In this document: positions 1 to 54,650 of the stretch, in pieces
Numbering within the stretch: the stretch's first letter is position 1
Layout: each line of letters opens with the position of its first letter
Source: Saprospiraceae bacterium
GTDB lineage: Bacteria; Bacteroidota; Bacteroidia; Chitinophagales; Saprospiraceae
Assembly (NCBI GenBank): GCA_019694255.1
Contig: JAIBCI010000086.1
Coordinates: 1-54,650 of the forward strand
Direction: 5' to 3'
Length of the DNA stretch: 54,650 nt
Translations under genes and position numbers: made by a program
The notes under the pieces: generated by a model
The model's input: the letters and a program-made list of their open reading frames with translations, nothing else
What the model was told of the DNA's origin: nothing
Database searches by the model: none

Positions 1-59
1 CTCAGCGCACTGCCAGCTAACTCCTCTCTAAGAAGTTCAATCTCTTGCTTTGTCATCAT
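1..59 (-). CDS. N-terminus of an unidentified protein (cut by window start)
   Basis: An open frame starts at an ATG at 59 (a second ATG follows directly) and runs off the left edge after 19 codons, beginning MMTKQEIELLREEL. The frame is supported by a perfect TAnnTTTG promoter element 14 bases upstream on the same strand. The visible residues are charged and helix-forming, with no signal peptide. Too little is present to name the protein. Confidence 0.5.
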   Translation of the reverse strand, partial: MMTKQEIELLREELAGSAL

Positions 60-73
60 TTTCCTATTTCTCG

Positions 74-81
74 CAAAGCTA
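74..81 (-). promoter_or_regulatory. Bacteroidota -7 promoter element (TAGCTTTG)
   Basis: On the minus strand the bases read TAGCTTTG, an exact match to the TAnnTTTG -7 consensus of the Bacteroidota primary sigma factor. It ends 14 bases before the ATG of the partial gene at the left edge. No clear -33 element was assigned. Confidence 0.5.
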
Positions 82-132
82 TTACCTGTTCTATTCCAGG
101 CATATAGGCAGTTTATTGGACGGATACCTTAT

Positions 133-1005
133 TCATCGGACTTGATAACAAGTATCAATTCGGCAATTTGATTTAATTCCATAGACAGCAAAACAAAAAC
201 GATTCTCCAGATTGGTTTTTACTTTTAGCTTTCGGTTGAAATTAATGATTGTTTCATTCTCCGATACTTCGTCAAATCGATATAACTCAAATGTTTCATT
301 TTTGATATTGGTCTTCATCTGAATTACTAATTCATTAGAGACTGTTTTGTTACTTTTCTTAATTTCAATACTGAAAGTAGGGCCTATTTCCACTGTATCA
401 TTTGAGCGACCTGTACAACCAAGTTTGTCAACTATGCCAAAAACGTATTTTCCGGCATGCAAATTTGTGAATTTTACTTCGCGCTTGGAAATATTAGCGT
501 AATGATCATTTCCAACCTCGTCATCTAGTTTAAAATATTTATAAGGCAGGTTTCCGCCATTTATTTTAATATTTTTGAAAACGAGTATGCCATTGTTTCC
601 TTCGCAATTACTAATATGGTCAATATGATTATCGGCACCAATTTTAATATAAGGGCAAATCATTATACAGTTTTGTACATAACACCCCCCTTCGGTTTCT
701 ATTTTGTAGCAATACGTGCCACTTTTTAAATTCGTGAGAATTTTAACTCCATCACGTTCTTTTATAATTATATTGTCCTGACTTGTCCAGCTAATTTTAT
801 AATTCTTAACCCCGGATATTGTTAATTCTATTTTGCCGTCGTCTGATCCCGCAGATGATTCATGTTGGGCATTTATTTTAACATTCGAAGATCTAATACA
901 TTCACCTCTACACGTGTCATGTATTGTCATGAAGTTAGGGCTTCCATAACTTATTGAACTAGTTGTTAATATTATTAGTGCTAATTGTTTGCAGCCATTA
1001 TGCAC
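133..1005 (-). CDS. Secreted protein with SprB-like repeats
   Basis: A 290-residue protein with a GTG start. The GTG overlaps the last 8 bases of the upstream formate dehydrogenase gene, so the two are probably co-transcribed and translationally coupled; no in-frame ATG gives a better start. A signal peptide is visible at residues 1-21. Two SprB-like immunoglobulin-type modules follow: about 40-113, and about 134-210 with the typical NGGNLPYKY, AGKYVFGIVD and GC signatures. Ten or more cysteines suggest disulfides and an extracytoplasmic location. There is no T9SS C-terminal sorting domain. The gene looks richer in A+T than its neighbours. The function is unknown; SprB repeats occur in Bacteroidota gliding adhesins, but this short copy need not be one. 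Confidence 0.65.
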   Translation of the reverse strand: MHNGCKQLALIILTTSSISYGSPNFMTIHDTCRGECIRSSNVKINAQHESSAGSDDGKIELTISGVKNYKISWTSQDNIIIKERDGVKILTNLKSGTYCYKIETEGGCYVQNCIMICPYIKIGADNHIDHISNCEGNNGILVFKNIKINGGNLPYKYFKLDDEVGNDHYANISKREVKFTNLHAGKYVFGIVDKLGCTGRSNDTVEIGPTFSIEIKKSNKTVSNELVIQMKTNIKNETFELYRFDEVSENETIINFNRKLKVKTNLENRFCFAVYGIKSNCRIDTCYQVR

Positions 1006-3760
1006 TTTCAGGAATCTTATTTAGTCTTACACATACGACCTTATACTCTGGACATTTGGCGATTTCGTCACTAACATCCGAAGTAACAATATTAAGCATC
1101 AGCTCCGGAAAGTGAAATGTTGTACTTAATATGCCAGGTTTTACTTCATCTGTAACATTGGCTTTAATCTGCACCTTGCCTCTTGCGGATTCAATTTCAA
1201 CCATATCTCCAGAATCTATCTTATGCTCTTTGGCGTCCTGTGGGTTGATCATCAGGATGTCTTCTGTAATGATATCTTTATTGCCGGTTCTTCTGGTCAT
1301 TGTTCCGGCATTATAATGTTCCAATACCCTGTTTGTGGTCAAAATGTATGGATACTCTTCTGAATATTCAAGAATTTCAGGAGTTTCAACATATTCTTTG
1401 AATACGAATTTTCCTTTTCCTCTTTTGAATTCTTTGGTGTGTAGAATTTTCGTATCCGTTCCATCCGCGAGAACGGGCCATTGTTTGCCATTTATTCCCA
1501 AATTATCCCAGGTAACACCTTCGAAGAATGGCACTATTCCCGCCACTTCCTTAAGAACTGATTCCGCACTATAATCTTCCTGTTTATATCCCATTCGATT
1601 CATTATATCCACGACAATCTGTCCATCTGCTCTGGCTTCTCCAATAGGTTCAACAACCTTTTGTACCTTTTGAATTCTCCTCTCTCCATTTGTAAATGTT
1701 CCTTCTTTCTCTAAGAAAGACGCGCCGGGCAAGACAACATGTGCAAGTTTGCTTGTCTCTGTCATAAACAGTTCCTGCACAATCAACAAATCCAAGGATT
1801 TTAGTGCACTAATCACTTTGTTGGTATTTGGATCAGATTGTGCCATGTCTTCACCGATAACATACAATGCCTTAAGCTTTCCATCAAGTGCCGCATCATA
1901 CATTTCTGGTATTTTAAGCCCGATTTTATCTGACACATTTGCCCCGTAATATCTACTGTATTTTTCCTGAATTTCCTTCTGGGTCAGATCAAGATAACCT
2001 GCTCCCTGGTATGGCTGAACGCCCATATCTGCCATACCCTGTACATTGTTCTGTCCGCGAAGAGGGTTAACGCCACATCCGGGTTTTCCGATGTTGCCGG
2101 TAATCATCGCCAGATCTGCAATCAACATTACCGTATATGTTCCCTGATAATGCTCCGTAACACCTAATCCATGAAAACTCATAGCCTTTCCTGCTGTTGC
2201 ATAAGCTATCGCGGCAGTCCTTGCATCTTCACTTTTTACGCCAGAGATATTTTCTAATTCTTCGATATTAAGTGATAGAATATTGTTTTTAAAATCCTGG
2301 AATCCTTCGGTCCTGTTGTCTATAAAATTCTTATCTGTGAGGTCCTCTTTGATGATGTGATGGAGCATCATATTCAGTACAGCTACATTTGTACCTGGGC
2401 GCAATTGAAGATGATGGGTCGCATATTTTGCAATTTCGGTTCTTCTGGGATCAATGACAATGGTCGTTTTTCCCTTCATCGCAAATTGCCGCAGCTTGGC
2501 GCCAGTAACAGGATGCCCATCTGTCGGATTGGCTCCGATGATCATAATAGCATTGGTATGCTTGAGATCCTCAATGGAGTTCGTTGCTGCGCCGGTTCCA
2601 AATGTACGTTGCATTCCCAAAGCAGTGGGTGAATGACAAACTCTTGCACATCCGTCAATATTATTCGTGCCGATGACTGCGCGGATGAATTTCTGCATCA
2701 GGTAATTTTCTTCATTCGTACATCGTGCAGAGGAAATGCCCCCTATAGATTCTGGGCCGTACGTGCTTTTGATCTCATTCAACCGGTTAGCAATGTAATC
2801 CAGTGCTTCGTCCCAGCTTACCTTTTGAAGCTCCCCGTCTTTTCTTATCATTGGAAACCTCAATCGCTCGGGATGCTTATAAAATTTAAATGCAAATCTG
2901 CCCTTCAGACAGGTGTGTCCGTTGTTAACCTCTGCATCTGAAGGCGCTTGAATGCTTAATATTTCATTGTTTTTTACACTTACCTCCAGATTACATCCAA
3001 CACCACAGTATGTGCATACTGTTCTGATTTTATCTTGACCCACAAGTGCTTTGGACTGAAATACATCTGAAATTGCCGAGGTGGGACATGCCTGTGCACA
3101 AGCTCCGCAACTGACACACTCTGAATCAAAAAAACTTTGATCCGCACCTTTGATAATTTGCGCGTCAAATCCTCTTCCCATGACGCTTAACACAAGTTGC
3201 CCCTGAATCTCATCACATGCTCTCACACAACGATAGCACATGATACATTTGCTCAAGTCTGAGGTCATATATGGATGAGACTGGTCCTTCGGCCTGCTCA
3301 GATGATTCTTTCCTTCCGGGTATCTGACCTTTCGGATACCTACTCTTGCTGCGGTATCCTGCAACTCGCAATTCCCGTTAACCTCACAGGTTAGGCAATC
3401 AAGCGGGTGATCTGTAAGTACCAACTCAATAATATTCTTTCTTAGCTTTTGAATTTGTGGAGACTCTGTTTGAATCATCATTCCTTCCTCAACCGGTGTA
3501 TGACATGAAGCTACTGTACGCCAACCACTAATTCCTGAACGGCTGACCTCAACTGTACAGACTCGACAAGACCCAAATGGTTCCAAATTCTTGGCATCGC
3601 ATAATGTTGGAATTGTATCCTTTTCGAAATGTCTTCTGACGAATTGCAAAATCGTTTCTCCAGGTCTAAAAGAATATGAATTGCCATTGATTTGCGCGAC
3701 GTTCTTTAGCTGCGTTTGTATTGCTCCTGAAGGATCGTGGAAAAGTATATTGTTTTTCAT
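998..3760 (-). CDS. Formate dehydrogenase alpha subunit (Mo/W-bis-MGD, Fe-S rich)
   Basis: A 920-residue molybdopterin oxidoreductase that probably oxidises formate to CO2. The cofactor sites are readable in order: a [2Fe-2S] domain (C54, C65, C68, C86), a NuoG-type His-ligated cluster (H118, C122, C125, C131), two 4Fe-4S ferredoxin motifs (C172/175/178/182 and C215/218/221/225), and the catalytic-domain 4Fe-4S cluster (C249, C252, C256, C284). The active-site motif CARVCH places Cys375, the usual metal ligand, followed by His376; this is the cysteine and not the selenocysteine form. A C-terminal molydop-binding domain closes the protein. The length fits the NAD-linked FdhA/FdsA type. No NuoE/NuoF-like beta or gamma subunit, fdhD or mob gene is nearby, so the electron acceptor is unknown. 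A TACCTTTG promoter element lies 14 bases before the ATG. Confidence 0.88.
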   Translation of the reverse strand: MKNNILFHDPSGAIQTQLKNVAQINGNSYSFRPGETILQFVRRHFEKDTIPTLCDAKNLEPFGSCRVCTVEVSRSGISGWRTVASCHTPVEEGMMIQTESPQIQKLRKNIIELVLTDHPLDCLTCEVNGNCELQDTAARVGIRKVRYPEGKNHLSRPKDQSHPYMTSDLSKCIMCYRCVRACDEIQGQLVLSVMGRGFDAQIIKGADQSFFDSECVSCGACAQACPTSAISDVFQSKALVGQDKIRTVCTYCGVGCNLEVSVKNNEILSIQAPSDAEVNNGHTCLKGRFAFKFYKHPERLRFPMIRKDGELQKVSWDEALDYIANRLNEIKSTYGPESIGGISSARCTNEENYLMQKFIRAVIGTNNIDGCARVCHSPTALGMQRTFGTGAATNSIEDLKHTNAIMIIGANPTDGHPVTGAKLRQFAMKGKTTIVIDPRRTEIAKYATHHLQLRPGTNVAVLNMMLHHIIKEDLTDKNFIDNRTEGFQDFKNNILSLNIEELENISGVKSEDARTAAIAYATAGKAMSFHGLGVTEHYQGTYTVMLIADLAMITGNIGKPGCGVNPLRGQNNVQGMADMGVQPYQGAGYLDLTQKEIQEKYSRYYGANVSDKIGLKIPEMYDAALDGKLKALYVIGEDMAQSDPNTNKVISALKSLDLLIVQELFMTETSKLAHVVLPGASFLEKEGTFTNGERRIQKVQKVVEPIGEARADGQIVVDIMNRMGYKQEDYSAESVLKEVAGIVPFFEGVTWDNLGINGKQWPVLADGTDTKILHTKEFKRGKGKFVFKEYVETPEILEYSEEYPYILTTNRVLEHYNAGTMTRRTGNKDIITEDILMINPQDAKEHKIDSGDMVEIESARGKVQIKANVTDEVKPGILSTTFHFPELMLNIVTSDVSDEIAKCPEYKVVCVRLNKIPESA

Positions 3761-3774
3761 AGGTTAGCACTTGC

Positions 3775-3782
3775 CAAAGGTA
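3775..3782 (-). promoter_or_regulatory. -7 promoter element (TACCTTTG) of the formate dehydrogenase gene
   Basis: A minus-strand TACCTTTG matches TAnnTTTG exactly and ends 14 bases before the formate dehydrogenase ATG. This predicts a 5' leader of only about ten bases. The same octamer recurs upstream of four other genes in the window. Confidence 0.6.
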
Positions 3783-3816
3783 AATATCGGAAATACTCCG
3801 AGTAAATTTAATAAAA

Positions 3817-4401
3817 TTATTTTATTATGGGTTGATTGAGCATGACCTTAATAATACTATCGATTCTGCTATATTCTAGGTTGCATTGTTCATGTCCCTC
3901 TGCCTTTGCACTGTGATATTCACCACCCGGATGGATGTAGGCGATCTTACCGTTTTTATCAAGGAGAAAACTAACCGAAGTGAATGGTTTTTCTCCGCAA
4001 CTAAGCCAGACTTTTGCAAGGTTTTTCCAGCTCATATCCAATCCGATTGGAAACAAAAATGCTTTGTTTCTGGCAAAACTTCGAACATCTTCGACGGTGG
4101 GTTGTCTGTCAATTGGCTTGGGGTGATAGATTCCCAGAATTTCAAGGCCCTGATCATGATATCGGTTATACCATTCATTTAAAGCATCCGCTGAGTTTGA
4201 GCAAAAAACACATTCGTCAGTCCACCAACGAATTAATACGACTTTGTTCTTTAAGTCTTCTGTCTTAAGGGGTGGACTTTGAATCCATTCCATATTTATA
4301 AATGGCGGAAAAAAATCACCAACTTCGTAGCATTTAGGGTGCTGACAAGCCTGAAAAATGAGTACCAGAACTGCCCAGATATGCTTATCGCTTCTAATCA
4401 T
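3817..4401 (-). CDS. Thioredoxin-fold redoxin, exported, CVFC motif
   Basis: A 194-residue redoxin/AhpC-TSA-like protein. The N-terminus is hydrophobic and includes a cysteine at residue 19, so it may be a signal anchor or a poor lipobox. The CxxC motif is WTDECVFC with Cys64 and Cys67. The strand usually preceded by the thioredoxin cis-proline reads TSVSFLLD, with no proline at the expected place, so the redox site may be atypical. It is presumably a periplasmic thiol-disulfide protein whose substrate cannot be told from the sequence. It starts 7 bases after the stop of cysS and is probably co-transcribed with it. Confidence 0.7.
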   Translation of the reverse strand: MIRSDKHIWAVLVLIFQACQHPKCYEVGDFFPPFINMEWIQSPPLKTEDLKNKVVLIRWWTDECVFCSNSADALNEWYNRYHDQGLEILGIYHPKPIDRQPTVEDVRSFARNKAFLFPIGLDMSWKNLAKVWLSCGEKPFTSVSFLLDKNGKIAYIHPGGEYHSAKAEGHEQCNLEYSRIDSIIKVMLNQPIIK

Positions 4402-4408
4402 AACATGA

Positions 4409-5896
4409 TCAGATAAAGCTCCATTCGGTACCTTCTTTGCCGTCTTTTACTAAAATACCCGCTTCTTTGAGACTGTCTCGGATTTTGTCGGATGCCACCC
4501 AGTCCTTGCGCTCCCGCACATCTGCCCTTAATTCAAGTATCAGGTTCATGAGCCTGTCAACTGATTTAGAACCAGATTCGTCGAGATCATTATAGACACC
4601 AAAAATCTGGCTGGTCATAAGTCCAAGGTGTTCTTTTAATGCTTGCCAGGAATTATGGCTGATTTCTCCTGCCGGAATATGTCCGTCTTTAATTGAGTTT
4701 ATCAGGCTGACTAGCTCAAAGACAGAGGCCAGGGCATTGGGGACATTAAAGTCATCGTCCATATGGGAAAGACATGTTTCAATAATTCCTGATATTTCTC
4801 CGTCTCGACGACCTCTCTCAGCAGAAAATTGTCCATCAAATTGATCGATGGTCCTGAGGGCCTCCATTAACCTTCGAAAGCCTTTTTCAGCTGCCTTTAA
4901 TGCCTCGTCCGTAATGTCCTGAGGGCTTCGGTAATGTGCCTGAAGGAAGAAAAATTTTACGGTCATCGGACTGAATCCTTTGCTGATATGCGGAGAATTT
5001 CCGGAGAAAAGTTCCGTGGGAGAAATCGTATTTCCTTCACTTTTGGACATTTTCCTGCCATTAAGCAGAAGCATGTTGGTATGAAGCCAATAGTGTGCCG
5101 GGGCCTTCCCGCAGGCTCCCATCGACTGTGCTACTTCGTTTTCATGATGTGGAAATTTAAGATCATTTCCTCCTCCGTGAATATCAAACTCCTGCCCCAA
5201 ATATTTAGTACTCATGGCGGAGCACTCCAGATGCCAGCCAGGAAATCCCACTGACCATGGAGATGGCCATCGCATCAGATGTTCCTCCGATGCCCTGATC
5301 CATAAGGCAAAATCCGAAGGGTGATTTTTTTCATCCTGATTTTTAAGATTGTCTCTTGATTCAGTGAGTAGCTCTTCTATGACCCTGCCACTTAATGCCC
5401 CGTATGGGTAACCAGCTTCAATAAATTTTGGTGTGTTAAAGTATACTGAGCCATCCTTGACATAAGCAAAACCCCGGTCTAGTATATCCTGGATCATCGT
5501 CACCTGTTCAATGATGTGTCCCGTTGCTCGTGGTTCGATTGATGGAGATTTGGTGTTGAATATTCTCATCATATCATGAAAACCAATAGTGTACCGCTGT
5601 GCCACTTCCATTGGCTCTAACTGATCCAGCTTGGCGCCCCTGGACATTCTGTCTTCGCCGTCATCCAGCAAATGGCCGACATCCGTAATATTTCTTACAT
5701 ATCGTACTTTATATCCGCAATACATCAGATATCTGTAAATAATATCAAAAGAAACAAATGTTCGGCAGTTACCCAAATGAACATCACTATATACAGTGGG
5801 TCCACACACATACATACCTACACGACCTTGTTGAATCGGTTGGAATACTTCTTTTTCTTTCTTAAGACTATTGAAGACTTTTATTTCGCGGATCAT
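4409..5896 (-). CDS. cysS: Cysteinyl-tRNA synthetase
   Basis: Class I aminoacyl-tRNA synthetase that charges tRNA-Cys in the cytoplasm. The CGPTVYSDVHLGN segment holds the first zinc-ligand cysteine and the HIGH-type motif (HLGN at about residue 40). A KMSKS motif (GRKMSKSEGN) sits near residue 282, and the LECSAMS region supplies further zinc ligands. An upstream in-frame ATG at 5923 exists, but the start at 5896 (MIREIKVF) is preferred. It fits the family N-terminus, and a TATTTTTG -7 element ends only 4 bases before it, so the upstream ATG would lie before the predicted transcription start. From 5896 the protein is 495 residues, normal for CysS. Confidence 0.95.
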   Translation of the reverse strand: MIREIKVFNSLKKEKEVFQPIQQGRVGMYVCGPTVYSDVHLGNCRTFVSFDIIYRYLMYCGYKVRYVRNITDVGHLLDDGEDRMSRGAKLDQLEPMEVAQRYTIGFHDMMRIFNTKSPSIEPRATGHIIEQVTMIQDILDRGFAYVKDGSVYFNTPKFIEAGYPYGALSGRVIEELLTESRDNLKNQDEKNHPSDFALWIRASEEHLMRWPSPWSVGFPGWHLECSAMSTKYLGQEFDIHGGGNDLKFPHHENEVAQSMGACGKAPAHYWLHTNMLLLNGRKMSKSEGNTISPTELFSGNSPHISKGFSPMTVKFFFLQAHYRSPQDITDEALKAAEKGFRRLMEALRTIDQFDGQFSAERGRRDGEISGIIETCLSHMDDDFNVPNALASVFELVSLINSIKDGHIPAGEISHNSWQALKEHLGLMTSQIFGVYNDLDESGSKSVDRLMNLILELRADVRERKDWVASDKIRDSLKEAGILVKDGKEGTEWSFI

Positions 5897-5900
5897 CCCG

Positions 5901-5908
5901 CAAAAATA
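5901..5908 (-). promoter_or_regulatory. -7 promoter element (TATTTTTG) of cysS, nearly leaderless
   Basis: The minus strand reads TATTTTTG, matching TAnnTTTG. Its last base is 4 bases before the cysS ATG at 5896, so transcription should begin at or within a base or two of the start codon. This decides the cysS start. Confidence 0.5.
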
Positions 5909-5955
5909 CGGCACCACTTGCACGGCGATATCACTTTCCTGAATTAGAATTTAAT

Positions 5956-7506
5956 TTATTTAAAGAGGTTCCTCCAGGATATTTTGTCTTCGATTGTCTT
6001 TGTGAGTTCATCAATAGGGATGCGCGTCTGCGTCATGCTATCCCGTTCGCGCATTGTTACAGTATTGTTCTCGAGCGTATCAAAATCAATCGTGATACAA
6101 TACGGTGTTCCAAGGGCATCCTGGCGTCTGTACCGCCTTCCTATAGCATCTTTGTCGTCATAAGCACACAAAAAAGATATTTTAAGTTCGTCCATTATTT
6201 TTTTGGCCTTTTCAACCAATTCTGGTTTGTTTTTTAATAATGGCAACACGGCGCACTTAATCGGCGCAAGTGCCGGATGCAATTTTAACAAAACTCTTTG
6301 GGCTTCTGCCCCCTCCGCATCCGGAACCATTTCTTCAGTATATGCTTCGCTCAGTATTGCGAGAAACATTCTATCACATCCTATGGATGTTTCAACAACA
6401 TAGGGAATATAACTTTCATTGGTTTCAGGGTCAAAAAACTGCAACTTCTTGCCTGACAACGACTGATGATTCTTTAGATCAAAATCTGTCCTGGAATGAA
6501 TGCCTTCTAATTCCTTGAAGCCAAAAGGAAAGGCAAATTGAATGTCAACGGCCGCATTGGCATAATGTGCAAGATTTTCATGATCATGAAATCGGAGTTT
6601 ATTTGCCCCTGTGCCTAGTGCCAGGTGCCACTTCATGCGTTGAGATTTCCATGATTCGTAATATTTCATTTCGTCTCCTGGCTTGACAAAAAATTGCATT
6701 TCCATTTGTTCAAACTCTCTCATTCGAAAGATAAATTGCCGCGCTACAATTTCGTTACGGAATGCTTTTCCGATTTGTGCGATTCCAAACGGAATTTTTT
6801 GTCTTGTGGTCTTTTGAACATTCAGAAAATTTACAAATATTCCTTGTGCGGTCTCCGGTCTTAGATAGAGTTTGCCTTCTTCTCCGGCAATATTTCCAAG
6901 TTGCGTGTTAAACATCAAGTTAAACTGTCTTACCTCGGTCCAGTTGCGAGAACCCGTATCGGGATCGGCAATCTCCAGTTCCTGAAGAATCTCTCCCAAC
7001 ATCTCCATATTGTTCTGGGTCATCGCCACGTTCAATTTATCTTGAATGGTCTTGGACTTCATTAAGTATTCTGATACCCTTGGATTGGTCTCTCGATACA
7101 ATTTCTCATCAAAATTTTCTCCGAAACGTGCTCGTGCCTTCTCGATCTCCTTTTCTGCCTTGTTTTCAATTTTGGCGATAGCATCCTCAATAAGTTGGTC
7201 TGCACGATAACGTTTTTTTGAGTCCTTATTGTCAACCAGAGGGTCATTAAACGCGTCAACATGTCCGGATGCCTTCCATGTCTTTGGATGCATGAAAATT
7301 GCCGCATCGATGCCAACAATATTGTCATTCAATTGAACCATACTTTTCCACCAGTATGTCTTTATGTTGTTTTTCAGCTCAGATCCGTATGGACCGTAGT
7401 CATATACCGCACTGAGGCCGTCATAAATTTCTGAAGATGGATAAATAAATCCGTATTCCTTACAGTGTGAAACAATTTTCTTAAATACATCTTCATTTTG
7501 TGCCAT
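5956..7506 (-). CDS. glyS: Glycyl-tRNA synthetase (dimeric, eukaryote/archaea-like type)
   Basis: A 516-residue single-chain class II glycyl-tRNA synthetase, the alpha2 form rather than the GlyQ/GlyS tetramer. The N-terminus (VFKKIVSHCKEYGFIYPSSE) and the YDYGPYGSELKNN and ASGHVDAFNDP segments are characteristic. Class II motif 2 (FRNEIVARQFIFRMREFEQME) and motif 3 (SIGCDRMFLAIL) are present, followed by a C-terminal anticodon-binding domain from about residue 410. It lies 59 bases upstream of cysS on the same strand, so two synthetases sit in tandem. A near match to the -7 element (CATCTTTG, minus strand, 7529-7536) lies 22 bases before the ATG. Confidence 0.95.
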   Translation of the reverse strand: MAQNEDVFKKIVSHCKEYGFIYPSSEIYDGLSAVYDYGPYGSELKNNIKTYWWKSMVQLNDNIVGIDAAIFMHPKTWKASGHVDAFNDPLVDNKDSKKRYRADQLIEDAIAKIENKAEKEIEKARARFGENFDEKLYRETNPRVSEYLMKSKTIQDKLNVAMTQNNMEMLGEILQELEIADPDTGSRNWTEVRQFNLMFNTQLGNIAGEEGKLYLRPETAQGIFVNFLNVQKTTRQKIPFGIAQIGKAFRNEIVARQFIFRMREFEQMEMQFFVKPGDEMKYYESWKSQRMKWHLALGTGANKLRFHDHENLAHYANAAVDIQFAFPFGFKELEGIHSRTDFDLKNHQSLSGKKLQFFDPETNESYIPYVVETSIGCDRMFLAILSEAYTEEMVPDAEGAEAQRVLLKLHPALAPIKCAVLPLLKNKPELVEKAKKIMDELKISFLCAYDDKDAIGRRYRRQDALGTPYCITIDFDTLENNTVTMRERDSMTQTRIPIDELTKTIEDKISWRNLFK

Positions 7507-7552
7507 AGCTTAATATCTATATCGTGCGCAAAGATGAAGTACGATAACGAGA

Positions 7553-8458
7553 TTACAAAATGTGACGCTCCTGGATCTTTCCTCCTTTATTCAGCAACAA
7601 CATCAGGGCATCCTGGGATTTTCCGGTTTGAATTAGTCGTTGTGCTTCTTCAAATACTTTTTGTAAATCGTTCCATGTTGATTCTGAGTATTGTTGGTTT
7701 TGAACTAGAAAATTTGCAATCTCTGATAAATCGGGCATTTTTTTTAATCCACATAGCGTGGCGATGTCATTTGCGGTCAGCAGTTTACTTTGCTTGATGA
7801 ACTCCGGTAATCCTTCATATCCTATGATGGGCAGACTTTGACTTTGGGGCATTGAAAGCACTGCACTTCCACTTGCTCGAACGTAGTATGCTTTTCCCAT
7901 TCTCCCCATAAGATCTATTTTGTGCGGATCAATATTGCCTTCTTCATCCAATACGCTTTCATCAATGTGCATGCAGAGCACATCGCATATGATCAGGTGT
8001 CCTGCACCTCCTTCCTCTCCAAGATGGATGATGTCTCTGACACGACATTCCATATTGACCGGAGACTCACGAATGAGTGATGGGGCCACATTAACGGCCG
8101 GGTCTTCGTGCAGATTTGAAGCTTCAAATTCATTGACTGAATGATCGAAGTCTACCGAGCATAACATCATTTGCCGGACTATGGCATGGTTGACCACACT
8201 GACGACACACTCCTTCGTATCGGCAATATTGTGAAGTGTGTCTTTGGTCGTATTGTCTAATACCCTTCTGTTGGATGAAAAAACGAGAACAGGTGGATTG
8301 CTGCTATATGCATTAAAAAAACTATACGGCGCAAGATTGCTATGACCGTTTCGATCCTTTGTGCTGACGAATGCAATTGGTCGTGGCGCAACTGAACCTA
8401 AAAGGTATTGGTGTAGCTTTGCCGTTGGGATACTGCCAGGAGTTATAATTTTCTTCAT
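7553..8458 (-). CDS. Flavin reductase-like FMN-binding split-barrel protein
   Basis: A 301-residue protein whose first ~200 residues form a flavin reductase-like split barrel. Typical motifs are PRPIAFVSTKD near residue 26, NLAPYSFFNAYS and PPVLVFSS, which bind FMN in this family. Members act as flavin reductases or uncharacterised flavoproteins. About 90 further residues form a predicted helical C-terminal extension of unknown role. Cytoplasmic; no signal peptide. It is transcribed divergently from the VWA gene and has its own TACCTTTG promoter element. The substrate is unknown. Confidence 0.8.
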   Translation of the reverse strand: MKKIITPGSIPTAKLHQYLLGSVAPRPIAFVSTKDRNGHSNLAPYSFFNAYSSNPPVLVFSSNRRVLDNTTKDTLHNIADTKECVVSVVNHAIVRQMMLCSVDFDHSVNEFEASNLHEDPAVNVAPSLIRESPVNMECRVRDIIHLGEEGGAGHLIICDVLCMHIDESVLDEEGNIDPHKIDLMGRMGKAYYVRASGSAVLSMPQSQSLPIIGYEGLPEFIKQSKLLTANDIATLCGLKKMPDLSEIANFLVQNQQYSESTWNDLQKVFEEAQRLIQTGKSQDALMLLLNKGGKIQERHIL

Positions 8459-8474
8459 TTGATGTTAGCTGTGA

Positions 8475-8482
8475 CAAAGGTA
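8475..8482 (-). promoter_or_regulatory. -7 promoter element (TACCTTTG) of the flavin reductase-like gene
   Basis: An exact minus-strand TAnnTTTG match ends 16 bases before the ATG of the flavin reductase-like gene. It lies in the 114-base divergent spacer between that gene and the VWA gene. Confidence 0.6.
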
Positions 8483-8572
8483 ACTTTTGAATTCTGGTTA
8501 CCCCTTTAATTATCGAATCCGGTGTTAAACGATTTCTTCATGAAGTATGTTTAATAACTTCTGCCGGGTAAA

Positions 8573-9682
8573 ATGATGAAATCATATTTTCAGGGTGTTT
8601 TGTTTAGTTCCGCGTTGTTGTCTTCAAATGAAGACAGGCTTTTTGACCAATTATTTGAACTTTTCAAGGAGCTATTGATGATGACGGGAGGGTCTGTTGA
8701 TGAAGCTGTTCAGTGGCTTCATGAGCTGGACAGGCAATATCATTTATCACGGCCGGATTATGGGTTGGCAGACTTTCTCCGCGACCTTGAAGCACGGGGA
8801 TTTATCACCCGGTCAGGTGCTGATCAACGATTGGCACCAAGTTCTAAAATGGACGCTGACATCCGTCGTTCTGCTTTTGAAGATTTGTTTGGAAAAATAC
8901 TTCGTTCTGGAAGTGGCCGTCACAATACGAAGAAAGAGGGACAGGGATTTGACCTCTCTGAAAGCGCCAGACCCTATGCGTTCGGTGACCGGTTCACTGA
9001 CATACAATCTGCTGACACACTCCGTAATGCTTTGATCGCCCAGGGCATTGATGATTTTTCATTTACAGAAAAGGATTTGGTAATTCGAGATCAGATTGAC
9101 CAAAGCTTGTGCTCGACGGTCCTGATGATTGATATCTCTCATTCGATGATCCTTTACGGAGAAGACAGGATCACCCCGGCCAAAAAAGTTGCCCTGGCTT
9201 TGGCTCAAATGATCCGTCAGATTTATCCTAAAGATAGTCTGGATATCATTGTATTTGGAGATGATGCCTGGGCTGTTGAACTAAAGGACCTTCCTTACCT
9301 GCAAGTAGGGCCATATCATACCAATACAATTGCAGGACTGGAACTGGCTTATCAACTCTTGTTAAAGCGTCGGGGGTCGAATAAGAATATTATGATGATT
9401 ACTGATGGTAAGCCAACCTGTATGAAACGCGGCAAGGAATATTATAAAAACGCTTTTGGTCTAGATCGTCAAATAGTTAATCGAACGATCTCTGCTGGAA
9501 AAAAATGTAATAAACACGGGATTAATATTACAACCTTTATGGTGGCCTCAGATCCTTATCTCATTTCTTTTGTTGAAGAATTTTCTGAAAAGGTTCACGG
9601 CAAAGCCTTCTACACAAATCTGGAGGGTTTGGGAAAACAGATTTTTATTAATTATGAAAATAATAGGAAAAAAAAGAAGTAA
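8573..9682 (+). CDS. VWA-domain protein, partner of the next AAA+ ATPase
   Basis: A 369-residue cytoplasmic protein. The N-terminal ~170 residues are mostly helical and the C-terminal half is a von Willebrand factor A domain. Its metal-ion-dependent adhesion site is intact: D187-x-S189-x-S191 (MIDISHSM), threonines 250/252, and the Asp of ITDGKPT at 278. The C-terminus is lysine-rich. The stop overlaps the ATG of the following ATPase (TAATG), which implies translational coupling. VWA + AAA pairs are built like magnesium-chelatase D/I or MoxR/VWA chaperone systems. No chlorophyll or cobalamin genes are nearby, so a chaperone-like or unknown role is likelier than metal chelation. Confidence 0.75.
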   Translation: MMKSYFQGVLFSSALLSSNEDRLFDQLFELFKELLMMTGGSVDEAVQWLHELDRQYHLSRPDYGLADFLRDLEARGFITRSGADQRLAPSSKMDADIRRSAFEDLFGKILRSGSGRHNTKKEGQGFDLSESARPYAFGDRFTDIQSADTLRNALIAQGIDDFSFTEKDLVIRDQIDQSLCSTVLMIDISHSMILYGEDRITPAKKVALALAQMIRQIYPKDSLDIIVFGDDAWAVELKDLPYLQVGPYHTNTIAGLELAYQLLLKRRGSNKNIMMITDGKPTCMKRGKEYYKNAFGLDRQIVNRTISAGKKCNKHGINITTFMVASDPYLISFVEEFSEKVHGKAFYTNLEGLGKQIFINYENNRKKKK

Positions 9683-11133
9683 TGATTGAGTTAAACACTT
9701 TAGGAGCATTAAAATCATCAGGCTACAAGTCAAAAAGCATTCAGGATGAAATTAAAGATAATCTTAAATATCGCATTTTAAATGATCTTCCCATTTTTGA
9801 AGGAATTCATGGTTATGAGCACAGCGTATTACCAGATGTCGAACGCGCATTGCTGAGTGGTCACAATATTTTATTTCTTGGTCTTCGTGGCCAGGCCAAG
9901 ACAAGAATTGCCCGACAATTTGTTTCTCTTCTGGATGAATTCATTCCTATTGTTCGTGGCAGTGAAATAAATGATGACCCTTTTCACCCTATTTCAAAAT
10001 ATGCTGTTTCTATTCTGAATGAATTGGGTGATAACACCCCGATCGAATGGGTGTCTCGCAACGTACGCTATGTTGAAAAACTGGCTACACCAGATGTTTC
10101 TGTTGCTGATTTGCTCGGAGATCTTGATCCGATAAAAGCCGCAACGCGCAAACTTGAGTTCTCTGATGAACATGCAATTCATTTCGGGTTAATACCGCGC
10201 TCAAACCGATCCGTTTTTGTCATCAACGAATTGCCCGACTTGCAGACCAGGATTCAGGTTGCCTTGCTCAATATACTTGAAGAAAAGGATGTTCAGATTC
10301 GCGGCTTTAAAATCAAACTCCCCTTAAACATCCTCTTTGTTTTTACTGCCAATCCTGAAGACTATACTCAAAGAGGTAATATCATTACTCCGCTAAAGGA
10401 TAGGATTCAGTCTCAGATTCTTACTCATTACCCTGATTCTATTGCGGTAGGAATGAAAATAACTGAACAGGAAGCGCAGATTCGACCTGAGCTAAAGCAG
10501 ACCATCGCTGTCTCACCATTGCTGCACCAGATCATCGAACAGATCGCTTTTGTCGCCAGAAACAGCGAGCTTGTTGATCAGAAAAGCGGTGTATCTGCCC
10601 GCTTGACGATTTCCGCACTGGAGCTTCTCTACAGTGCGGTCGAACAAAGAATGTTGCACGGCGGTGAAAAAAATGGTGTTGCACGATTGTCAGATCTTAT
10701 CGCCATTGTGCCGGCGATGACCGGAAAGATGGAGTTGGTCTATGAAGGAGAACAGCTTGGCCCTTATGAATCCGCTTTAACGATTATCAACCAGGCAATT
10801 CAAAAAACAGCTGCAAGTATTTTGCCGAAAGTTGATTCAAAGAAAAAGAATTCTTCTGGATTATACCAGGTGACTGCTGACTGGTTCAGTCAGGGAAATA
10901 GAATTTCCATCGACACACGAATCAGCGACAAAGCATATATGTCTTCGCTTTTAAAATGTCCGATGCATGAAGACCTGATTAAGTCTTTTCCTAAAAAAGA
11001 TGGATTGGTATACCGTGAACTTGTCTTGCATACGATGGCGGCATCCAATATTATTCAAAAAGATTGGCTTGATCGGAGAATACAGTTTAAAGATCCTTTG
11101 TCCAGCATGCTTAATGACTTGAATATTCAGTAA
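9682..11133 (+). CDS. AAA+ ATPase, magnesium chelatase ChlI/MoxR-like
   Basis: A 483-residue AAA+ ATPase. Walker A is GLRGQAKT (67-74). The Walker B strand reads SVFVINELP (177-185), with Asn-Glu where Asp-Glu is usual, so the catalytic Glu183 is kept. The sensor-1 region is FTANPEDY (Asn224), and the PLKDRIQSQI segment resembles the ChlI/sigma-54-regulator class. It starts on the stop codon of the VWA gene and is followed one base after its own stop by a TlpA-like gene. It probably remodels a client or complex together with the VWA protein; the client is unknown. Confidence 0.8.
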   Translation: MIELNTLGALKSSGYKSKSIQDEIKDNLKYRILNDLPIFEGIHGYEHSVLPDVERALLSGHNILFLGLRGQAKTRIARQFVSLLDEFIPIVRGSEINDDPFHPISKYAVSILNELGDNTPIEWVSRNVRYVEKLATPDVSVADLLGDLDPIKAATRKLEFSDEHAIHFGLIPRSNRSVFVINELPDLQTRIQVALLNILEEKDVQIRGFKIKLPLNILFVFTANPEDYTQRGNIITPLKDRIQSQILTHYPDSIAVGMKITEQEAQIRPELKQTIAVSPLLHQIIEQIAFVARNSELVDQKSGVSARLTISALELLYSAVEQRMLHGGEKNGVARLSDLIAIVPAMTGKMELVYEGEQLGPYESALTIINQAIQKTAASILPKVDSKKKNSSGLYQVTADWFSQGNRISIDTRISDKAYMSSLLKCPMHEDLIKSFPKKDGLVYRELVLHTMAASNIIQKDWLDRRIQFKDPLSSMLNDLNIQ

Positions 11134-11134
11134 T

Positions 11135-11665
11135 ATGTCAGCTAAAAGTTACCCATGGTACTTGATTGGTGGGATTTTTGCCTTTCTTGTTATTCGTTAT
11201 TTCTATTTTCAAAATCCACTGGTTTTTGGAGCCACGGCCCCATTATTTTGTAAAGAGCGCACAGATGGGCGGATTATTTGCCTTGACAGCGCGGTCGATC
11301 ATTATGTTCTTCTGGATTTCTGGGGGTCCTGGTGTGGTCCCTGTCGGTCTGCCAATCAAATTTATGCGTTGATGTATGATCGCTACCAAAATGCCTCTTT
11401 TAAGGAGGCCAAAGGAATTCGTTTCATAAGCGTTGCTTTGGAGAAGAATCGTAACAATGCCCTGTTGGCTATACGACAGGACGGGCTGCACTGGCCGGAT
11501 CAGATTATTCAGGAAGAAATGCTGGATAGTGAGCTGGCAAAGCTTTACAATATTAAAAGATTACCCGCCAGTTTTCTCATTGGCCCGGGTGGAAGAATTA
11601 TACTTTCGGACCCTGACATCAAAGAACTGGATGATTATCTGGCACATAATCTTTTAAAAAACTGA
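11135..11665 (+). CDS. TlpA-family thioredoxin-like protein, membrane-anchored
   Basis: A 176-residue protein with one N-terminal membrane segment (about residues 7-25) and a periplasmic thioredoxin domain. The redox motif is WGSWCGPCRS, and the conserved proline precedes ASFLIGPGG. This is the classic TlpA/ResA arrangement for thiol-disulfide exchange outside the cytoplasm. The gene begins one base after the AAA+ ATPase stop and probably shares its transcript. Whether the operon link is functional is unclear. Confidence 0.8.
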   Translation: MSAKSYPWYLIGGIFAFLVIRYFYFQNPLVFGATAPLFCKERTDGRIICLDSAVDHYVLLDFWGSWCGPCRSANQIYALMYDRYQNASFKEAKGIRFISVALEKNRNNALLAIRQDGLHWPDQIIQEEMLDSELAKLYNIKRLPASFLIGPGGRIILSDPDIKELDDYLAHNLLKN

Positions 11666-11732
11666 CAAATTGGCGTGATTTCTCATTTGGCAAACATATT
11701 GAAAGCAACATTATTACAACGAAATTTGGAAT

Positions 11733-12302
11733 ATGCTCACAGAAGAAAATAAAATTGAACCGGAAACCGCTGATCCTTCAATTGAATCTATGTCAGGCGA
11801 CACACCCGGTTCCCAGGAGGTCAAGGAAGCCGATATGGAAGGCATAGAACAGGATGAATTGACTCGGCTTCGGAAGGATGTTGAAGATCATAAGGACAAA
11901 TATTTGCGTTTATATGCGGAATTTGATAACTATAAGAGACGAACATCCAGAGAAAAGATTGAGTTGGTTAAGACCGCCGGGCAAGAGATTATTTCAGAAC
12001 TGATTGGCGTTTTAGATGATTTCGACCGTGCGCAGAAAATTGCAGTCGAGACCGAAAATCCAGGCGTTTATCCGGAAGGCATGCGCCTTGTGCACCATAA
12101 ACTATCGGGTATTTTACATAATAAGGGATTGACCCCCATGAATTCAACAGGAAATCTTTTTGATCCGGAGCTGCACGAAGCCATTGCAGAAATTCCCTCG
12201 CCTTCCGATGAATTGGTGGGCAAGGTTGTTGATACCGTCGAAAAAGGCTATATTCTGTCCGATAAAATTATTCGATTCGCCAAAGTTGTTGTTGGCAAAT
12301 AA
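11733..12302 (+). CDS. grpE: Nucleotide exchange factor GrpE
   Basis: A 189-residue GrpE that releases ADP from DnaK in the Hsp70 cycle. An acidic disordered N-terminus (~45 residues) leads into the long coiled coil (DKYLRLYAEFDNYKRRTSREK) and a C-terminal beta domain (LFDPELHEAIAEIPS, GYILSDKIIRFAKVVVGK). It is followed 25 bases later by dnaJ, the usual Bacteroidota pair. dnaK is not in the window. No CIRCE element was seen upstream. Confidence 0.95.
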   Translation: MLTEENKIEPETADPSIESMSGDTPGSQEVKEADMEGIEQDELTRLRKDVEDHKDKYLRLYAEFDNYKRRTSREKIELVKTAGQEIISELIGVLDDFDRAQKIAVETENPGVYPEGMRLVHHKLSGILHNKGLTPMNSTGNLFDPELHEAIAEIPSPSDELVGKVVDTVEKGYILSDKIIRFAKVVVGK

Positions 12303-12327
12303 TTCATTACGTTCCTGATAAAATAAT

Positions 12328-13497
12328 ATGTCGAAAAGGGATTATTACGAAGTACTCAATGTTGCCCGGTCAGCAGACAGTGATACCATCAAAAAGGCTT
12401 ATCGCAAAATGGCGATGCAATACCATCCTGACCGCAACCCGGGAAACAAGGAAGCTGAGAATAAATTCAAAGAAGCAGCAGAGGCCTATGAAGTACTGAG
12501 CAACGACGACAAGAAAGCCAGATATGATCGTTACGGACATGCCGGAGTCGATCCCAATGCTGGATTTGGCGGGCGCGGCGGAGCAGGAGGAATGAACATG
12601 GAAGATATCTTCGAAAACTTTGGAGATATTTTTGGTGACAGCAGTCCTTTTGGTTCTTTTTTTGGCAATAGTGGCGGTCAGCGGACACGCGGAGGAATGG
12701 GTCAGAAGGGAAGTAATCTGAGAATTAAGGTTAGTCTCACCCTTGAAGAAATTGCCAGTGGCGTCACAAAAAAAATTAAAGTCAAAAAACAGGTTTCCTG
12801 CAGTACATGTGGTGGTTCTGGCAGTAAGGATTCAAAGTCTTTCAAGACTTGTGCAACCTGTAATGGCTCAGGTTACGTAAGACAAATTAAAAATACTTTT
12901 CTAGGTCAAATGCAGACAACCACGACCTGTCCAAACTGCAACGGCTCAGGCCAGATGATCGCCAACAGCTGCAGTTCTTGCCGTGGTTCTGGCGTAGAAT
13001 CGGGTGAGGAAACGATCGAAATTCAAATTCCTGCTGGTGTTGATGAGAATATACAACTCTCGATGCGGGGGAAAGGTAATGCCGGGCCAAACGGTGGTCA
13101 ATCCGGGGATCTGATCATTAATATTGAACAAAAGCCTCATAATACTTTTACCAGAGATGGAAACAATCTTCATTACGATCTATATATCAATTTTGCAGAT
13201 GCGGCACTTGGACATCAGCTTGAAATACCTACATTGAACAGCACTGTTAAAATAAAAATACCTGCGGGTACACAAAGTGGCAAAACATTCAGGCTTCGCA
13301 GTTTGGGTCTTCCGGCAATGCAGACTCACGGCAAGGGTGATTTACTTGTTCATTTGAATATCTGGACACCCAAAAATCTTTCCGATGAGGAGAAAAAAAT
13401 TCTTGAAAAACTGCGGTCACATTCAAATTTTAAGCCAAATCCAAGCGATGAAGAAAAAGGATTTTTTGAAAGGATGAAAGAATTCTTCAATGCCTAA
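12328..13497 (+). CDS. dnaJ: Chaperone DnaJ
   Basis: A 389-residue type I J-protein, cochaperone of DnaK. It shows the J domain with HPD (QYHPDRNPG, about 31-33), a Gly/Phe-rich linker, and four CxxCxGxG zinc-binding repeats ([32 protein letters not shown]). Two C-terminal substrate-binding beta domains follow. All elements of a full-length DnaJ are present. The last 8 bases overlap the start of gldH, so the lipoprotein is likely co-translated. Confidence 0.96.
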
Positions 13498-13957
13498 GCA
13501 TTATTATACCCTCCTTCTTTTATTGCTTTTTGCGTGTAGGGAAAAGAACCTTTTTTCAAAAGAATATTCTTTAAAAGACGGATCTTGGTATTCAAAGGAT
13601 ACTCTTGTTTTTAAGTGGAATTCGCCAGACACAACTACAAGATATAACCTGGTCCTTGGTATCGGTCATGAAGACAACATCCCTTCGCAGAATATTTATG
13701 TTAAGACTATTAGCTCAGATCCTGCCGGCAAAAGCAAAGAACAACTGGTATCACTTGAACTAATAGCAACTTCCGGTAAGCCGTTTGGAAATTGTAACAA
13801 TGTCCCCTGTGATCTCAGAATAATTCTTGGTTCTGGTGTTTTTTTTCCGCAGCAAGGCACTTATTCCCTGGCTTTGGTACCCTGGTCAAGGGTTGATCCG
13901 TTAACCGGTATTAATAAGATTTCGCTTACTATAGAGCCTTCTACTCAAAAAAAGTAA
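13490..13957 (+). CDS. gldH: GldH-like gliding motility lipoprotein
   Basis: A 155-residue lipoprotein. The signal peptide ends in LLLFAC, giving lipidated Cys16. The mature part matches the GldH pattern: a [15 protein letters not shown] start, a Y-x-L-x-L-G-I-G-H beta strand, an N-C-x-x-V-P-C-D-L motif, and an ending with [12 protein letters not shown] and a [10 protein letters not shown] strand. GldH is required for gliding in Flavobacterium and belongs to the cell-envelope gliding machinery, though it is also found in non-gliding Bacteroidota. The gene overlaps dnaJ by 8 bases. The family call rests on motif recall without alignment. Confidence 0.72.
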
Positions 13958-13966
13958 AGACTTTTT
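13949..13966 (+). terminator. Weak A+T hairpin at the end of gldH
   Basis: A perfect 7-base inverted repeat (AAAAAGT / ACTTTTT, four-base loop) spans the gldH stop codon and ends in a short T run. It has almost no G+C, so it is at best a weak terminator at the end of grpE-dnaJ-gldH. Confidence 0.3.
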
Positions 13967-14043
13967 AATAAAGTTATAGGTTTCTTCAGCTCTTCATAGT
14001 ATTAGATCAAATCGTCGGGTATTTGTTAATTGGCTGGAGTAAC

Positions 14044-14457
14044 TTAATGCCGGCCCCACAATTGAACTATGGCTTTATGATCTCCGAATCCTTTGGTATC
14101 ATACCAAAAGCTAACCTTTCTGATTACTCTTTTTTTACCCTCAAGATCTATAATACGGCTCTCGCCTCCTGCTCTAAAATTGTCTTTTAATTCGACCGTT
14201 TGTTCTTCCCCATCCCCGAAATGGATAACCATTCTTTGCATGTTAATTGGCGCGCGTTTAACCCTGATCTGTACTGCCGAAAACCTACCTTCACTTGCCG
14301 TAACCATTATTTCATCTTTGTCTGCCTTAAAATTAACGGACCTTTCACCAAGCATTTCCCAGCCTCTTTGAATGCATCCTGAAGAATCTTTAGAACTAAA
14401 TGCGCTTAGAAGCATAGAGCAAAGTAATAATAGAAATAGCTTTCTTACGATTTTCAT
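14044..14457 (-). CDS. Small exported protein, DUF2541-like
   Basis: A 137-residue protein with a clear signal peptide (residues 1-22, MKIVRKLFLLLLCSMLLSAF). The rest is predicted beta-rich: GWEMLGERSVNF, an IQIRVKRAPINM-type strand, IDLEGKKRVIRKVSFWYDT, and an ending VQLWGRH. This resembles the DUF2541/YaaI-type periplasmic fold, but the assignment is from memory of the pattern. It faces gldH tail to tail. A TACATTTA sequence (14476-14483, minus strand), one base off the -7 consensus, lies 18 bases upstream. The role is unknown. Confidence 0.55.
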   Translation of the reverse strand: MKIVRKLFLLLLCSMLLSAFSSKDSSGCIQRGWEMLGERSVNFKADKDEIMVTASEGRFSAVQIRVKRAPINMQRMVIHFGDGEEQTVELKDNFRAGGESRIIDLEGKKRVIRKVSFWYDTKGFGDHKAIVQLWGRH

Positions 14458-14553
14458 ATTAGTAATTTTACACCCTAAATGTAGTGAGTAATACTAAATT
14501 TAACCTGTTATTGTTTACTTTTAATTTAAGCCAACCCTTGGCAAATTTCTTTT

Positions 14554-14561
14554 TATTTTTG
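14554..14561 (+). promoter_or_regulatory. -7 promoter element (TATTTTTG) of tRNA-Pro
   Basis: TATTTTTG matches TAnnTTTG and ends 7 bases before the first base of mature tRNA-Pro. This spacing suits a promoter starting transcription almost at the tRNA 5' end. Confidence 0.5.
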
Positions 14562-14568
14562 CCGCATT

Positions 14569-14642
14569 CGGGGTGTAGCGCAGTCCGGTAGCGTACCAGT
14601 ATGGGGTACTGGTGGTCGCTGGTTCAAATCCAGTCACCCCGA
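14569..14642 (+). tRNA. tRNA-Pro (anticodon GGG)
   Basis: A complete cloverleaf of 74 bases: acceptor arm CGGGGTG pairing with CACCCCG, D arm GCGC/GCGT, anticodon stem CCAGT/ACTGG around loop ATGGGGT (anticodon GGG), and T arm GCTGG/CCAGT with TTCAAAT. The discriminator is A. The 3' CCA is not encoded. The 3' end lies only 9 bases before the ATG of the DNA glycosylase gene. Confidence 0.95.
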
Positions 14643-14651
14643 CTAATTTTT

Positions 14652-15275
14652 ATGTCACGTCCCCTGTCTAGAGAATATTTCCAGAATATGGATGTTTGTT
14701 TCCTTGCAAAAGATTTGCTGGGCAAGATTTTAATAACAAATCTGAATGGCCTGATTACGTCAGGAATTATTGTTGAAACAGAGGCCTATCGCGGTCCCGA
14801 TGACCGCGCTTCTCACTCCTACAATTTTCGCAGAACGCCCCGAAATGAGACGATGTACCGATCAGGGGGCTATTCATATGTATATATTTGTTACGGAATT
14901 CACCACCTTTTTAATATTGTTACCGCTCCTGAAGGAATTGCACATGCTGTCCTGATACGGGCTCTTGAACCCCTGGAAGGATTACCAACCATGCGGACAC
15001 GACGCAATGGTGCGGCAGATAACATATTGACAAAGGGCCCTGGTGCTTTGTCTGAGGCTATGGGTATTACAAAATCACTTGATGCCAATACATTATGGAA
15101 ATCTCATTCAAAAATTTCCGTGTTGGATGGTGGGATAATTTATCCTGATGACAAAATAATTTCATCTTTGCGCATTGGTGTGGAATCCGCGGGGGAATCT
15201 GCTCTTAGGCCCTGGAGATATTTTGTAGCCGGCAACCGAAATGTTAGCGCCCACAAGAAACCATTTATTGGATGA
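14652..15275 (+). CDS. 3-methyladenine DNA glycosylase (AAG/MPG family)
   Basis: A 207-residue base-excision repair enzyme of the alkyladenine glycosylase (MPG) fold, which removes alkylated purines. Diagnostic motifs are LAKDLLGK, IVETEAYRGPDDRASHS (holding the catalytic glutamate), YRSGGYSYVYICYGIHH and LTKGPGALSEAMGI. The frame is open from 14601 inside the tRNA, but the ATG at 14652 gives the family N-terminus (MSRPLSREYFQ). No promoter is visible between tRNA-Pro and this gene, so it is probably transcribed with the tRNA. Its end overlaps the end of the convergent gene by 11 bases. Confidence 0.92.
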   Translation: MSRPLSREYFQNMDVCFLAKDLLGKILITNLNGLITSGIIVETEAYRGPDDRASHSYNFRRTPRNETMYRSGGYSYVYICYGIHHLFNIVTAPEGIAHAVLIRALEPLEGLPTMRTRRNGAADNILTKGPGALSEAMGITKSLDANTLWKSHSKISVLDGGIIYPDDKIISSLRIGVESAGESALRPWRYFVAGNRNVSAHKKPFIG

Positions 15276-15942
15276 TCTCCTGATTTCTTTCTTTATATAT
15301 TTTTTCTCCTGCTGATTTACTTTTCTTGTTTGCATCAAACAGAACAAAAACAAAAGTCATAAGCGCACTCATTAATAGAACATAAATAAGTATATCTGTG
15401 TAATTTTTTAGTGTTGGAAAAAACGGAGCAATTATTAACTGTTGGCATATCGACAGTATTAAAACACTTGCGAGCGCAATAACGGTTACTCCGATATACT
15501 TTCTTTGTTCATACATTCTGTGTTTTCGATACAATGCAATATATGCTTTTCTGCTTTTTGTATCTGTAGGATCGATATGAATTATTGTCCGGTAAACTTC
15601 CTGGGCGGATATGGTTCTGTTTTCTTCCATCAATCTTTCGGCTCGCAGAAGTAATATTTTCCGATAAAGGCTTCTCAGGTGATCATTAAAGTATTCCTGA
15701 TTTATTATTTCTATCAGCGCCCTGGTAGATAGTTTGTCAAATAAATATATTTTATCCAGGGCAAGTAGCGCTTTTAAATAAGAATATTTTATTTCAATAT
15801 ACTCGTCAAACGGAAGTGCTTGAATTTCCTGAGAATAATAACGACAAAATGATAAATACTCCTGGTGGCCTGACTCAGGAATCTTACGCCATCTCGCCAA
15901 TAAGTTAGAAATATCTAATGTTTTATCTTTTTTGTTTTTCAC
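15265..15942 (-). CDS. Uncharacterised helical protein with two C-terminal membrane segments
   Basis: A 225-residue protein not recognised as a named family. The N-terminal ~140 residues are helical and TPR-like (AEEVYRT-style helices, e.g. RTISAQEVYRTIIHIDP). Two hydrophobic segments at about 150-170 and 180-200 would anchor it in the inner membrane, and the tail is lysine-rich. It overlaps the upstream cyclase gene by 4 bases (ATGA) and is the last gene of the ten-gene minus-strand cluster. Confidence 0.6.
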   Translation of the reverse strand: MKNKKDKTLDISNLLARWRKIPESGHQEYLSFCRYYSQEIQALPFDEYIEIKYSYLKALLALDKIYLFDKLSTRALIEIINQEYFNDHLRSLYRKILLLRAERLMEENRTISAQEVYRTIIHIDPTDTKSRKAYIALYRKHRMYEQRKYIGVTVIALASVLILSICQQLIIAPFFPTLKNYTDILIYVLLMSALMTFVFVLFDANKKSKSAGEKIYKERNQEIIQ

Positions 15943-16685
15943 TTTTTGATTTGATACAAGATGGGTCTGGAAGGAACTGCATCCAGGGCCAGGTTTGCTA
16001 CCTGCAAATTTAATAAATACTCCCCGTCCTCTATCTTATCTGGAATATAAATAAGTTCAGTTATCGTGCATTTGTTTTGTCTTTCTCCGTGCCAAAAGGC
16101 TTTATGTGCTGACAACTGGCCCCCGTCTTCTTCTTTGTCAACTGAAGGGAGGTCTATCAGTAAGTGTTCCACCCCGATATCTACCAGGTATTCCATCGCT
16201 TCTTTTTCAATAAACGGGGGATTGGTCCCTGAGTAATTACGTTGTCGTTTTGTGGGATCATTGGGAAGTGTACGGATACAAATGCATTCTTTGGATTGCC
16301 CTTCAAGTAATATTTCCAGCGTCCTTCGAGAAATACTTACGTCTCCGTTTTCTTTTTTAGTTGGGTAAACACTGATGACCGTGCATAGAAAGAAGAAATT
16401 TTCAAACAGGGCATTGACCTTCAGACCATTATTGAAAATATGCCCGGAACACTCTGTGTGTGTTCCGTTGCCGTGTGCGTTCATTTTAACGTTCATAAAG
16501 TTTACAGGGCCGCCTTCAGCGATTGATCCGATAAAGGATCCTGCTCTTACGGGCTCTGATGTGAAAAATGGCGCATAAAAACAATTGACCTGATTCGGGC
16601 CTTCTTGCATTGCAATACTAATATCAATGCCAGATCCAACTTCAAATAATATTGTGCCCTTGCTTAAGTAAACGCCTTCTTTCAT
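15939..16685 (-). CDS. Cyclase-family metal hydrolase (kynurenine formamidase-like)
   Basis: A 248-residue protein of the cyclase/KynB superfamily. The metal-binding signature HGNGTHTECSGHI (near residue 90) corresponds to the H-x-G-T-H-x-E/D pattern that binds zinc or manganese. Further family features are DISIAMQEG at the N-terminus and the SAHKAFW segment. Members hydrolyse amides or lactones such as N-formylkynurenine. No tryptophan-degradation genes are nearby, so the substrate is unknown. It begins 4 bases after the nadK stop. Confidence 0.8.
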   Translation of the reverse strand: MKEGVYLSKGTILFEVGSGIDISIAMQEGPNQVNCFYAPFFTSEPVRAGSFIGSIAEGGPVNFMNVKMNAHGNGTHTECSGHIFNNGLKVNALFENFFFLCTVISVYPTKKENGDVSISRRTLEILLEGQSKECICIRTLPNDPTKRQRNYSGTNPPFIEKEAMEYLVDIGVEHLLIDLPSVDKEEDGGQLSAHKAFWHGERQNKCTITELIYIPDKIEDGEYLLNLQVANLALDAVPSRPILYQIKK

Positions 16686-16689
16686 TGTA

Positions 16690-17571
16690 TTAGTTTCTTT
16701 GGTCTAATCCCCAGTACAGTTTGGTCTGAATAGTCCCTAGAAAACTGACTGGCTTCAATTGAACAAGCTTTATTTTATAATTGCATTTTCGCACCGCTAT
16801 TTGATGCTTTGATCCAATAACCTCTACTCTTGAGTCCATTGTACAAAGAAAACTATCTATTCGTCCTTCTACTTCAAAGGATAGAATTGCGTCATCAGGA
16901 ATAACTACCGGACGAACATTCAGATTGTGCGGGGCAACAGGAGTTATGACAAAACTAGGTGTGTTTGGAAAGATGATCGGCCCTCCGCAGGAAAGTGAAT
17001 ATCCTGTTGACCCCGTAGGAGTTGCAACAATTAATCCGTCCGCCCAATATACATTCAAAAGATCTCCGTTGATGTAGGTTCTAATCGTAATCATCGATGA
17101 ATTGTCCCTCTTCAGAATGGTCAGATCATTCATTGCAATAGGGATGTCCCCAAAAAGTTCGTAGTTGCTGTCGAGTTCCAGCAAGGTTCTTTCTTCAACA
17201 TGATACATCCCGTTAAAAAGCTGATAAACTGCATCGGGAATTAGCTTTTTCTCAATACTTGCCAGAAATCCCAGACGACCCATGTTAATTCCCATAATTG
17301 GAACGCCGCTGTCTCTTACAAGCGTAACAGCCTGCAACATCGTTCCATCTCCTCCTAGACTAAGCAATACATTCGGCCTTTGCGTCTTGATATCTTCGTG
17401 ATTGTTCCATTTTTGAAAGCCTTCGGATGATAATAAATCATCCGGAAATTCTCTTAGAAATGGTTCATAAATGCCTACTTCTGCTTTGTATTCTTTTAAC
17501 TTGGTAAGAAGTCCCCGAAGATAACTATAATCTTCCTGCTTTAGCTTTTGTCCAAATAAATATATCTTCAT
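16690..17571 (-). CDS. nadK: NAD kinase
   Basis: A 293-residue ATP-NAD kinase that makes NADP from NAD in the cytoplasm. The GGDGTM motif is at 73-78, with catalytic Asp75. It is followed by the family segments GINMGRLGFLAS, NDLTILKRD and TPTGSTGYSLSCGGPI, plus the APHNLNVRPVVIP strand. Length and motif order are canonical. It overlaps the BamA-like gene by one base and sits in the CBS-BamA-nadK order, a grouping often seen in Bacteroidota. Confidence 0.95.
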   Translation of the reverse strand: MKIYLFGQKLKQEDYSYLRGLLTKLKEYKAEVGIYEPFLREFPDDLLSSEGFQKWNNHEDIKTQRPNVLLSLGGDGTMLQAVTLVRDSGVPIMGINMGRLGFLASIEKKLIPDAVYQLFNGMYHVEERTLLELDSNYELFGDIPIAMNDLTILKRDNSSMITIRTYINGDLLNVYWADGLIVATPTGSTGYSLSCGGPIIFPNTPSFVITPVAPHNLNVRPVVIPDDAILSFEVEGRIDSFLCTMDSRVEVIGSKHQIAVRKCNYKIKLVQLKPVSFLGTIQTKLYWGLDQRN

Positions 17572-18986
17572 CAGAATGCTTTTGTTGTATGAAAATAAAA
17601 TCCTCTTTCACCCAAATGGTTGACCGCATAGTTTACATCAGCTTTTATAATGCTGTTGATTGTCCATTGTGCACCAATGCTTATACTTCCAAGGTTGGTA
17701 TTGGATAAAGTATTTTTGTATTGATAATAGGGGTCGTTTGCCCTTGCAGTAGATGCTTTGATGAATAGATCAACGATAATGTTCAACTTTATTTTTGGCT
17801 CATTCCGCAGAAATTTAATAAGTGATCTGTTAAAATCAAAAACCTTATAATTAATCTGGCTTTCTCCAATAACAAAGTCCATTGCATTAATTAAATAAAG
17901 ATCATACCCGTTTAGGAGATTGTTTCCAAGGCCAATGCCTGAATACAAGTTAATTGCAGGCTTTGTTCTGATCAATGCAGTACTTGCGTTAATTGCCGCC
18001 CTGTAGAACCATTTTTGTGTAAAACTGTACACAAACTCGACTTGTGTTTGTAAATTCAAATAACTGCGTCGTTCTACATCATGGGTTAGATCAACCGTTG
18101 ACTTGATATAAAATCCATTTGTTGGCCTCACTGGATCATTGAGTGCATTGAATTCGTAGGTGCTGATAGCCTTCAGAAGATTTTGCCGCGTTCGTCCCTC
18201 CAGGAAATAATCTGGTTGAAGAATGGCGATGCTGTCCCTTGTTATGTTCTCCGTCCATTCAAGTTCTTCCGAGAAGGCGTTTCGTCTGTCTGTTCGCATT
18301 CTGATTTTTGTTCCTGCCTGCTTTCTCAAAAGATTGTTTGTTCCTGGTTTTGAATAAAATACTGGTTTGCTGTTTTTTATGTCATAGGCTGCTTCAGAAT
18401 ACTCAAGATAGCTAACTCTGACACCGGCATCAATGTTTCTGCTTCGACCAATATACGGTTTAATAAAAATTAATTCATATTTATCGGTATATCCACCCGC
18501 AACTTTAAATTTTAATTGGTCCTTTCTTCCTGTAAGGTTATAGTGTGTTAGACCTAGCCCAATACTTGTCCTTGACAAGTCATGTTTGAAGTCCTTATAC
18601 CATATGTTAAAGTTTCGGTCGACAAGTTCAAAAATAATCATCGGGAATAATAACCAGTTTTCTACAACCTGAATCGTAATGTTTACAGTACAAAAACTAT
18701 CAATATCGAGCTGATAATTAATTATTACACTGGAAAATAAACCGGTTCTTTTAACATTCGCTTCTGCTTCACTGATCCTTTTAAGGAGTGCTGCTGGTTC
18801 AATCTTGTCTCGGGCATGGAGCCCACTTTCAAACAAGATGACACTGGCTTTGGTTTTTTCGTTTCCTTTTACATTAATTTCATGAATCACAAAATCCGTA
18901 CACCCTATCTGAGAATATGCGTTTTTTACTGCAGCAAATAACACCAGCAGCCAGATAATTAGTCTGCCGGTGCGATAATTATACAT
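17571..18986 (-). CDS. BamA/TamA-like outer-membrane assembly protein
   Basis: A 471-residue Omp85-superfamily protein. A signal peptide (about 1-25) is followed by one POTRA-like domain (about 30-110: FVIHEINVKGNEKTKASVILFESGL, then VKRTGLFSSVIINYQLD). The rest is a beta-barrel rich in alternating aromatic strands and ends in aromatic/basic residues. It is shorter than BamA, which has several POTRA domains, so it is probably an accessory Omp85 protein. It overlaps the CBS gene by 8 bases and nadK by 1. Confidence 0.8.
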   Translation of the reverse strand: MYNYRTGRLIIWLLVLFAAVKNAYSQIGCTDFVIHEINVKGNEKTKASVILFESGLHARDKIEPAALLKRISEAEANVKRTGLFSSVIINYQLDIDSFCTVNITIQVVENWLLFPMIIFELVDRNFNIWYKDFKHDLSRTSIGLGLTHYNLTGRKDQLKFKVAGGYTDKYELIFIKPYIGRSRNIDAGVRVSYLEYSEAAYDIKNSKPVFYSKPGTNNLLRKQAGTKIRMRTDRRNAFSEELEWTENITRDSIAILQPDYFLEGRTRQNLLKAISTYEFNALNDPVRPTNGFYIKSTVDLTHDVERRSYLNLQTQVEFVYSFTQKWFYRAAINASTALIRTKPAINLYSGIGLGNNLLNGYDLYLINAMDFVIGESQINYKVFDFNRSLIKFLRNEPKIKLNIIVDLFIKASTARANDPYYQYKNTLSNTNLGSISIGAQWTINSIIKADVNYAVNHLGERGFYFHTTKAF

Positions 18987-19629
18987 TCAAGTAATGCATT
19001 AATTCATCATAGCGGTCTTTGAGCGGTTCTTGGACAGTTTCGCTGTTGAAAATCATGATTGGATCATAGCCATGTCGCTGTAAATCATTTATATAAACAT
19101 CACTGCACTCTTCGTTAAATAGTATTATTACAAGTAAATTACCTTCGCTCAGTGCTATCCTTAAAAGGCTCGCAATAACCAGATGATGCTCCTCCGTAAC
19201 CTTTGCAATTGTTGAAATTGAGTATTGGGCTCCTTGAATCAAACACATCAGTAGACTTCCAGATTCCTCCCTGCCGATCTGCTCCTTGTAATGTCTGACA
19301 TAATCTACCGTTTTAATACAGCCCTTGTATTTGAGTTCGTCACTATACACCGGTATGACAGATAATCTTGATTTCGCTATTTCTTCCCAGTATCTGTAGG
19401 GTGGGTCTTTTTCTGTCAAGGTCCCTGGAACGATGAGGTCTTTTTCTGTCAAATTTATTTGATTGGGTTCTTCAACAGATAATAAGTCCACCAAACCTAA
19501 AAATTCTCCTCGTTTCACTACCGGTGCATGGATTATATTCTGTTGCTTAAGACTTAATATTACCGACGGGTCCAGCGGATTGATTTCTATATTGTCTACA
19601 AAGATTCCGTAGATAGCTTGATTTCTCAT
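18979..19629 (-). CDS. CBS-domain protein
   Basis: A 216-residue cytoplasmic protein. Residues ~1-120 contain a CBS pair (IIHAPVVKRGEFLGLVDLLS and SVIPVYSDELKYKGCIKTVDYV), modules that typically bind adenosine nucleotides. The C-terminal ~90 residues look ACT-like (SISTIAKVTEEHHLVIASLLRIA). Its ligand is unknown. It overlaps both neighbours (4 bases upstream, 8 downstream), showing tight co-translation with the BamA-like protein and nadK. Confidence 0.8.
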   Translation of the reverse strand: MRNQAIYGIFVDNIEINPLDPSVILSLKQQNIIHAPVVKRGEFLGLVDLLSVEEPNQINLTEKDLIVPGTLTEKDPPYRYWEEIAKSRLSVIPVYSDELKYKGCIKTVDYVRHYKEQIGREESGSLLMCLIQGAQYSISTIAKVTEEHHLVIASLLRIALSEGNLLVIILFNEECSDVYINDLQRHGYDPIMIFNSETVQEPLKDRYDELMHYLNV

Positions 19630-20435
19630 TTATATTCCTGCCTTAGCTGTTCCTGAAACAAGGTGCTGTAATCGCTTTTTGGCAAAGAAAAGGATTCTGC
19701 TTTTTTCCTGTTCTGTTCTTCCAGAATATTTTTTTCTCTTTCCTTAAGTTCATCCACCATTTCCTGCGTAAGACGAAACCGATTATTTTTAAATTTTTCG
19801 AATACAGGAATTATTCGAATATAGGCTAATTCTTCCTGGGACATTATTTTTGCTCCTTCGTTGAATCCCAGGCTGACTGCTTGGTCTAAATGCTTAAATG
19901 CCTCTATGGCTTTTTCTTCCATAGCATATGCACAGGCCATATTATAATGGACTCCTAAATCATGAGGATTGAGCTTAAGGGCTTTATCAAAATCCTCAAT
20001 TGCCCCTTTGGTATCATAATCCTTCAGTTTTCTGGTTCCGCTTTGTTTAAGTGTCTCTGTTTCCTTTCTCGACTTCAGTGTCTCAAAAATATTTTTGGAC
20101 TCTTTAGCAGTGGTAACCTCGTCTTCATCCAACAAAATATATTTTCCTTGCCTGCGTTGCTGTTCTGGAGAGACCTTCCGTCGGTATCCGTATCGGTCCC
20201 TAAAATTGTTACTGTTATACTTTCGGTCAAATTCATCCTGATCCATCATGATCAGTTTGAATCCATCATAATATCCAATTAATGTTGATAATGCAATCCC
20301 AACCAGGGACAATCCGGTAAATATCTTTAATCCAATATAAAGCAAGCCCAGTTCCGGTTGTCTGAGATAAAACCGATGAACACCCCAGGTGCCCCCGATG
20401 AATGCGAGCCCGGCTGCTATCCATTTACTTTTCAC
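19626..20435 (-). CDS. TM2-domain protein with TPR repeats
   Basis: An inner-membrane protein with a TM2 domain (GGTWGVHRFYLRQPELGLLYIG, then a second membrane helix and a short DGF motif). A charged linker and a tetratricopeptide region (DYDTKGAIEDFDKALKLNP, HYNMACAYAMEEK) follow. The frame is open from an ATG at 20489, which would overlap the phosphatase gene by 65 bases. A GTG at 20435, inside the phosphatase stop region, gives an 11-base overlap and starts directly before the first helix, so it is preferred with moderate certainty. TM2 domains have no single known function. Confidence 0.72.
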   Translation of the reverse strand: MKSKWIAAGLAFIGGTWGVHRFYLRQPELGLLYIGLKIFTGLSLVGIALSTLIGYYDGFKLIMMDQDEFDRKYNSNNFRDRYGYRRKVSPEQQRRQGKYILLDEDEVTTAKESKNIFETLKSRKETETLKQSGTRKLKDYDTKGAIEDFDKALKLNPHDLGVHYNMACAYAMEEKAIEAFKHLDQAVSLGFNEGAKIMSQEELAYIRIIPVFEKFKNNRFRLTQEMVDELKEREKNILEEQNRKKAESFSLPKSDYSTLFQEQLRQEYK

Positions 20436-21651
20436 TTTTATTGTATTTAAAATTAAGAATGGCAATGTCATCCGGGATTTCCGATCCATTGCTAAATTCC
20501 ATTGCCTTCTTCATAATACCCTGGGCAAGTTGTCTGGCATTGAGATTCAAATTTCCGGCTACATATTCCTTCAACATTTCAACGGTGTAGTTAATTCCCT
20601 CAGTATTTTTAATATCGACCAGTCCGTCCGTAAAAGCGACCAACGTGCAATCTTGGGTCAATTCAACCATTCCTTCACTAATGCCGGGTAGTTCTTCGAA
20701 ATGACCAATGATTGTACAGGTAGCCTTCAGCTCTGTTACTTTGCCGTTCTTAAACAATAATGGAGGAATATGGCCTGCATTAACATAATACAGCATCTTG
20801 TTTTCGAGGTCCACGACTGCAATAAACAGGGTGAGGTATTTCTCGCCCTTCGTAATTTTCGATACGGTCTGATTAAGTGCAATAACCAATGTCTCCAAAT
20901 CTCTGTATTGTTGTCCAAGATTTTGAATCAGTGCCTGAAAATTGGCCATAATCATTGCACCGGCTATTCCTTTACCACTCACATCAGCAATGCAAAAACT
21001 AATTTTTGTATCGCTGAATTTGATATAATCAATATAATCACCTCCAACTTTAAAATGCGGTCTATAAACATTTGCCAATTCATAATGATTGCCGCGCGGC
21101 ATTTCATTGGGAATCAACATTTGTGTAACTTCATTAGCAAACTCCAGTTCTTTCTCTTGGGTTATCTGCCGGCGCACCAACCGCTTATTCTCCGAAGCAA
21201 CGGCAATAATATTGGTGAGAGAGGTGATAAATTGTATATTATTATAAATGTCCGACCCTTCCCGGATTCCGCTGATCAGTGAATAGGCGATTGGCTCTTT
21301 CTTATGATATACCGGAATGATGAACTCAAATGGCTGAAGTAATGCATCATCTGTTGGCTTTATTGTATGAAGCCTTTCATAAATGATAAATTTTCTGGCG
21401 AGGTCTTCTTCCCGGATATCATCATCAATGTTGTAACGCACAAACAGTTTCCATCGATTGTCTTCCTTGATAAAAAGTGCTATTTTGTCAATGCTTAGTT
21501 CCCAGGTCAGGAAGTCTTTATACATCTTGTAAATATCTTCCTGCGGCAAGTTTTCGTTGATCGCCTGTGTAATATTAAGTAATGAGGTCATTTGAAGCTG
21601 CTTAAGGCTAAGCATGTTCTCCATTTTAGTTAATGTGGCCTCTATTCCCAT
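20425..21651 (-). CDS. PP2C-family (SpoIIE/RsbU-type) serine phosphatase with sensor domain
   Basis: A 408-residue cytoplasmic protein. The N-terminal ~165 residues look GAF-like and are followed by a helix leading into a SpoIIE/RsbU PPM phosphatase domain (about 190-405). Metal-binding acidic motifs are visible: GGDYIDYIKF, FCIADVSGKGIAGAM, the NAGHIPPLLF segment and AFTDGLVDIKN. Such enzymes dephosphorylate anti-anti-sigma or other STAS-type proteins in partner-switching pathways. No such partner is in the window. The ATG directly follows the stop of the ABC permease gene. Confidence 0.88.
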   Translation of the reverse strand: MGIEATLTKMENMLSLKQLQMTSLLNITQAINENLPQEDIYKMYKDFLTWELSIDKIALFIKEDNRWKLFVRYNIDDDIREEDLARKFIIYERLHTIKPTDDALLQPFEFIIPVYHKKEPIAYSLISGIREGSDIYNNIQFITSLTNIIAVASENKRLVRRQITQEKELEFANEVTQMLIPNEMPRGNHYELANVYRPHFKVGGDYIDYIKFSDTKISFCIADVSGKGIAGAMIMANFQALIQNLGQQYRDLETLVIALNQTVSKITKGEKYLTLFIAVVDLENKMLYYVNAGHIPPLLFKNGKVTELKATCTIIGHFEELPGISEGMVELTQDCTLVAFTDGLVDIKNTEGINYTVEMLKEYVAGNLNLNARQLAQGIMKKAMEFSNGSEIPDDIAILNFKYNKSEK

Positions 21652-22602
21652 TTAGTCTCTGCTGAGTTTAACATCTATCCGGTCCCTGACCGTATTGGCT
21701 ACAATCTGAAATGACAGGATGAGCAAAACTAAAACAATGGCAGGAATTAGGGATTGTATTATTTGACCATTAAATGCCTGGGTATACTGGTCCTGCATAA
21801 TATTGCCAAGCGTTGGAATCGGTGGTTGCAAACCCAGCCCCATAAATGAGAGGCCAGATTCCAGTAAAATGGCCAATGCAAAATTAGAGGATGCTTGTAC
21901 TAGGATTGGTCCGCTAATGTTAGGTAAGATTTCAATAAAAAGAATTCTTGAAGGTGAAAAGCCTAACGCTGTGGCTGAGCGTACATAATTACATTCTTTC
22001 TGTACCATTACCAATCCCCGCACCAACTTGGCCATATCGGCCCAAATAGTTATGCCTATAGATACAAACAAAGCACCTATATTTTTTCCCGCAGCAAGTA
22101 CAATAACAAATGCAAATAGAATGGATGGAAGAGACCAGAATACACCAATTGCAAAATTAATAGCCCTGTCTGTTCTTCCGCCGAAATAGCCGGATAAGGA
22201 ACCCAGCGTTACACCAATTATTACAGCAAAAAGAACTGCAAAAAAGGCGATTAATAATGTATATCTTGTTCCGATAATGAGTCGCGACAATAGATCCCGT
22301 CCGAATCGATCGGTACCTAAAATAAATAGGTGACAACTTTTTGCTGGTGACTCGTTTTCAACCAAGACCGGTCTTTCATAATGTTGAATCCCTGTGATCG
22401 CATCAACGCTTGATTCAAACGGTTGTAAATAATTTTTGGCAAAACAAGCTTTGCTTAAAGGGTTTAAAAAAGCGATCTCTGGTAATTGTGTATTGCAATA
22501 TCTGGTTCTGTCCGGTGTAATCAAATAACCCAATATGGCTAAAATCATGAAGCTTGATAAGATGACGATACAAATTATCTCATTTAACTTTAAGCTTCGC
22601 AT
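21652..22602 (-). CDS. ABC transporter permease, DppC/OppC type
   Basis: A 316-residue inner-membrane permease. The N-terminal membrane helix is followed by a ~70-residue periplasmic part ending DRFGRDLLSRLIIGTRYT, the classic DppC/OppC motif. A BPD_transp_1 domain with about five helices and the cytoplasmic coupling (EAA-type) loop ATALGFSPSRILFIEILPN comes next. It imports or exports peptides or similar solutes with a DppB-type partner, ATPases and a binding protein, none of which is in the window. It lies between mazG and the phosphatase gene with spacings of 4 and 0 bases. Confidence 0.88.
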   Translation of the reverse strand: MRSLKLNEIICIVILSSFMILAILGYLITPDRTRYCNTQLPEIAFLNPLSKACFAKNYLQPFESSVDAITGIQHYERPVLVENESPAKSCHLFILGTDRFGRDLLSRLIIGTRYTLLIAFFAVLFAVIIGVTLGSLSGYFGGRTDRAINFAIGVFWSLPSILFAFVIVLAAGKNIGALFVSIGITIWADMAKLVRGLVMVQKECNYVRSATALGFSPSRILFIEILPNISGPILVQASSNFALAILLESGLSFMGLGLQPPIPTLGNIMQDQYTQAFNGQIIQSLIPAIVLVLLILSFQIVANTVRDRIDVKLSRD

Positions 22603-22606
22603 GTTA

Positions 22607-22939
22607 CTAATCTAGTTTTTTATTGCTCATATGCCTTTCCCGGTCTCTGTCTGTTTTTAATCTCAATTTTTCTTTGAATGCATCTTCGAGATCAATATCA
22701 AGCTGATCTGACAAACAAAACACGACAAAGGCAATGTCTGCCAGTTCATCTGCGATGGCTTGCCTGACATTTTCTGGTGCAGATCCTTTTTTCCATGACT
22801 GTTGTCCATACTCCCTAATAAGAATTCTCGCAAGTTCACCAACTTCTTCTGTTAACTGACCAAGATTGGTCAATGGATCAAAATATCTTTTGCCAATTGA
22901 CTGAACCCAGTTTCTTACTTCAATCTGTTGTTGTCTCAT
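22607..22939 (-). CDS. MazG-like nucleotide pyrophosphohydrolase
   Basis: A 110-residue all-alpha NTP pyrophosphohydrolase of the single-domain MazG type. The metal-binding pattern is visible as LTEEVGELAR (about 29-38) and DELADIAFV (about 64-72). It probably hydrolyses non-canonical or excess NTPs to NMP and pyrophosphate. The ATG overlaps the dtd stop by one base, which pairs two small quality-control enzymes at the head of the operon. Confidence 0.88.
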   Translation of the reverse strand: MRQQQIEVRNWVQSIGKRYFDPLTNLGQLTEEVGELARILIREYGQQSWKKGSAPENVRQAIADELADIAFVVFCLSDQLDIDLEDAFKEKLRLKTDRDRERHMSNKKLD

Positions 22940-23391
22940 TATTCTTTTGCTTTAGTGTCGATAATGATAGTGACCGGTCCATCATTAAGTAGTTCAATTT
23001 GCATATCCGCACCGAATATACCAGTTTTCACTTTCTCCGGATGCATTGCGCTCATTCCTTGAATGAAAGCATCATATATGGGTTCGGCAACAGGGCGTTT
23101 GGCAGATCGTGTGAATCCTGGTCTGTTTCCCTTCTTTGTACTGGCAAAAAGAGTAAATTGACTAACAACCATGATTTGGCCATTGATCTCTTTTAGGTTG
23201 AGGTTCATCTGCCCTTGTTCATCTGAAAATATTCTTAATCCAGAACACTTGGATAGTATCCATTGTAAATCTTCTTCCTCATCCTTTTCCTCTATGCCCA
23301 GAAAAATCAGCATGCCTTTGCCAATTTCACTGTGTAATATCCCTGAAATTGTTACCCTGCAGTAACTTACCCTTTGTATAACGATGCGCAT
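22939..23391 (-). CDS. dtd: D-aminoacyl-tRNA deacylase
   Basis: A 150-residue DTD that removes D-amino acids (and glycine from tRNA-Ala) mischarged on tRNA. Both active-site motifs are intact: SQFTLF (77-82) and the Gly-cis-Pro motif GPVT (138-141). The NRPGFTRSA segment is also characteristic. It is the first gene of the ten-gene minus-strand cluster, so its promoter must lie in the adjacent origin-like spacer. No clear TAnnTTTG was found immediately upstream. Confidence 0.95.
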   Translation of the reverse strand: MRIVIQRVSYCRVTISGILHSEIGKGMLIFLGIEEKDEEEDLQWILSKCSGLRIFSDEQGQMNLNLKEINGQIMVVSQFTLFASTKKGNRPGFTRSAKRPVAEPIYDAFIQGMSAMHPEKVKTGIFGADMQIELLNDGPVTIIIDTKAKE

Positions 23392-23440
23392 TTCACAATA
23401 TTAATTCTTGTAGCACTCTGGTTTATGATCTGATTCTATT

Positions 23441-23449
23441 TTTTTCACA
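23441..23449 (+). promoter_or_regulatory. DnaA box 1 (TTTTTCACA)
   Basis: Matches TTWTNCACA exactly. It lies 15 bases from the next box in the same orientation, in the candidate origin spacer. Confidence 0.5.
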
Positions 23450-23455
23450 TTTGTT

Positions 23456-23464
23456 TTTTCCACA
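23456..23464 (+). promoter_or_regulatory. DnaA box 2 (TTTTCCACA)
   Basis: Matches TTWTNCACA and differs from the classic TTATCCACA by one base. It is in tandem with box 1. Confidence 0.55.
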
Positions 23465-23608
23465 ATGTATAATGATGTGTTATTGTATTATCCTTTGAAG
23501 TGGTAATGAGGATTTTTTCAACAATTGAATGTGCCTTTCTCGCTTAGACTTATTCATAAAATTTATATATTAGATATTTTGATGTGTAAGTGAAGCTTGA
23601 TGGTTTGA

Positions 23609-23617
23609 TGTGGCTAA
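23609..23617 (-). promoter_or_regulatory. Possible weak DnaA box (TTAGCCACA)
   Basis: On the minus strand it differs from TTWTNCACA at one position (G for T). Low-affinity boxes are common in origins, but this could be chance. Confidence 0.3.
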
Positions 23618-23747
23618 AATTTTTAATAATCAAACAAATAATCAACAAGTAATTACTAACAGAATTCTTTTGTTAATAACATACATTATCTTGATTATAA
23701 ATAATTTAAAATGTTTATAATTTGTTGGTAATTTAATTTATTCATCA

Positions 23748-23756
23748 TTATTCACA
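23748..23756 (+). promoter_or_regulatory. DnaA box 3 (TTATTCACA)
   Basis: Exact TTWTNCACA match, one base from TTATCCACA, inside the most A+T-rich part of the spacer and in the same orientation as boxes 1 and 2. Confidence 0.55.
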
Positions 23757-23870
23757 TTTCAACAGCCCTTGTTATTTATGGTATATTTTTAATTTATATT
23801 TTAAAATAATAAAAGTGATTATTGTTTTTGGGTAGTTGTTTGAATCAAATTTAAGCTGGAATATTGCACC

Positions 23871-24935
23871 ATGAAACGAATGATAGCAGACCGGCAGATA
23901 TTTCTTTGGCTTCTTAGCGGGGTGTTTATGCTATTGTTACAGATCATTCTTGGTGGGATTACAAGATTGACGGGTAGTGGTCTCTCAATCACACGATGGG
24001 ATATCATTACGGGTATTATTTATCCTCTAAGCGAAGTAGAGTGGATGAAAGCATTTGATATGTACAAACAAACTCCGCAGTACAGTAAAATTAACCATGG
24101 AATTTCGCTCGGAGACTTTAAGTTTATTTACTTCTGGGAATATTTCCATCGCCTCTGGGCCAGGTTAATGGGATTAGTTTTTGTGATACCTTTTCTTTAT
24201 TTCTTCATAAAAGGAAGGTTAGGCCGGAAGTTGATTTTCGATCTTTTGATTGTTGTTGTACTAGCTGTCTTCGTCGCCTCTCTGGGTTGGATCATGGTTG
24301 CCAGTGGATTGATCCACCGGCCATGGGTAAATGCTTACAAGCTTTCTTTTCATTTATGCGCAGCAGTTCTACTGATTGGTTTTCTATGGTGGACAACTTT
24401 GCGTTATGGCTGGTCACATAAACGAGTGGCATCGAATACTACATCAGTCAATTTAATAAGAATTTTACTGGGCTTATGCTTTGTACAAATATTTCTTGGA
24501 GGAGTAATGAGTGGTATGAAAGCTGGTCTCGCGGCACCGACATGGCCTGACATGGGTGGCCATTGGTTGCCGTTAGGAATTGAAGAAATCAGTGATAAAA
24601 AATGGAGCTTGTTTGGTGATTATGATCAAGATGTAGTAAATCCTCTTGTAATTCAATACTTTCATAGAAATGTTGCATATATGGTATTTGCAATGTGTCT
24701 TTTTGTAGTTTTTTATTCTTTCCGTCTACGCCAACGAGAACTTACAAAGCGGTTAGTTATTCTATTGTCTCTATTGACTGTCCAGATTGGTCTGGGCATT
24801 ATTACAATACTGAATTGCGTCGGCTATGTTCCGTTGCTATGGGGTGTATTACATCAATTGACAGGGATAATTTGCTTTTTGTATATACTTTACCTGGTCT
24901 TTTTAACAAAAGCGGATTTACCCCTTGAGGATTAA
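23871..24935 (+). CDS. ctaA: Heme A synthase (CtaA/COX15 family)
   Basis: A 354-residue integral membrane protein with about eight helices that oxidises heme O to heme A for cytochrome c oxidase. COX15-type signatures are GGITRLTGSGLSITRWD near the N-terminus, HRLWARLMG, a further helix containing FHLCAAVLL, and in the second half a GGVMSGMKAGLAAPTWPDM repeat of the first motif, YFHRNVAYM and VLHQLTGI. These supply the four conserved heme-ligating histidines. The long spacer on its left is the candidate origin. No other oxidase-assembly gene is present. Confidence 0.93.
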   Translation: MKRMIADRQIFLWLLSGVFMLLLQIILGGITRLTGSGLSITRWDIITGIIYPLSEVEWMKAFDMYKQTPQYSKINHGISLGDFKFIYFWEYFHRLWARLMGLVFVIPFLYFFIKGRLGRKLIFDLLIVVVLAVFVASLGWIMVASGLIHRPWVNAYKLSFHLCAAVLLIGFLWWTTLRYGWSHKRVASNTTSVNLIRILLGLCFVQIFLGGVMSGMKAGLAAPTWPDMGGHWLPLGIEEISDKKWSLFGDYDQDVVNPLVIQYFHRNVAYMVFAMCLFVVFYSFRLRQRELTKRLVILLSLLTVQIGLGIITILNCVGYVPLLWGVLHQLTGIICFLYILYLVFLTKADLPLED

Positions 24936-24964
24936 AATAATATAATGTTTGAAGCTATTATTTC

Positions 24965-24972
24965 TACATTTG
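24965..24972 (+). promoter_or_regulatory. -7 promoter element (TACATTTG) of the alpha/beta hydrolase gene
   Basis: TACATTTG matches TAnnTTTG and ends 21 bases before the ATG at 24994, in the short gap after ctaA. Confidence 0.5.
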
Positions 24973-24993
24973 TAAGGTTGTAAACCTTTGTGA

Positions 24994-25758
24994 ATGAATT
25001 ATCAAGTTAAGGAAGAAGGAAAGTTCAAATATCTTGAGTCGCGACCGGATGGAGAAGTGGTTATGCTTCTTCATGGTCTTTTTGGCGCATTAAGTAACTT
25101 TTCAGGAATTATTGATGCATTTGGGCCGTCTTATCGCATAATAGTCCCGATTCTTCCGATTTATGATTTGCCGATCCATCAAGTTAGTCTGGATGGTCTG
25201 GTCAGACATGTGAAGGATTTCGTTAAGTTCAAGTCTTTATCAGAGATTAACATATTAGGAAACTCACTGGGGGGGCATGTTGCATTGCTATATACCCTTG
25301 AAGAACAGGAAAAGATGAATTCGCTATGTATTACTGGTAGTTCTGGATTATTTGAGTCGGCGATGGGAAGTACTTTTCCTAAGAGAGGAGATTACGAATT
25401 TATCAAAAAGAAGACCGAAGAGACATTTTATGACCCAAAAGTTGCAACGAAAGAGCTCGTTGATGAGGTGTTTGAAATTACTACTGATCGCCTGAAGGCT
25501 ATACGAATTATTGCTACAGCAAAATCAGCCATCAGGCATAATCTAGCAGATAAATTATACAAAATTCATATACCCACGCTGATTATTTGGGGCCGGAATG
25601 ATATTGTTACCCCACCATTTGTTGGAGAAAAATTTCATGAACTTATAAAGGGTTCAGAGTTGTTTTTCCTGGATGAGTGTGGGCATGCGCCAATGATGGA
25701 AAAACCGGATACATTTAATAAGATTCTGTTAGATTTTCTGAATCGATGTAGAAAGTAA
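24994..25758 (+). CDS. Alpha/beta-fold hydrolase
   Basis: A 254-residue cytoplasmic serine hydrolase. The oxyanion-hole region is LLHGLFGALSNFS, the nucleophile elbow is GNSLGG, the acid follows IIWGRND, and the catalytic histidine is in ECGHAPMMEKPD. The closest general resemblance is to esterase/MhpC-like enzymes. The substrate cannot be inferred. It has its own -7 element, so it need not be expressed with ctaA. Confidence 0.85.
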   Translation: MNYQVKEEGKFKYLESRPDGEVVMLLHGLFGALSNFSGIIDAFGPSYRIIVPILPIYDLPIHQVSLDGLVRHVKDFVKFKSLSEINILGNSLGGHVALLYTLEEQEKMNSLCITGSSGLFESAMGSTFPKRGDYEFIKKKTEETFYDPKVATKELVDEVFEITTDRLKAIRIIATAKSAIRHNLADKLYKIHIPTLIIWGRNDIVTPPFVGEKFHELIKGSELFFLDECGHAPMMEKPDTFNKILLDFLNRCRK

Positions 25759-25819
25759 GAATTTTTCAGCGAAGAGGCAGCGTTATAAGGTTTGAAAGCA
25801 TCTTAAAATACCAGATGCC

Positions 25820-26365
25820 ATGCCATTTAGAGAGTTTGAAGATATTATCAATGGTTGTTTGGCGGGAGACAGTGCCAGCCAGAAAGCGCTCTTTATTCAT
25901 CTATCTGGGAAAATGATGGCGGTTTGTCTTAGATATTCGAGAGACAAGATGGAAGCGGAGGATTTGCTTCAGGAGAGTTTTATTAAGGTATTTACCAATC
26001 TAGGTTCCTACAAATTTGAAGGGCCTTTTGAATTGTGGGTTCGGAGAATAATTATCAATACTTCAATCAAGCGATACCATAAGATGAGTTACCAAAATGA
26101 AAGACCTTCCAGTGATATGATGCCGGATATTGAATTATCCGTGTCTGCCTTTGAGGGATTAGCTTATCAGGAGCTGATTTCGTTGGTTGAAGGATTACCT
26201 GACGGGTATAGAATGGTCTTTAATCTATATGCAATTGAGGGTTATTCGCATAAAGAGATATCCGACATGCTTAACATTAAAGAGGCAACCTCGCGATCCC
26301 AACTGGTTAAGGCACGATTGGTATTGCAGGAGAAATTAACTAAATATCAAAAAGTAGTTATATGA
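25820..26365 (+). CDS. ECF-type RNA polymerase sigma factor
   Basis: A 181-residue sigma-70 family factor with only regions 2 and 4. Region 2 is visible as CLRYSRDKMEAEDLLQESF and VFTNLGSYKFEG. Region 4 has a helix-turn-helix (GYSHKEISDMLNIKEATSRSQL). Its stop overlaps the start of the next gene (ATGA). That gene is therefore a candidate regulator or sensor, because ECF factors are usually controlled by a co-encoded membrane protein. The target promoters are unknown. Confidence 0.92.
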   Translation: MPFREFEDIINGCLAGDSASQKALFIHLSGKMMAVCLRYSRDKMEAEDLLQESFIKVFTNLGSYKFEGPFELWVRRIIINTSIKRYHKMSYQNERPSSDMMPDIELSVSAFEGLAYQELISLVEGLPDGYRMVFNLYAIEGYSHKEISDMLNIKEATSRSQLVKARLVLQEKLTKYQKVVI

Positions 26366-27771
26366 AATTTAAGGGAAATGATCACATGACAGATCGTTTT
26401 TTCAGGAAGAAATTAAAAGATTTGGATGTTGGATCTCAGGATCACCTTTGGGAGGGAATCGCTACCGTCTTGGAAAAGAACAAGAAATCGCATAAAATAC
26501 TTGCTTTCGGGTGGTTCACCCGGATGATTCTCCTGTTCACAATATTGAGTTTAGGTGTAATTCTAGCATATAAAACGAGAATAGAATCCAAGATTGATGA
26601 TAAAATAATCAAGAATACTGGTCCGTTTACAGCAGCGGCCGTGCAGAACAGGTTAGATATTTCAGGTCGCAGTGAGGGGGAAAGCGGAAGCGCAAGCACA
26701 TCATATTTAACTGATAATCAAACACTTAATAAATCTTTTGAAACCCAATCTCAAGCCTATAAGGGCAAAGATCACAAGAGCAAGTCCATATTGCCAAAGG
26801 CCAAAAGTGACAGATTAAGTTCAGACATGGGGCAAGTCTCAGGTGATGTGTTATCAAGCAATTTACAAACCGCAAATAATTCAAATTCTCAATCAAAAGA
26901 AAACGAATACTTGCGTTCACCTGAGTTTTCAGTACGAGCAGATGAACCAATAATGCAATTAGTGAATGATCACTTTTTATCAAAGGTGTTGTTTTCTTCT
27001 CAGCAAGGTACTGTTAAAAGTAAAAGAAGAATAAATGACGACTGTTTTAGCAGAAATGTGAGTCCATTGAAACATATAGACTTGGATATTTACTATGCAC
27101 CGGAAGTATCTATGAGAAGTCTTTCCGCAAGAACTGAAAGCGCCATACCCTATGCACAAAAGAGAGCAGGTGCTGAATCTTTTACGGGTTCCGGTTCGCT
27201 AGGAATCAGGGTTTCTTACGTTACTAAAAAAGGTATTGGTATCCGGAGCGGGTTGAATTATAGTAAAATTAATGAGCGATTTGAGTATTTTAACGGGTAT
27301 GACACAACCTGGACGATTGGATATGACCAAAACCATAATCCTATCGATACAACATTTAAATACAACGCAAGAATTCTGACAAAGCACAATAAATATAAAT
27401 TCACAGACATACCAGTATTGTTAACCTATGAAGTTAATCTCTCTGATTTTGTATTGTCATTTAATGGAGGACTAGGATTTAATATTTCCACCCAATCTAC
27501 CGGTCAGGTTTACTCGAATGATCAAATGTCTTTACTTGACTTAAGTAGTGCGGTGAGCGAATCAGGGTCAGAGAAAATTTATAAAAACAAGGTAGGAATG
27601 AGCATTATCGGAGGATTTGGGCTTAATTATAAGATTAATAGAAGGATAATGTTACTTGCAGAGCCTTCCGTCAGGTACTATTTAAGCCCTATAACTTCTG
27701 ATAGTTATGTGCTCAAGCAGAAATATCTTCAACTAGGAATCCTTACGGGGTTGCGTTACAGATTATACTAA
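26362..27771 (+). CDS. Membrane-anchored protein with C-terminal outer-membrane beta-barrel, coupled to ECF sigma
   Basis: A 469-residue protein of unusual layout. Residues 1-48 are charged and would be cytoplasmic. A single membrane helix follows at about 50-70 (FTRMILLFTILSLGVILAY), then about 160 residues of Ser/Asn/Lys-rich, apparently disordered linker. The last ~230 residues are predicted barrel strands (YYAPEVSM, GSLGIRVSYVTKKGIGIRSGLNYS, FVLSFNGGLGFN, ILTGLRYRLY) of the Bacteroidota outer-membrane beta-barrel type. The 4-base overlap with the ECF gene suggests that the cytoplasmic part could bind the sigma factor. A terminator follows. The function is inferred only from context. Confidence 0.7.
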   Translation: MKFKGNDHMTDRFFRKKLKDLDVGSQDHLWEGIATVLEKNKKSHKILAFGWFTRMILLFTILSLGVILAYKTRIESKIDDKIIKNTGPFTAAAVQNRLDISGRSEGESGSASTSYLTDNQTLNKSFETQSQAYKGKDHKSKSILPKAKSDRLSSDMGQVSGDVLSSNLQTANNSNSQSKENEYLRSPEFSVRADEPIMQLVNDHFLSKVLFSSQQGTVKSKRRINDDCFSRNVSPLKHIDLDIYYAPEVSMRSLSARTESAIPYAQKRAGAESFTGSGSLGIRVSYVTKKGIGIRSGLNYSKINERFEYFNGYDTTWTIGYDQNHNPIDTTFKYNARILTKHNKYKFTDIPVLLTYEVNLSDFVLSFNGGLGFNISTQSTGQVYSNDQMSLLDLSSAVSESGSEKIYKNKVGMSIIGGFGLNYKINRRIMLLAEPSVRYYLSPITSDSYVLKQKYLQLGILTGLRYRLY

Positions 27772-27795
27772 CGATAGGAAGATCTACTTTTTTGA

Positions 27796-27823
27796 GCCTG
27801 GCCAGATTTGGCCGGGCTTTTTT
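27796..27823 (+). terminator. Rho-independent terminator after the ECF operon
   Basis: A G+C-rich stem of 9 pairs (GCCTGGCCA with TGGCCGGGC, one G-T pair) has a four-base loop and is followed by TTTTTT. It ends the ECF sigma/barrel operon. Its T tract runs directly into the first parS site. Confidence 0.85.
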
Positions 27824-27838
27824 GTTTCACGTGGAACA
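27823..27838 (+). other. parS site 1 (ParB-binding centromere-like site)
   Basis: The 16 bases TGTTTCACGTGGAACA read TGTTCCACGTGAAACA on the other strand, an exact match to the conserved bacterial parS consensus TGTTNCACGTGAAACA. An identical copy lies 51 bases to the right, between the terminator and the next gene. parS sites are bound by ParB (Spo0J) and usually cluster near the replication origin. parA and parB are not in the window. Confidence 0.88.
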
Positions 27839-27873
27839 AATAGGATATAAATATTACTAAACTACACGATATT

Positions 27874-27889
27874 TGTTTCACGTGGAACA
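27874..27889 (+). other. parS site 2 (ParB-binding centromere-like site)
   Basis: A second perfect copy of the same 16-base parS sequence in the same orientation, start to start 51 bases from the first. The 35 bases between the two are A+T-rich and unlike each other, so this is not a simple tandem duplication of a longer unit. It lies 26 bases before the next gene. Confidence 0.88.
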
Positions 27890-27914
27890 GGTTAGTGTCT
27901 TAAAGGGGTAATTG

Positions 27915-28427
27915 ATGTCGTCGAAAATCAAAGGGTCATTTACACTTGAAAAATTTGGGCAAAAGGGCGAAAAAACAGGATGGACCTATATTCATTTAAC
28001 TAAAGAAATGGCCCAGGTCCTTTTTCCAGATAACAAGAAATCCTTTAGGGTTAAATGTACGATTGACAATCAAAAAGATTTAGAAATCAGTACATTGCCT
28101 ATGGGTGCCGGGGAATTTATTATACCAGTCCGAAAAGACCTTCAAAAGAAACTTGGGAAATCAGCTGGTCAAGAGGTCGCAATGGTTATCGAACTATGCA
28201 GACATGATTACGTATTGAATAAGGATTTTGTTGATTATCTTGAGACAGACGCAAATGCGTTATCATTCTTCAATAAACTAACGGGATCACATCAGCGGTA
28301 TTTTTCAAAATGGATCGATTCGGCGAAAACGACACAAACACGGGTAGAAAGAATTGCGCGCGCGGTTAACGCCCTTTCAAGAAAACAGGGTTATGTAGAA
28401 ATGATACGAAGCCGAAAAACAACGTAA
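27915..28427 (+). CDS. DUF1905 / YdeI-OmdA-like protein
   Basis: A 170-residue cytoplasmic protein. The N-terminal ~95 residues match the DUF1905 pattern (GWTYIHLTKEMAQVLFP, PMGAGEFIIPVRKDLQKKLGKSAGQEV). The C-terminal part matches the YdeI/OmpD-associated pattern (SFFNKLTGSHQRYFSKWIDSAKTTQTRVERIARAV). A TTG three bases upstream is also in frame, but the ATG at 27915, preceded by a purine-rich AAAGGGG, is the better start. Members are found widely but have no firm function. It is the first gene after the parS pair and ends against a convergent gene. Confidence 0.75.
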   Translation: MSSKIKGSFTLEKFGQKGEKTGWTYIHLTKEMAQVLFPDNKKSFRVKCTIDNQKDLEISTLPMGAGEFIIPVRKDLQKKLGKSAGQEVAMVIELCRHDYVLNKDFVDYLETDANALSFFNKLTGSHQRYFSKWIDSAKTTQTRVERIARAVNALSRKQGYVEMIRSRKTT

Positions 28428-28438
28428 TTAGGTGATTA

Positions 28439-29305
28439 TCAATCACTTATCTTTTTGTGCTTCCAGCGTTTATGTGACCAAAGCCAATTGGATGGTTCGC
28501 GGCGTATGGTCCTTTCCACTCTTGACATAAATAACTGTGTGAGCTCTCCAGGTGCCAGTTCATTCGGATTTTCACATAGCACCTCCAAATTAACAACATA
28601 TCTTGAATCAGTCACTCGCTGTTGATCAAGATAAATGACGGGCAAATGATATCTGTTGGCATACTTTTCAAGACCATGAAGACAAGCAGTATCCTGTCCA
28701 AAAAACTTAACCCAGATCGCATCACGTGTATTGGAGGGATTTTGGTCAGACATCAATAATATTACACGGCCATCAGGAATTAGAGACTCCATCATACGGG
28801 TATGTCGTGTACTAATTAACGTCATTGTGCATTTGGCTCTAAGGGATTTTATGTATTCTTCAAGATACCGGTTGCCAATTTCTTTATAGATTCCAATGCT
28901 TTTATTTTTGTATGTGTACCCAGTAGCCAGAACCGTCCACTCCCAGTTTGTATAATGAGGACAAACAGCCAGTACGGACTTCTTTTTATCCAGATAATCC
29001 GTGATCAGTTCAGGCTGCCTGAATTCAATTCGTGACAGAAGTTCAGCTTCAGATAAAGTAAGACCCTTGATAGCCTCCAACAACACAAAAGACAGATTGT
29101 CATATACCCCGCCAACGAGACTGTTTACTTCTGCCGCAGTTAAGTTAGTAATACATTTACTCAAATTCCGGTGAATTACAGCCAGCCTGTATCGTACAAA
29201 ATAATGGAGAAAAAAACTGAGAAGGCGACTTAACGGACTTAAAAAGGCAAAAGAAATTCGTGTGAATGAAATAATGACGATCCGAACCAACCAGAATTGC
29301 AACAT
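28439..29305 (-). CDS. Lipid A acyltransferase-like protein (LpxL/HtrB family)
   Basis: A 288-residue inner-membrane acyltransferase with an N-terminal hydrophobic segment. The catalytic H-x4-E motif is in HYTNWEW (about residue 116), followed by the LMSDQNPS segment and a C-terminal SNWLWSHKRWK typical of LpxL/LpxM homologues. It probably adds a secondary acyl chain to lipid A or an ornithine-type lipid. It is a single gene, convergent with the DUF1905-like gene and divergent from the GH92 gene. Confidence 0.87.
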   Translation of the reverse strand: MLQFWLVRIVIISFTRISFAFLSPLSRLLSFFLHYFVRYRLAVIHRNLSKCITNLTAAEVNSLVGGVYDNLSFVLLEAIKGLTLSEAELLSRIEFRQPELITDYLDKKKSVLAVCPHYTNWEWTVLATGYTYKNKSIGIYKEIGNRYLEEYIKSLRAKCTMTLISTRHTRMMESLIPDGRVILLMSDQNPSNTRDAIWVKFFGQDTACLHGLEKYANRYHLPVIYLDQQRVTDSRYVVNLEVLCENPNELAPGELTQLFMSRVERTIRREPSNWLWSHKRWKHKKISD

Positions 29306-29343
29306 ATTAGGTGCAAACCAACAAAAAAAATACTAACCGGATT

Positions 29344-29351
29344 TACCTTTG
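29344..29351 (+). promoter_or_regulatory. -7 promoter element (TACCTTTG) of the N-glycan operon
   Basis: TACCTTTG matches TAnnTTTG and ends 9 bases before the GH92 start codon. The predicted leader is only about 4 bases, so the mRNA would be essentially leaderless. Confidence 0.6.
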
Positions 29352-29360
29352 GAAATTTGA

Positions 29361-32231
29361 ATGAGAAAAATATTTATTGCAATCAGTCTTCTTAGCCTAA
29401 CCGACCCCATTCAGGCACAGCATCACCTTGAGGTAAATCCATTTATTGGCACAGGAGGGCATGGACATACCTTTCCTGGCCCGGTCATGCCTTTCGGGAT
29501 GGTACAATTAAGTCCGGATACAAGAACCGAAGGATGGGATGCTTGCTCAGGATATCACTACTCGGACACCACGTTACTTGGTTTCAGCCACACACATCTT
29601 AGTGGTACTGGCGTTGGTGATTATTGTGACATTTTGGTAACACCACGATCTATGACAAACATAGATTTTTATAAAACTGAAAATTTAATTACGCCAATAC
29701 ATTTCAAAAAATCTGAGGAGAAGGCTCATGCAGGATTCTACCAGGTTAGACTCGATCAAGAGAATATTATAGCCAGGCTTACAGCAACAGATAGAACCGG
29801 TGTTCATGAATATCAATTTGATAAGGCCGGCACCAAAGTCATAGTGATTAATCTAAGACACAGGGATAAAGTATTGAAAGCATTTGTACACCAATCTGGG
29901 CCCAATACAATCAATGGCTGCAGGATCTCAAAAGGTTGGGCGAAAGAACAGCATGTATACTTTGCAATGGCGTTTTCTCAAAAAATTTCAAAGGTTAGTT
30001 ATAGTGAAGATTCTCTTATTATGACACTATTTTTTGAAAAACAAAAGGCCAAGAAGATTACGCTGCAATGTGCAGTGTCACCGGTCGATATTTTAGGTGC
30101 TGAAAATAATCTTTACAGAGAATGGGTTTCATTTGATTTCAAAAAAGCACAAAAAAATTGTGAAGAAAGATGGGACAAAATGCTATCAAGAATTGAATAC
30201 GCTTCATCGCCGGACAGACAAGAAAAGAAGACCAACATATTTTATACTGCATTATATCATTCTCTGATTCATCCCAGCTTATCCCAGGATGCAGATGGAA
30301 GATACCGCGGTCTTGATCAAAAAATCTATCAGGCGGAAGGTCCCAATAAAAGATACACTGTATTCTCCCTTTGGGACACTTACCGGGCAGCACACCCATT
30401 GTATCAACTAGCTTACCCTGAATATAACTTGCAATTTGCAAAAACCTTTTTACAGCATTACAAGGAAGTCAAACGCTTACCGGTTTGGGAGCTTTCCTCA
30501 TGTGAAACATATTGTATGATAGGCAATCACGCAATTCCGGTTCTGGCCATGTGCTATTTGGATAGCACAAGAACACCAGGACTTAATTACAAAGATGTTT
30601 GCGAAGCAATTGAGGCTACATTTAATGCGGACTATTCTGACATTTCTTATTTTCTCGACGGATACATCCCGATGAATAAAGCTTCGGAATCTGTTTCAAA
30701 AAGTATAGAAAATAGTTTTGACTATTATGCGTATGATCTGGTAGCGGAAAGAAAGGGAAATGAAAAATACTATTACCGCAATCTTTTTAATCCCAACTCT
30801 GGTTTTTTGGAACCCAAAAGATCGGATCATTTTTTAAAATCTTTCAATCCCACCGAAGTTAATTTTAATTATACCGAAGCAAATGCATGGCAATATCTTT
30901 TTGGTGCACAGCATGACATTGAATGGATGAAAAAAAGTCTTCGGGTCCACGAAAGACAAATTGCAAAAACAAGATTAAATCTTAATTCGGAGCAAGCGTT
31001 CGAAAAAAGACTTGACAGTTTATTTACGACCAAGGTTCCAATGACTGGTCGCATACAACCGGATATCACAGGACTTATTGGACAGTATGCACATGGCAAT
31101 GAACCAAGTCATCACGTGGCATACCTGTACAATTACTGTAATCACACAGACAAAACCCAAAAGATTGTTAAGAAAATAATGAATGAATTCTATTCTGACC
31201 AACCGGATGGCTTATGTGGAAATGAAGATTGTGGTCAGATGTCAGCGTGGTATGTCTTGAGCGCCCTTGGTATATATCCTGTAGATCCGGTTAGTGGAAA
31301 ATTTACACTCGGGCTTCCTGCTTTTCAAAAAGCATCAATAGCGGTTCCTGGATATAAAATGATAAACTTGTCCTGCAAACACGATTCAAGCGACGGGTGG
31401 GTTAAGGAATTGATGATTAACGGAAACAAATGTACTGCGGACTTTTACATAAGACCCGGCGACCAGATTCAATTTTATCTTGACAAAAAAGGCGGCACCA
31501 TATGGAATAATAAACCAGTAGTTCCTGAAAAATACACCCTGTTGCCAACGTTAAAAACGGAAGAAGAGATATTTGAGGACAGTACTTATTTATCTTTTTT
31601 ACAAACGGGCGAGAACAGGATCGAATATTCCTTTGATACTGCCAACGATGTAACAATCTATTCAGTTCCGGTAGTAATAAATGAAAACAAAAAGATTTTT
31701 TACAGAAATAAAAATACTTCAGCGAAGTCCAGGGAGCAATGGAGAAGTATAGAGTTTAAGAAGAAACCCAATCAGCTTAGCTATAGCGTACAACAGCAGT
31801 ATGACAATCAGTATTCTGCCGGCGGTAAAATTGCATTGGCTGATGGTCTCACGGGGAGCAATGATTTTAGGGATGGTTTTTGGCAAGGATACTGGAACAC
31901 CGATATTGTTATAGACATAAAGAGAAATAACGATACATCGTCTTTGGGCGTGTCAGTTGGAATGATTCAGGATCAGGGTTCATGGATATTATTTCCTAGT
32001 AGACTGGAATTATATTCAACCCAGGACGGAAAGAATTATATACTCATAGAAACGATAGAAAATTCTGAACCGCAAGATACTCCCAACGGAATGCGAAAGA
32101 CTTTTCGTTTTTCCAAAGTTCCCGAGATGCAATTCAGAATCAAAATTGTTAATCCCGGAAAACTACCGGAATGGCATTTAAGCGCTGGCAACCCAAGCTG
32201 GATGTTCGTAGATGAAATTAAACTTGAATAA
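29361..32231 (+). CDS. GH92 family alpha-mannosidase
   Basis: A 956-residue secreted glycoside hydrolase with a signal peptide (about 1-19, ending IQAQ). GH92 signatures are at the N-terminus: VNPFIGTGGHGHTFPGPVMPFGMVQ-type sequence, GYHYSDTTLLGFSHTHLSG and GVGDYCD. The catalytic core includes FSLWDTYRAAHPLYQL and YAHGNEPSHHVAYLYN, then GNEDCGQMSAWYVLSALGIYP. A C-terminal beta region of about 200 residues, possibly carbohydrate-binding, follows the core. GH92 enzymes are calcium-dependent exo-alpha-mannosidases that trim mannose from N-glycans. The gene overlaps the following glycosylasparaginase, whose product completes N-glycan removal. Confidence 0.92.
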   Translation: MRKIFIAISLLSLTDPIQAQHHLEVNPFIGTGGHGHTFPGPVMPFGMVQLSPDTRTEGWDACSGYHYSDTTLLGFSHTHLSGTGVGDYCDILVTPRSMTNIDFYKTENLITPIHFKKSEEKAHAGFYQVRLDQENIIARLTATDRTGVHEYQFDKAGTKVIVINLRHRDKVLKAFVHQSGPNTINGCRISKGWAKEQHVYFAMAFSQKISKVSYSEDSLIMTLFFEKQKAKKITLQCAVSPVDILGAENNLYREWVSFDFKKAQKNCEERWDKMLSRIEYASSPDRQEKKTNIFYTALYHSLIHPSLSQDADGRYRGLDQKIYQAEGPNKRYTVFSLWDTYRAAHPLYQLAYPEYNLQFAKTFLQHYKEVKRLPVWELSSCETYCMIGNHAIPVLAMCYLDSTRTPGLNYKDVCEAIEATFNADYSDISYFLDGYIPMNKASESVSKSIENSFDYYAYDLVAERKGNEKYYYRNLFNPNSGFLEPKRSDHFLKSFNPTEVNFNYTEANAWQYLFGAQHDIEWMKKSLRVHERQIAKTRLNLNSEQAFEKRLDSLFTTKVPMTGRIQPDITGLIGQYAHGNEPSHHVAYLYNYCNHTDKTQKIVKKIMNEFYSDQPDGLCGNEDCGQMSAWYVLSALGIYPVDPVSGKFTLGLPAFQKASIAVPGYKMINLSCKHDSSDGWVKELMINGNKCTADFYIRPGDQIQFYLDKKGGTIWNNKPVVPEKYTLLPTLKTEEEIFEDSTYLSFLQTGENRIEYSFDTANDVTIYSVPVVINENKKIFYRNKNTSAKSREQWRSIEFKKKPNQLSYSVQQQYDNQYSAGGKIALADGLTGSNDFRDGFWQGYWNTDIVIDIKRNNDTSSLGVSVGMIQDQGSWILFPSRLELYSTQDGKNYILIETIENSEPQDTPNGMRKTFRFSKVPEMQFRIKIVNPGKLPEWHLSAGNPSWMFVDEIKLE

Positions 32232-33198
32232 AGTGAAAAGAAGAAACTTTGTAAAGCAGAGCGGACTATTTGCAATTACTGCAGGAATCGTGAAGGATTT
32301 GCGCAATTTGGAAAGATTAGCGAAAAGCCAAAGCAATAAGCCAATAGTCATTGCCACGTGGAACAACCATAAGGCTGTGATGCAGGCCTGGGAAATATTA
32401 TCAAAGGATGGGTATGCACTGGATGCGGTTGAAGCTGGCGCAAGAATTCCTGAGCAAGATCCAGAAGATACTTCTGTGGGATACGGCGGATTTCCAGACA
32501 GAGAGGGCCGGGTAACGCTTGACGCTTGTATTATGGATAGTGAAGGGAATGCGGGTTCTGTCCTCTTTTTACAAGGAATAATGCATCCCGTATCCGTAGC
32601 AAGGCTGGTGATGGAAAAGACTCCTCATGTGTATCTTTCCGGAGAAGGAGCAAAAATTTTTGCACTGGAAAACGGTTTTAAAGAAGAAAAGCTATTGACA
32701 GATAAGGCCAAACAGGCATACGAACAATGGAAGGAAAAGCAGCAATATGTTCCAAAAATAACTCCCGAGCAACACGATACAATTGGCATTTTGGCAATGG
32801 ATTCAAAAGGGAGGCTTTCCGGGGCATGCACTACTTCCGGAATGGCATTTAAAATGCACGGAAGGGTTGGCGATTCTCCAATCATTGGGTCTGGTTTATA
32901 TGTTGACAACCAAATTGGTGCGGCAGCAGCAACCGGATTAGGGGAAGCTGTAATTAAAAAAGTTGGCTCCTTTTCTATTGTTGAGATGATGAGAAACGGA
33001 ATGAATCCAGAAAAAGCATGTAAAAAAGCCATTGCAAGGTTAACTGAAATAAAAGGACCTAAAGATTTTCAGGTTGGATACATTGCCATTGATAAAAGCG
33101 GAGCGTTTGGCGCCTATAGCTTAAAAAAGGGCTTTCCTTATGTAATTGTAAGAAACGGACAGGTTGAATTGCTTCAAGCAGGATTTCTACAAGGATAG
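32212..33198 (+). CDS. N4-(beta-N-acetylglucosaminyl)-L-asparaginase (glycosylasparaginase)
   Basis: A 328-residue Ntn-hydrolase that cleaves the GlcNAc-Asn bond of glycopeptides. The precursor autocleaves before Thr190 in the motif EQHDTIGILAMD, which becomes the N-terminal nucleophile. GGFPDREGRVTLDACIMD and the later GSGLYVDNQIGAAAATGLGE segment are also diagnostic. The N-terminus carries KRRNFVKQSG followed by a mildly hydrophobic run, a plausible Tat signal. The ATG at 32212 overlaps the GH92 gene by 20 bases; a GTG at 32233, two bases after the GH92 stop, is an alternative start that keeps the RR motif. Confidence 0.9.
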   Translation: MKLNLNKVKRRNFVKQSGLFAITAGIVKDLRNLERLAKSQSNKPIVIATWNNHKAVMQAWEILSKDGYALDAVEAGARIPEQDPEDTSVGYGGFPDREGRVTLDACIMDSEGNAGSVLFLQGIMHPVSVARLVMEKTPHVYLSGEGAKIFALENGFKEEKLLTDKAKQAYEQWKEKQQYVPKITPEQHDTIGILAMDSKGRLSGACTTSGMAFKMHGRVGDSPIIGSGLYVDNQIGAAAATGLGEAVIKKVGSFSIVEMMRNGMNPEKACKKAIARLTEIKGPKDFQVGYIAIDKSGAFGAYSLKKGFPYVIVRNGQVELLQAGFLQG

Positions 33199-33321
33199 AT
33201 AGAATAACACCGAACAACCAATATAGGCAAACGCAGGACTACGGATTCATAATACATGCTTTAATAGCATTCAAGGGGCCCCGAATCCAGAACAGAACAC
33301 ATTACAATAAAAAATTTAATG

Positions 33322-33349
33322 TAACACATCAGATAATTTAAATGTGTTA
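33322..33349. repeat. Inverted repeat upstream of the response regulator gene
   Basis: Perfect 8-base arms TAACACAT and ATGTGTTA are separated by 12 bases. This is the first of two inverted repeats in the 279-base gap before the regulator gene. It could be an operator or a weak hairpin; it is not a terminator because no T run follows. Confidence 0.4.
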
Positions 33350-33356
33350 ATAACTG

Positions 33357-33395
33357 TATAGTAATTAGTTACAAATCAAAAATGCAGTTACTATA
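33357..33395. repeat. Second inverted repeat upstream of the response regulator gene
   Basis: Perfect 8-base arms TATAGTAA and TTACTATA are separated by 23 bases, 7 bases after the first inverted repeat. The sequence is A+T-rich, so chance is possible. The pair lies 80-150 bases before the regulator start. Confidence 0.35.
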
Positions 33396-33477
33396 ATAGC
33401 CATCAGAAGGCATTATAAAAATTCATCATGTTTTTGGCACTTGATTTGCTGTAATCCGGTATATAGACCAAAGCTAT

Positions 33478-34149
33478 ATGCGGACCTTAGATATCGGAGT
33501 TGTAGATGATCATAATCTGTACGTCAAAGGATTCGCGCTGTTGTTAAAGAATATCAGCGAAGCATACAGAATAAATATTGTCATCGAAAGCAATTCTGAA
33601 AAGGACTTTATCTCTAAGCTGTCGAATGCAAAACCGGATCTGGTTTTTCTGGATCTTAATCTTGAGAATAGCGATGGATTGGACCTGATCAGGATAATAA
33701 AGCAAAACGACCCTTCAATTAAAGTCATTATTGTAAGTATGTTGAAGGACGCCAAATTGGTTAGAAATGCATTTAAAAGCGGAGCAGATGGATATCTTTC
33801 TAAAGACACCACTGTAAAAGATCTGAAAAATGCCATTGAACATGTTGTAGATAACAATGAAATTTATTTTGGAGAAGGCATAGAAGCAGTCAGTAAGAAA
33901 TCAACCTTCGTTGATCGTGCCAATGAATCAAATCTCAATCGATTCAATGCAAAGTTCAAGCTCACAAATCGTGAATTAGAGATTATGCACATGATTATTG
34001 AAGGAATGACAAATAAAGAAATTGCTCAAAAAGTATTTATTGCGGAGGACACTGTAAAGGTTCACCGTAAAAATATGATGAAAAAACTCAAAGCAAAAAA
34101 TGTGGTCATGTTGATAAAAGTAGCAAAAGACTACAATATTATTTTATGA
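33478..34149 (+). CDS. LuxR/NarL-type response regulator
   Basis: A 223-residue two-component regulator. The receiver domain (about 4-125) has the acidic pair VVDDHN, the phosphoacceptor Asp in LVFLDLNLENSDG (about residue 60) and the conserved Lys in YLSKDTT. The LuxR-type helix-turn-helix (LTNRELEIMHMIIEGMTNKEIAQKV-like, then EDTVKVHRKNMMKKL) ends the protein. No histidine kinase gene is adjacent. It lies 31 bases before the dockerin-bearing surface protein gene and may regulate that locus (inference). Confidence 0.93.
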   Translation: MRTLDIGVVDDHNLYVKGFALLLKNISEAYRINIVIESNSEKDFISKLSNAKPDLVFLDLNLENSDGLDLIRIIKQNDPSIKVIIVSMLKDAKLVRNAFKSGADGYLSKDTTVKDLKNAIEHVVDNNEIYFGEGIEAVSKKSTFVDRANESNLNRFNAKFKLTNRELEIMHMIIEGMTNKEIAQKVFIAEDTVKVHRKNMMKKLKAKNVVMLIKVAKDYNIIL

Positions 34150-34180
34150 ACTATTCAAATTCAGCATGCAGGTGTGAAGC

Positions 34181-37100
34181 ATGCAAACAAAAAGTATTGC
34201 AAAAATTATTGATTTACTCATATCCAAAACCGTTTTAATAATGAAACAGAAGTTACAAATGCAGCTGGTCAGCTTAGAAAAAATGACCAGAAAACTAAAA
34301 AGCAGTCTGATTCTAGTTTTGCTGAGTGTGTTATTCGCTTCAGTTCAATCCTATGGTCAGAGCTGCCCTTTAGCTTGCGATGATGAGGTCAATGTTTCGC
34401 TCGATGCTAACTGTTCGGCAACAATCACACCGGATATGCTTCTTGAAGAAGTAGGAACTGGTTGTGCTTATACCGTGGTTGTATTTGGAACAAATGGACT
34501 GCCATTACCAAGCCCTGTTGTTAACGGGACACATATCGGCAAAAAGTTAGTCGTAGCCGTGTACCTGGGCAATAACTCTTGTTGGGGACATATTGTTGTT
34601 GAAGACAAGTTCAGGCCGGAATATACCTGTCCTCAACCGGACACCATATTCTGTACCAACAGAAATTACATTCCAAAACCAGGAAGTATCAGTGACAATT
34701 GTACTCCTGCCAACCAATTGGTTAAGCATGTACTCTATGACAGCATGGTAATGTATACCGATTGTATGCGACCAGAGAGAAATAATCTCATAGGTTACCG
34801 TAAAATCGCATGTTATTATACAGATATCAGCGGTAATCACTCTGACACATGCGCCCAGTACATCTATTTTAAGAAGTTTCTTGAAGCAGATATTACTTGG
34901 CCAAGGGATACAGTCTATACATGCAAGCAGTATAATGACAGCATTCCTCAACCGGAACAAAGCGGAGTGCCTACGGTCAACGGGGACCCTCTATTTCCAT
35001 CATGGGGTGTTTGTAAGGCTGCTGTGACATTTGAGGACCAAATCATTCCACAATGTCCAAAATCGTATAAAGTACTTAGAACATGGACCGTCATCGATTG
35101 GTGTATGCCTTCTGGCCAGAATGTGTACAAAAAGTATCAAGTGATCAAAGTAATAGATGACAGAGGACCAATAATGATCTGTTCACCGAGAATGGAAATA
35201 AGTACGGATGTTAGCTCATGCTCAGGCACGGCAATCATCGCACCGCCAACGATCATCGATGAGTGTTCTAAAGTCACATTTCAGGTAGGTTATAAAGTCT
35301 TATCACCAAACGGCTCAGCAACATATGAGGGCACCTCATCAGCCAATGTTACAAAATTAAGCAGCGGGCTGTACAGAATTACTGAATTGCCCTTAGGCTT
35401 GAGTTGGGTCGTTTTTAGAGGTACCGACGAGTGTGGCAATTTTACTGATTGTGCCACTGAAGTGCTCGTCGTTGATAAGGTTCCACCTATACCGGTTTGC
35501 GATCAGAAGACGATAGTATCATTAACGGTTGATGGCACAGCCAGAATAGATGCCTTTACTTTTGATGATGGTTCGCTGGATAATTGTGGAATTAATTCTT
35601 ATGAAGTAAAAAGAATGGATAATGGAGCGCCGTGCAAGACGCCGAATGGATCATTGTTTGGCCCATCTGTGTATTTCTGTTGTGCTGATATTGGCAAAAC
35701 CATTATGGTATCACTGAGGGTATGGGATAATTCCGGCAACAGCAATACTTGTATGGTGGAAGTCGCGGTACAGGACAAAATCCCTCCAGTAATTGTATGC
35801 CCTCCAAACATCACAGTAAGTTGTGAGTTTGCATATGCTGACCTCAATGCGTTTGGAAAAGTAGTAACCAATATTACTGACAGAAAAAAGATTGAAATTA
35901 ATGACGCACATAAAGTAATTAATGGGGAACCACTAGATGGATACGCTTACGACGGATGTGGCGTTACCGTAAATGAAATAATCAGAAATGAAACCAAATG
36001 TGGCGTAGGAAATATTTATAGAACTTTTACCGCCACGGACGGAAATGGTCTGACACAAAACTGTACACAGACAATAACAATTCAGGATTTTACACCTAAC
36101 AATATCAGTATCATTTGGCCACCGGATTATGTCAGTTCAACAAATTGCATGAAGAAACCGGATATTGACCCATCCGTGACGAAAGAGCCAGTAGTACTTG
36201 GCCAGGATAAGTGTACAAACATATATAAAAATTATGAAGACAAGGTTTATACCCTTGACCCGGATGCATGTGTTAAAATAATTCGGACCTGGACGATCAT
36301 TGATTGGTGTGTATATGATCCTAACGCAACAAACCCAAGAGGTTATTATACTTGGAAACAAGTATTGAAAATAACAAATACGCAGGCTCCTACATTCAAT
36401 ATTCCATGCTTTGACAGATTTGTAGATGTCTTTGGTCCCGGATGCGGAGGAAATGTGGACCTTGTAGGAAGAGCAACGGATGATTGTACTGATTCTGCAG
36501 ATTTGGTTTGGTACAGAACGGTAGATATTAACAATGATGGCACGATTGATACAGCGTTTTCAGGTCCTGGTCCCAATGCAACAAAATGGTATCCTGTTGG
36601 TACACACAAGGTCACCTTTAGTGTCAAAGATGCATGCGGCAATGAAAACAAGTGCACGTTCCTACTAACAGTAAGAGATGCCAAAAAACCAACTCCATAT
36701 TGTATCAGTAGCATCACCACCACGGTCATGCCAAGTAGTAAGAACATTGAGATATGGGCAAAGGATTTTAACCTGAACAGTGAGGATAATTGCACGCCAA
36801 AAGATAAACTTAGGTATTTCTTCTTCGTAAACAACACGTTTGTTCCAAGCATGGTGTTTGATTGCGGCAATATAGGAAAGAATACAATAAGAGTCTATGT
36901 TATGGATGAATTTGGCAACTATGATTATTGTGAGACAGTAATGGAAATTCAGGATCCGAATCAGGTATGTAAAGGAACAGGATTGACCATTCAAGGAAAG
37001 ATAAGTAATGCCAGAAACGAGACAATGGAGAATGTAAGTGTTTTTCTGGAGAGAACAAATCCAACAGGAAGCGCCATCTCATATACCAATAATTCAGGTA

Positions 37101-38215
37101 TCTATTCTTTCAACACAATTGTTGCTAATACCGATTACACAATTGGCGTAGAGAAAAACCATGACCCGCTTAATGGTGTAACCACGGCAGATATAGTAGC
37201 TATTCAACGGCATATACTGGGAAAGGCGATTTTAAATTCACCGTATAAGCTAATTGCTGCAGATGCCAACAACAGTTCAGGCATAACCTCTGCAGATATA
37301 TCAGAAGTCAGAAAATTATTGCTTGGCGTTGTTTCAGAATTTCCAAAGAACAAGTCATGGCGTTTTGTACCGAAGGCATTTACATTCAATGATCCAACAT
37401 CACCGTTCCCTTTTAACGAAAGAATTGTCTATAGTGCAATCAACAGGGATCAGATGAACAGCGACTTTGTTGGTGTAAAAATCGGAGATGTTACAGAGGA
37501 CTCAGATCCGAACTCTGCGAAAAGTATAAGCCAGGGAAGAACCAAAGGGTCCTTTAAAATGATCGCGGAAGAAGCGGTGGTGACCGCCGAAAACAAGCAG
37601 AAAATTGCAGTAAAAGCTGGATCAACCATAAATCTAAGTGGACTTCAGGTTGCACTCAGTGTTACGGAAGGTCAGATAAAAGGAATAGAAGGAGCCAAAC
37701 TTTTAATTGGAAATGATGAAGTTTCAGTAAAAAATGGTATTGCATCCGTCGTCTACGCGCCGACCGAGACAATCTTAGTTGAAGAAGGGGATGTATTGTT
37801 TTACGTGGAAATTGAGAAGGAGAACAGGACAAATCAACAGGGAACGTTGACGATTGCTGATTACCGACTCAGAGCTGAAGCCTATGATAATGATATCGAG
37901 GCAATTAAGATTGAACTGGAGGCAAGGACGAAGGAAGTGGTTCAGGATAAAAAGAAACCAACCTTGTTACAGAACAGTCCCAATCCTTTCAGTGAACAAA
38001 CAACGGTAGGCTTTTCAGTTCCGGTTAAAGAAAAAGTAAACCTGGAAGTGTTCGACATGAATGGACGTACAGTATATTCATTGTCAGGAACTTACGAGGC
38101 AGGAAGCCATGAAGTGGTCATTAAGCGAGGTAAACTCGGAAATGAAGGTATCTACATTCTTCGAATGAGTACAAAAGACTTCAGTGCAACGAAAAAGATG
38201 GTTTATATCAAATGA
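34181..38215 (+). CDS. Large T9SS type A surface protein with dockerin-like module
   Basis: A 1344-residue secreted protein. The signal peptide is best read from internal methionines (about residue 35, then LILVLLSVLFASVQSYGQS), so the true start may be Met21 or Met35. Residues ~60-930 are cysteine-rich HYR/Ig-like repeats (recurring VQDKIPPVIVCPPNI- and DNCG-type segments). A small beta domain at about 937-993 is followed by a dockerin-like pair of calcium loops: DPLNGVTTADIVAIQRHILG (about 995) and DANNSSGITSADISEVRKLLLG (about 1027). Another beta domain precedes the type A sorting signal at 1263-1344 (LLQNSPNPFSEQTTVGF to MVYIK). It is probably exported by T9SS and attached to the cell surface. 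The neighbour has cohesin-like domains. Confidence 0.85.
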   Translation: MQTKSIAKIIDLLISKTVLIMKQKLQMQLVSLEKMTRKLKSSLILVLLSVLFASVQSYGQSCPLACDDEVNVSLDANCSATITPDMLLEEVGTGCAYTVVVFGTNGLPLPSPVVNGTHIGKKLVVAVYLGNNSCWGHIVVEDKFRPEYTCPQPDTIFCTNRNYIPKPGSISDNCTPANQLVKHVLYDSMVMYTDCMRPERNNLIGYRKIACYYTDISGNHSDTCAQYIYFKKFLEADITWPRDTVYTCKQYNDSIPQPEQSGVPTVNGDPLFPSWGVCKAAVTFEDQIIPQCPKSYKVLRTWTVIDWCMPSGQNVYKKYQVIKVIDDRGPIMICSPRMEISTDVSSCSGTAIIAPPTIIDECSKVTFQVGYKVLSPNGSATYEGTSSANVTKLSSGLYRITELPLGLSWVVFRGTDECGNFTDCATEVLVVDKVPPIPVCDQKTIVSLTVDGTARIDAFTFDDGSLDNCGINSYEVKRMDNGAPCKTPNGSLFGPSVYFCCADIGKTIMVSLRVWDNSGNSNTCMVEVAVQDKIPPVIVCPPNITVSCEFAYADLNAFGKVVTNITDRKKIEINDAHKVINGEPLDGYAYDGCGVTVNEIIRNETKCGVGNIYRTFTATDGNGLTQNCTQTITIQDFTPNNISIIWPPDYVSSTNCMKKPDIDPSVTKEPVVLGQDKCTNIYKNYEDKVYTLDPDACVKIIRTWTIIDWCVYDPNATNPRGYYTWKQVLKITNTQAPTFNIPCFDRFVDVFGPGCGGNVDLVGRATDDCTDSADLVWYRTVDINNDGTIDTAFSGPGPNATKWYPVGTHKVTFSVKDACGNENKCTFLLTVRDAKKPTPYCISSITTTVMPSSKNIEIWAKDFNLNSEDNCTPKDKLRYFFFVNNTFVPSMVFDCGNIGKNTIRVYVMDEFGNYDYCETVMEIQDPNQVCKGTGLTIQGKISNARNETMENVSVFLERTNPTGSAISYTNNSGIYSFNTIVANTDYTIGVEKNHDPLNGVTTADIVAIQRHILGKAILNSPYKLIAADANNSSGITSADISEVRKLLLGVVSEFPKNKSWRFVPKAFTFNDPTSPFPFNERIVYSAINRDQMNSDFVGVKIGDVTEDSDPNSAKSISQGRTKGSFKMIAEEAVVTAENKQKIAVKAGSTINLSGLQVALSVTEGQIKGIEGAKLLIGNDEVSVKNGIASVVYAPTETILVEEGDVLFYVEIEKENRTNQQGTLTIADYRLRAEAYDNDIEAIKIELEARTKEVVQDKKKPTLLQNSPNPFSEQTTVGFSVPVKEKVNLEVFDMNGRTVYSLSGTYEAGSHEVVIKRGKLGNEGIYILRMSTKDFSATKKMVYIK

Positions 38216-38242
38216 CAAGGATAGAGTAAATGCAGTGTAATA

Positions 38243-38277
38243 AACCTGGCTGTGGGCATCCTGCAGTCAGGTTTTTT
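38243..38277 (+). terminator. Rho-independent terminator after the dockerin-bearing gene
   Basis: A 10-pair stem (AACCTGGCTG with CAGTCAGGTT, one G-T pair), an 11-base loop and a run of six T. It ends transcription 28 bases after the type A protein gene, so the next gene needs its own promoter. Confidence 0.8.
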
Positions 38278-38361
38278 GGTTATTACTTCTGCAAGGCTCT
38301 TAAACACAGACTTAGATATTAAAAAAAAACATCATATAGTTAAGAATAATTCATTTTATAC

Positions 38362-38369
38362 TACCTTTG
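38362..38369 (+). promoter_or_regulatory. -7 promoter element (TACCTTTG) of the cohesin-like gene
   Basis: An exact TAnnTTTG match 40 bases before the ATG at 38410 and downstream of the terminator. It supports separate transcription of the type B protein and PorP/SprF genes. Confidence 0.6.
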
Positions 38370-38409
38370 TTTGGGTTTTAAAAAGATATATTCCCTAAAA
38401 CAGTTAAAC

Positions 38410-41400
38410 ATGAAAATATATAGTCTACTCCTATGCGCCTTATTTTTTAGCGCACATGCATTTAGCCAGATTGTATTAAAGCTGAGTTCGGTTACAGCAA
38501 ACAAATCAGACAATGTTTCTGTCGAACTGCGGGTGGATAATTTCACAAAAATACAAAGTACAGCATACGCCATTCGTTATGACACAACCTTGTTGGAATA
38601 TCAGAGTATTACAGACTTTGCTCAGGGATATGCCGACATTTCAATAGTAGATCCTATTTCAAGCGGTAAAAAAGGTCTGATCAATACGATTTGGAACAAT
38701 GCCAATGGAGAAACCAACACCTACCCCAACAACTCGATGTTGTTTAAAATGAATTTCAAGCTCATTGGAAATCCGTGTGATTCCGGATTTACCAAGATTG
38801 TAAAGGGCTTGATTGATATTGAATTTATTAATGAGAATGGAGATAAAGCGCCGTACACCCTAATTGATGGCAAAGTAAAAGTTAATGGACCAAATTGTCA
38901 GAGTGGAGGTGGCGGCGGAACAGACTCAAGTTTCACTTTTATTGCGAGTCAGATTGAAGTTCCCAAGGGTACCAATGGTTGTATCAAAGTTACAGCCAAG
39001 AACTTTAAATTGATCAATTCATTTCAAGGTAATCTCAAATGGGATAAAGCAATTGCCAGATATACCGGGATTACTTCAACCAAAATTAACGGAATACTCG
39101 TAGATATAAGTTCGGACTCAACTTTCGTAAGGTTTTTATGGGATGACCCACAGGGAAAAGGTGTCACACTTGCGGACAATTCAGTACTATTTGAAGCCTG
39201 CTTTGATGCGGTCGGTGCGGTTAATTCAACTACAGCCATGAGCTTTGTAGATGTGCCTCTCAACAACATTGAAGTCTATGGTGGAGGCGTAAACTCTGAT
39301 GTGGTCCCACATAAAATTACCAACGGTTCATATAAGGTAATTGGGTCCGCTACAACGGTGAATCTGTACATGAGAGACACATCTGGTACACTCAATAATG
39401 AGGTTTGTGTGCCAATCTACGTTAGCAATTTTAAATGTGTGGAGACCATACAGTTTGCTGTAAAGTTTAGTGATAATGTCAAATTAAAATTCAACAGATT
39501 TTCCAATATCGCCCTCCCTGGTTTTAATCCTGCGAGCAACGCTCAGGTCTCCAACGATAGTATTAGGGTTACATGGGACAATAACGGCGGAGCCAAACTG
39601 GATCTTAATGATGGATCAGTATTAATGAACCTGTGCTTTCAACTCAATGGTCCATGTGATATGACAGTACCGCTTAAATTTATTGATCTTTCTAACAATG
39701 GTCCAATAGATGTATCAGGATGCAATGACCCTTATATAGTAAAGACCACGAACGCCAATCTCACGATTTCCTGTGCGTTGCAACCAGTGCAGATTGTCTA
39801 TACCTCCGGCGTTGGTAGTTCAGTAAGCTGTCCAGGGTCCTGTGACGGAACTATTACTACAAGTGTTACAGGAGGGTCAGGTAATTTTACCTATTTATGG
39901 CTGGACTCAAATAATCAACCAATTGTACCGAACATTACAACCAAGGACGCAACCGGATTATGTCCTGGCAGGTATAAACTACAAGTAACTGATGTTGGAT
40001 CCGGCAATATGGTTACCAGGGGCACTTCTGTAGAAATTAAAGACGCAAGCCCAATAATTGTTACAGGTACGGTAACGCACGTTACAAGCGCGGGTAATGA
40101 TGGTATGATAGACGTTTCAGTAAGTGGCGGAACTCCTGGATTTACATATAAATGGAAGAGGCTGCCAAACTCTAATCAGCCTGAAACAACAAATAAAATT
40201 TCAAATAAACCTTGCGGCAATTATGAAGTAACCGTTACAGACAGTAAGAATTGCGTCGTGAAAGATACGTTCAGGATTGAGTGTTATACGCAACCACCGA
40301 CTTGTACAATGAGCGTTGTCGATTCGATCAAATGTAACGGAGATTGTACAGGAAGCCTGAAAGTTGACGTTAACTTTGGAGCAATTCCTTTTAAATATAA
40401 ATGGAGCACTAGTGAAACCACTATAACAATTAAAAATCTATGTGCAGGTACATACACAGTTACAGTGAGTGACGCCAAAGATTCTACATGTACCGCAAGC
40501 TATACCTTTAATCAGCCAGAGAAAATAGGAATTGTGGTATCGGATTCGACCTGTGCCCAACAAAACACATCTACGGGTGCAAACAATATTAACGTAACCG
40601 GTGGTACCAAGCCTTATCAATATGAATGGAGACAGGGATCCGCATCTGGAAGTATCGTATCAACCACCGAGGATCTGGCCAATGTTGCTGCAGGACAATA
40701 TTATTTGAAAGTCACGGATAAAAATGGGTGCACAAATACTTATTTGGCAACGATTACCACTTGTCCTGTTACCGGCAAAGACCCTACTGTGGTTTTGAAT
40801 GTCGATCCTAAGAACGGAGCAGGAACAACCTGTAAAGGAACGTGTGACGGAAAAATTACGGCTGTGGTGTCTGACGGAAAACAACCATTTACCTACAAAT
40901 GGTCTCATAATGGCAATCTTAACAGCAACATCGCAGATAACCTCTGTGCCGGCACCTACACTGTTACTGTTACGGATGCGAACCAGAAGACTGCAAAAGC
41001 CACAACCACTGTAACAGAGCCATCGGGATTGGTCATCAATTTTAGAAAAATCGGATGCGCCAGTAATAATCTTGCAAAGGATGGTCAATATGAAGCAGTA
41101 ATCAGTGGGGGAACCAAGCCGTACACTTATCAGTGGTGCAATAATGAGACCGGTAATGTCGCCAGCGCGCTGGAAGCAGGAACCTGTTCAATAACGGTCA
41201 CTGATGCGAATGGATGTTCACAAAAAGAAACATTTACTGTTTGTAACCAGGAAGCGCCGAAAGGAGATTGTTTTAAAGGAAGACTTGCCATATCACCAAA
41301 TGGAGATGGATTAAATGATAATCTGGAAATCAGCTGTATTCTTGACTACGAAAATTCACTGCATATATATGACCGCTGGGGAAACCTGGTTTGGTCAGCG

Positions 41401-41541
41401 ATTGACTATACCAATCAGTTTGTAGGAATTGATAAGGACGGCAACAGGCTCAATGAAGGAACCTATATGTATGTACTGGTAATAAAACAAGCTGGAAAGA
41501 ATGATGAAGTTTATAAAGGTACCGTTACAATTGTCAGATAA
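38410..41541 (+). CDS. T9SS type B surface protein: three cohesin-like domains and six SprB-like repeats
   Basis: A 1043-residue secreted protein. The ATG at 38410 (not the open TTG at 38371) starts a clean signal peptide MKIYSLLLCALFFSAHAFSQ. Three cohesin-like beta domains follow at about 20-160, 173-312 and 315-455, each with a V-x-V-x-V-x-N-F strand, a Y/W-D motif and an NSVLF or GSVLM motif. Residues ~459-950 hold six SprB-type repeats (patterns C-x-G-x-C-x-G, GG-x-x-P-Y-x-Y-x-W, AGTYTVTVTD). The C-terminus (SPNGDGLND, YDRWGNLVW, LNEGTYMYVLVIK, KGTVTIVR) is the CHU_C gliding-associated type B sorting domain. The stop overlaps the PorP/SprF start, the usual partner order. Confidence 0.87.
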   Translation: MKIYSLLLCALFFSAHAFSQIVLKLSSVTANKSDNVSVELRVDNFTKIQSTAYAIRYDTTLLEYQSITDFAQGYADISIVDPISSGKKGLINTIWNNANGETNTYPNNSMLFKMNFKLIGNPCDSGFTKIVKGLIDIEFINENGDKAPYTLIDGKVKVNGPNCQSGGGGGTDSSFTFIASQIEVPKGTNGCIKVTAKNFKLINSFQGNLKWDKAIARYTGITSTKINGILVDISSDSTFVRFLWDDPQGKGVTLADNSVLFEACFDAVGAVNSTTAMSFVDVPLNNIEVYGGGVNSDVVPHKITNGSYKVIGSATTVNLYMRDTSGTLNNEVCVPIYVSNFKCVETIQFAVKFSDNVKLKFNRFSNIALPGFNPASNAQVSNDSIRVTWDNNGGAKLDLNDGSVLMNLCFQLNGPCDMTVPLKFIDLSNNGPIDVSGCNDPYIVKTTNANLTISCALQPVQIVYTSGVGSSVSCPGSCDGTITTSVTGGSGNFTYLWLDSNNQPIVPNITTKDATGLCPGRYKLQVTDVGSGNMVTRGTSVEIKDASPIIVTGTVTHVTSAGNDGMIDVSVSGGTPGFTYKWKRLPNSNQPETTNKISNKPCGNYEVTVTDSKNCVVKDTFRIECYTQPPTCTMSVVDSIKCNGDCTGSLKVDVNFGAIPFKYKWSTSETTITIKNLCAGTYTVTVSDAKDSTCTASYTFNQPEKIGIVVSDSTCAQQNTSTGANNINVTGGTKPYQYEWRQGSASGSIVSTTEDLANVAAGQYYLKVTDKNGCTNTYLATITTCPVTGKDPTVVLNVDPKNGAGTTCKGTCDGKITAVVSDGKQPFTYKWSHNGNLNSNIADNLCAGTYTVTVTDANQKTAKATTTVTEPSGLVINFRKIGCASNNLAKDGQYEAVISGGTKPYTYQWCNNETGNVASALEAGTCSITVTDANGCSQKETFTVCNQEAPKGDCFKGRLAISPNGDGLNDNLEISCILDYENSLHIYDRWGNLVWSAIDYTNQFVGIDKDGNRLNEGTYMYVLVIKQAGKNDEVYKGTVTIVR

Positions 41542-42557
41542 TGATCAACAGAAATATTAAAGCCTACGCGATGAAAAAATTAATTTATATCTTCAGAAAT
41601 ATAGGAGTACTTGTCTTTTTTGGTTCAGTGCTTCATGCACAGGATTATGCTACAAGCCTCAAAACGCCTGCAGTGTATACACAGTATCATATAAATCCAA
41701 TTCTAATTAACCCTGCATATACTGGATTTGAAGGTCAAAGCCAAATACTGTTTAACTTTAGAAACCATTGGGCCGGATTCGATGGATCACCGAAAGGTTT
41801 AACATTGGGCATCAACGGATCGCCGGTCAATAACATGGGGCTCGGTGGTATAATATATTCCGAAAAGTTTGGAGTTGCAAATAGGTTTTCTGGCCAATTA
41901 AACTATGCCTATAACTTCAAAACTGGCCCGGACACCAAAATGTCACTTGGCCTTTCGGGTTCTTACATACGTTATTCTTTGGATAATTCAGCATTCACAG
42001 ATCCCAACCACAATCAGGGAGATCCTGTCATTAATAAAGCGATTGACGGCGAAAACTATTTTGCTGCTGATTTGGGATACTGGGCAGAGTTTGCCAATAA
42101 GTATAGACTTGGAATTACACTACCACATGTGGTACTTGCCAATCTTGGCAATACAGCTTCGGATTCAACTAAGCCATTTAATCTGATTGCATTTTTAGGA
42201 GCAAGATGGAATGTTCCTTCTTATAGACTCGTGCTAGAACCTTCAGTATGTGTTAGAAAAATCAGTGATGTTCCTTTTGGTACTGATCTGAATGTATTGG
42301 CCAAACTTCTTGAAGACAGGCTTTTTTTAGGATTTACATATAGTTTTGGTCCTTCTGATAATAGAACATCATTCTTAGGTGGCGTTAGAGTAAATCAGTT
42401 CAAATTTATATACTCTTATGACCAGACGTATCAGACCTTTCAGACATTCAGTAGAGGCTCACATGAGTTAACGTTATCGTTTGATCTTGGCCGGTCTTCT
42501 AAAAAAATGGAAGATACCAAGAATATGATGGAGGAAAAGTCAATGGATCAAAAGTAA
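41541..42557 (+). CDS. PorP/SprF-family T9SS outer-membrane protein
   Basis: A 338-residue outer-membrane beta-barrel of the PorP/SprF family. Family motifs are YTQYHINPILINPAYTGF, FRNHWAGFDGSPKGLTLGI and GLGGIIYSEKFG. The ATG at 41541 overlaps the upstream stop (TAATG), favouring coupled translation. A second ATG at 41571 begins the signal peptide MKKLIYIFRNIGVLVFFGS and may be the true start. SprF-like proteins are needed for secretion or surface anchoring of a co-encoded type B cargo, here the cohesin/SprB-repeat protein. Confidence 0.92.
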   Translation: MINRNIKAYAMKKLIYIFRNIGVLVFFGSVLHAQDYATSLKTPAVYTQYHINPILINPAYTGFEGQSQILFNFRNHWAGFDGSPKGLTLGINGSPVNNMGLGGIIYSEKFGVANRFSGQLNYAYNFKTGPDTKMSLGLSGSYIRYSLDNSAFTDPNHNQGDPVINKAIDGENYFAADLGYWAEFANKYRLGITLPHVVLANLGNTASDSTKPFNLIAFLGARWNVPSYRLVLEPSVCVRKISDVPFGTDLNVLAKLLEDRLFLGFTYSFGPSDNRTSFLGGVRVNQFKFIYSYDQTYQTFQTFSRGSHELTLSFDLGRSSKKMEDTKNMMEEKSMDQK

Positions 42558-42560
42558 ATT

Positions 42561-42983
42561 TTAGTGTTCATTGGGTTCCGTCCAGTGAAACCGAATAACC
42601 TCTTCAAGATCAGGGTGGAGAGAGCGTAAGACAGGACAGGTTTTCGCTGCGTTTTCGAGAATGGTTCTTTCCTTTGAGGTGTAGGACCGCTCAGGCATAA
42701 AAACATCTACTTCTATTGTGCCAATACGGCGAGGAGCATCTTTCATTTTCTTAACTACATCAGCATAGGTCCCGGTAATATTGATCTTGTGCGTATTTGC
42801 GGCAATACCCATCACGGTCAGCATACAAGAAGCTAAAGAAGTTGAAGCAAGATCAGTTGGAGAAAATGCACTTCCTTTTCCATTGTTATCTGGCGGAGCG
42901 TCAGTAATAATCTGCTGCCCTGAACGAATATGGGTTGCTCTGGTTTGTAAATCACCTAAATACTCAACTTTAGCTGTTTTCAT
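42561..42983 (-). CDS. OsmC-family peroxide-reducing protein
   Basis: A 140-residue OsmC/Ohr-fold protein of the YhfA-like branch. Two conserved cysteines are present: one in [11 protein letters not shown] after the FSPTDL motif, the other in [13 protein letters not shown]. In this family they form the peroxidatic/resolving pair that detoxifies organic hydroperoxides. The start overlaps the phoH stop by 4 bases (ATGA), so the two are co-transcribed. It ends 3 bases from the convergent PorP/SprF gene. Confidence 0.88.
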
Positions 42984-43963
42984 TCTTCTTCAGTTTTTTC
43001 ACGGGTGATTTCGGGTTTATCTTCATAGGCCTTAAGAATTTCCTTGACCAGGCGGTGACGAACAACATCGTCCCTGGTCAATTCGATCGTCGTAATACCA
43101 TGAATTTTATTGAGAAGTCTGGAAGCATGCTTTAGTCCGCTTTTCTGATGATAAGGAAGATCTACCTGACTCAAATCACCGGTAATAATGCACTTTGCGC
43201 TAGGACCTAAACGGGTAAGAAACATTTTCATCTGCAGGCTTGTAGAATTCTGGGCTTCATCCAGAATAATAAAAGCGTTATCAAGGGTTCGTCCTCTCAT
43301 AAAGGCCAGCGGTGCTATCTCTATAACCCTGTTTTCAATCAATTGAGTGAGGCGTTCGGCGGGGATCATATCATCAAGTGCATCATAAAGAGGCCTGAGA
43401 TAAGGATCTATCTTTTCCTTAAGATCTCCTGGAAGAAAACCAAGGCTTTCACCGGCTTCGACGGCGGGACGCGTTAATATAATTTTCTTAATAGTTTTAT
43501 TTTTCAAAGCCCTTACTGCCAGCGCAACCGCGGTATAGGTTTTGCCAGTTCCTGCCGGCCCTATGGCAAAGACCACATCATTATTTTCAACAGCGTTAAC
43601 AAGAAGCAATTGATTTTTTGTTTTGGCGTAGATAACCTTTCCATCACGCCCGTGCACTAAAACAGGCCTAGATTCATTACCAGGTATTTGGATCTGGTAT
43701 GGGCTTTCGCCGTGTAAAAGATCTTCAACTGCTTGTAGCGGCAATTCTTTTTTCTCACGAAGAACGCGCACCATCAGCTCTATTTTGGCCTTTACTTCCT
43801 GCGCAGATTTTTTTAAACCAGTAATCCTTATTTGTGAGCCCCGTGAAGCAATAGTAGTCTCAGGGTAAGCCTTTCGCAAAAGATTAAGTTTCGTATTGTT
43901 TTCACCGTACAAGGCAACGTGGTCAACATTATCAATGTTGAGAATAATTTCACTTAATGACAA
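42980..43963 (-). CDS. PhoH-family ATPase
   Basis: A 327-residue P-loop protein. Walker A is GPAGTGKT, Walker [10 protein letters not shown]. The [20 protein letters not shown] segment and the N-terminal KH-like region ([18 protein letters not shown]) match bacterial PhoH/PhoL, linked to RNA and ribosome-associated processes. The start codon appears to be TTG; no in-frame ATG is near and the family N-terminus fits this start. It is divergent from the next plus-strand gene and overlaps osmC downstream. Confidence 0.9.
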
Positions 43964-44058
43964 AAGCTATTTTTTTATTATTAGGAACAATACAACAAAA
44001 TTCTGCAACAAAATTAGTAGAATTGCCCGAGATTTATCAGCTGTTTAACAATAATGTA

Positions 44059-44835
44059 ATGAGCTTAGTTCCTTCAAAAAGAATAATTAGCCTCTGTAGT
44101 GATTTTGGAACGCAAGATTATCGCCTATCTTCGCTTAAAGCAGAAGTTTTAAAGTCAAATCCACAGATTTCGATACTCGATATAAGTCACGAAGTCACCC
44201 CGTTTGATCTAACAGAGGCAGCCTTTCTTGTGTCTAACGCAATTCCACACTTTCCATCCCAGAGTATTCATGTTGTATGGGTCTTTAATACTTCCGATGA
44301 CCAGGGAATTATTGTTGCAAAATGGAATGACCAGTTTATAATTGCCCCGGATAATGGATTAATTGGACTGATCACCAGCCATGATCCAGAACTTGAAATA
44401 TTCAGAATCAGTGATGATTGTTATTCCTATAAGAAACGTATTGCAGATACAATAAAAATTCTACTCGAACAGGAACAACTCGGTAGTTATTTTGAATTAA
44501 TGCATAACCCAGTACATAAAATAAGTCTTAATCCTGTGTATCAGAAAGACAGAATACAGGCAAGAGTAATTTACATTGATCGGTATGGAAACATCATTTT
44601 CAATATTAAAAGAGAACCGTTTAAAGAGGTTTGTGTTGGCAGAAATTTTTCATTTAATACTCCGGCCCATCAGATAATTTCCAACTTTAATCTGCAGCAG
44701 CTTGAAAGAGAAAATGGAGCGTTTTATGTTAATTTTACTGATTCAGGGTACCTTAAACTTGCATTGTGTGGAGCAGAGGCGTCTTCGACGCTCGATATAA
44801 AAAAAGACGATACCATTCAAATACTCTTCGAATGA
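44059..44835 (+). CDS. Divergent SAM-dependent adenosyltransferase-fold protein (DUF62 / fluorinase-like)
   Basis: A protein of 258 residues from the ATG at 44059. The frame is open from 43957, but the family start (RIISLCSDFGTQDYRLS) favours the later ATG and avoids overlap with phoH. Family landmarks are SDFGT, ILDISHEV and IIAPDNGLIGLI, plus the DRYGNIIFNI strand and the late SGYLKLAL motif. The residues of the usual Asp-Arg-His triad seem altered: the DVR position reads DLT, the typical VDPGVG motif reads VFNTSD, and the FHGRD histidine region reads YSYKKR. It may bind SAM, but hydrolysis to adenosine is not assured. It overlaps the next gene by 4 bases. Confidence 0.75.
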   Translation: MSLVPSKRIISLCSDFGTQDYRLSSLKAEVLKSNPQISILDISHEVTPFDLTEAAFLVSNAIPHFPSQSIHVVWVFNTSDDQGIIVAKWNDQFIIAPDNGLIGLITSHDPELEIFRISDDCYSYKKRIADTIKILLEQEQLGSYFELMHNPVHKISLNPVYQKDRIQARVIYIDRYGNIIFNIKREPFKEVCVGRNFSFNTPAHQIISNFNLQQLERENGAFYVNFTDSGYLKLALCGAEASSTLDIKKDDTIQILFE

Positions 44836-45119
44836 TAATAAGAATCGTTAAAATGAATTTTACAAACGATGGCCGTGTAGAATTTTACAAAATATTCAAT
44901 GAGTCCGCGCCAGTTATAAAAAGTTTCAAAGGATGCATTTCAGTCAAACTAATGCAAGCAACAGGAAAAACTAATTTATTATTCACATTGAGTGAGTGGG
45001 AGACCGAAATTGATCTTGAAAATTATAGAAAATCAAATTTCTTTAGGGAAACCTGGGAGCAAACAAAAAAACTTTTCGAGGACAAAGCAGAAGCATGGAG
45101 TACAACAGAGGTTATATAA
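44832..45119 (+). CDS. Antibiotic biosynthesis monooxygenase-like (ABM) small protein
   Basis: A 95-residue dimeric alpha/beta-barrel-type protein (MIIRIVKMNFTNDG start, then FKGCISVKLMQ, LLFTLSEWETEIDLENYRKSNFF). The pattern matches ABM-domain proteins, which range from quinol monooxygenases to heme-binding or structural members. The open frame extends upstream to 44766 in the previous gene; the ATG at 44832 overlaps the previous stop as ATGA and gives the family start. Its end overlaps the MoxR gene by 25 bases. The substrate is unknown. Confidence 0.72.
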   Translation: MIIRIVKMNFTNDGRVEFYKIFNESAPVIKSFKGCISVKLMQATGKTNLLFTLSEWETEIDLENYRKSNFFRETWEQTKKLFEDKAEAWSTTEVI

Positions 45120-46204
45120 ATGAAAACAAAGACATTCAAAGGCCGCCTGCGGAAATTACATTTTACGAGGAGCTAAAAGCATTGTCAATTTCTGATAAGC
45201 AAAAGAAACCAGGAACTTGGAAACTCTCACCATGGGCTGTTTTAAAATATATAATGGGGGGAGAGATATCTGGAGGAATAACAATTAGTCCAAAGTATAT
45301 AGGAAATCAAAAAGTGGTAGAAATTGCAATAGCAAGTTTGTTATCTGACAGGGCGCTTTTATTAACCGGTTTTCCGGGGACTGCCAAAACTTGGTTAGCA
45401 GAGCATCTCGCTGCTGCAATTAGTGGAGACTCAACCTTGCTTATTCAGGGAACCAGTGGAACCCATGAAGACCTCTTAAAATACGGGTGGAATTATGCCA
45501 GCCTTATTTCAAAAGGGCCAACTGAAGAAGGATTGATCCCTTCACCAGTGATGCTGGCGATGCAGCAAGGTTCAATTGCAAGAATAGAAGAATTAAGTAG
45601 AATTCCGACAGAGACACAGGATGCATTATTAAGTATACTTTCAGAAAAGACAGTTTCAATTCCGGAATTAAGAAAACTAATTCCTGCGCAGCAGGGATTC
45701 AACATCATTGCCACTTCAAATGATCTTGATAAAGGAGTCTACGAAATGTCATCAGCACTCAGGCGAAGATTCAATATTGTTTATATGCCATTACCGACAT
45801 CAGTACAGGAGGAAATAGAGATAGTAACTTATCGGGTCAATCAACTTGGACGTAATCTTAATATACCCTTGGCAGAAGTAAAAGAGAAACAGGTCCAAAA
45901 GCTTGTTACACTCTTAAGGGAATTAAGAAACGGTATTACGGAAGATGGTAAAACCAAACTTCGAAAATCAGGGGCTTCACTCAATCCGGCGGTATCCATC
46001 AATATAATTCATGAAGCCAGAATCCTGGCCCAATTCTTTGATAACGGAGAAGTTAAACCCCAACATATGATTGCTAACCTGATAAACAGTATAAGACATG
46101 ATTCTCCGGAAGATGCTGCAGTCATTCAGGAATACAATGAGACCGTTTTGAAAAAGCGGGATGATTACAAAGAGTGGTATCAGGCGATAAAAAAAGAAAT
46201 ATAA
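45095..46204 (+). CDS. MoxR-type AAA+ ATPase
   Basis: A 369-residue AAA+ ATPase. Walker A is GFPGTAKT (92-99), and the Walker B strand reads SIARIEELSR, with Glu-Glu at 165-166 where Asp-Glu is usual. Sensor 1 lies in IIATSNDLDKG, and the arginine finger in SSALRRRFNI. A GTHEDLLKYGWNYA segment is typical of the ATPases encoded with SWIM-zinc-finger, DUF5691/DUF5682 and VWA proteins. None of those partners is present here: the next gene is on the opposite strand. It probably acts as a remodelling chaperone with a partner encoded elsewhere. Confidence 0.85.
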   Translation: MEYNRGYINENKDIQRPPAEITFYEELKALSISDKQKKPGTWKLSPWAVLKYIMGGEISGGITISPKYIGNQKVVEIAIASLLSDRALLLTGFPGTAKTWLAEHLAAAISGDSTLLIQGTSGTHEDLLKYGWNYASLISKGPTEEGLIPSPVMLAMQQGSIARIEELSRIPTETQDALLSILSEKTVSIPELRKLIPAQQGFNIIATSNDLDKGVYEMSSALRRRFNIVYMPLPTSVQEEIEIVTYRVNQLGRNLNIPLAEVKEKQVQKLVTLLRELRNGITEDGKTKLRKSGASLNPAVSINIIHEARILAQFFDNGEVKPQHMIANLINSIRHDSPEDAAVIQEYNETVLKKRDDYKEWYQAIKKEI

Positions 46205-46206
46205 TT

Positions 46207-46266
46207 ATGGCACAAAAGGTGAAAACAACATGGGTCACAAGTAAAACTAAATTAAAACTTCAATAA
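46207..46266 (+). CDS. Very short possible ORF after the MoxR gene
   Basis: An ATG two bases after the MoxR stop opens a 19-codon frame (MAQKVKTTWVTSKTKLKLQ) that ends just before the convergent rhomboid gene. The spacing is right for a coupled gene. It could be the remnant of a lost partner gene or simply chance. Confidence 0.2.
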   Translation: MAQKVKTTWVTSKTKLKLQ

Positions 46267-46273
46267 TACCAGG

Positions 46274-46954
46274 TTATTGATCGGATCTATAAACATAACG
46301 GCTTTTATATTGTGAGCGCATAAGAAATCCAGCCAAAACGCCAAACACAAATCCACCGACATGTGCCCACCAAGCTACATTGGTGGCTTCTTCGGCGGCA
46401 GAATTTATTGAACCCAATCCGGCGACCAGTTGCTGAATAATCCAGATCCCCAAAAAGAAGATAGCGGGAACATAAAAGACAGAAAAGAACAATAAAAAAA
46501 ATACTTTAATTCTCGAGGCTGGAAACATTACCAAATATGCACCTAAAGCAGCTGAAATTGCACCACTTGCACCAACCATTGGTATATCGCTATGTGGATT
46601 AAAAAAGATATGAACAGCACTTGCAACAAGACCACCCGCAACATAGAAAATAAGAAAATTAAAAGTGCCAATGACAGCTTCTATATTGTCAGCAAATACC
46701 CACAGAAAGAGCATATTGCCTATGAGGTGCATCCATCCACCATGTAAAAACATGCTGTAGAGCAGTGTCGAAATATCATGACCGTAAATAATTTCATTTG
46801 GGATTGCCCCAAAATGATTAATAAAAACTTCGCTTTCACCAGGCGTTAAGGAAAACTCATAAAGAAAAACAAAAGTATTAATAAGGATCAGGGCATATGA
46901 TAAAAGAGGTTTATGCCCGCCATGAACCTGATCATCTCCTATAGGGAAAAACAT
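46274..46954 (-). CDS. Rhomboid-family intramembrane serine protease
   Basis: A 226-residue inner-membrane protein with about seven helices. The catalytic serine is in GASGAISAALGAYL, the catalytic histidine in WWAHVGGFVFG, and the oxyanion Asn region in GGWMHLIGNMLFLWVF. All are conserved, so an active protease is expected. It starts 12 bases after the sugar-phosphate isomerase gene, on the same strand. The substrates are unknown. Confidence 0.92.
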   Translation of the reverse strand: MFFPIGDDQVHGGHKPLLSYALILINTFVFLYEFSLTPGESEVFINHFGAIPNEIIYGHDISTLLYSMFLHGGWMHLIGNMLFLWVFADNIEAVIGTFNFLIFYVAGGLVASAVHIFFNPHSDIPMVGASGAISAALGAYLVMFPASRIKVFFLLFFSVFYVPAIFFLGIWIIQQLVAGLGSINSAAEEATNVAWWAHVGGFVFGVLAGFLMRSQYKSRYVYRSDQ

Positions 46955-46966
46955 AAATTTTTAATT

Positions 46967-47950
46967 TTAAAGAATTCCTTCTTTGATTAAATCATGAATA
47001 TGTATCATTCCGGAATAAGCAGTATGATCCAGGACAATAAGCTGAGAGACACTACTTTCCCTCATTATTTTAAGCGCTGATGCGGCCAATTCGCGAATTT
47101 GGATTGTTTTGGGTGTGCAGGACATAATTTGTGCTGCAGTTATTTGTCTGAAATCAGTTCTATTCTCCATTAGTCTGCGGATATCGCCATCGGTAATGAT
47201 ACCGAGCAACTGTTCATCATCACCGACAACCGCAGTTGCGCCCATTCTTCCAGAACTCATTGAAAGAAGCACTTTCTGCAAGGACTCATTTGGCTTTACA
47301 TACGGTTTTGAATGACGGGTGCTAAAATATGCGACATCAAGATAAAGTTGTTTTCCTAATGCCCCTCCAGGATGAAATTCAGCGAAGTTGGCAGATGAAA
47401 ACCCATTCAACTGAAGCAAACAGACCGCCAAAGCATCTCCCAAAGCCATCTGAGCAGTTGTACTTGAAGTCGGCGCGAGATTATTGGGATCTGCCTCCTT
47501 CTCGTGAGGAATGAAAATGTGTTCGTCACTCTGAACGGCTAAAGCAGAAGAGTTATTAGAACTAATTCCGATCAAAGGAACCTTTCTCATTTTGATAAGA
47601 GGAATCAGTACTTTGATCTCTGGGGTCTCTCCGCTTTTGGAGATACAAATCACCACATCCTCATTCTGAACCATTCCAAGGTCACCATGAATAGCATCTG
47701 CTGCATGCATAAAGAGTGAGGGCGTTCCTGTGCTGTTGAGGGTAGCTACAATTTTTTGACCAACAATAGCACTTTTCCCAATACCAGTTATAACAACTCT
47801 GCCTTTAATGGAAAAGATCAATTTTACAACTTTGACAAACTGATCATTAATGCATTCTTTAAGAGAGATCAACGCATTCGTCTCCTGCTCAATGCAGTTT
47901 TTCGCCGAAGTAAGAACAATGGAATTAAAATCAGTGTCCAACAAATTCAA
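46967..47950 (-). CDS. kdsD: KpsF/GutQ-family sugar-phosphate isomerase (arabinose-5-phosphate isomerase-like)
   Basis: A 327-residue protein: an N-terminal SIS domain (GKSAIVGQKIVATLNSTG, SKSGETPEIKVLIPLIK) then a CBS pair (about 200-325; GRMGATAVVGDDEQLLGIITDGDIRR). The conserved active-site segment AADAIHGDLGM is visible. KdsD interconverts ribulose-5-P and arabinose-5-P for Kdo, a lipopolysaccharide core sugar. It follows the OPT transporter by 14 bases and precedes the rhomboid gene by 12, so the three may form one transcript. Confidence 0.92.
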   Translation of the reverse strand: MNLLDTDFNSIVLTSAKNCIEQETNALISLKECINDQFVKVVKLIFSIKGRVVITGIGKSAIVGQKIVATLNSTGTPSLFMHAADAIHGDLGMVQNEDVVICISKSGETPEIKVLIPLIKMRKVPLIGISSNNSSALAVQSDEHIFIPHEKEADPNNLAPTSSTTAQMALGDALAVCLLQLNGFSSANFAEFHPGGALGKQLYLDVAYFSTRHSKPYVKPNESLQKVLLSMSSGRMGATAVVGDDEQLLGIITDGDIRRLMENRTDFRQITAAQIMSCTPKTIQIRELAASALKIMRESSVSQLIVLDHTAYSGMIHIHDLIKEGIL

Positions 47951-47964
47951 AAGATCTTTTTAAT

Positions 47965-49995
47965 TTAATCCTGACTACCGATACGATATAACACCCAGGC
48001 CATAATTGCAAAGAAGATTACACCGAGTATGTTATAACCATCCGTGCCAAACATTTCAGATAATGAATGTTCAGCACTAAACTGCCCGATAGAATTCGCC
48101 ACGTTTTCATTTACGGTCAATAGCGCAACGATTACACCAGCAAGTGCACCTCCGGCGACAAGACCAGTTGCAAAAAGACTTCCCTTTCCCAACTCAGAAT
48201 CTTCAGATTCCTTGTTTTTACGACGACTGTTCCAGTCAACGATACCTTTTACCAAACCACCTATGAAAATCGGTAAAGTTGTAGATAGGGGCAAATATAA
48301 TCCAACGGCAAAAGACAGTGCTTTAACCTGGCATAATTCAAGCACAATAGCAATAAAAACTCCAGACAGAACAAACACCCAGTCCAGATTAAAAGACAAA
48401 AGGCCTTTGATCAGCGTAGCCATTAAAGTCGCCTGCGGGGCATTGTACTTTTCTCCTATTGCATGTTGAATACCATTGGCCATCATTTCTGAGGTTGGTG
48501 TATCGAGGTATTTAACGGTAAAGCCAATGACAATTGAGGAAAAAATCGCGCCAATAAACAATGCGATTTGTTGATATCTGGGTGTTGCTCCAACAATATA
48601 ACCCGTCTTAAGATCCTGAGAAGTTGCACCTGCATTTGCAGCGGCAATGCAAATCATTCCGCCAATAACCAGTGCCATAGGTTCATACAATTGACCCGTC
48701 CAACCTACTGCAATAAAAACAAGCGCAGTGCCCATTATGGTGGCGATTGTCATACCGGATATCGGATTATTGCTAGAGCCAATGATACCTACAATTCTAC
48801 TGGAAACCGTTACAAAGAAAAAGCCGAACAGGATGACCAAGACGCCAAGCAATAGTTTACTGACAATAGAAGTTCCGGGAACCTGAGGCAAGACAGCAAG
48901 GAGAATAATTAATCCCAAGGAACCAAATAAGACAACTTTGAATGACAAATCATCCTCGGTTCTTGAAATTCCCGATTCTGATTTTTCTTTCATACTCCCG
49001 AGGCTTTCTTTGAAGGAGGCAATGATTGTGGGAATAGTTTTTAAAAGGGTAATAAAACCACCCGCGGCAACAGCGCCGGCACCAATCTGACGAATATAAG
49101 CGCGATAAACTGCTTCAGCCGTATTGCCAAGCGTATGCGTCTGTGGGTCCCAACCAAACCGCGCACTTGGCTTGGTGATATCCAAAAGATTAAGTTTGGC
49201 GAGTTGAGCCGCAATAATATCCGGATTGACAAGGTATGAAAGAAGAGGAATCAATCCCAGTGAGGCCAGAATGCCACCAGCTACAAGTACTCCGGCGATC
49301 CGGGGTCCAATAATATATCCAACACCAAGGTATTCAGGCGTAATCTCTCCGGCAACAATTGCAGAGGGAAAGTACTTATTGACCTGCTGCGTTCCCCATT
49401 TTGGTACTTCTGCAATGAGATGAAAGACTTTCTGGAATATCGCATAAAGCAATGAAAAACCAAGGCCATAATAAGCAGTACGGGCAAAATCACCACCTTT
49501 TTCACCGGCGATTAAGACTTGTGCACAGGCAGTTCCTTCGGGGTATGGCAGCGTTTCATGTTCCTTGACAATCAGGCTTCTTCTTAAAGGTATCATCATA
49601 AGTGTACCAAGAATTCCCCCAAAAACAGCCAGCGTAAAGATTGTCCAGTAATTAAAATAATTTTCCCCGACACTCTTGTCTGATAGAAAAAGAAATGCGG
49701 GCAAGGTGAAGACAACCCCAGCGGCGATCGATTCTCCTGCACTGCCTGTCGTCTGAATGATATTGTTTTCTAAAATATTGGTACCCAATAACTTTCGACC
49801 GAGTGATATTGCCAAGACTGCAATTGGAATTGACGCAGACACGGTAAGTCCGGCTTTAAGAGCCAGGTAAACTGTAGAGGCGCCGAAAATAACACCAAAC
49901 AGAATACCAAGTATTATTGCCTTTATAGTTAATTCAGGAAGCGCAACATTCGGGTCAACGTACGGCTTGAAAGAATCTTGTTTTTGAACACTCAT
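47965..49995 (-). CDS. OPT-family oligopeptide transporter
   Basis: A 676-residue inner-membrane transporter with about 16 helices. The N-terminus has the family pattern ELTIKAIILGILFGVIFGASTVYLALKAGLT, and NIIQTTGSAGESIAAG and PYPEGTACAQVLIAGE are OPT hallmarks. A central cytoplasmic loop (residues ~330-350) separates two halves. Members carry small peptides or metal chelates with protons. The start lies 25 bases downstream of a TATCTTTA sequence, one base off the -7 consensus. No peptidase is adjacent. Confidence 0.92.
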   Translation of the reverse strand: MSVQKQDSFKPYVDPNVALPELTIKAIILGILFGVIFGASTVYLALKAGLTVSASIPIAVLAISLGRKLLGTNILENNIIQTTGSAGESIAAGVVFTLPAFLFLSDKSVGENYFNYWTIFTLAVFGGILGTLMMIPLRRSLIVKEHETLPYPEGTACAQVLIAGEKGGDFARTAYYGLGFSLLYAIFQKVFHLIAEVPKWGTQQVNKYFPSAIVAGEITPEYLGVGYIIGPRIAGVLVAGGILASLGLIPLLSYLVNPDIIAAQLAKLNLLDITKPSARFGWDPQTHTLGNTAEAVYRAYIRQIGAGAVAAGGFITLLKTIPTIIASFKESLGSMKEKSESGISRTEDDLSFKVVLFGSLGLIILLAVLPQVPGTSIVSKLLLGVLVILFGFFFVTVSSRIVGIIGSSNNPISGMTIATIMGTALVFIAVGWTGQLYEPMALVIGGMICIAAANAGATSQDLKTGYIVGATPRYQQIALFIGAIFSSIVIGFTVKYLDTPTSEMMANGIQHAIGEKYNAPQATLMATLIKGLLSFNLDWVFVLSGVFIAIVLELCQVKALSFAVGLYLPLSTTLPIFIGGLVKGIVDWNSRRKNKESEDSELGKGSLFATGLVAGGALAGVIVALLTVNENVANSIGQFSAEHSLSEMFGTDGYNILGVIFFAIMAWVLYRIGSQD

Positions 49996-50039
49996 TGATC
50001 GATTATTTTGTTTGAAAGTCTAAAGATAAACCGATCAAT
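49994..50039. repeat. Inverted repeat at the OPT transporter start
   Basis: Perfect 8-base arms ATTGATCG and CGATCAAT, 30 bases apart, flank the near-consensus -7 element (TAAAGATA in plus-strand reading, 50021-50028). One arm reaches the start codon. It may be an operator of the OPT gene; chance cannot be excluded. Confidence 0.3.
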
Positions 50040-50065
50040 CAAATCGCACAAAAAATCAGAACAAT

Positions 50066-50515
50066 CTATACCTCAAGTAACTTTTTCACAAGAAGAGAGA
50101 CTGTTTTACCATCTGCCTGACCCGCAAGACTTTTAGTAGCTAGCCCCATGACCTTACCCATATCTTTTGGACCAGAAGCCCCTGTGTCCTGAATTATTTT
50201 TTGAATAAATGCAATTAAGGCTTCTTCGCTCATTTGTTCCGGAAGGTACCTTGAAATAACCTCTATTTCTTCCCGTTCAGTCACTGCGAGATCCTGGCGA
50301 TTCTGTTTTTCATAAATCTCCAGCGATTCTTTTCGCTGTTTTAAAAGTTTTTGGATAATGGCAATGCCACGTTCTTCATTCATTTCCTGGCCACTTCCAT
50401 CTGTATTGGCAAGAAGAATTGCAGCTTTAATTGCCCGGATCGCGCGAAGACTTTTTTCATCTTTCGCCTTCATTGCTTCCTTGAGATCGTTGTTTATTTT
50501 ATCCTGAAATCCCAT
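50066..50515 (-). CDS. GatB/YqeY-domain protein
   Basis: A 149-residue YqeY-like protein. It is helical, with the patterns DLKEAMKAKDEKSLRAIRAIKAAI, RKESLEIYEKQNRQDLAVTE and EISRYLP-type, and ends with MGLATKSLAGQADGKTVSLLVKKLL. The fold is shared with the C-terminal tRNA-binding domain of GatB, but stand-alone YqeY has no settled function. It lies 26 bases after rsmA on the same strand. Confidence 0.9.
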   Translation of the reverse strand: MGFQDKINNDLKEAMKAKDEKSLRAIRAIKAAILLANTDGSGQEMNEERGIAIIQKLLKQRKESLEIYEKQNRQDLAVTEREEIEVISRYLPEQMSEEALIAFIQKIIQDTGASGPKDMGKVMGLATKSLAGQADGKTVSLLVKKLLEV

Positions 50516-50541
50516 AATTAGTATTTTTGGTTGAGAACAAT

Positions 50542-51309
50542 TTAATCAGTATTAAGTTCCGAGATTAATTCGACAAACTCAGAAGGACTTAACTCTTCAG
50601 GCCTTCTGTCAAAAAAGGGATTATTTAAAACGGGGTTATCCGGATAAGCAGTACGTAAATTATTACGCAATGTTTTTCTCCTGAATTGAAAGGCTGTCTT
50701 TATGAGTCTTAAAATTTTTTTGAACTCAATTTCATCTAGTGTATAATTATTACGAGTAAGCACAAGTATCGATGACATCACTTTAGGAGGAGGATTAAAG
50801 TTATCAGGACCGACATCAAATGCAATTTTTCCAGAGTAAAAAAGCGAAGCAATCACAGAGATAATTCCATAATCTTTATTGCCCGGAGAGGCAATAATTC
50901 TTCGTGCCATTTCTTTTTGAAACATTCCGACCATGACTGGAATCTGATCCCTGTTTTCCAACATCTTGAAAACAATTTGGGAAGAAATATTGTAAGGAAA
51001 ATTTCCGCATAATAAAAATTGACGACCACCAAAAAGATGGGTAAAATTTGTTTTTAAAATATCTCCATGTATAAACTGATCTTTATTATTTGGAAATCGG
51101 CCGTAGAGGTATTCAATCATTTCGATGTCCGCATCAATAGCCTGAAAATTTGAATATGAAGCGAGCAAATGGCTGGTTAAAGCAGCTCTTCCGGGACCAA
51201 TTTCTAAAAGGTAATCCTGGTTAAATGATTTTATTAAAGCAATGATACGCTCAATTGTTCTCTGCTGGATAAGAAAGTGTTGCCCATATGATTTTTTGGC
51301 TTTATGCAT
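50542..51309 (-). CDS. rsmA: 16S rRNA dimethyladenosine transferase RsmA (KsgA)
   Basis: A 255-residue SAM-dependent methyltransferase that dimethylates two adjacent adenosines near the 3' end of 16S rRNA. Motifs are KSYGQHFLIQ, the SAM-binding LLEIGPGRAALTSHLL and the catalytic NFPYNISSQIVFKML, with a C-terminal helical domain. Its promoter element TACCTTTG ends 14 bases before the ATG, in the divergent spacer shared with the T9SS cargo gene. Confidence 0.95.
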   Translation of the reverse strand: MHKAKKSYGQHFLIQQRTIERIIALIKSFNQDYLLEIGPGRAALTSHLLASYSNFQAIDADIEMIEYLYGRFPNNKDQFIHGDILKTNFTHLFGGRQFLLCGNFPYNISSQIVFKMLENRDQIPVMVGMFQKEMARRIIASPGNKDYGIISVIASLFYSGKIAFDVGPDNFNPPPKVMSSILVLTRNNYTLDEIEFKKILRLIKTAFQFRRKTLRNNLRTAYPDNPVLNNPFFDRRPEELSPSEFVELISELNTD

Positions 51310-51323
51310 AGGATTCTAGCATA

Positions 51324-51331
51324 CAAAGGTA
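51324..51331 (-). promoter_or_regulatory. -7 promoter element (TACCTTTG) of rsmA
   Basis: An exact minus-strand TAnnTTTG match ends 14 bases before the rsmA ATG. On the other strand the divergent gene has only a one-mismatch element (TATCTTTA, 51391-51398), 16 bases before its start. Confidence 0.6.
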
Positions 51332-51414
51332 GTTATTGAAGGTAAAAAGTTAATTATTAAGTAGCAATCAAAACTTTTAATTGCTGTACCTATCTTTACG
51401 CCAAATTGTAAATT

Positions 51415-52434
51415 ATGATCAGAAAATTATCAATAATTGTACTCCTCATAACCGTTCAAGTGATGAAAGCACAGGTAACGGTTAATCAATTACCTGACCT
51501 TGGCGAAGTATTTGCGATCGATGCGCTTAGTTACGGAGAAATAGATTTTAATACCCAAGTAAAGCCAACCGGCGGTAACCAAAGTTGGGACTTTTCAAAT
51601 GTTACATCACTAGGATTTCCGGATACCGCATATTATTTACCACCGGGCATATTTAACACTGGCGCCCAGGCAACGGGTGCAAACCTTGCCATTTTTGACA
51701 ATACATCTCTTCTGGCCGCATTAACATACCACACCGTAACACCAACAGAGCAGAGGATTATTGCCTACACGGATGACGATACCACCCTGGTGAAAATGGA
51801 GACACCATATTTGGTAAATAAATTCCCCCTCAATTACCTTGACGAATTAGGCGACATGTCAAAATTTAATATCCCAACCCAATTGGGGGATATAAAGACC
51901 GAGATAGAGAACTTTTCAAAAGTGGACAGCTGGGGTGAAATTAAAACGCCAATGGGTACCTATGCAAGCTTGCGTGTCAAAACAGTGACTACTTTGCAGG
52001 GTAGCTTATTTGGCATACCGTTCTTTAACGCAACCATTAATGAATATAAATGGATTAGCCCAGGATTCGACTATGAACTATTGCGTTACTCTGTAGCGGA
52101 GACGGAATTTAACAATGAAATTTCGAATGATACGTTCTCAATATATCTGGTTGATCAGATTATTTCCAAGACGAAGAATCCTGGCAAGCCACTTAGTGTA
52201 TCAATTGGGCCAAACCCCGCTTCTGAAAGCATATGGATAACTATTCCGGATGAACGTGAGAATAAGAAAATATTGATCGAAATTTTTGATATCTCAGCAA
52301 ATAAGGTTTTTGAACAAGTAATACAAGGCAAATCCCAAGAAATAAATGTAAAACACTGGGAAAGAGGCACATATATGTTAAAAGCCAGTGAAGAGACCAA
52401 TCAATGGGCTCTCCAGAAGCTTATTCTGCAATAA
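51415..52434 (+). CDS. T9SS type A cargo protein of unknown function
   Basis: A 339-residue secreted protein. The signal peptide is about 1-19 (IIVLLITVQVMKAQ). The central ~230 residues are a beta-rich domain (WDFSNVTSLGFPDTAYYLP, FDNTSLLAALTYHTV) not recognised as an enzyme. The last ~80 residues are a type A sorting domain (SIGPNPASESIWITIPD, FDISANKVFEQVI, ERGTYMLKAS, QKLILQ). It is probably exported and retained on the outer membrane. A near -7 element lies 16 bases upstream. Confidence 0.8.
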   Translation: MIRKLSIIVLLITVQVMKAQVTVNQLPDLGEVFAIDALSYGEIDFNTQVKPTGGNQSWDFSNVTSLGFPDTAYYLPPGIFNTGAQATGANLAIFDNTSLLAALTYHTVTPTEQRIIAYTDDDTTLVKMETPYLVNKFPLNYLDELGDMSKFNIPTQLGDIKTEIENFSKVDSWGEIKTPMGTYASLRVKTVTTLQGSLFGIPFFNATINEYKWISPGFDYELLRYSVAETEFNNEISNDTFSIYLVDQIISKTKNPGKPLSVSIGPNPASESIWITIPDERENKKILIEIFDISANKVFEQVIQGKSQEINVKHWERGTYMLKASEETNQWALQKLILQ

Positions 52435-52473
52435 GAAATGTACAATTAAACCCTGATAAAAAGCAGCGCTTTG

Positions 52474-52481
52474 TATATTTG
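52474..52481 (+). promoter_or_regulatory. -7 promoter element (TATATTTG) of tRNA-Asn
   Basis: TATATTTG matches TAnnTTTG and ends 20 bases before the mature tRNA-Asn, a plausible distance for a short 5' leader removed by RNase P. Confidence 0.55.
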
Positions 52482-52501
52482 CGCTCCAATTTAAGTAAAA
52501 C

Positions 52502-52575
52502 GCCTCTTTAGCTCAGTTGGTTAGAGCGTCGGACTGTTAATCCGCAGGTCCTTGGTTCGAGCCCAAGAAGGGGCG
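52502..52575 (+). tRNA. tRNA-Asn (anticodon GTT)
   Basis: A 74-base cloverleaf: acceptor GCCTCTT with AAGGGGC (one G-T pair), D arm GCTC/GAGC, anticodon loop CTGTTAA (anticodon GTT) with a four-pair stem plus a T-C mismatch at its base, and T arm CTTGG/CCAAG with TTCGAGC. The discriminator is G, as expected for Asn. CCA is not encoded. A terminator follows 8 bases later, so the tRNA is monocistronic. Confidence 0.94.
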
Positions 52576-52583
52576 CATAATAG

Positions 52584-52610
52584 AAAAGCCTTGCAATGCA
52601 GGGCTTTTTT
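52584..52610 (+). terminator. Rho-independent terminator after tRNA-Asn
   Basis: The stem AAAAGCCTT pairs with AGGGCTTTT (one G-T pair, apex GCAATGC) and continues into a T run. Its last T is also the first base of the next promoter element. Confidence 0.8.
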
Positions 52611-52617
52611 AATTTTG
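52610..52617 (+). promoter_or_regulatory. -7 promoter element (TAATTTTG) of the PfkB kinase gene
   Basis: TAATTTTG matches TAnnTTTG, abuts the tRNA terminator, and ends 19 bases before the kinase ATG. Confidence 0.45.
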
Positions 52618-52636
52618 TACAATAAACCATAAAATC

Positions 52637-53575
52637 ATGAGTATTCTAACTGTTGGTACGATGGCATTTGACTCCATCGAAACACCATATGGCAGTGTAG
52701 AAAAAGTAATTGGAGGAGCTTGCACATATATTAGTTGGGCGGCATCCTATTGGTGCAATGAAATAAATCTGGTCTCAATTATCGGAGATGACTTTCCCGA
52801 AGAAGAGGTTAGAATTCTTCAAAAAAGAGGAGTTTCGGTTGAAGGGCTAGTTAGGGTAAAAGATAAAAAGTCTTTTTACTGGTCGGGAAAATATCATAAT
52901 GATATGAATAACCGGGATACGCTCGTTACAGACCTTAATGTTTTGGCAGAATTTGACCCAGTTTTACCAGAATCTTATAAAACCAGCCAATATATCATGC
53001 TCGGGAATCTTACACCGTCCGTGCAGCAGTCGGTTCTCAATCAGTTGGTTGGAAAACCGAAGGTTGTAGTGCTCGATACCATGAATTACTGGATGGACGT
53101 CGCACTGGATGAGCTTTATGAGGTGTTGAGGAAAGTAGATGTGTTGACAATTAATGATGAAGAAGCCAGACAATTATCCGGAGAAAGGTCATTGGTTAAA
53201 GCAGCGAATAAGATTCACAGTTTCGGTCCGAAGTTCTTAATTATCAAAAAAGGAGAGCATGGTGCTTTGCTATTTCATGACGGCCAGATCTTTTTTGCAC
53301 CTGGCCTGCCAGTTCCGGAGGTTATTGACCCTACCGGGGCCGGTGATAGTTTTGCGGGAGGTCTGATCGGGTATCTGGCCAGAACCGGAGACATTAGCTT
53401 TAATAATATGAAGACAGCGATCATCTACGGCTCAACCATGGCATCTTACTGTGTAGAAAATTTTAGTCTAAACCGGTTAAAAACGCTTAAACATGAAGAA
53501 ATTCAGTCGAGACTCAACCAATTTAGAGATTTAAGCAGTTTTGAAACCCGTGAATTACCGCCAATTCAAAATTAA
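52637..53575 (+). CDS. PfkB-family carbohydrate kinase
   Basis: A 312-residue ribokinase-superfamily kinase. The C-terminal signature DPTGAGDSFAGGLIGYL holds the anion hole and catalytic Asp. The N-terminus (MSILTVGTMAFDSIETPYG, then GGACTYISWAASYW) and LTINDEEARQLSG are also typical. It phosphorylates a sugar or nucleoside with ATP; which one is unclear from sequence. It is followed 24 bases later by the exonuclease III gene. Confidence 0.9.
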   Translation: MSILTVGTMAFDSIETPYGSVEKVIGGACTYISWAASYWCNEINLVSIIGDDFPEEEVRILQKRGVSVEGLVRVKDKKSFYWSGKYHNDMNNRDTLVTDLNVLAEFDPVLPESYKTSQYIMLGNLTPSVQQSVLNQLVGKPKVVVLDTMNYWMDVALDELYEVLRKVDVLTINDEEARQLSGERSLVKAANKIHSFGPKFLIIKKGEHGALLFHDGQIFFAPGLPVPEVIDPTGAGDSFAGGLIGYLARTGDISFNNMKTAIIYGSTMASYCVENFSLNRLKTLKHEEIQSRLNQFRDLSSFETRELPPIQN

Positions 53576-53599
53576 TAACCCAAATCAATAAGCATGTAA

Positions 53600-54367
53600 A
53601 TGATTCAAATAGTCTCATATAACGTTAACGGTCTTCGATCAGCCCTTCAGAAAGGATTTGTTGATTGGATTAAAAAAGGTAATTACGATTTAATTTGCCT
53701 TCAGGAAACCAAAGTCGATCAATCCCTGGCTGATCCGGATATGTTTTATGCCCAGGGCTACAAGACATATTGGCATTGTGCGGATAAAAAAGGTTATAGT
53801 GGTGTGGCAATCCTAACAAGGCAGGAACCAAATGAAGTTACCGTTGGATGCGGAATTCCTATATACGATTGTGAAGGCAGAGTTATACGCGCAGATTATA
53901 AAGACTGGAGTCTTCTCAATATTTACATACCATCCGGAACTACCGGTGAGGAAAGGCATCAATTTAAAATGCAATTTTTGCAAGATATCTACCCCTGGAT
54001 TAAAGAATTGATTTATGCACACAAAAAACTTATCGTTGTTGGAGATTATAACATAGTACATAAGGAACTAGATATTCATAATCCCGAAAGAAAGGATAAC
54101 CCCAGTGGTTACAGACCGGAAGAAAGAGCGTGGCTGGATGCCTGGTTTACAGAATTATTCGACGATTCATTTAGAATAATAAAACCTGAATCAAAAGAAT
54201 TTAGTTGGTGGAGTTATAGAGCAGGATCTTTTGGCAAGGATAAAGGGTGGAGAATAGATTACCAGGCCATTTCAAAGCCCAATTCAAAACTGGTTAAGAA
54301 TTTTGTGCATCAAAGAGAAGTAAGAATGTCCGATCATTGTCCATTATTAGGGTATTACGACCTTTGA
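53600..54367 (+). CDS. xth: Exodeoxyribonuclease III (AP endonuclease)
   Basis: A 255-residue EEP-fold nuclease that cuts at abasic sites and degrades 3' ends in base-excision repair. Motifs are YNVNGLRSALQKG, LICLQETKV (metal-binding Glu), GDYNIVHKELDIHNP (catalytic Asp/Asn), and the C-terminal WRIDYQAIS and SDHCPLLGYYDL (catalytic His). Length and motif order are normal. Its stop codon overlaps the start of the next gene. Confidence 0.95.
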   Translation: MIQIVSYNVNGLRSALQKGFVDWIKKGNYDLICLQETKVDQSLADPDMFYAQGYKTYWHCADKKGYSGVAILTRQEPNEVTVGCGIPIYDCEGRVIRADYKDWSLLNIYIPSGTTGEERHQFKMQFLQDIYPWIKELIYAHKKLIVVGDYNIVHKELDIHNPERKDNPSGYRPEERAWLDAWFTELFDDSFRIIKPESKEFSWWSYRAGSFGKDKGWRIDYQAISKPNSKLVKNFVHQREVRMSDHCPLLGYYDL

Positions 54368-54650
54368 TCAGATTGACATTATTCAGCCTGATCTGCAATA
54401 TTTTTATTGCTGAAAAGTCTTTAGCACAGCCCAGCTTTTATATCGATGCAGAAATGCGAAACGCCTATCAAAAGGCATTGATGCTCGACCTTTCGGAAGC
54501 TTATAATATAATAAAAGAATATAAAAATCCAAACAACTATGCAAGAATATTAATTCATGATTTTTGTAATTTCGTGATGTTGTTTGTTTATGAAAAAAAA
54601 GAAGATTACGATAAGTTAAAAGTGCAGAAAAAATTGCGCCTTGAAACGAT
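54364..54650 (+). CDS. Exported helical protein, N-terminal part (cut by window end)
   Basis: A frame opens at a TTG overlapping the xth stop (TTGA) and stays open for 95 codons to the window edge. It starts with a probable signal peptide (LIRLTLFSLICNIFIAEKSLAQ) and continues with helical sequence (AEMRNAYQKALMLDLSEAY). The coupling to xth and the signal peptide support a real gene. The family cannot be named from this fragment; TPR-type sensor proteins often begin this way. Confidence 0.6.
   Translation, partial: MIRLTLFSLICNIFIAEKSLAQPSFYIDAEMRNAYQKALMLDLSEAYNIIKEYKNPNNYARILIHDFCNFVMLFVYEKKEDYDKLKVQKKLRLET

Follow-up and report, generated by a model that had tools for sequence, protein, structure and literature searches.

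The DNA analysed here, a stretch of 54,650 nucleotides from a Saprospiraceae bacterium (hereafter the window), contains two identical 16-bp sites within a 140-bp intergenic gap (27772-27911). Site 1 (27823-27838) and site 2 (27874-27889) both read TGTTCCACGTGAAACA on the minus strand, their plus-strand letters being TGTTTCACGTGGAACA, and match the parS consensus TGTTNCACGTGAAACA with no mismatch on the minus strand and one on the plus strand. This consensus reportedly goes back to Livny et al. in 2007. A related consensus, TGTTTCACGTGAAACA, is given in a Hi-C study of gut bacteria (PMC10197239). The two sites are spaced 51 bp start to start, with 35 bp between them, and the initial annotation, which had described two identical minus-strand parS matches 51 bases apart in an intergenic gap, proved exact in both position and sequence. 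When up to one mismatch to the 14-bp core GTTYCACGTGRAAC was allowed, the window yielded these two matches and no others, whereas shuffled sequences would give 0.02. The flanks AAATA and TATTT are complementary, such that the pair makes a 21-bp inverted repeat (27823-27889).

The gap is bordered by plus-strand genes. Upstream lies an operon comprising a gene for an ECF-type sigma factor (25820-26365; Pfam Sigma70_r2 and Sigma70_r4_2) and a gene coding for a 469-aa protein without any Pfam match (26362-27771), which ends before an intrinsic terminator (27794-27823, plus strand). A DUF1905/OmdA (YdeI-like) gene identified by Pfam (27912-28427) follows the parS pair. The terminator consists of a stem-loop (27794-27819) with 11 pairs, 7 of them G-C, and a loop of 4 bases, followed by a T run (27818-27823); the folding energy of 27786-27823 is -20.6 kcal/mol. 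A simple scan of positions 25000-30000 found 3 terminator-like sites against 3.2 in shuffled sequences, a count that proves nothing taken alone, and the one abutting parS is the strongest of the three. Judged by its sequence, a G+C-rich stem-loop and then a T run, the terminator is real. Its T tract had been described as leading directly into the first parS site, and the two indeed overlap by one base: the last T of the run is also base 1 of site 1.

Within the draft genome (3,561,208 bases, 125 contigs, 99% complete), the exact 16-mer occurs twice, both copies being those of this pair. Core variants with altered outer bases are known from congeners, and the count of two refers to exact 16-mers. 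An additional place with 2 mismatches, on contig C64, was dropped as being at chance level, a backwards control giving 7 such matches. The genome also encodes the proteins expected to act on these sites. Adjacent parA and parB genes form a complete operon (L004:635-1405 and 1405-2298) with parA directly upstream of parB. ParA (256 aa) carries Pfam domain AAA_31 while ParB (297 aa) has the three domains ParB_N, HTH_ParB and ParB_C and is matched by solved ParB and Spo0J chains. A single ParB was found in the genome (C80:55610-56131; 174 bits, cut-off 58.45). The initial annotation would have given up its reading had parB been absent, or had many dispersed copies of the 16-mer been found with no origin bias; what was found is a parA-parB operon and two clustered copies, at a distance of some 4.4 kb from the minimum in GC skew.

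This minimum, in the cumulative GC skew of the window, lies at 23463, in a 479-bp gap between the divergent genes dtd and ctaA (23392-23870) which we consider a candidate oriC. The 400-bp segment with the highest AT content in the window, 78%, starts at 23421, within the same gap; GC skew is mostly negative up to about 23-25 kb and mostly positive beyond, purine skew has its minimum at 25180, and gene orientation changes at the candidate origin. DnaA boxes are not enriched in this gap, which contains 3 near-matches (at least 8 of 9 positions), as many as another stretch of the window; consequently 23392-23870 is a candidate origin only. The motif TTATNCACA occurs 4 times in the window, 3.2 being expected by chance. 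The window likely contains the replication origin. The dtd/ctaA neighbourhood recurs in the congener G044 and in relatives L222, L227, L228, L231, L232, L234 and L241.

The gene dnaA itself is on another contig (C35). An origin at dnaA was considered and dropped in view of a near-complete relative, G057, assembled as one contig of 4,345,237 bases, in which dnaA starts at base 209, about 2 Mb from the skew change. Among 20 sampled stretches of that genome, skew is negative at 2.03 Mb and positive at 2.15 Mb, and its four parS sites, at 2.040-2.045 Mb, adjoin this change of sign; a stretch at 0.54 Mb has positive skew, opposite in sign to its neighbours. In G057 two parS cores fall within a DnaA-box array (L058:12850-13450) that packs 14 boxes (at least 8 of 9 positions) into 600 bp, origin and centromere being interleaved in this array. 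The Hi-C study of gut bacteria similarly reported that parS clusters lie at origins, where dnaA need not be found (PMC10197239), and our genome resembles those bacteria in that parS, not dnaA, marks the origin. In that study the origin was inferred from skew together with Hi-C, whereas here skew and synteny alone were used, and its relevant passages are silent on terminators.

All the testable defining features of a chromosomal parS were thus found at this locus or in its genome: the consensus, a ParB, parA beside parB, proximity to the origin, and few, clustered copies. Relatives, which we compare as one family that is probably Saprospiraceae, mostly share the system. ParB was found in 56 of 61 family genomes and the exact 16-mer in 49 of 61. 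No ParB match was obtained in four of these 49 (G005, G010, G019 and G039). Conversely, 11 of the 12 genomes without the exact 16-mer still have ParB (G022, G027, G028, G033, G034, G038, G042, G046, G050, G054 and G060), so the exact 16-mer is not needed in every relative; these 11 likely carry variant parS sites. Exact sites were also present within the genus (5 of 9 genomes), in a larger sample of the family (226 of 298) and in one of the phylum (225 of 296).

Gene order around the pair is the same in G044, where 12 window genes were recognised, from the dppC-mazG-dtd group to a GH92 gene and beyond. The corresponding gap reads ...GGGCCTTTTTTGTTTCACGTGGAACA (L164), the junction between terminator and parS being kept; the stem differs yet still pairs (-17.2 kcal/mol against -20.6 in the window), and a second parS with one outer base changed is found 152 bp further on. 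In three other congeners (G063, G064 and G065) parS lies among genes that match none of 32 window proteins; the place of parS is therefore not fixed even within the genus. Among 80 loci of named relatives that encode the neighbouring hydrolase, 5 contain a parS core. In one of these five, from a Lewinellaceae MAG (L222), the core immediately follows a terminator and is closer to the origin by one gene.

To place this arrangement in a wider frame, we surveyed parS neighbourhoods in two sets of genomes. The first set, drawn from matches listed in several samples, comprised 169 genomes, 131 genera and 382 sites, of which 54 genomes and 107 sites belong to the family and the remainder, 115 genomes and 275 sites, to other Bacteroidota; G053, with one exact site, was left out. 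One of the source samples of this set had been chosen for close pairs and pair frequency was not estimated from it. The hold-out set comprised, among the matches listed, 81 family genomes, 64 genera (18 of them also in the first set) and 169 sites, taken from the 226 genomes in which a match had been obtained. Terminators were scored with only the stem masked, in place of an earlier scan which hid any T run overlapping parS and thereby missed the terminator of the window. The scorer was written after the first set had been seen, so the P values of that set are post hoc, and it was applied unchanged to the hold-out.

The survey revealed that parS has a habitual place in this family. Altogether 178 of the 276 family sites, in 81 of 135 genomes, are linked to thrC (threonine synthase by both Pfam and NCBIfam): 66 inside its reading frame, 98 within 450 bp behind it and 14 otherwise near. 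Most family genomes examined have one site in the thrC frame and a second behind the gene; in L009, L024, L026, L330 and others this second site lies about 350-460 bp on. No thrC-linked parS was seen among the 275 sites of the 115 other Bacteroidota genomes. The pair in the window stands away from this usual place. That parS can tolerate transcription follows from the 66 family sites, out of 276, located within the thrC frame.

Across both sets, 44 of 276 parS sites (41 of 135 family genomes, 33 of 95 genera) lie in or abut a terminator-like hairpin; 30 of these 44 are behind thrC and 22 form the tip of a longer hairpin. In the first set, 11 of 107 sites lie no more than 12 bp from a terminator. 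Random positions would give 0.71 such sites, random intergenic ones 2.56, and random ones confined to the same gaps 4.39 (sd 1.61). Counted per gap and with the post hoc scorer, the observed number is 10 of 48 against 4.07 (P 0.0003), or 7 against 2.49 at a distance of at most 6 bp (P 0.0026). In the hold-out, 11 of 169 sites abut a terminator, against random expectations of 1.11 and 3.51. An excess over random placement in the same gap did not replicate there at P 0.05 (8 of 65 against 5.28, P 0.086; at most 6 bp, 4 against 3.49, P 0.48). Abutment is consequently common in the family but is mostly what sharing a gap gives. T runs counted at fixed offsets beside parS showed a weak excess. Of the 275 sites in other Bacteroidota, 1 abuts a terminator and 6 are hairpin tips.

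The hairpin-tip class, in which parS sits in the middle of a longer inverted repeat whose arms have a net length of at least 8 bp, was replicated. In the first set 8 of 107 sites belong to it where 0.0 were expected; in the hold-out 14 of 166 do, where 0.15 were expected, the latter denominator leaving aside three sites at contig edges that have no arm score. Of the 22 tips, 17 are accompanied by a T-rich tail on at least one strand, compared with a proportion of 0.335 among 1079 random intergenic places. Of the 17 tips located behind thrC, 12 carry such a tail on the thrC-sense strand and 7 on the opposite one. Bidirectional intrinsic terminators occur between convergent genes, and L012, L323 and L330 resemble them in having a stem with an A run before and a T run after it; they differ in that the tip of the stem is the parS sequence.

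We asked how the layout in the window is best read. The most likely reading, to which we give a probability of roughly 60%, is that the parS pair is the main ParB-loading site, or centromere, of the chromosome, that the terminator of the ECF operon serves as its insulator, and that the whole is a relocated copy of the family layout. ParB dimers would bind both sites, form closed CTP clamps and from there slide outward, and ParA would then move the origin region. The terminator would end transcripts of the ECF operon at the edge of site 1, such that RNA polymerase would rarely cross the loading site. In the family, parS typically occupies 3' gaps, chiefly that of thrC, often together with a terminator whose hairpin, in some cases, it caps; the pair in the window would be this 3'-gap layout transferred to another place. 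The locus resembles known chromosomal ParABS systems in its exact site, few copies, nearness to the predicted origin and parA-parB operon. Unlike these systems, however, it has its pair directly behind an intrinsic terminator, with an overlap of one base, and the family adds two further features, terminator-like hairpins tipped by parS and a customary location at thrC. In this reading the pair is an ordinary origin-proximal centromere; the insulating role is one we infer. Several findings weigh against the reading: the many relatives with parS within thrC, the same-gap comparison in the hold-out, the scarcity of abutting sites and hairpin tips outside the family, the lack of DnaA-box enrichment in the candidate origin, the positive skew at 0.54 Mb in G057 and the relatives that have ParB but not the exact 16-mer.

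The neighbourhood of parS and terminator could also be a coincidence of habitat, parS being best tolerated in 3' gaps, which usually hold the terminator of the preceding gene, with no functional link between them. The non-significant same-gap control in the hold-out agrees with this explanation, as does the weight of a single inherited place behind thrC among terminator-linked sites. It leaves unexplained, however, the long inverted repeats centred on parS (22 of 276 where at most 0.15 to 0.3 are expected), the T-rich tails of hairpin tips, the same-gap excess of the first set, albeit obtained with a post hoc scorer, and the junction kept in G044. On balance we regard coincidence as unlikely, though the most serious competitor. 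The hairpins could instead point to an element of dual use, in which the parS palindrome is part of an RNA hairpin and DNA-bound ParB, serving as a roadblock, reinforces or regulates termination. The 22 parS-centred hairpins, 17 with a T-rich tail, and the distribution of these tails over both strands behind thrC speak for such an element. In the window, the two parS sites with their flanks can likewise pair as RNA, but this largely follows from the presence of two copies of one near-palindrome, and the terminator has a stem of its own, outside parS; we consider dual use improbable. That the sites serve a factor other than ParB, or are relics, is least credible and indeed very hard to reconcile with the exact consensus, the ParB present, the proximity to the origin and the same situation in many relatives.

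Returning to the proposed insulated centromere, the junction kept in G044 and the recurrence of co-location in the family lend indirect support to the suspicion that contact between terminator and parS matters. A bolder proposition, which we put forward tentatively and rate below even odds by a clear margin, is that the family possesses composite parS/terminator elements, the palindrome either forming part of a terminator or directly adjoining one, in which transcription ends at the ParB-loading site, and that close parS sites across Bacteroidota are spaced by half-integral helical turns, placing two ParB dimers on opposite faces of the DNA. If true, the composite element would couple segregation and transcript ends in one DNA element. 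The layout bears on ParB loading alongside transcription near the origin. In some species of the family parS is found within a gene, in others it follows a terminator or tips a hairpin, and these natural pairs allow the idea of insulation to be tested by comparison. Titles and abstracts searched contained none on a parS/terminator layout or on parS spacing, most subscription papers falling outside the scope of the search; in the literature searched, parS layout in Bacteroidota is little examined.

Spacing was analysed for adjacent cores less than 73 bp apart; it peaks near 37-39, 46-47 and 58 bp, with 26 bp as the sole value below 33 bp. Phasing on half turns was evaluated with a period of 10.5 and a phase of 0.5, both chosen on the first set; for the 24 genus-by-distance values of the hold-out, P was 0.0008. 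Removal of similar spacers left P at 0.0006 to 0.0013 in the hold-out and, for genomes outside the family other than those of genus g75, at 0.0005 to 0.0009. For this removal, redundancy was cut at 0.70 to 0.80 without linkage, shuffled spacers reaching 0.69 at the 99th percentile; collapsing spacers at 62% identity by single linkage was abandoned as uninformative, having merged 120 of 156 unrelated AT-rich spacers. With the period left free, 26 of 4000 smoothed-null replicates of the first set did as well. In genus g75 phasing was absent (P 0.18 to 0.36, from 32 to 47 non-redundant pairs), and the pair in the window is itself off phase, 51 bp corresponding to 4.86 turns of 10.5 bp. Half-turn spacing, if it holds, predicts how two ParB clamps sit on DNA. 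Except in g75, the sites of close pairs in Bacteroidota lie about 3.5, 4.5 or 5.5 helical turns apart.
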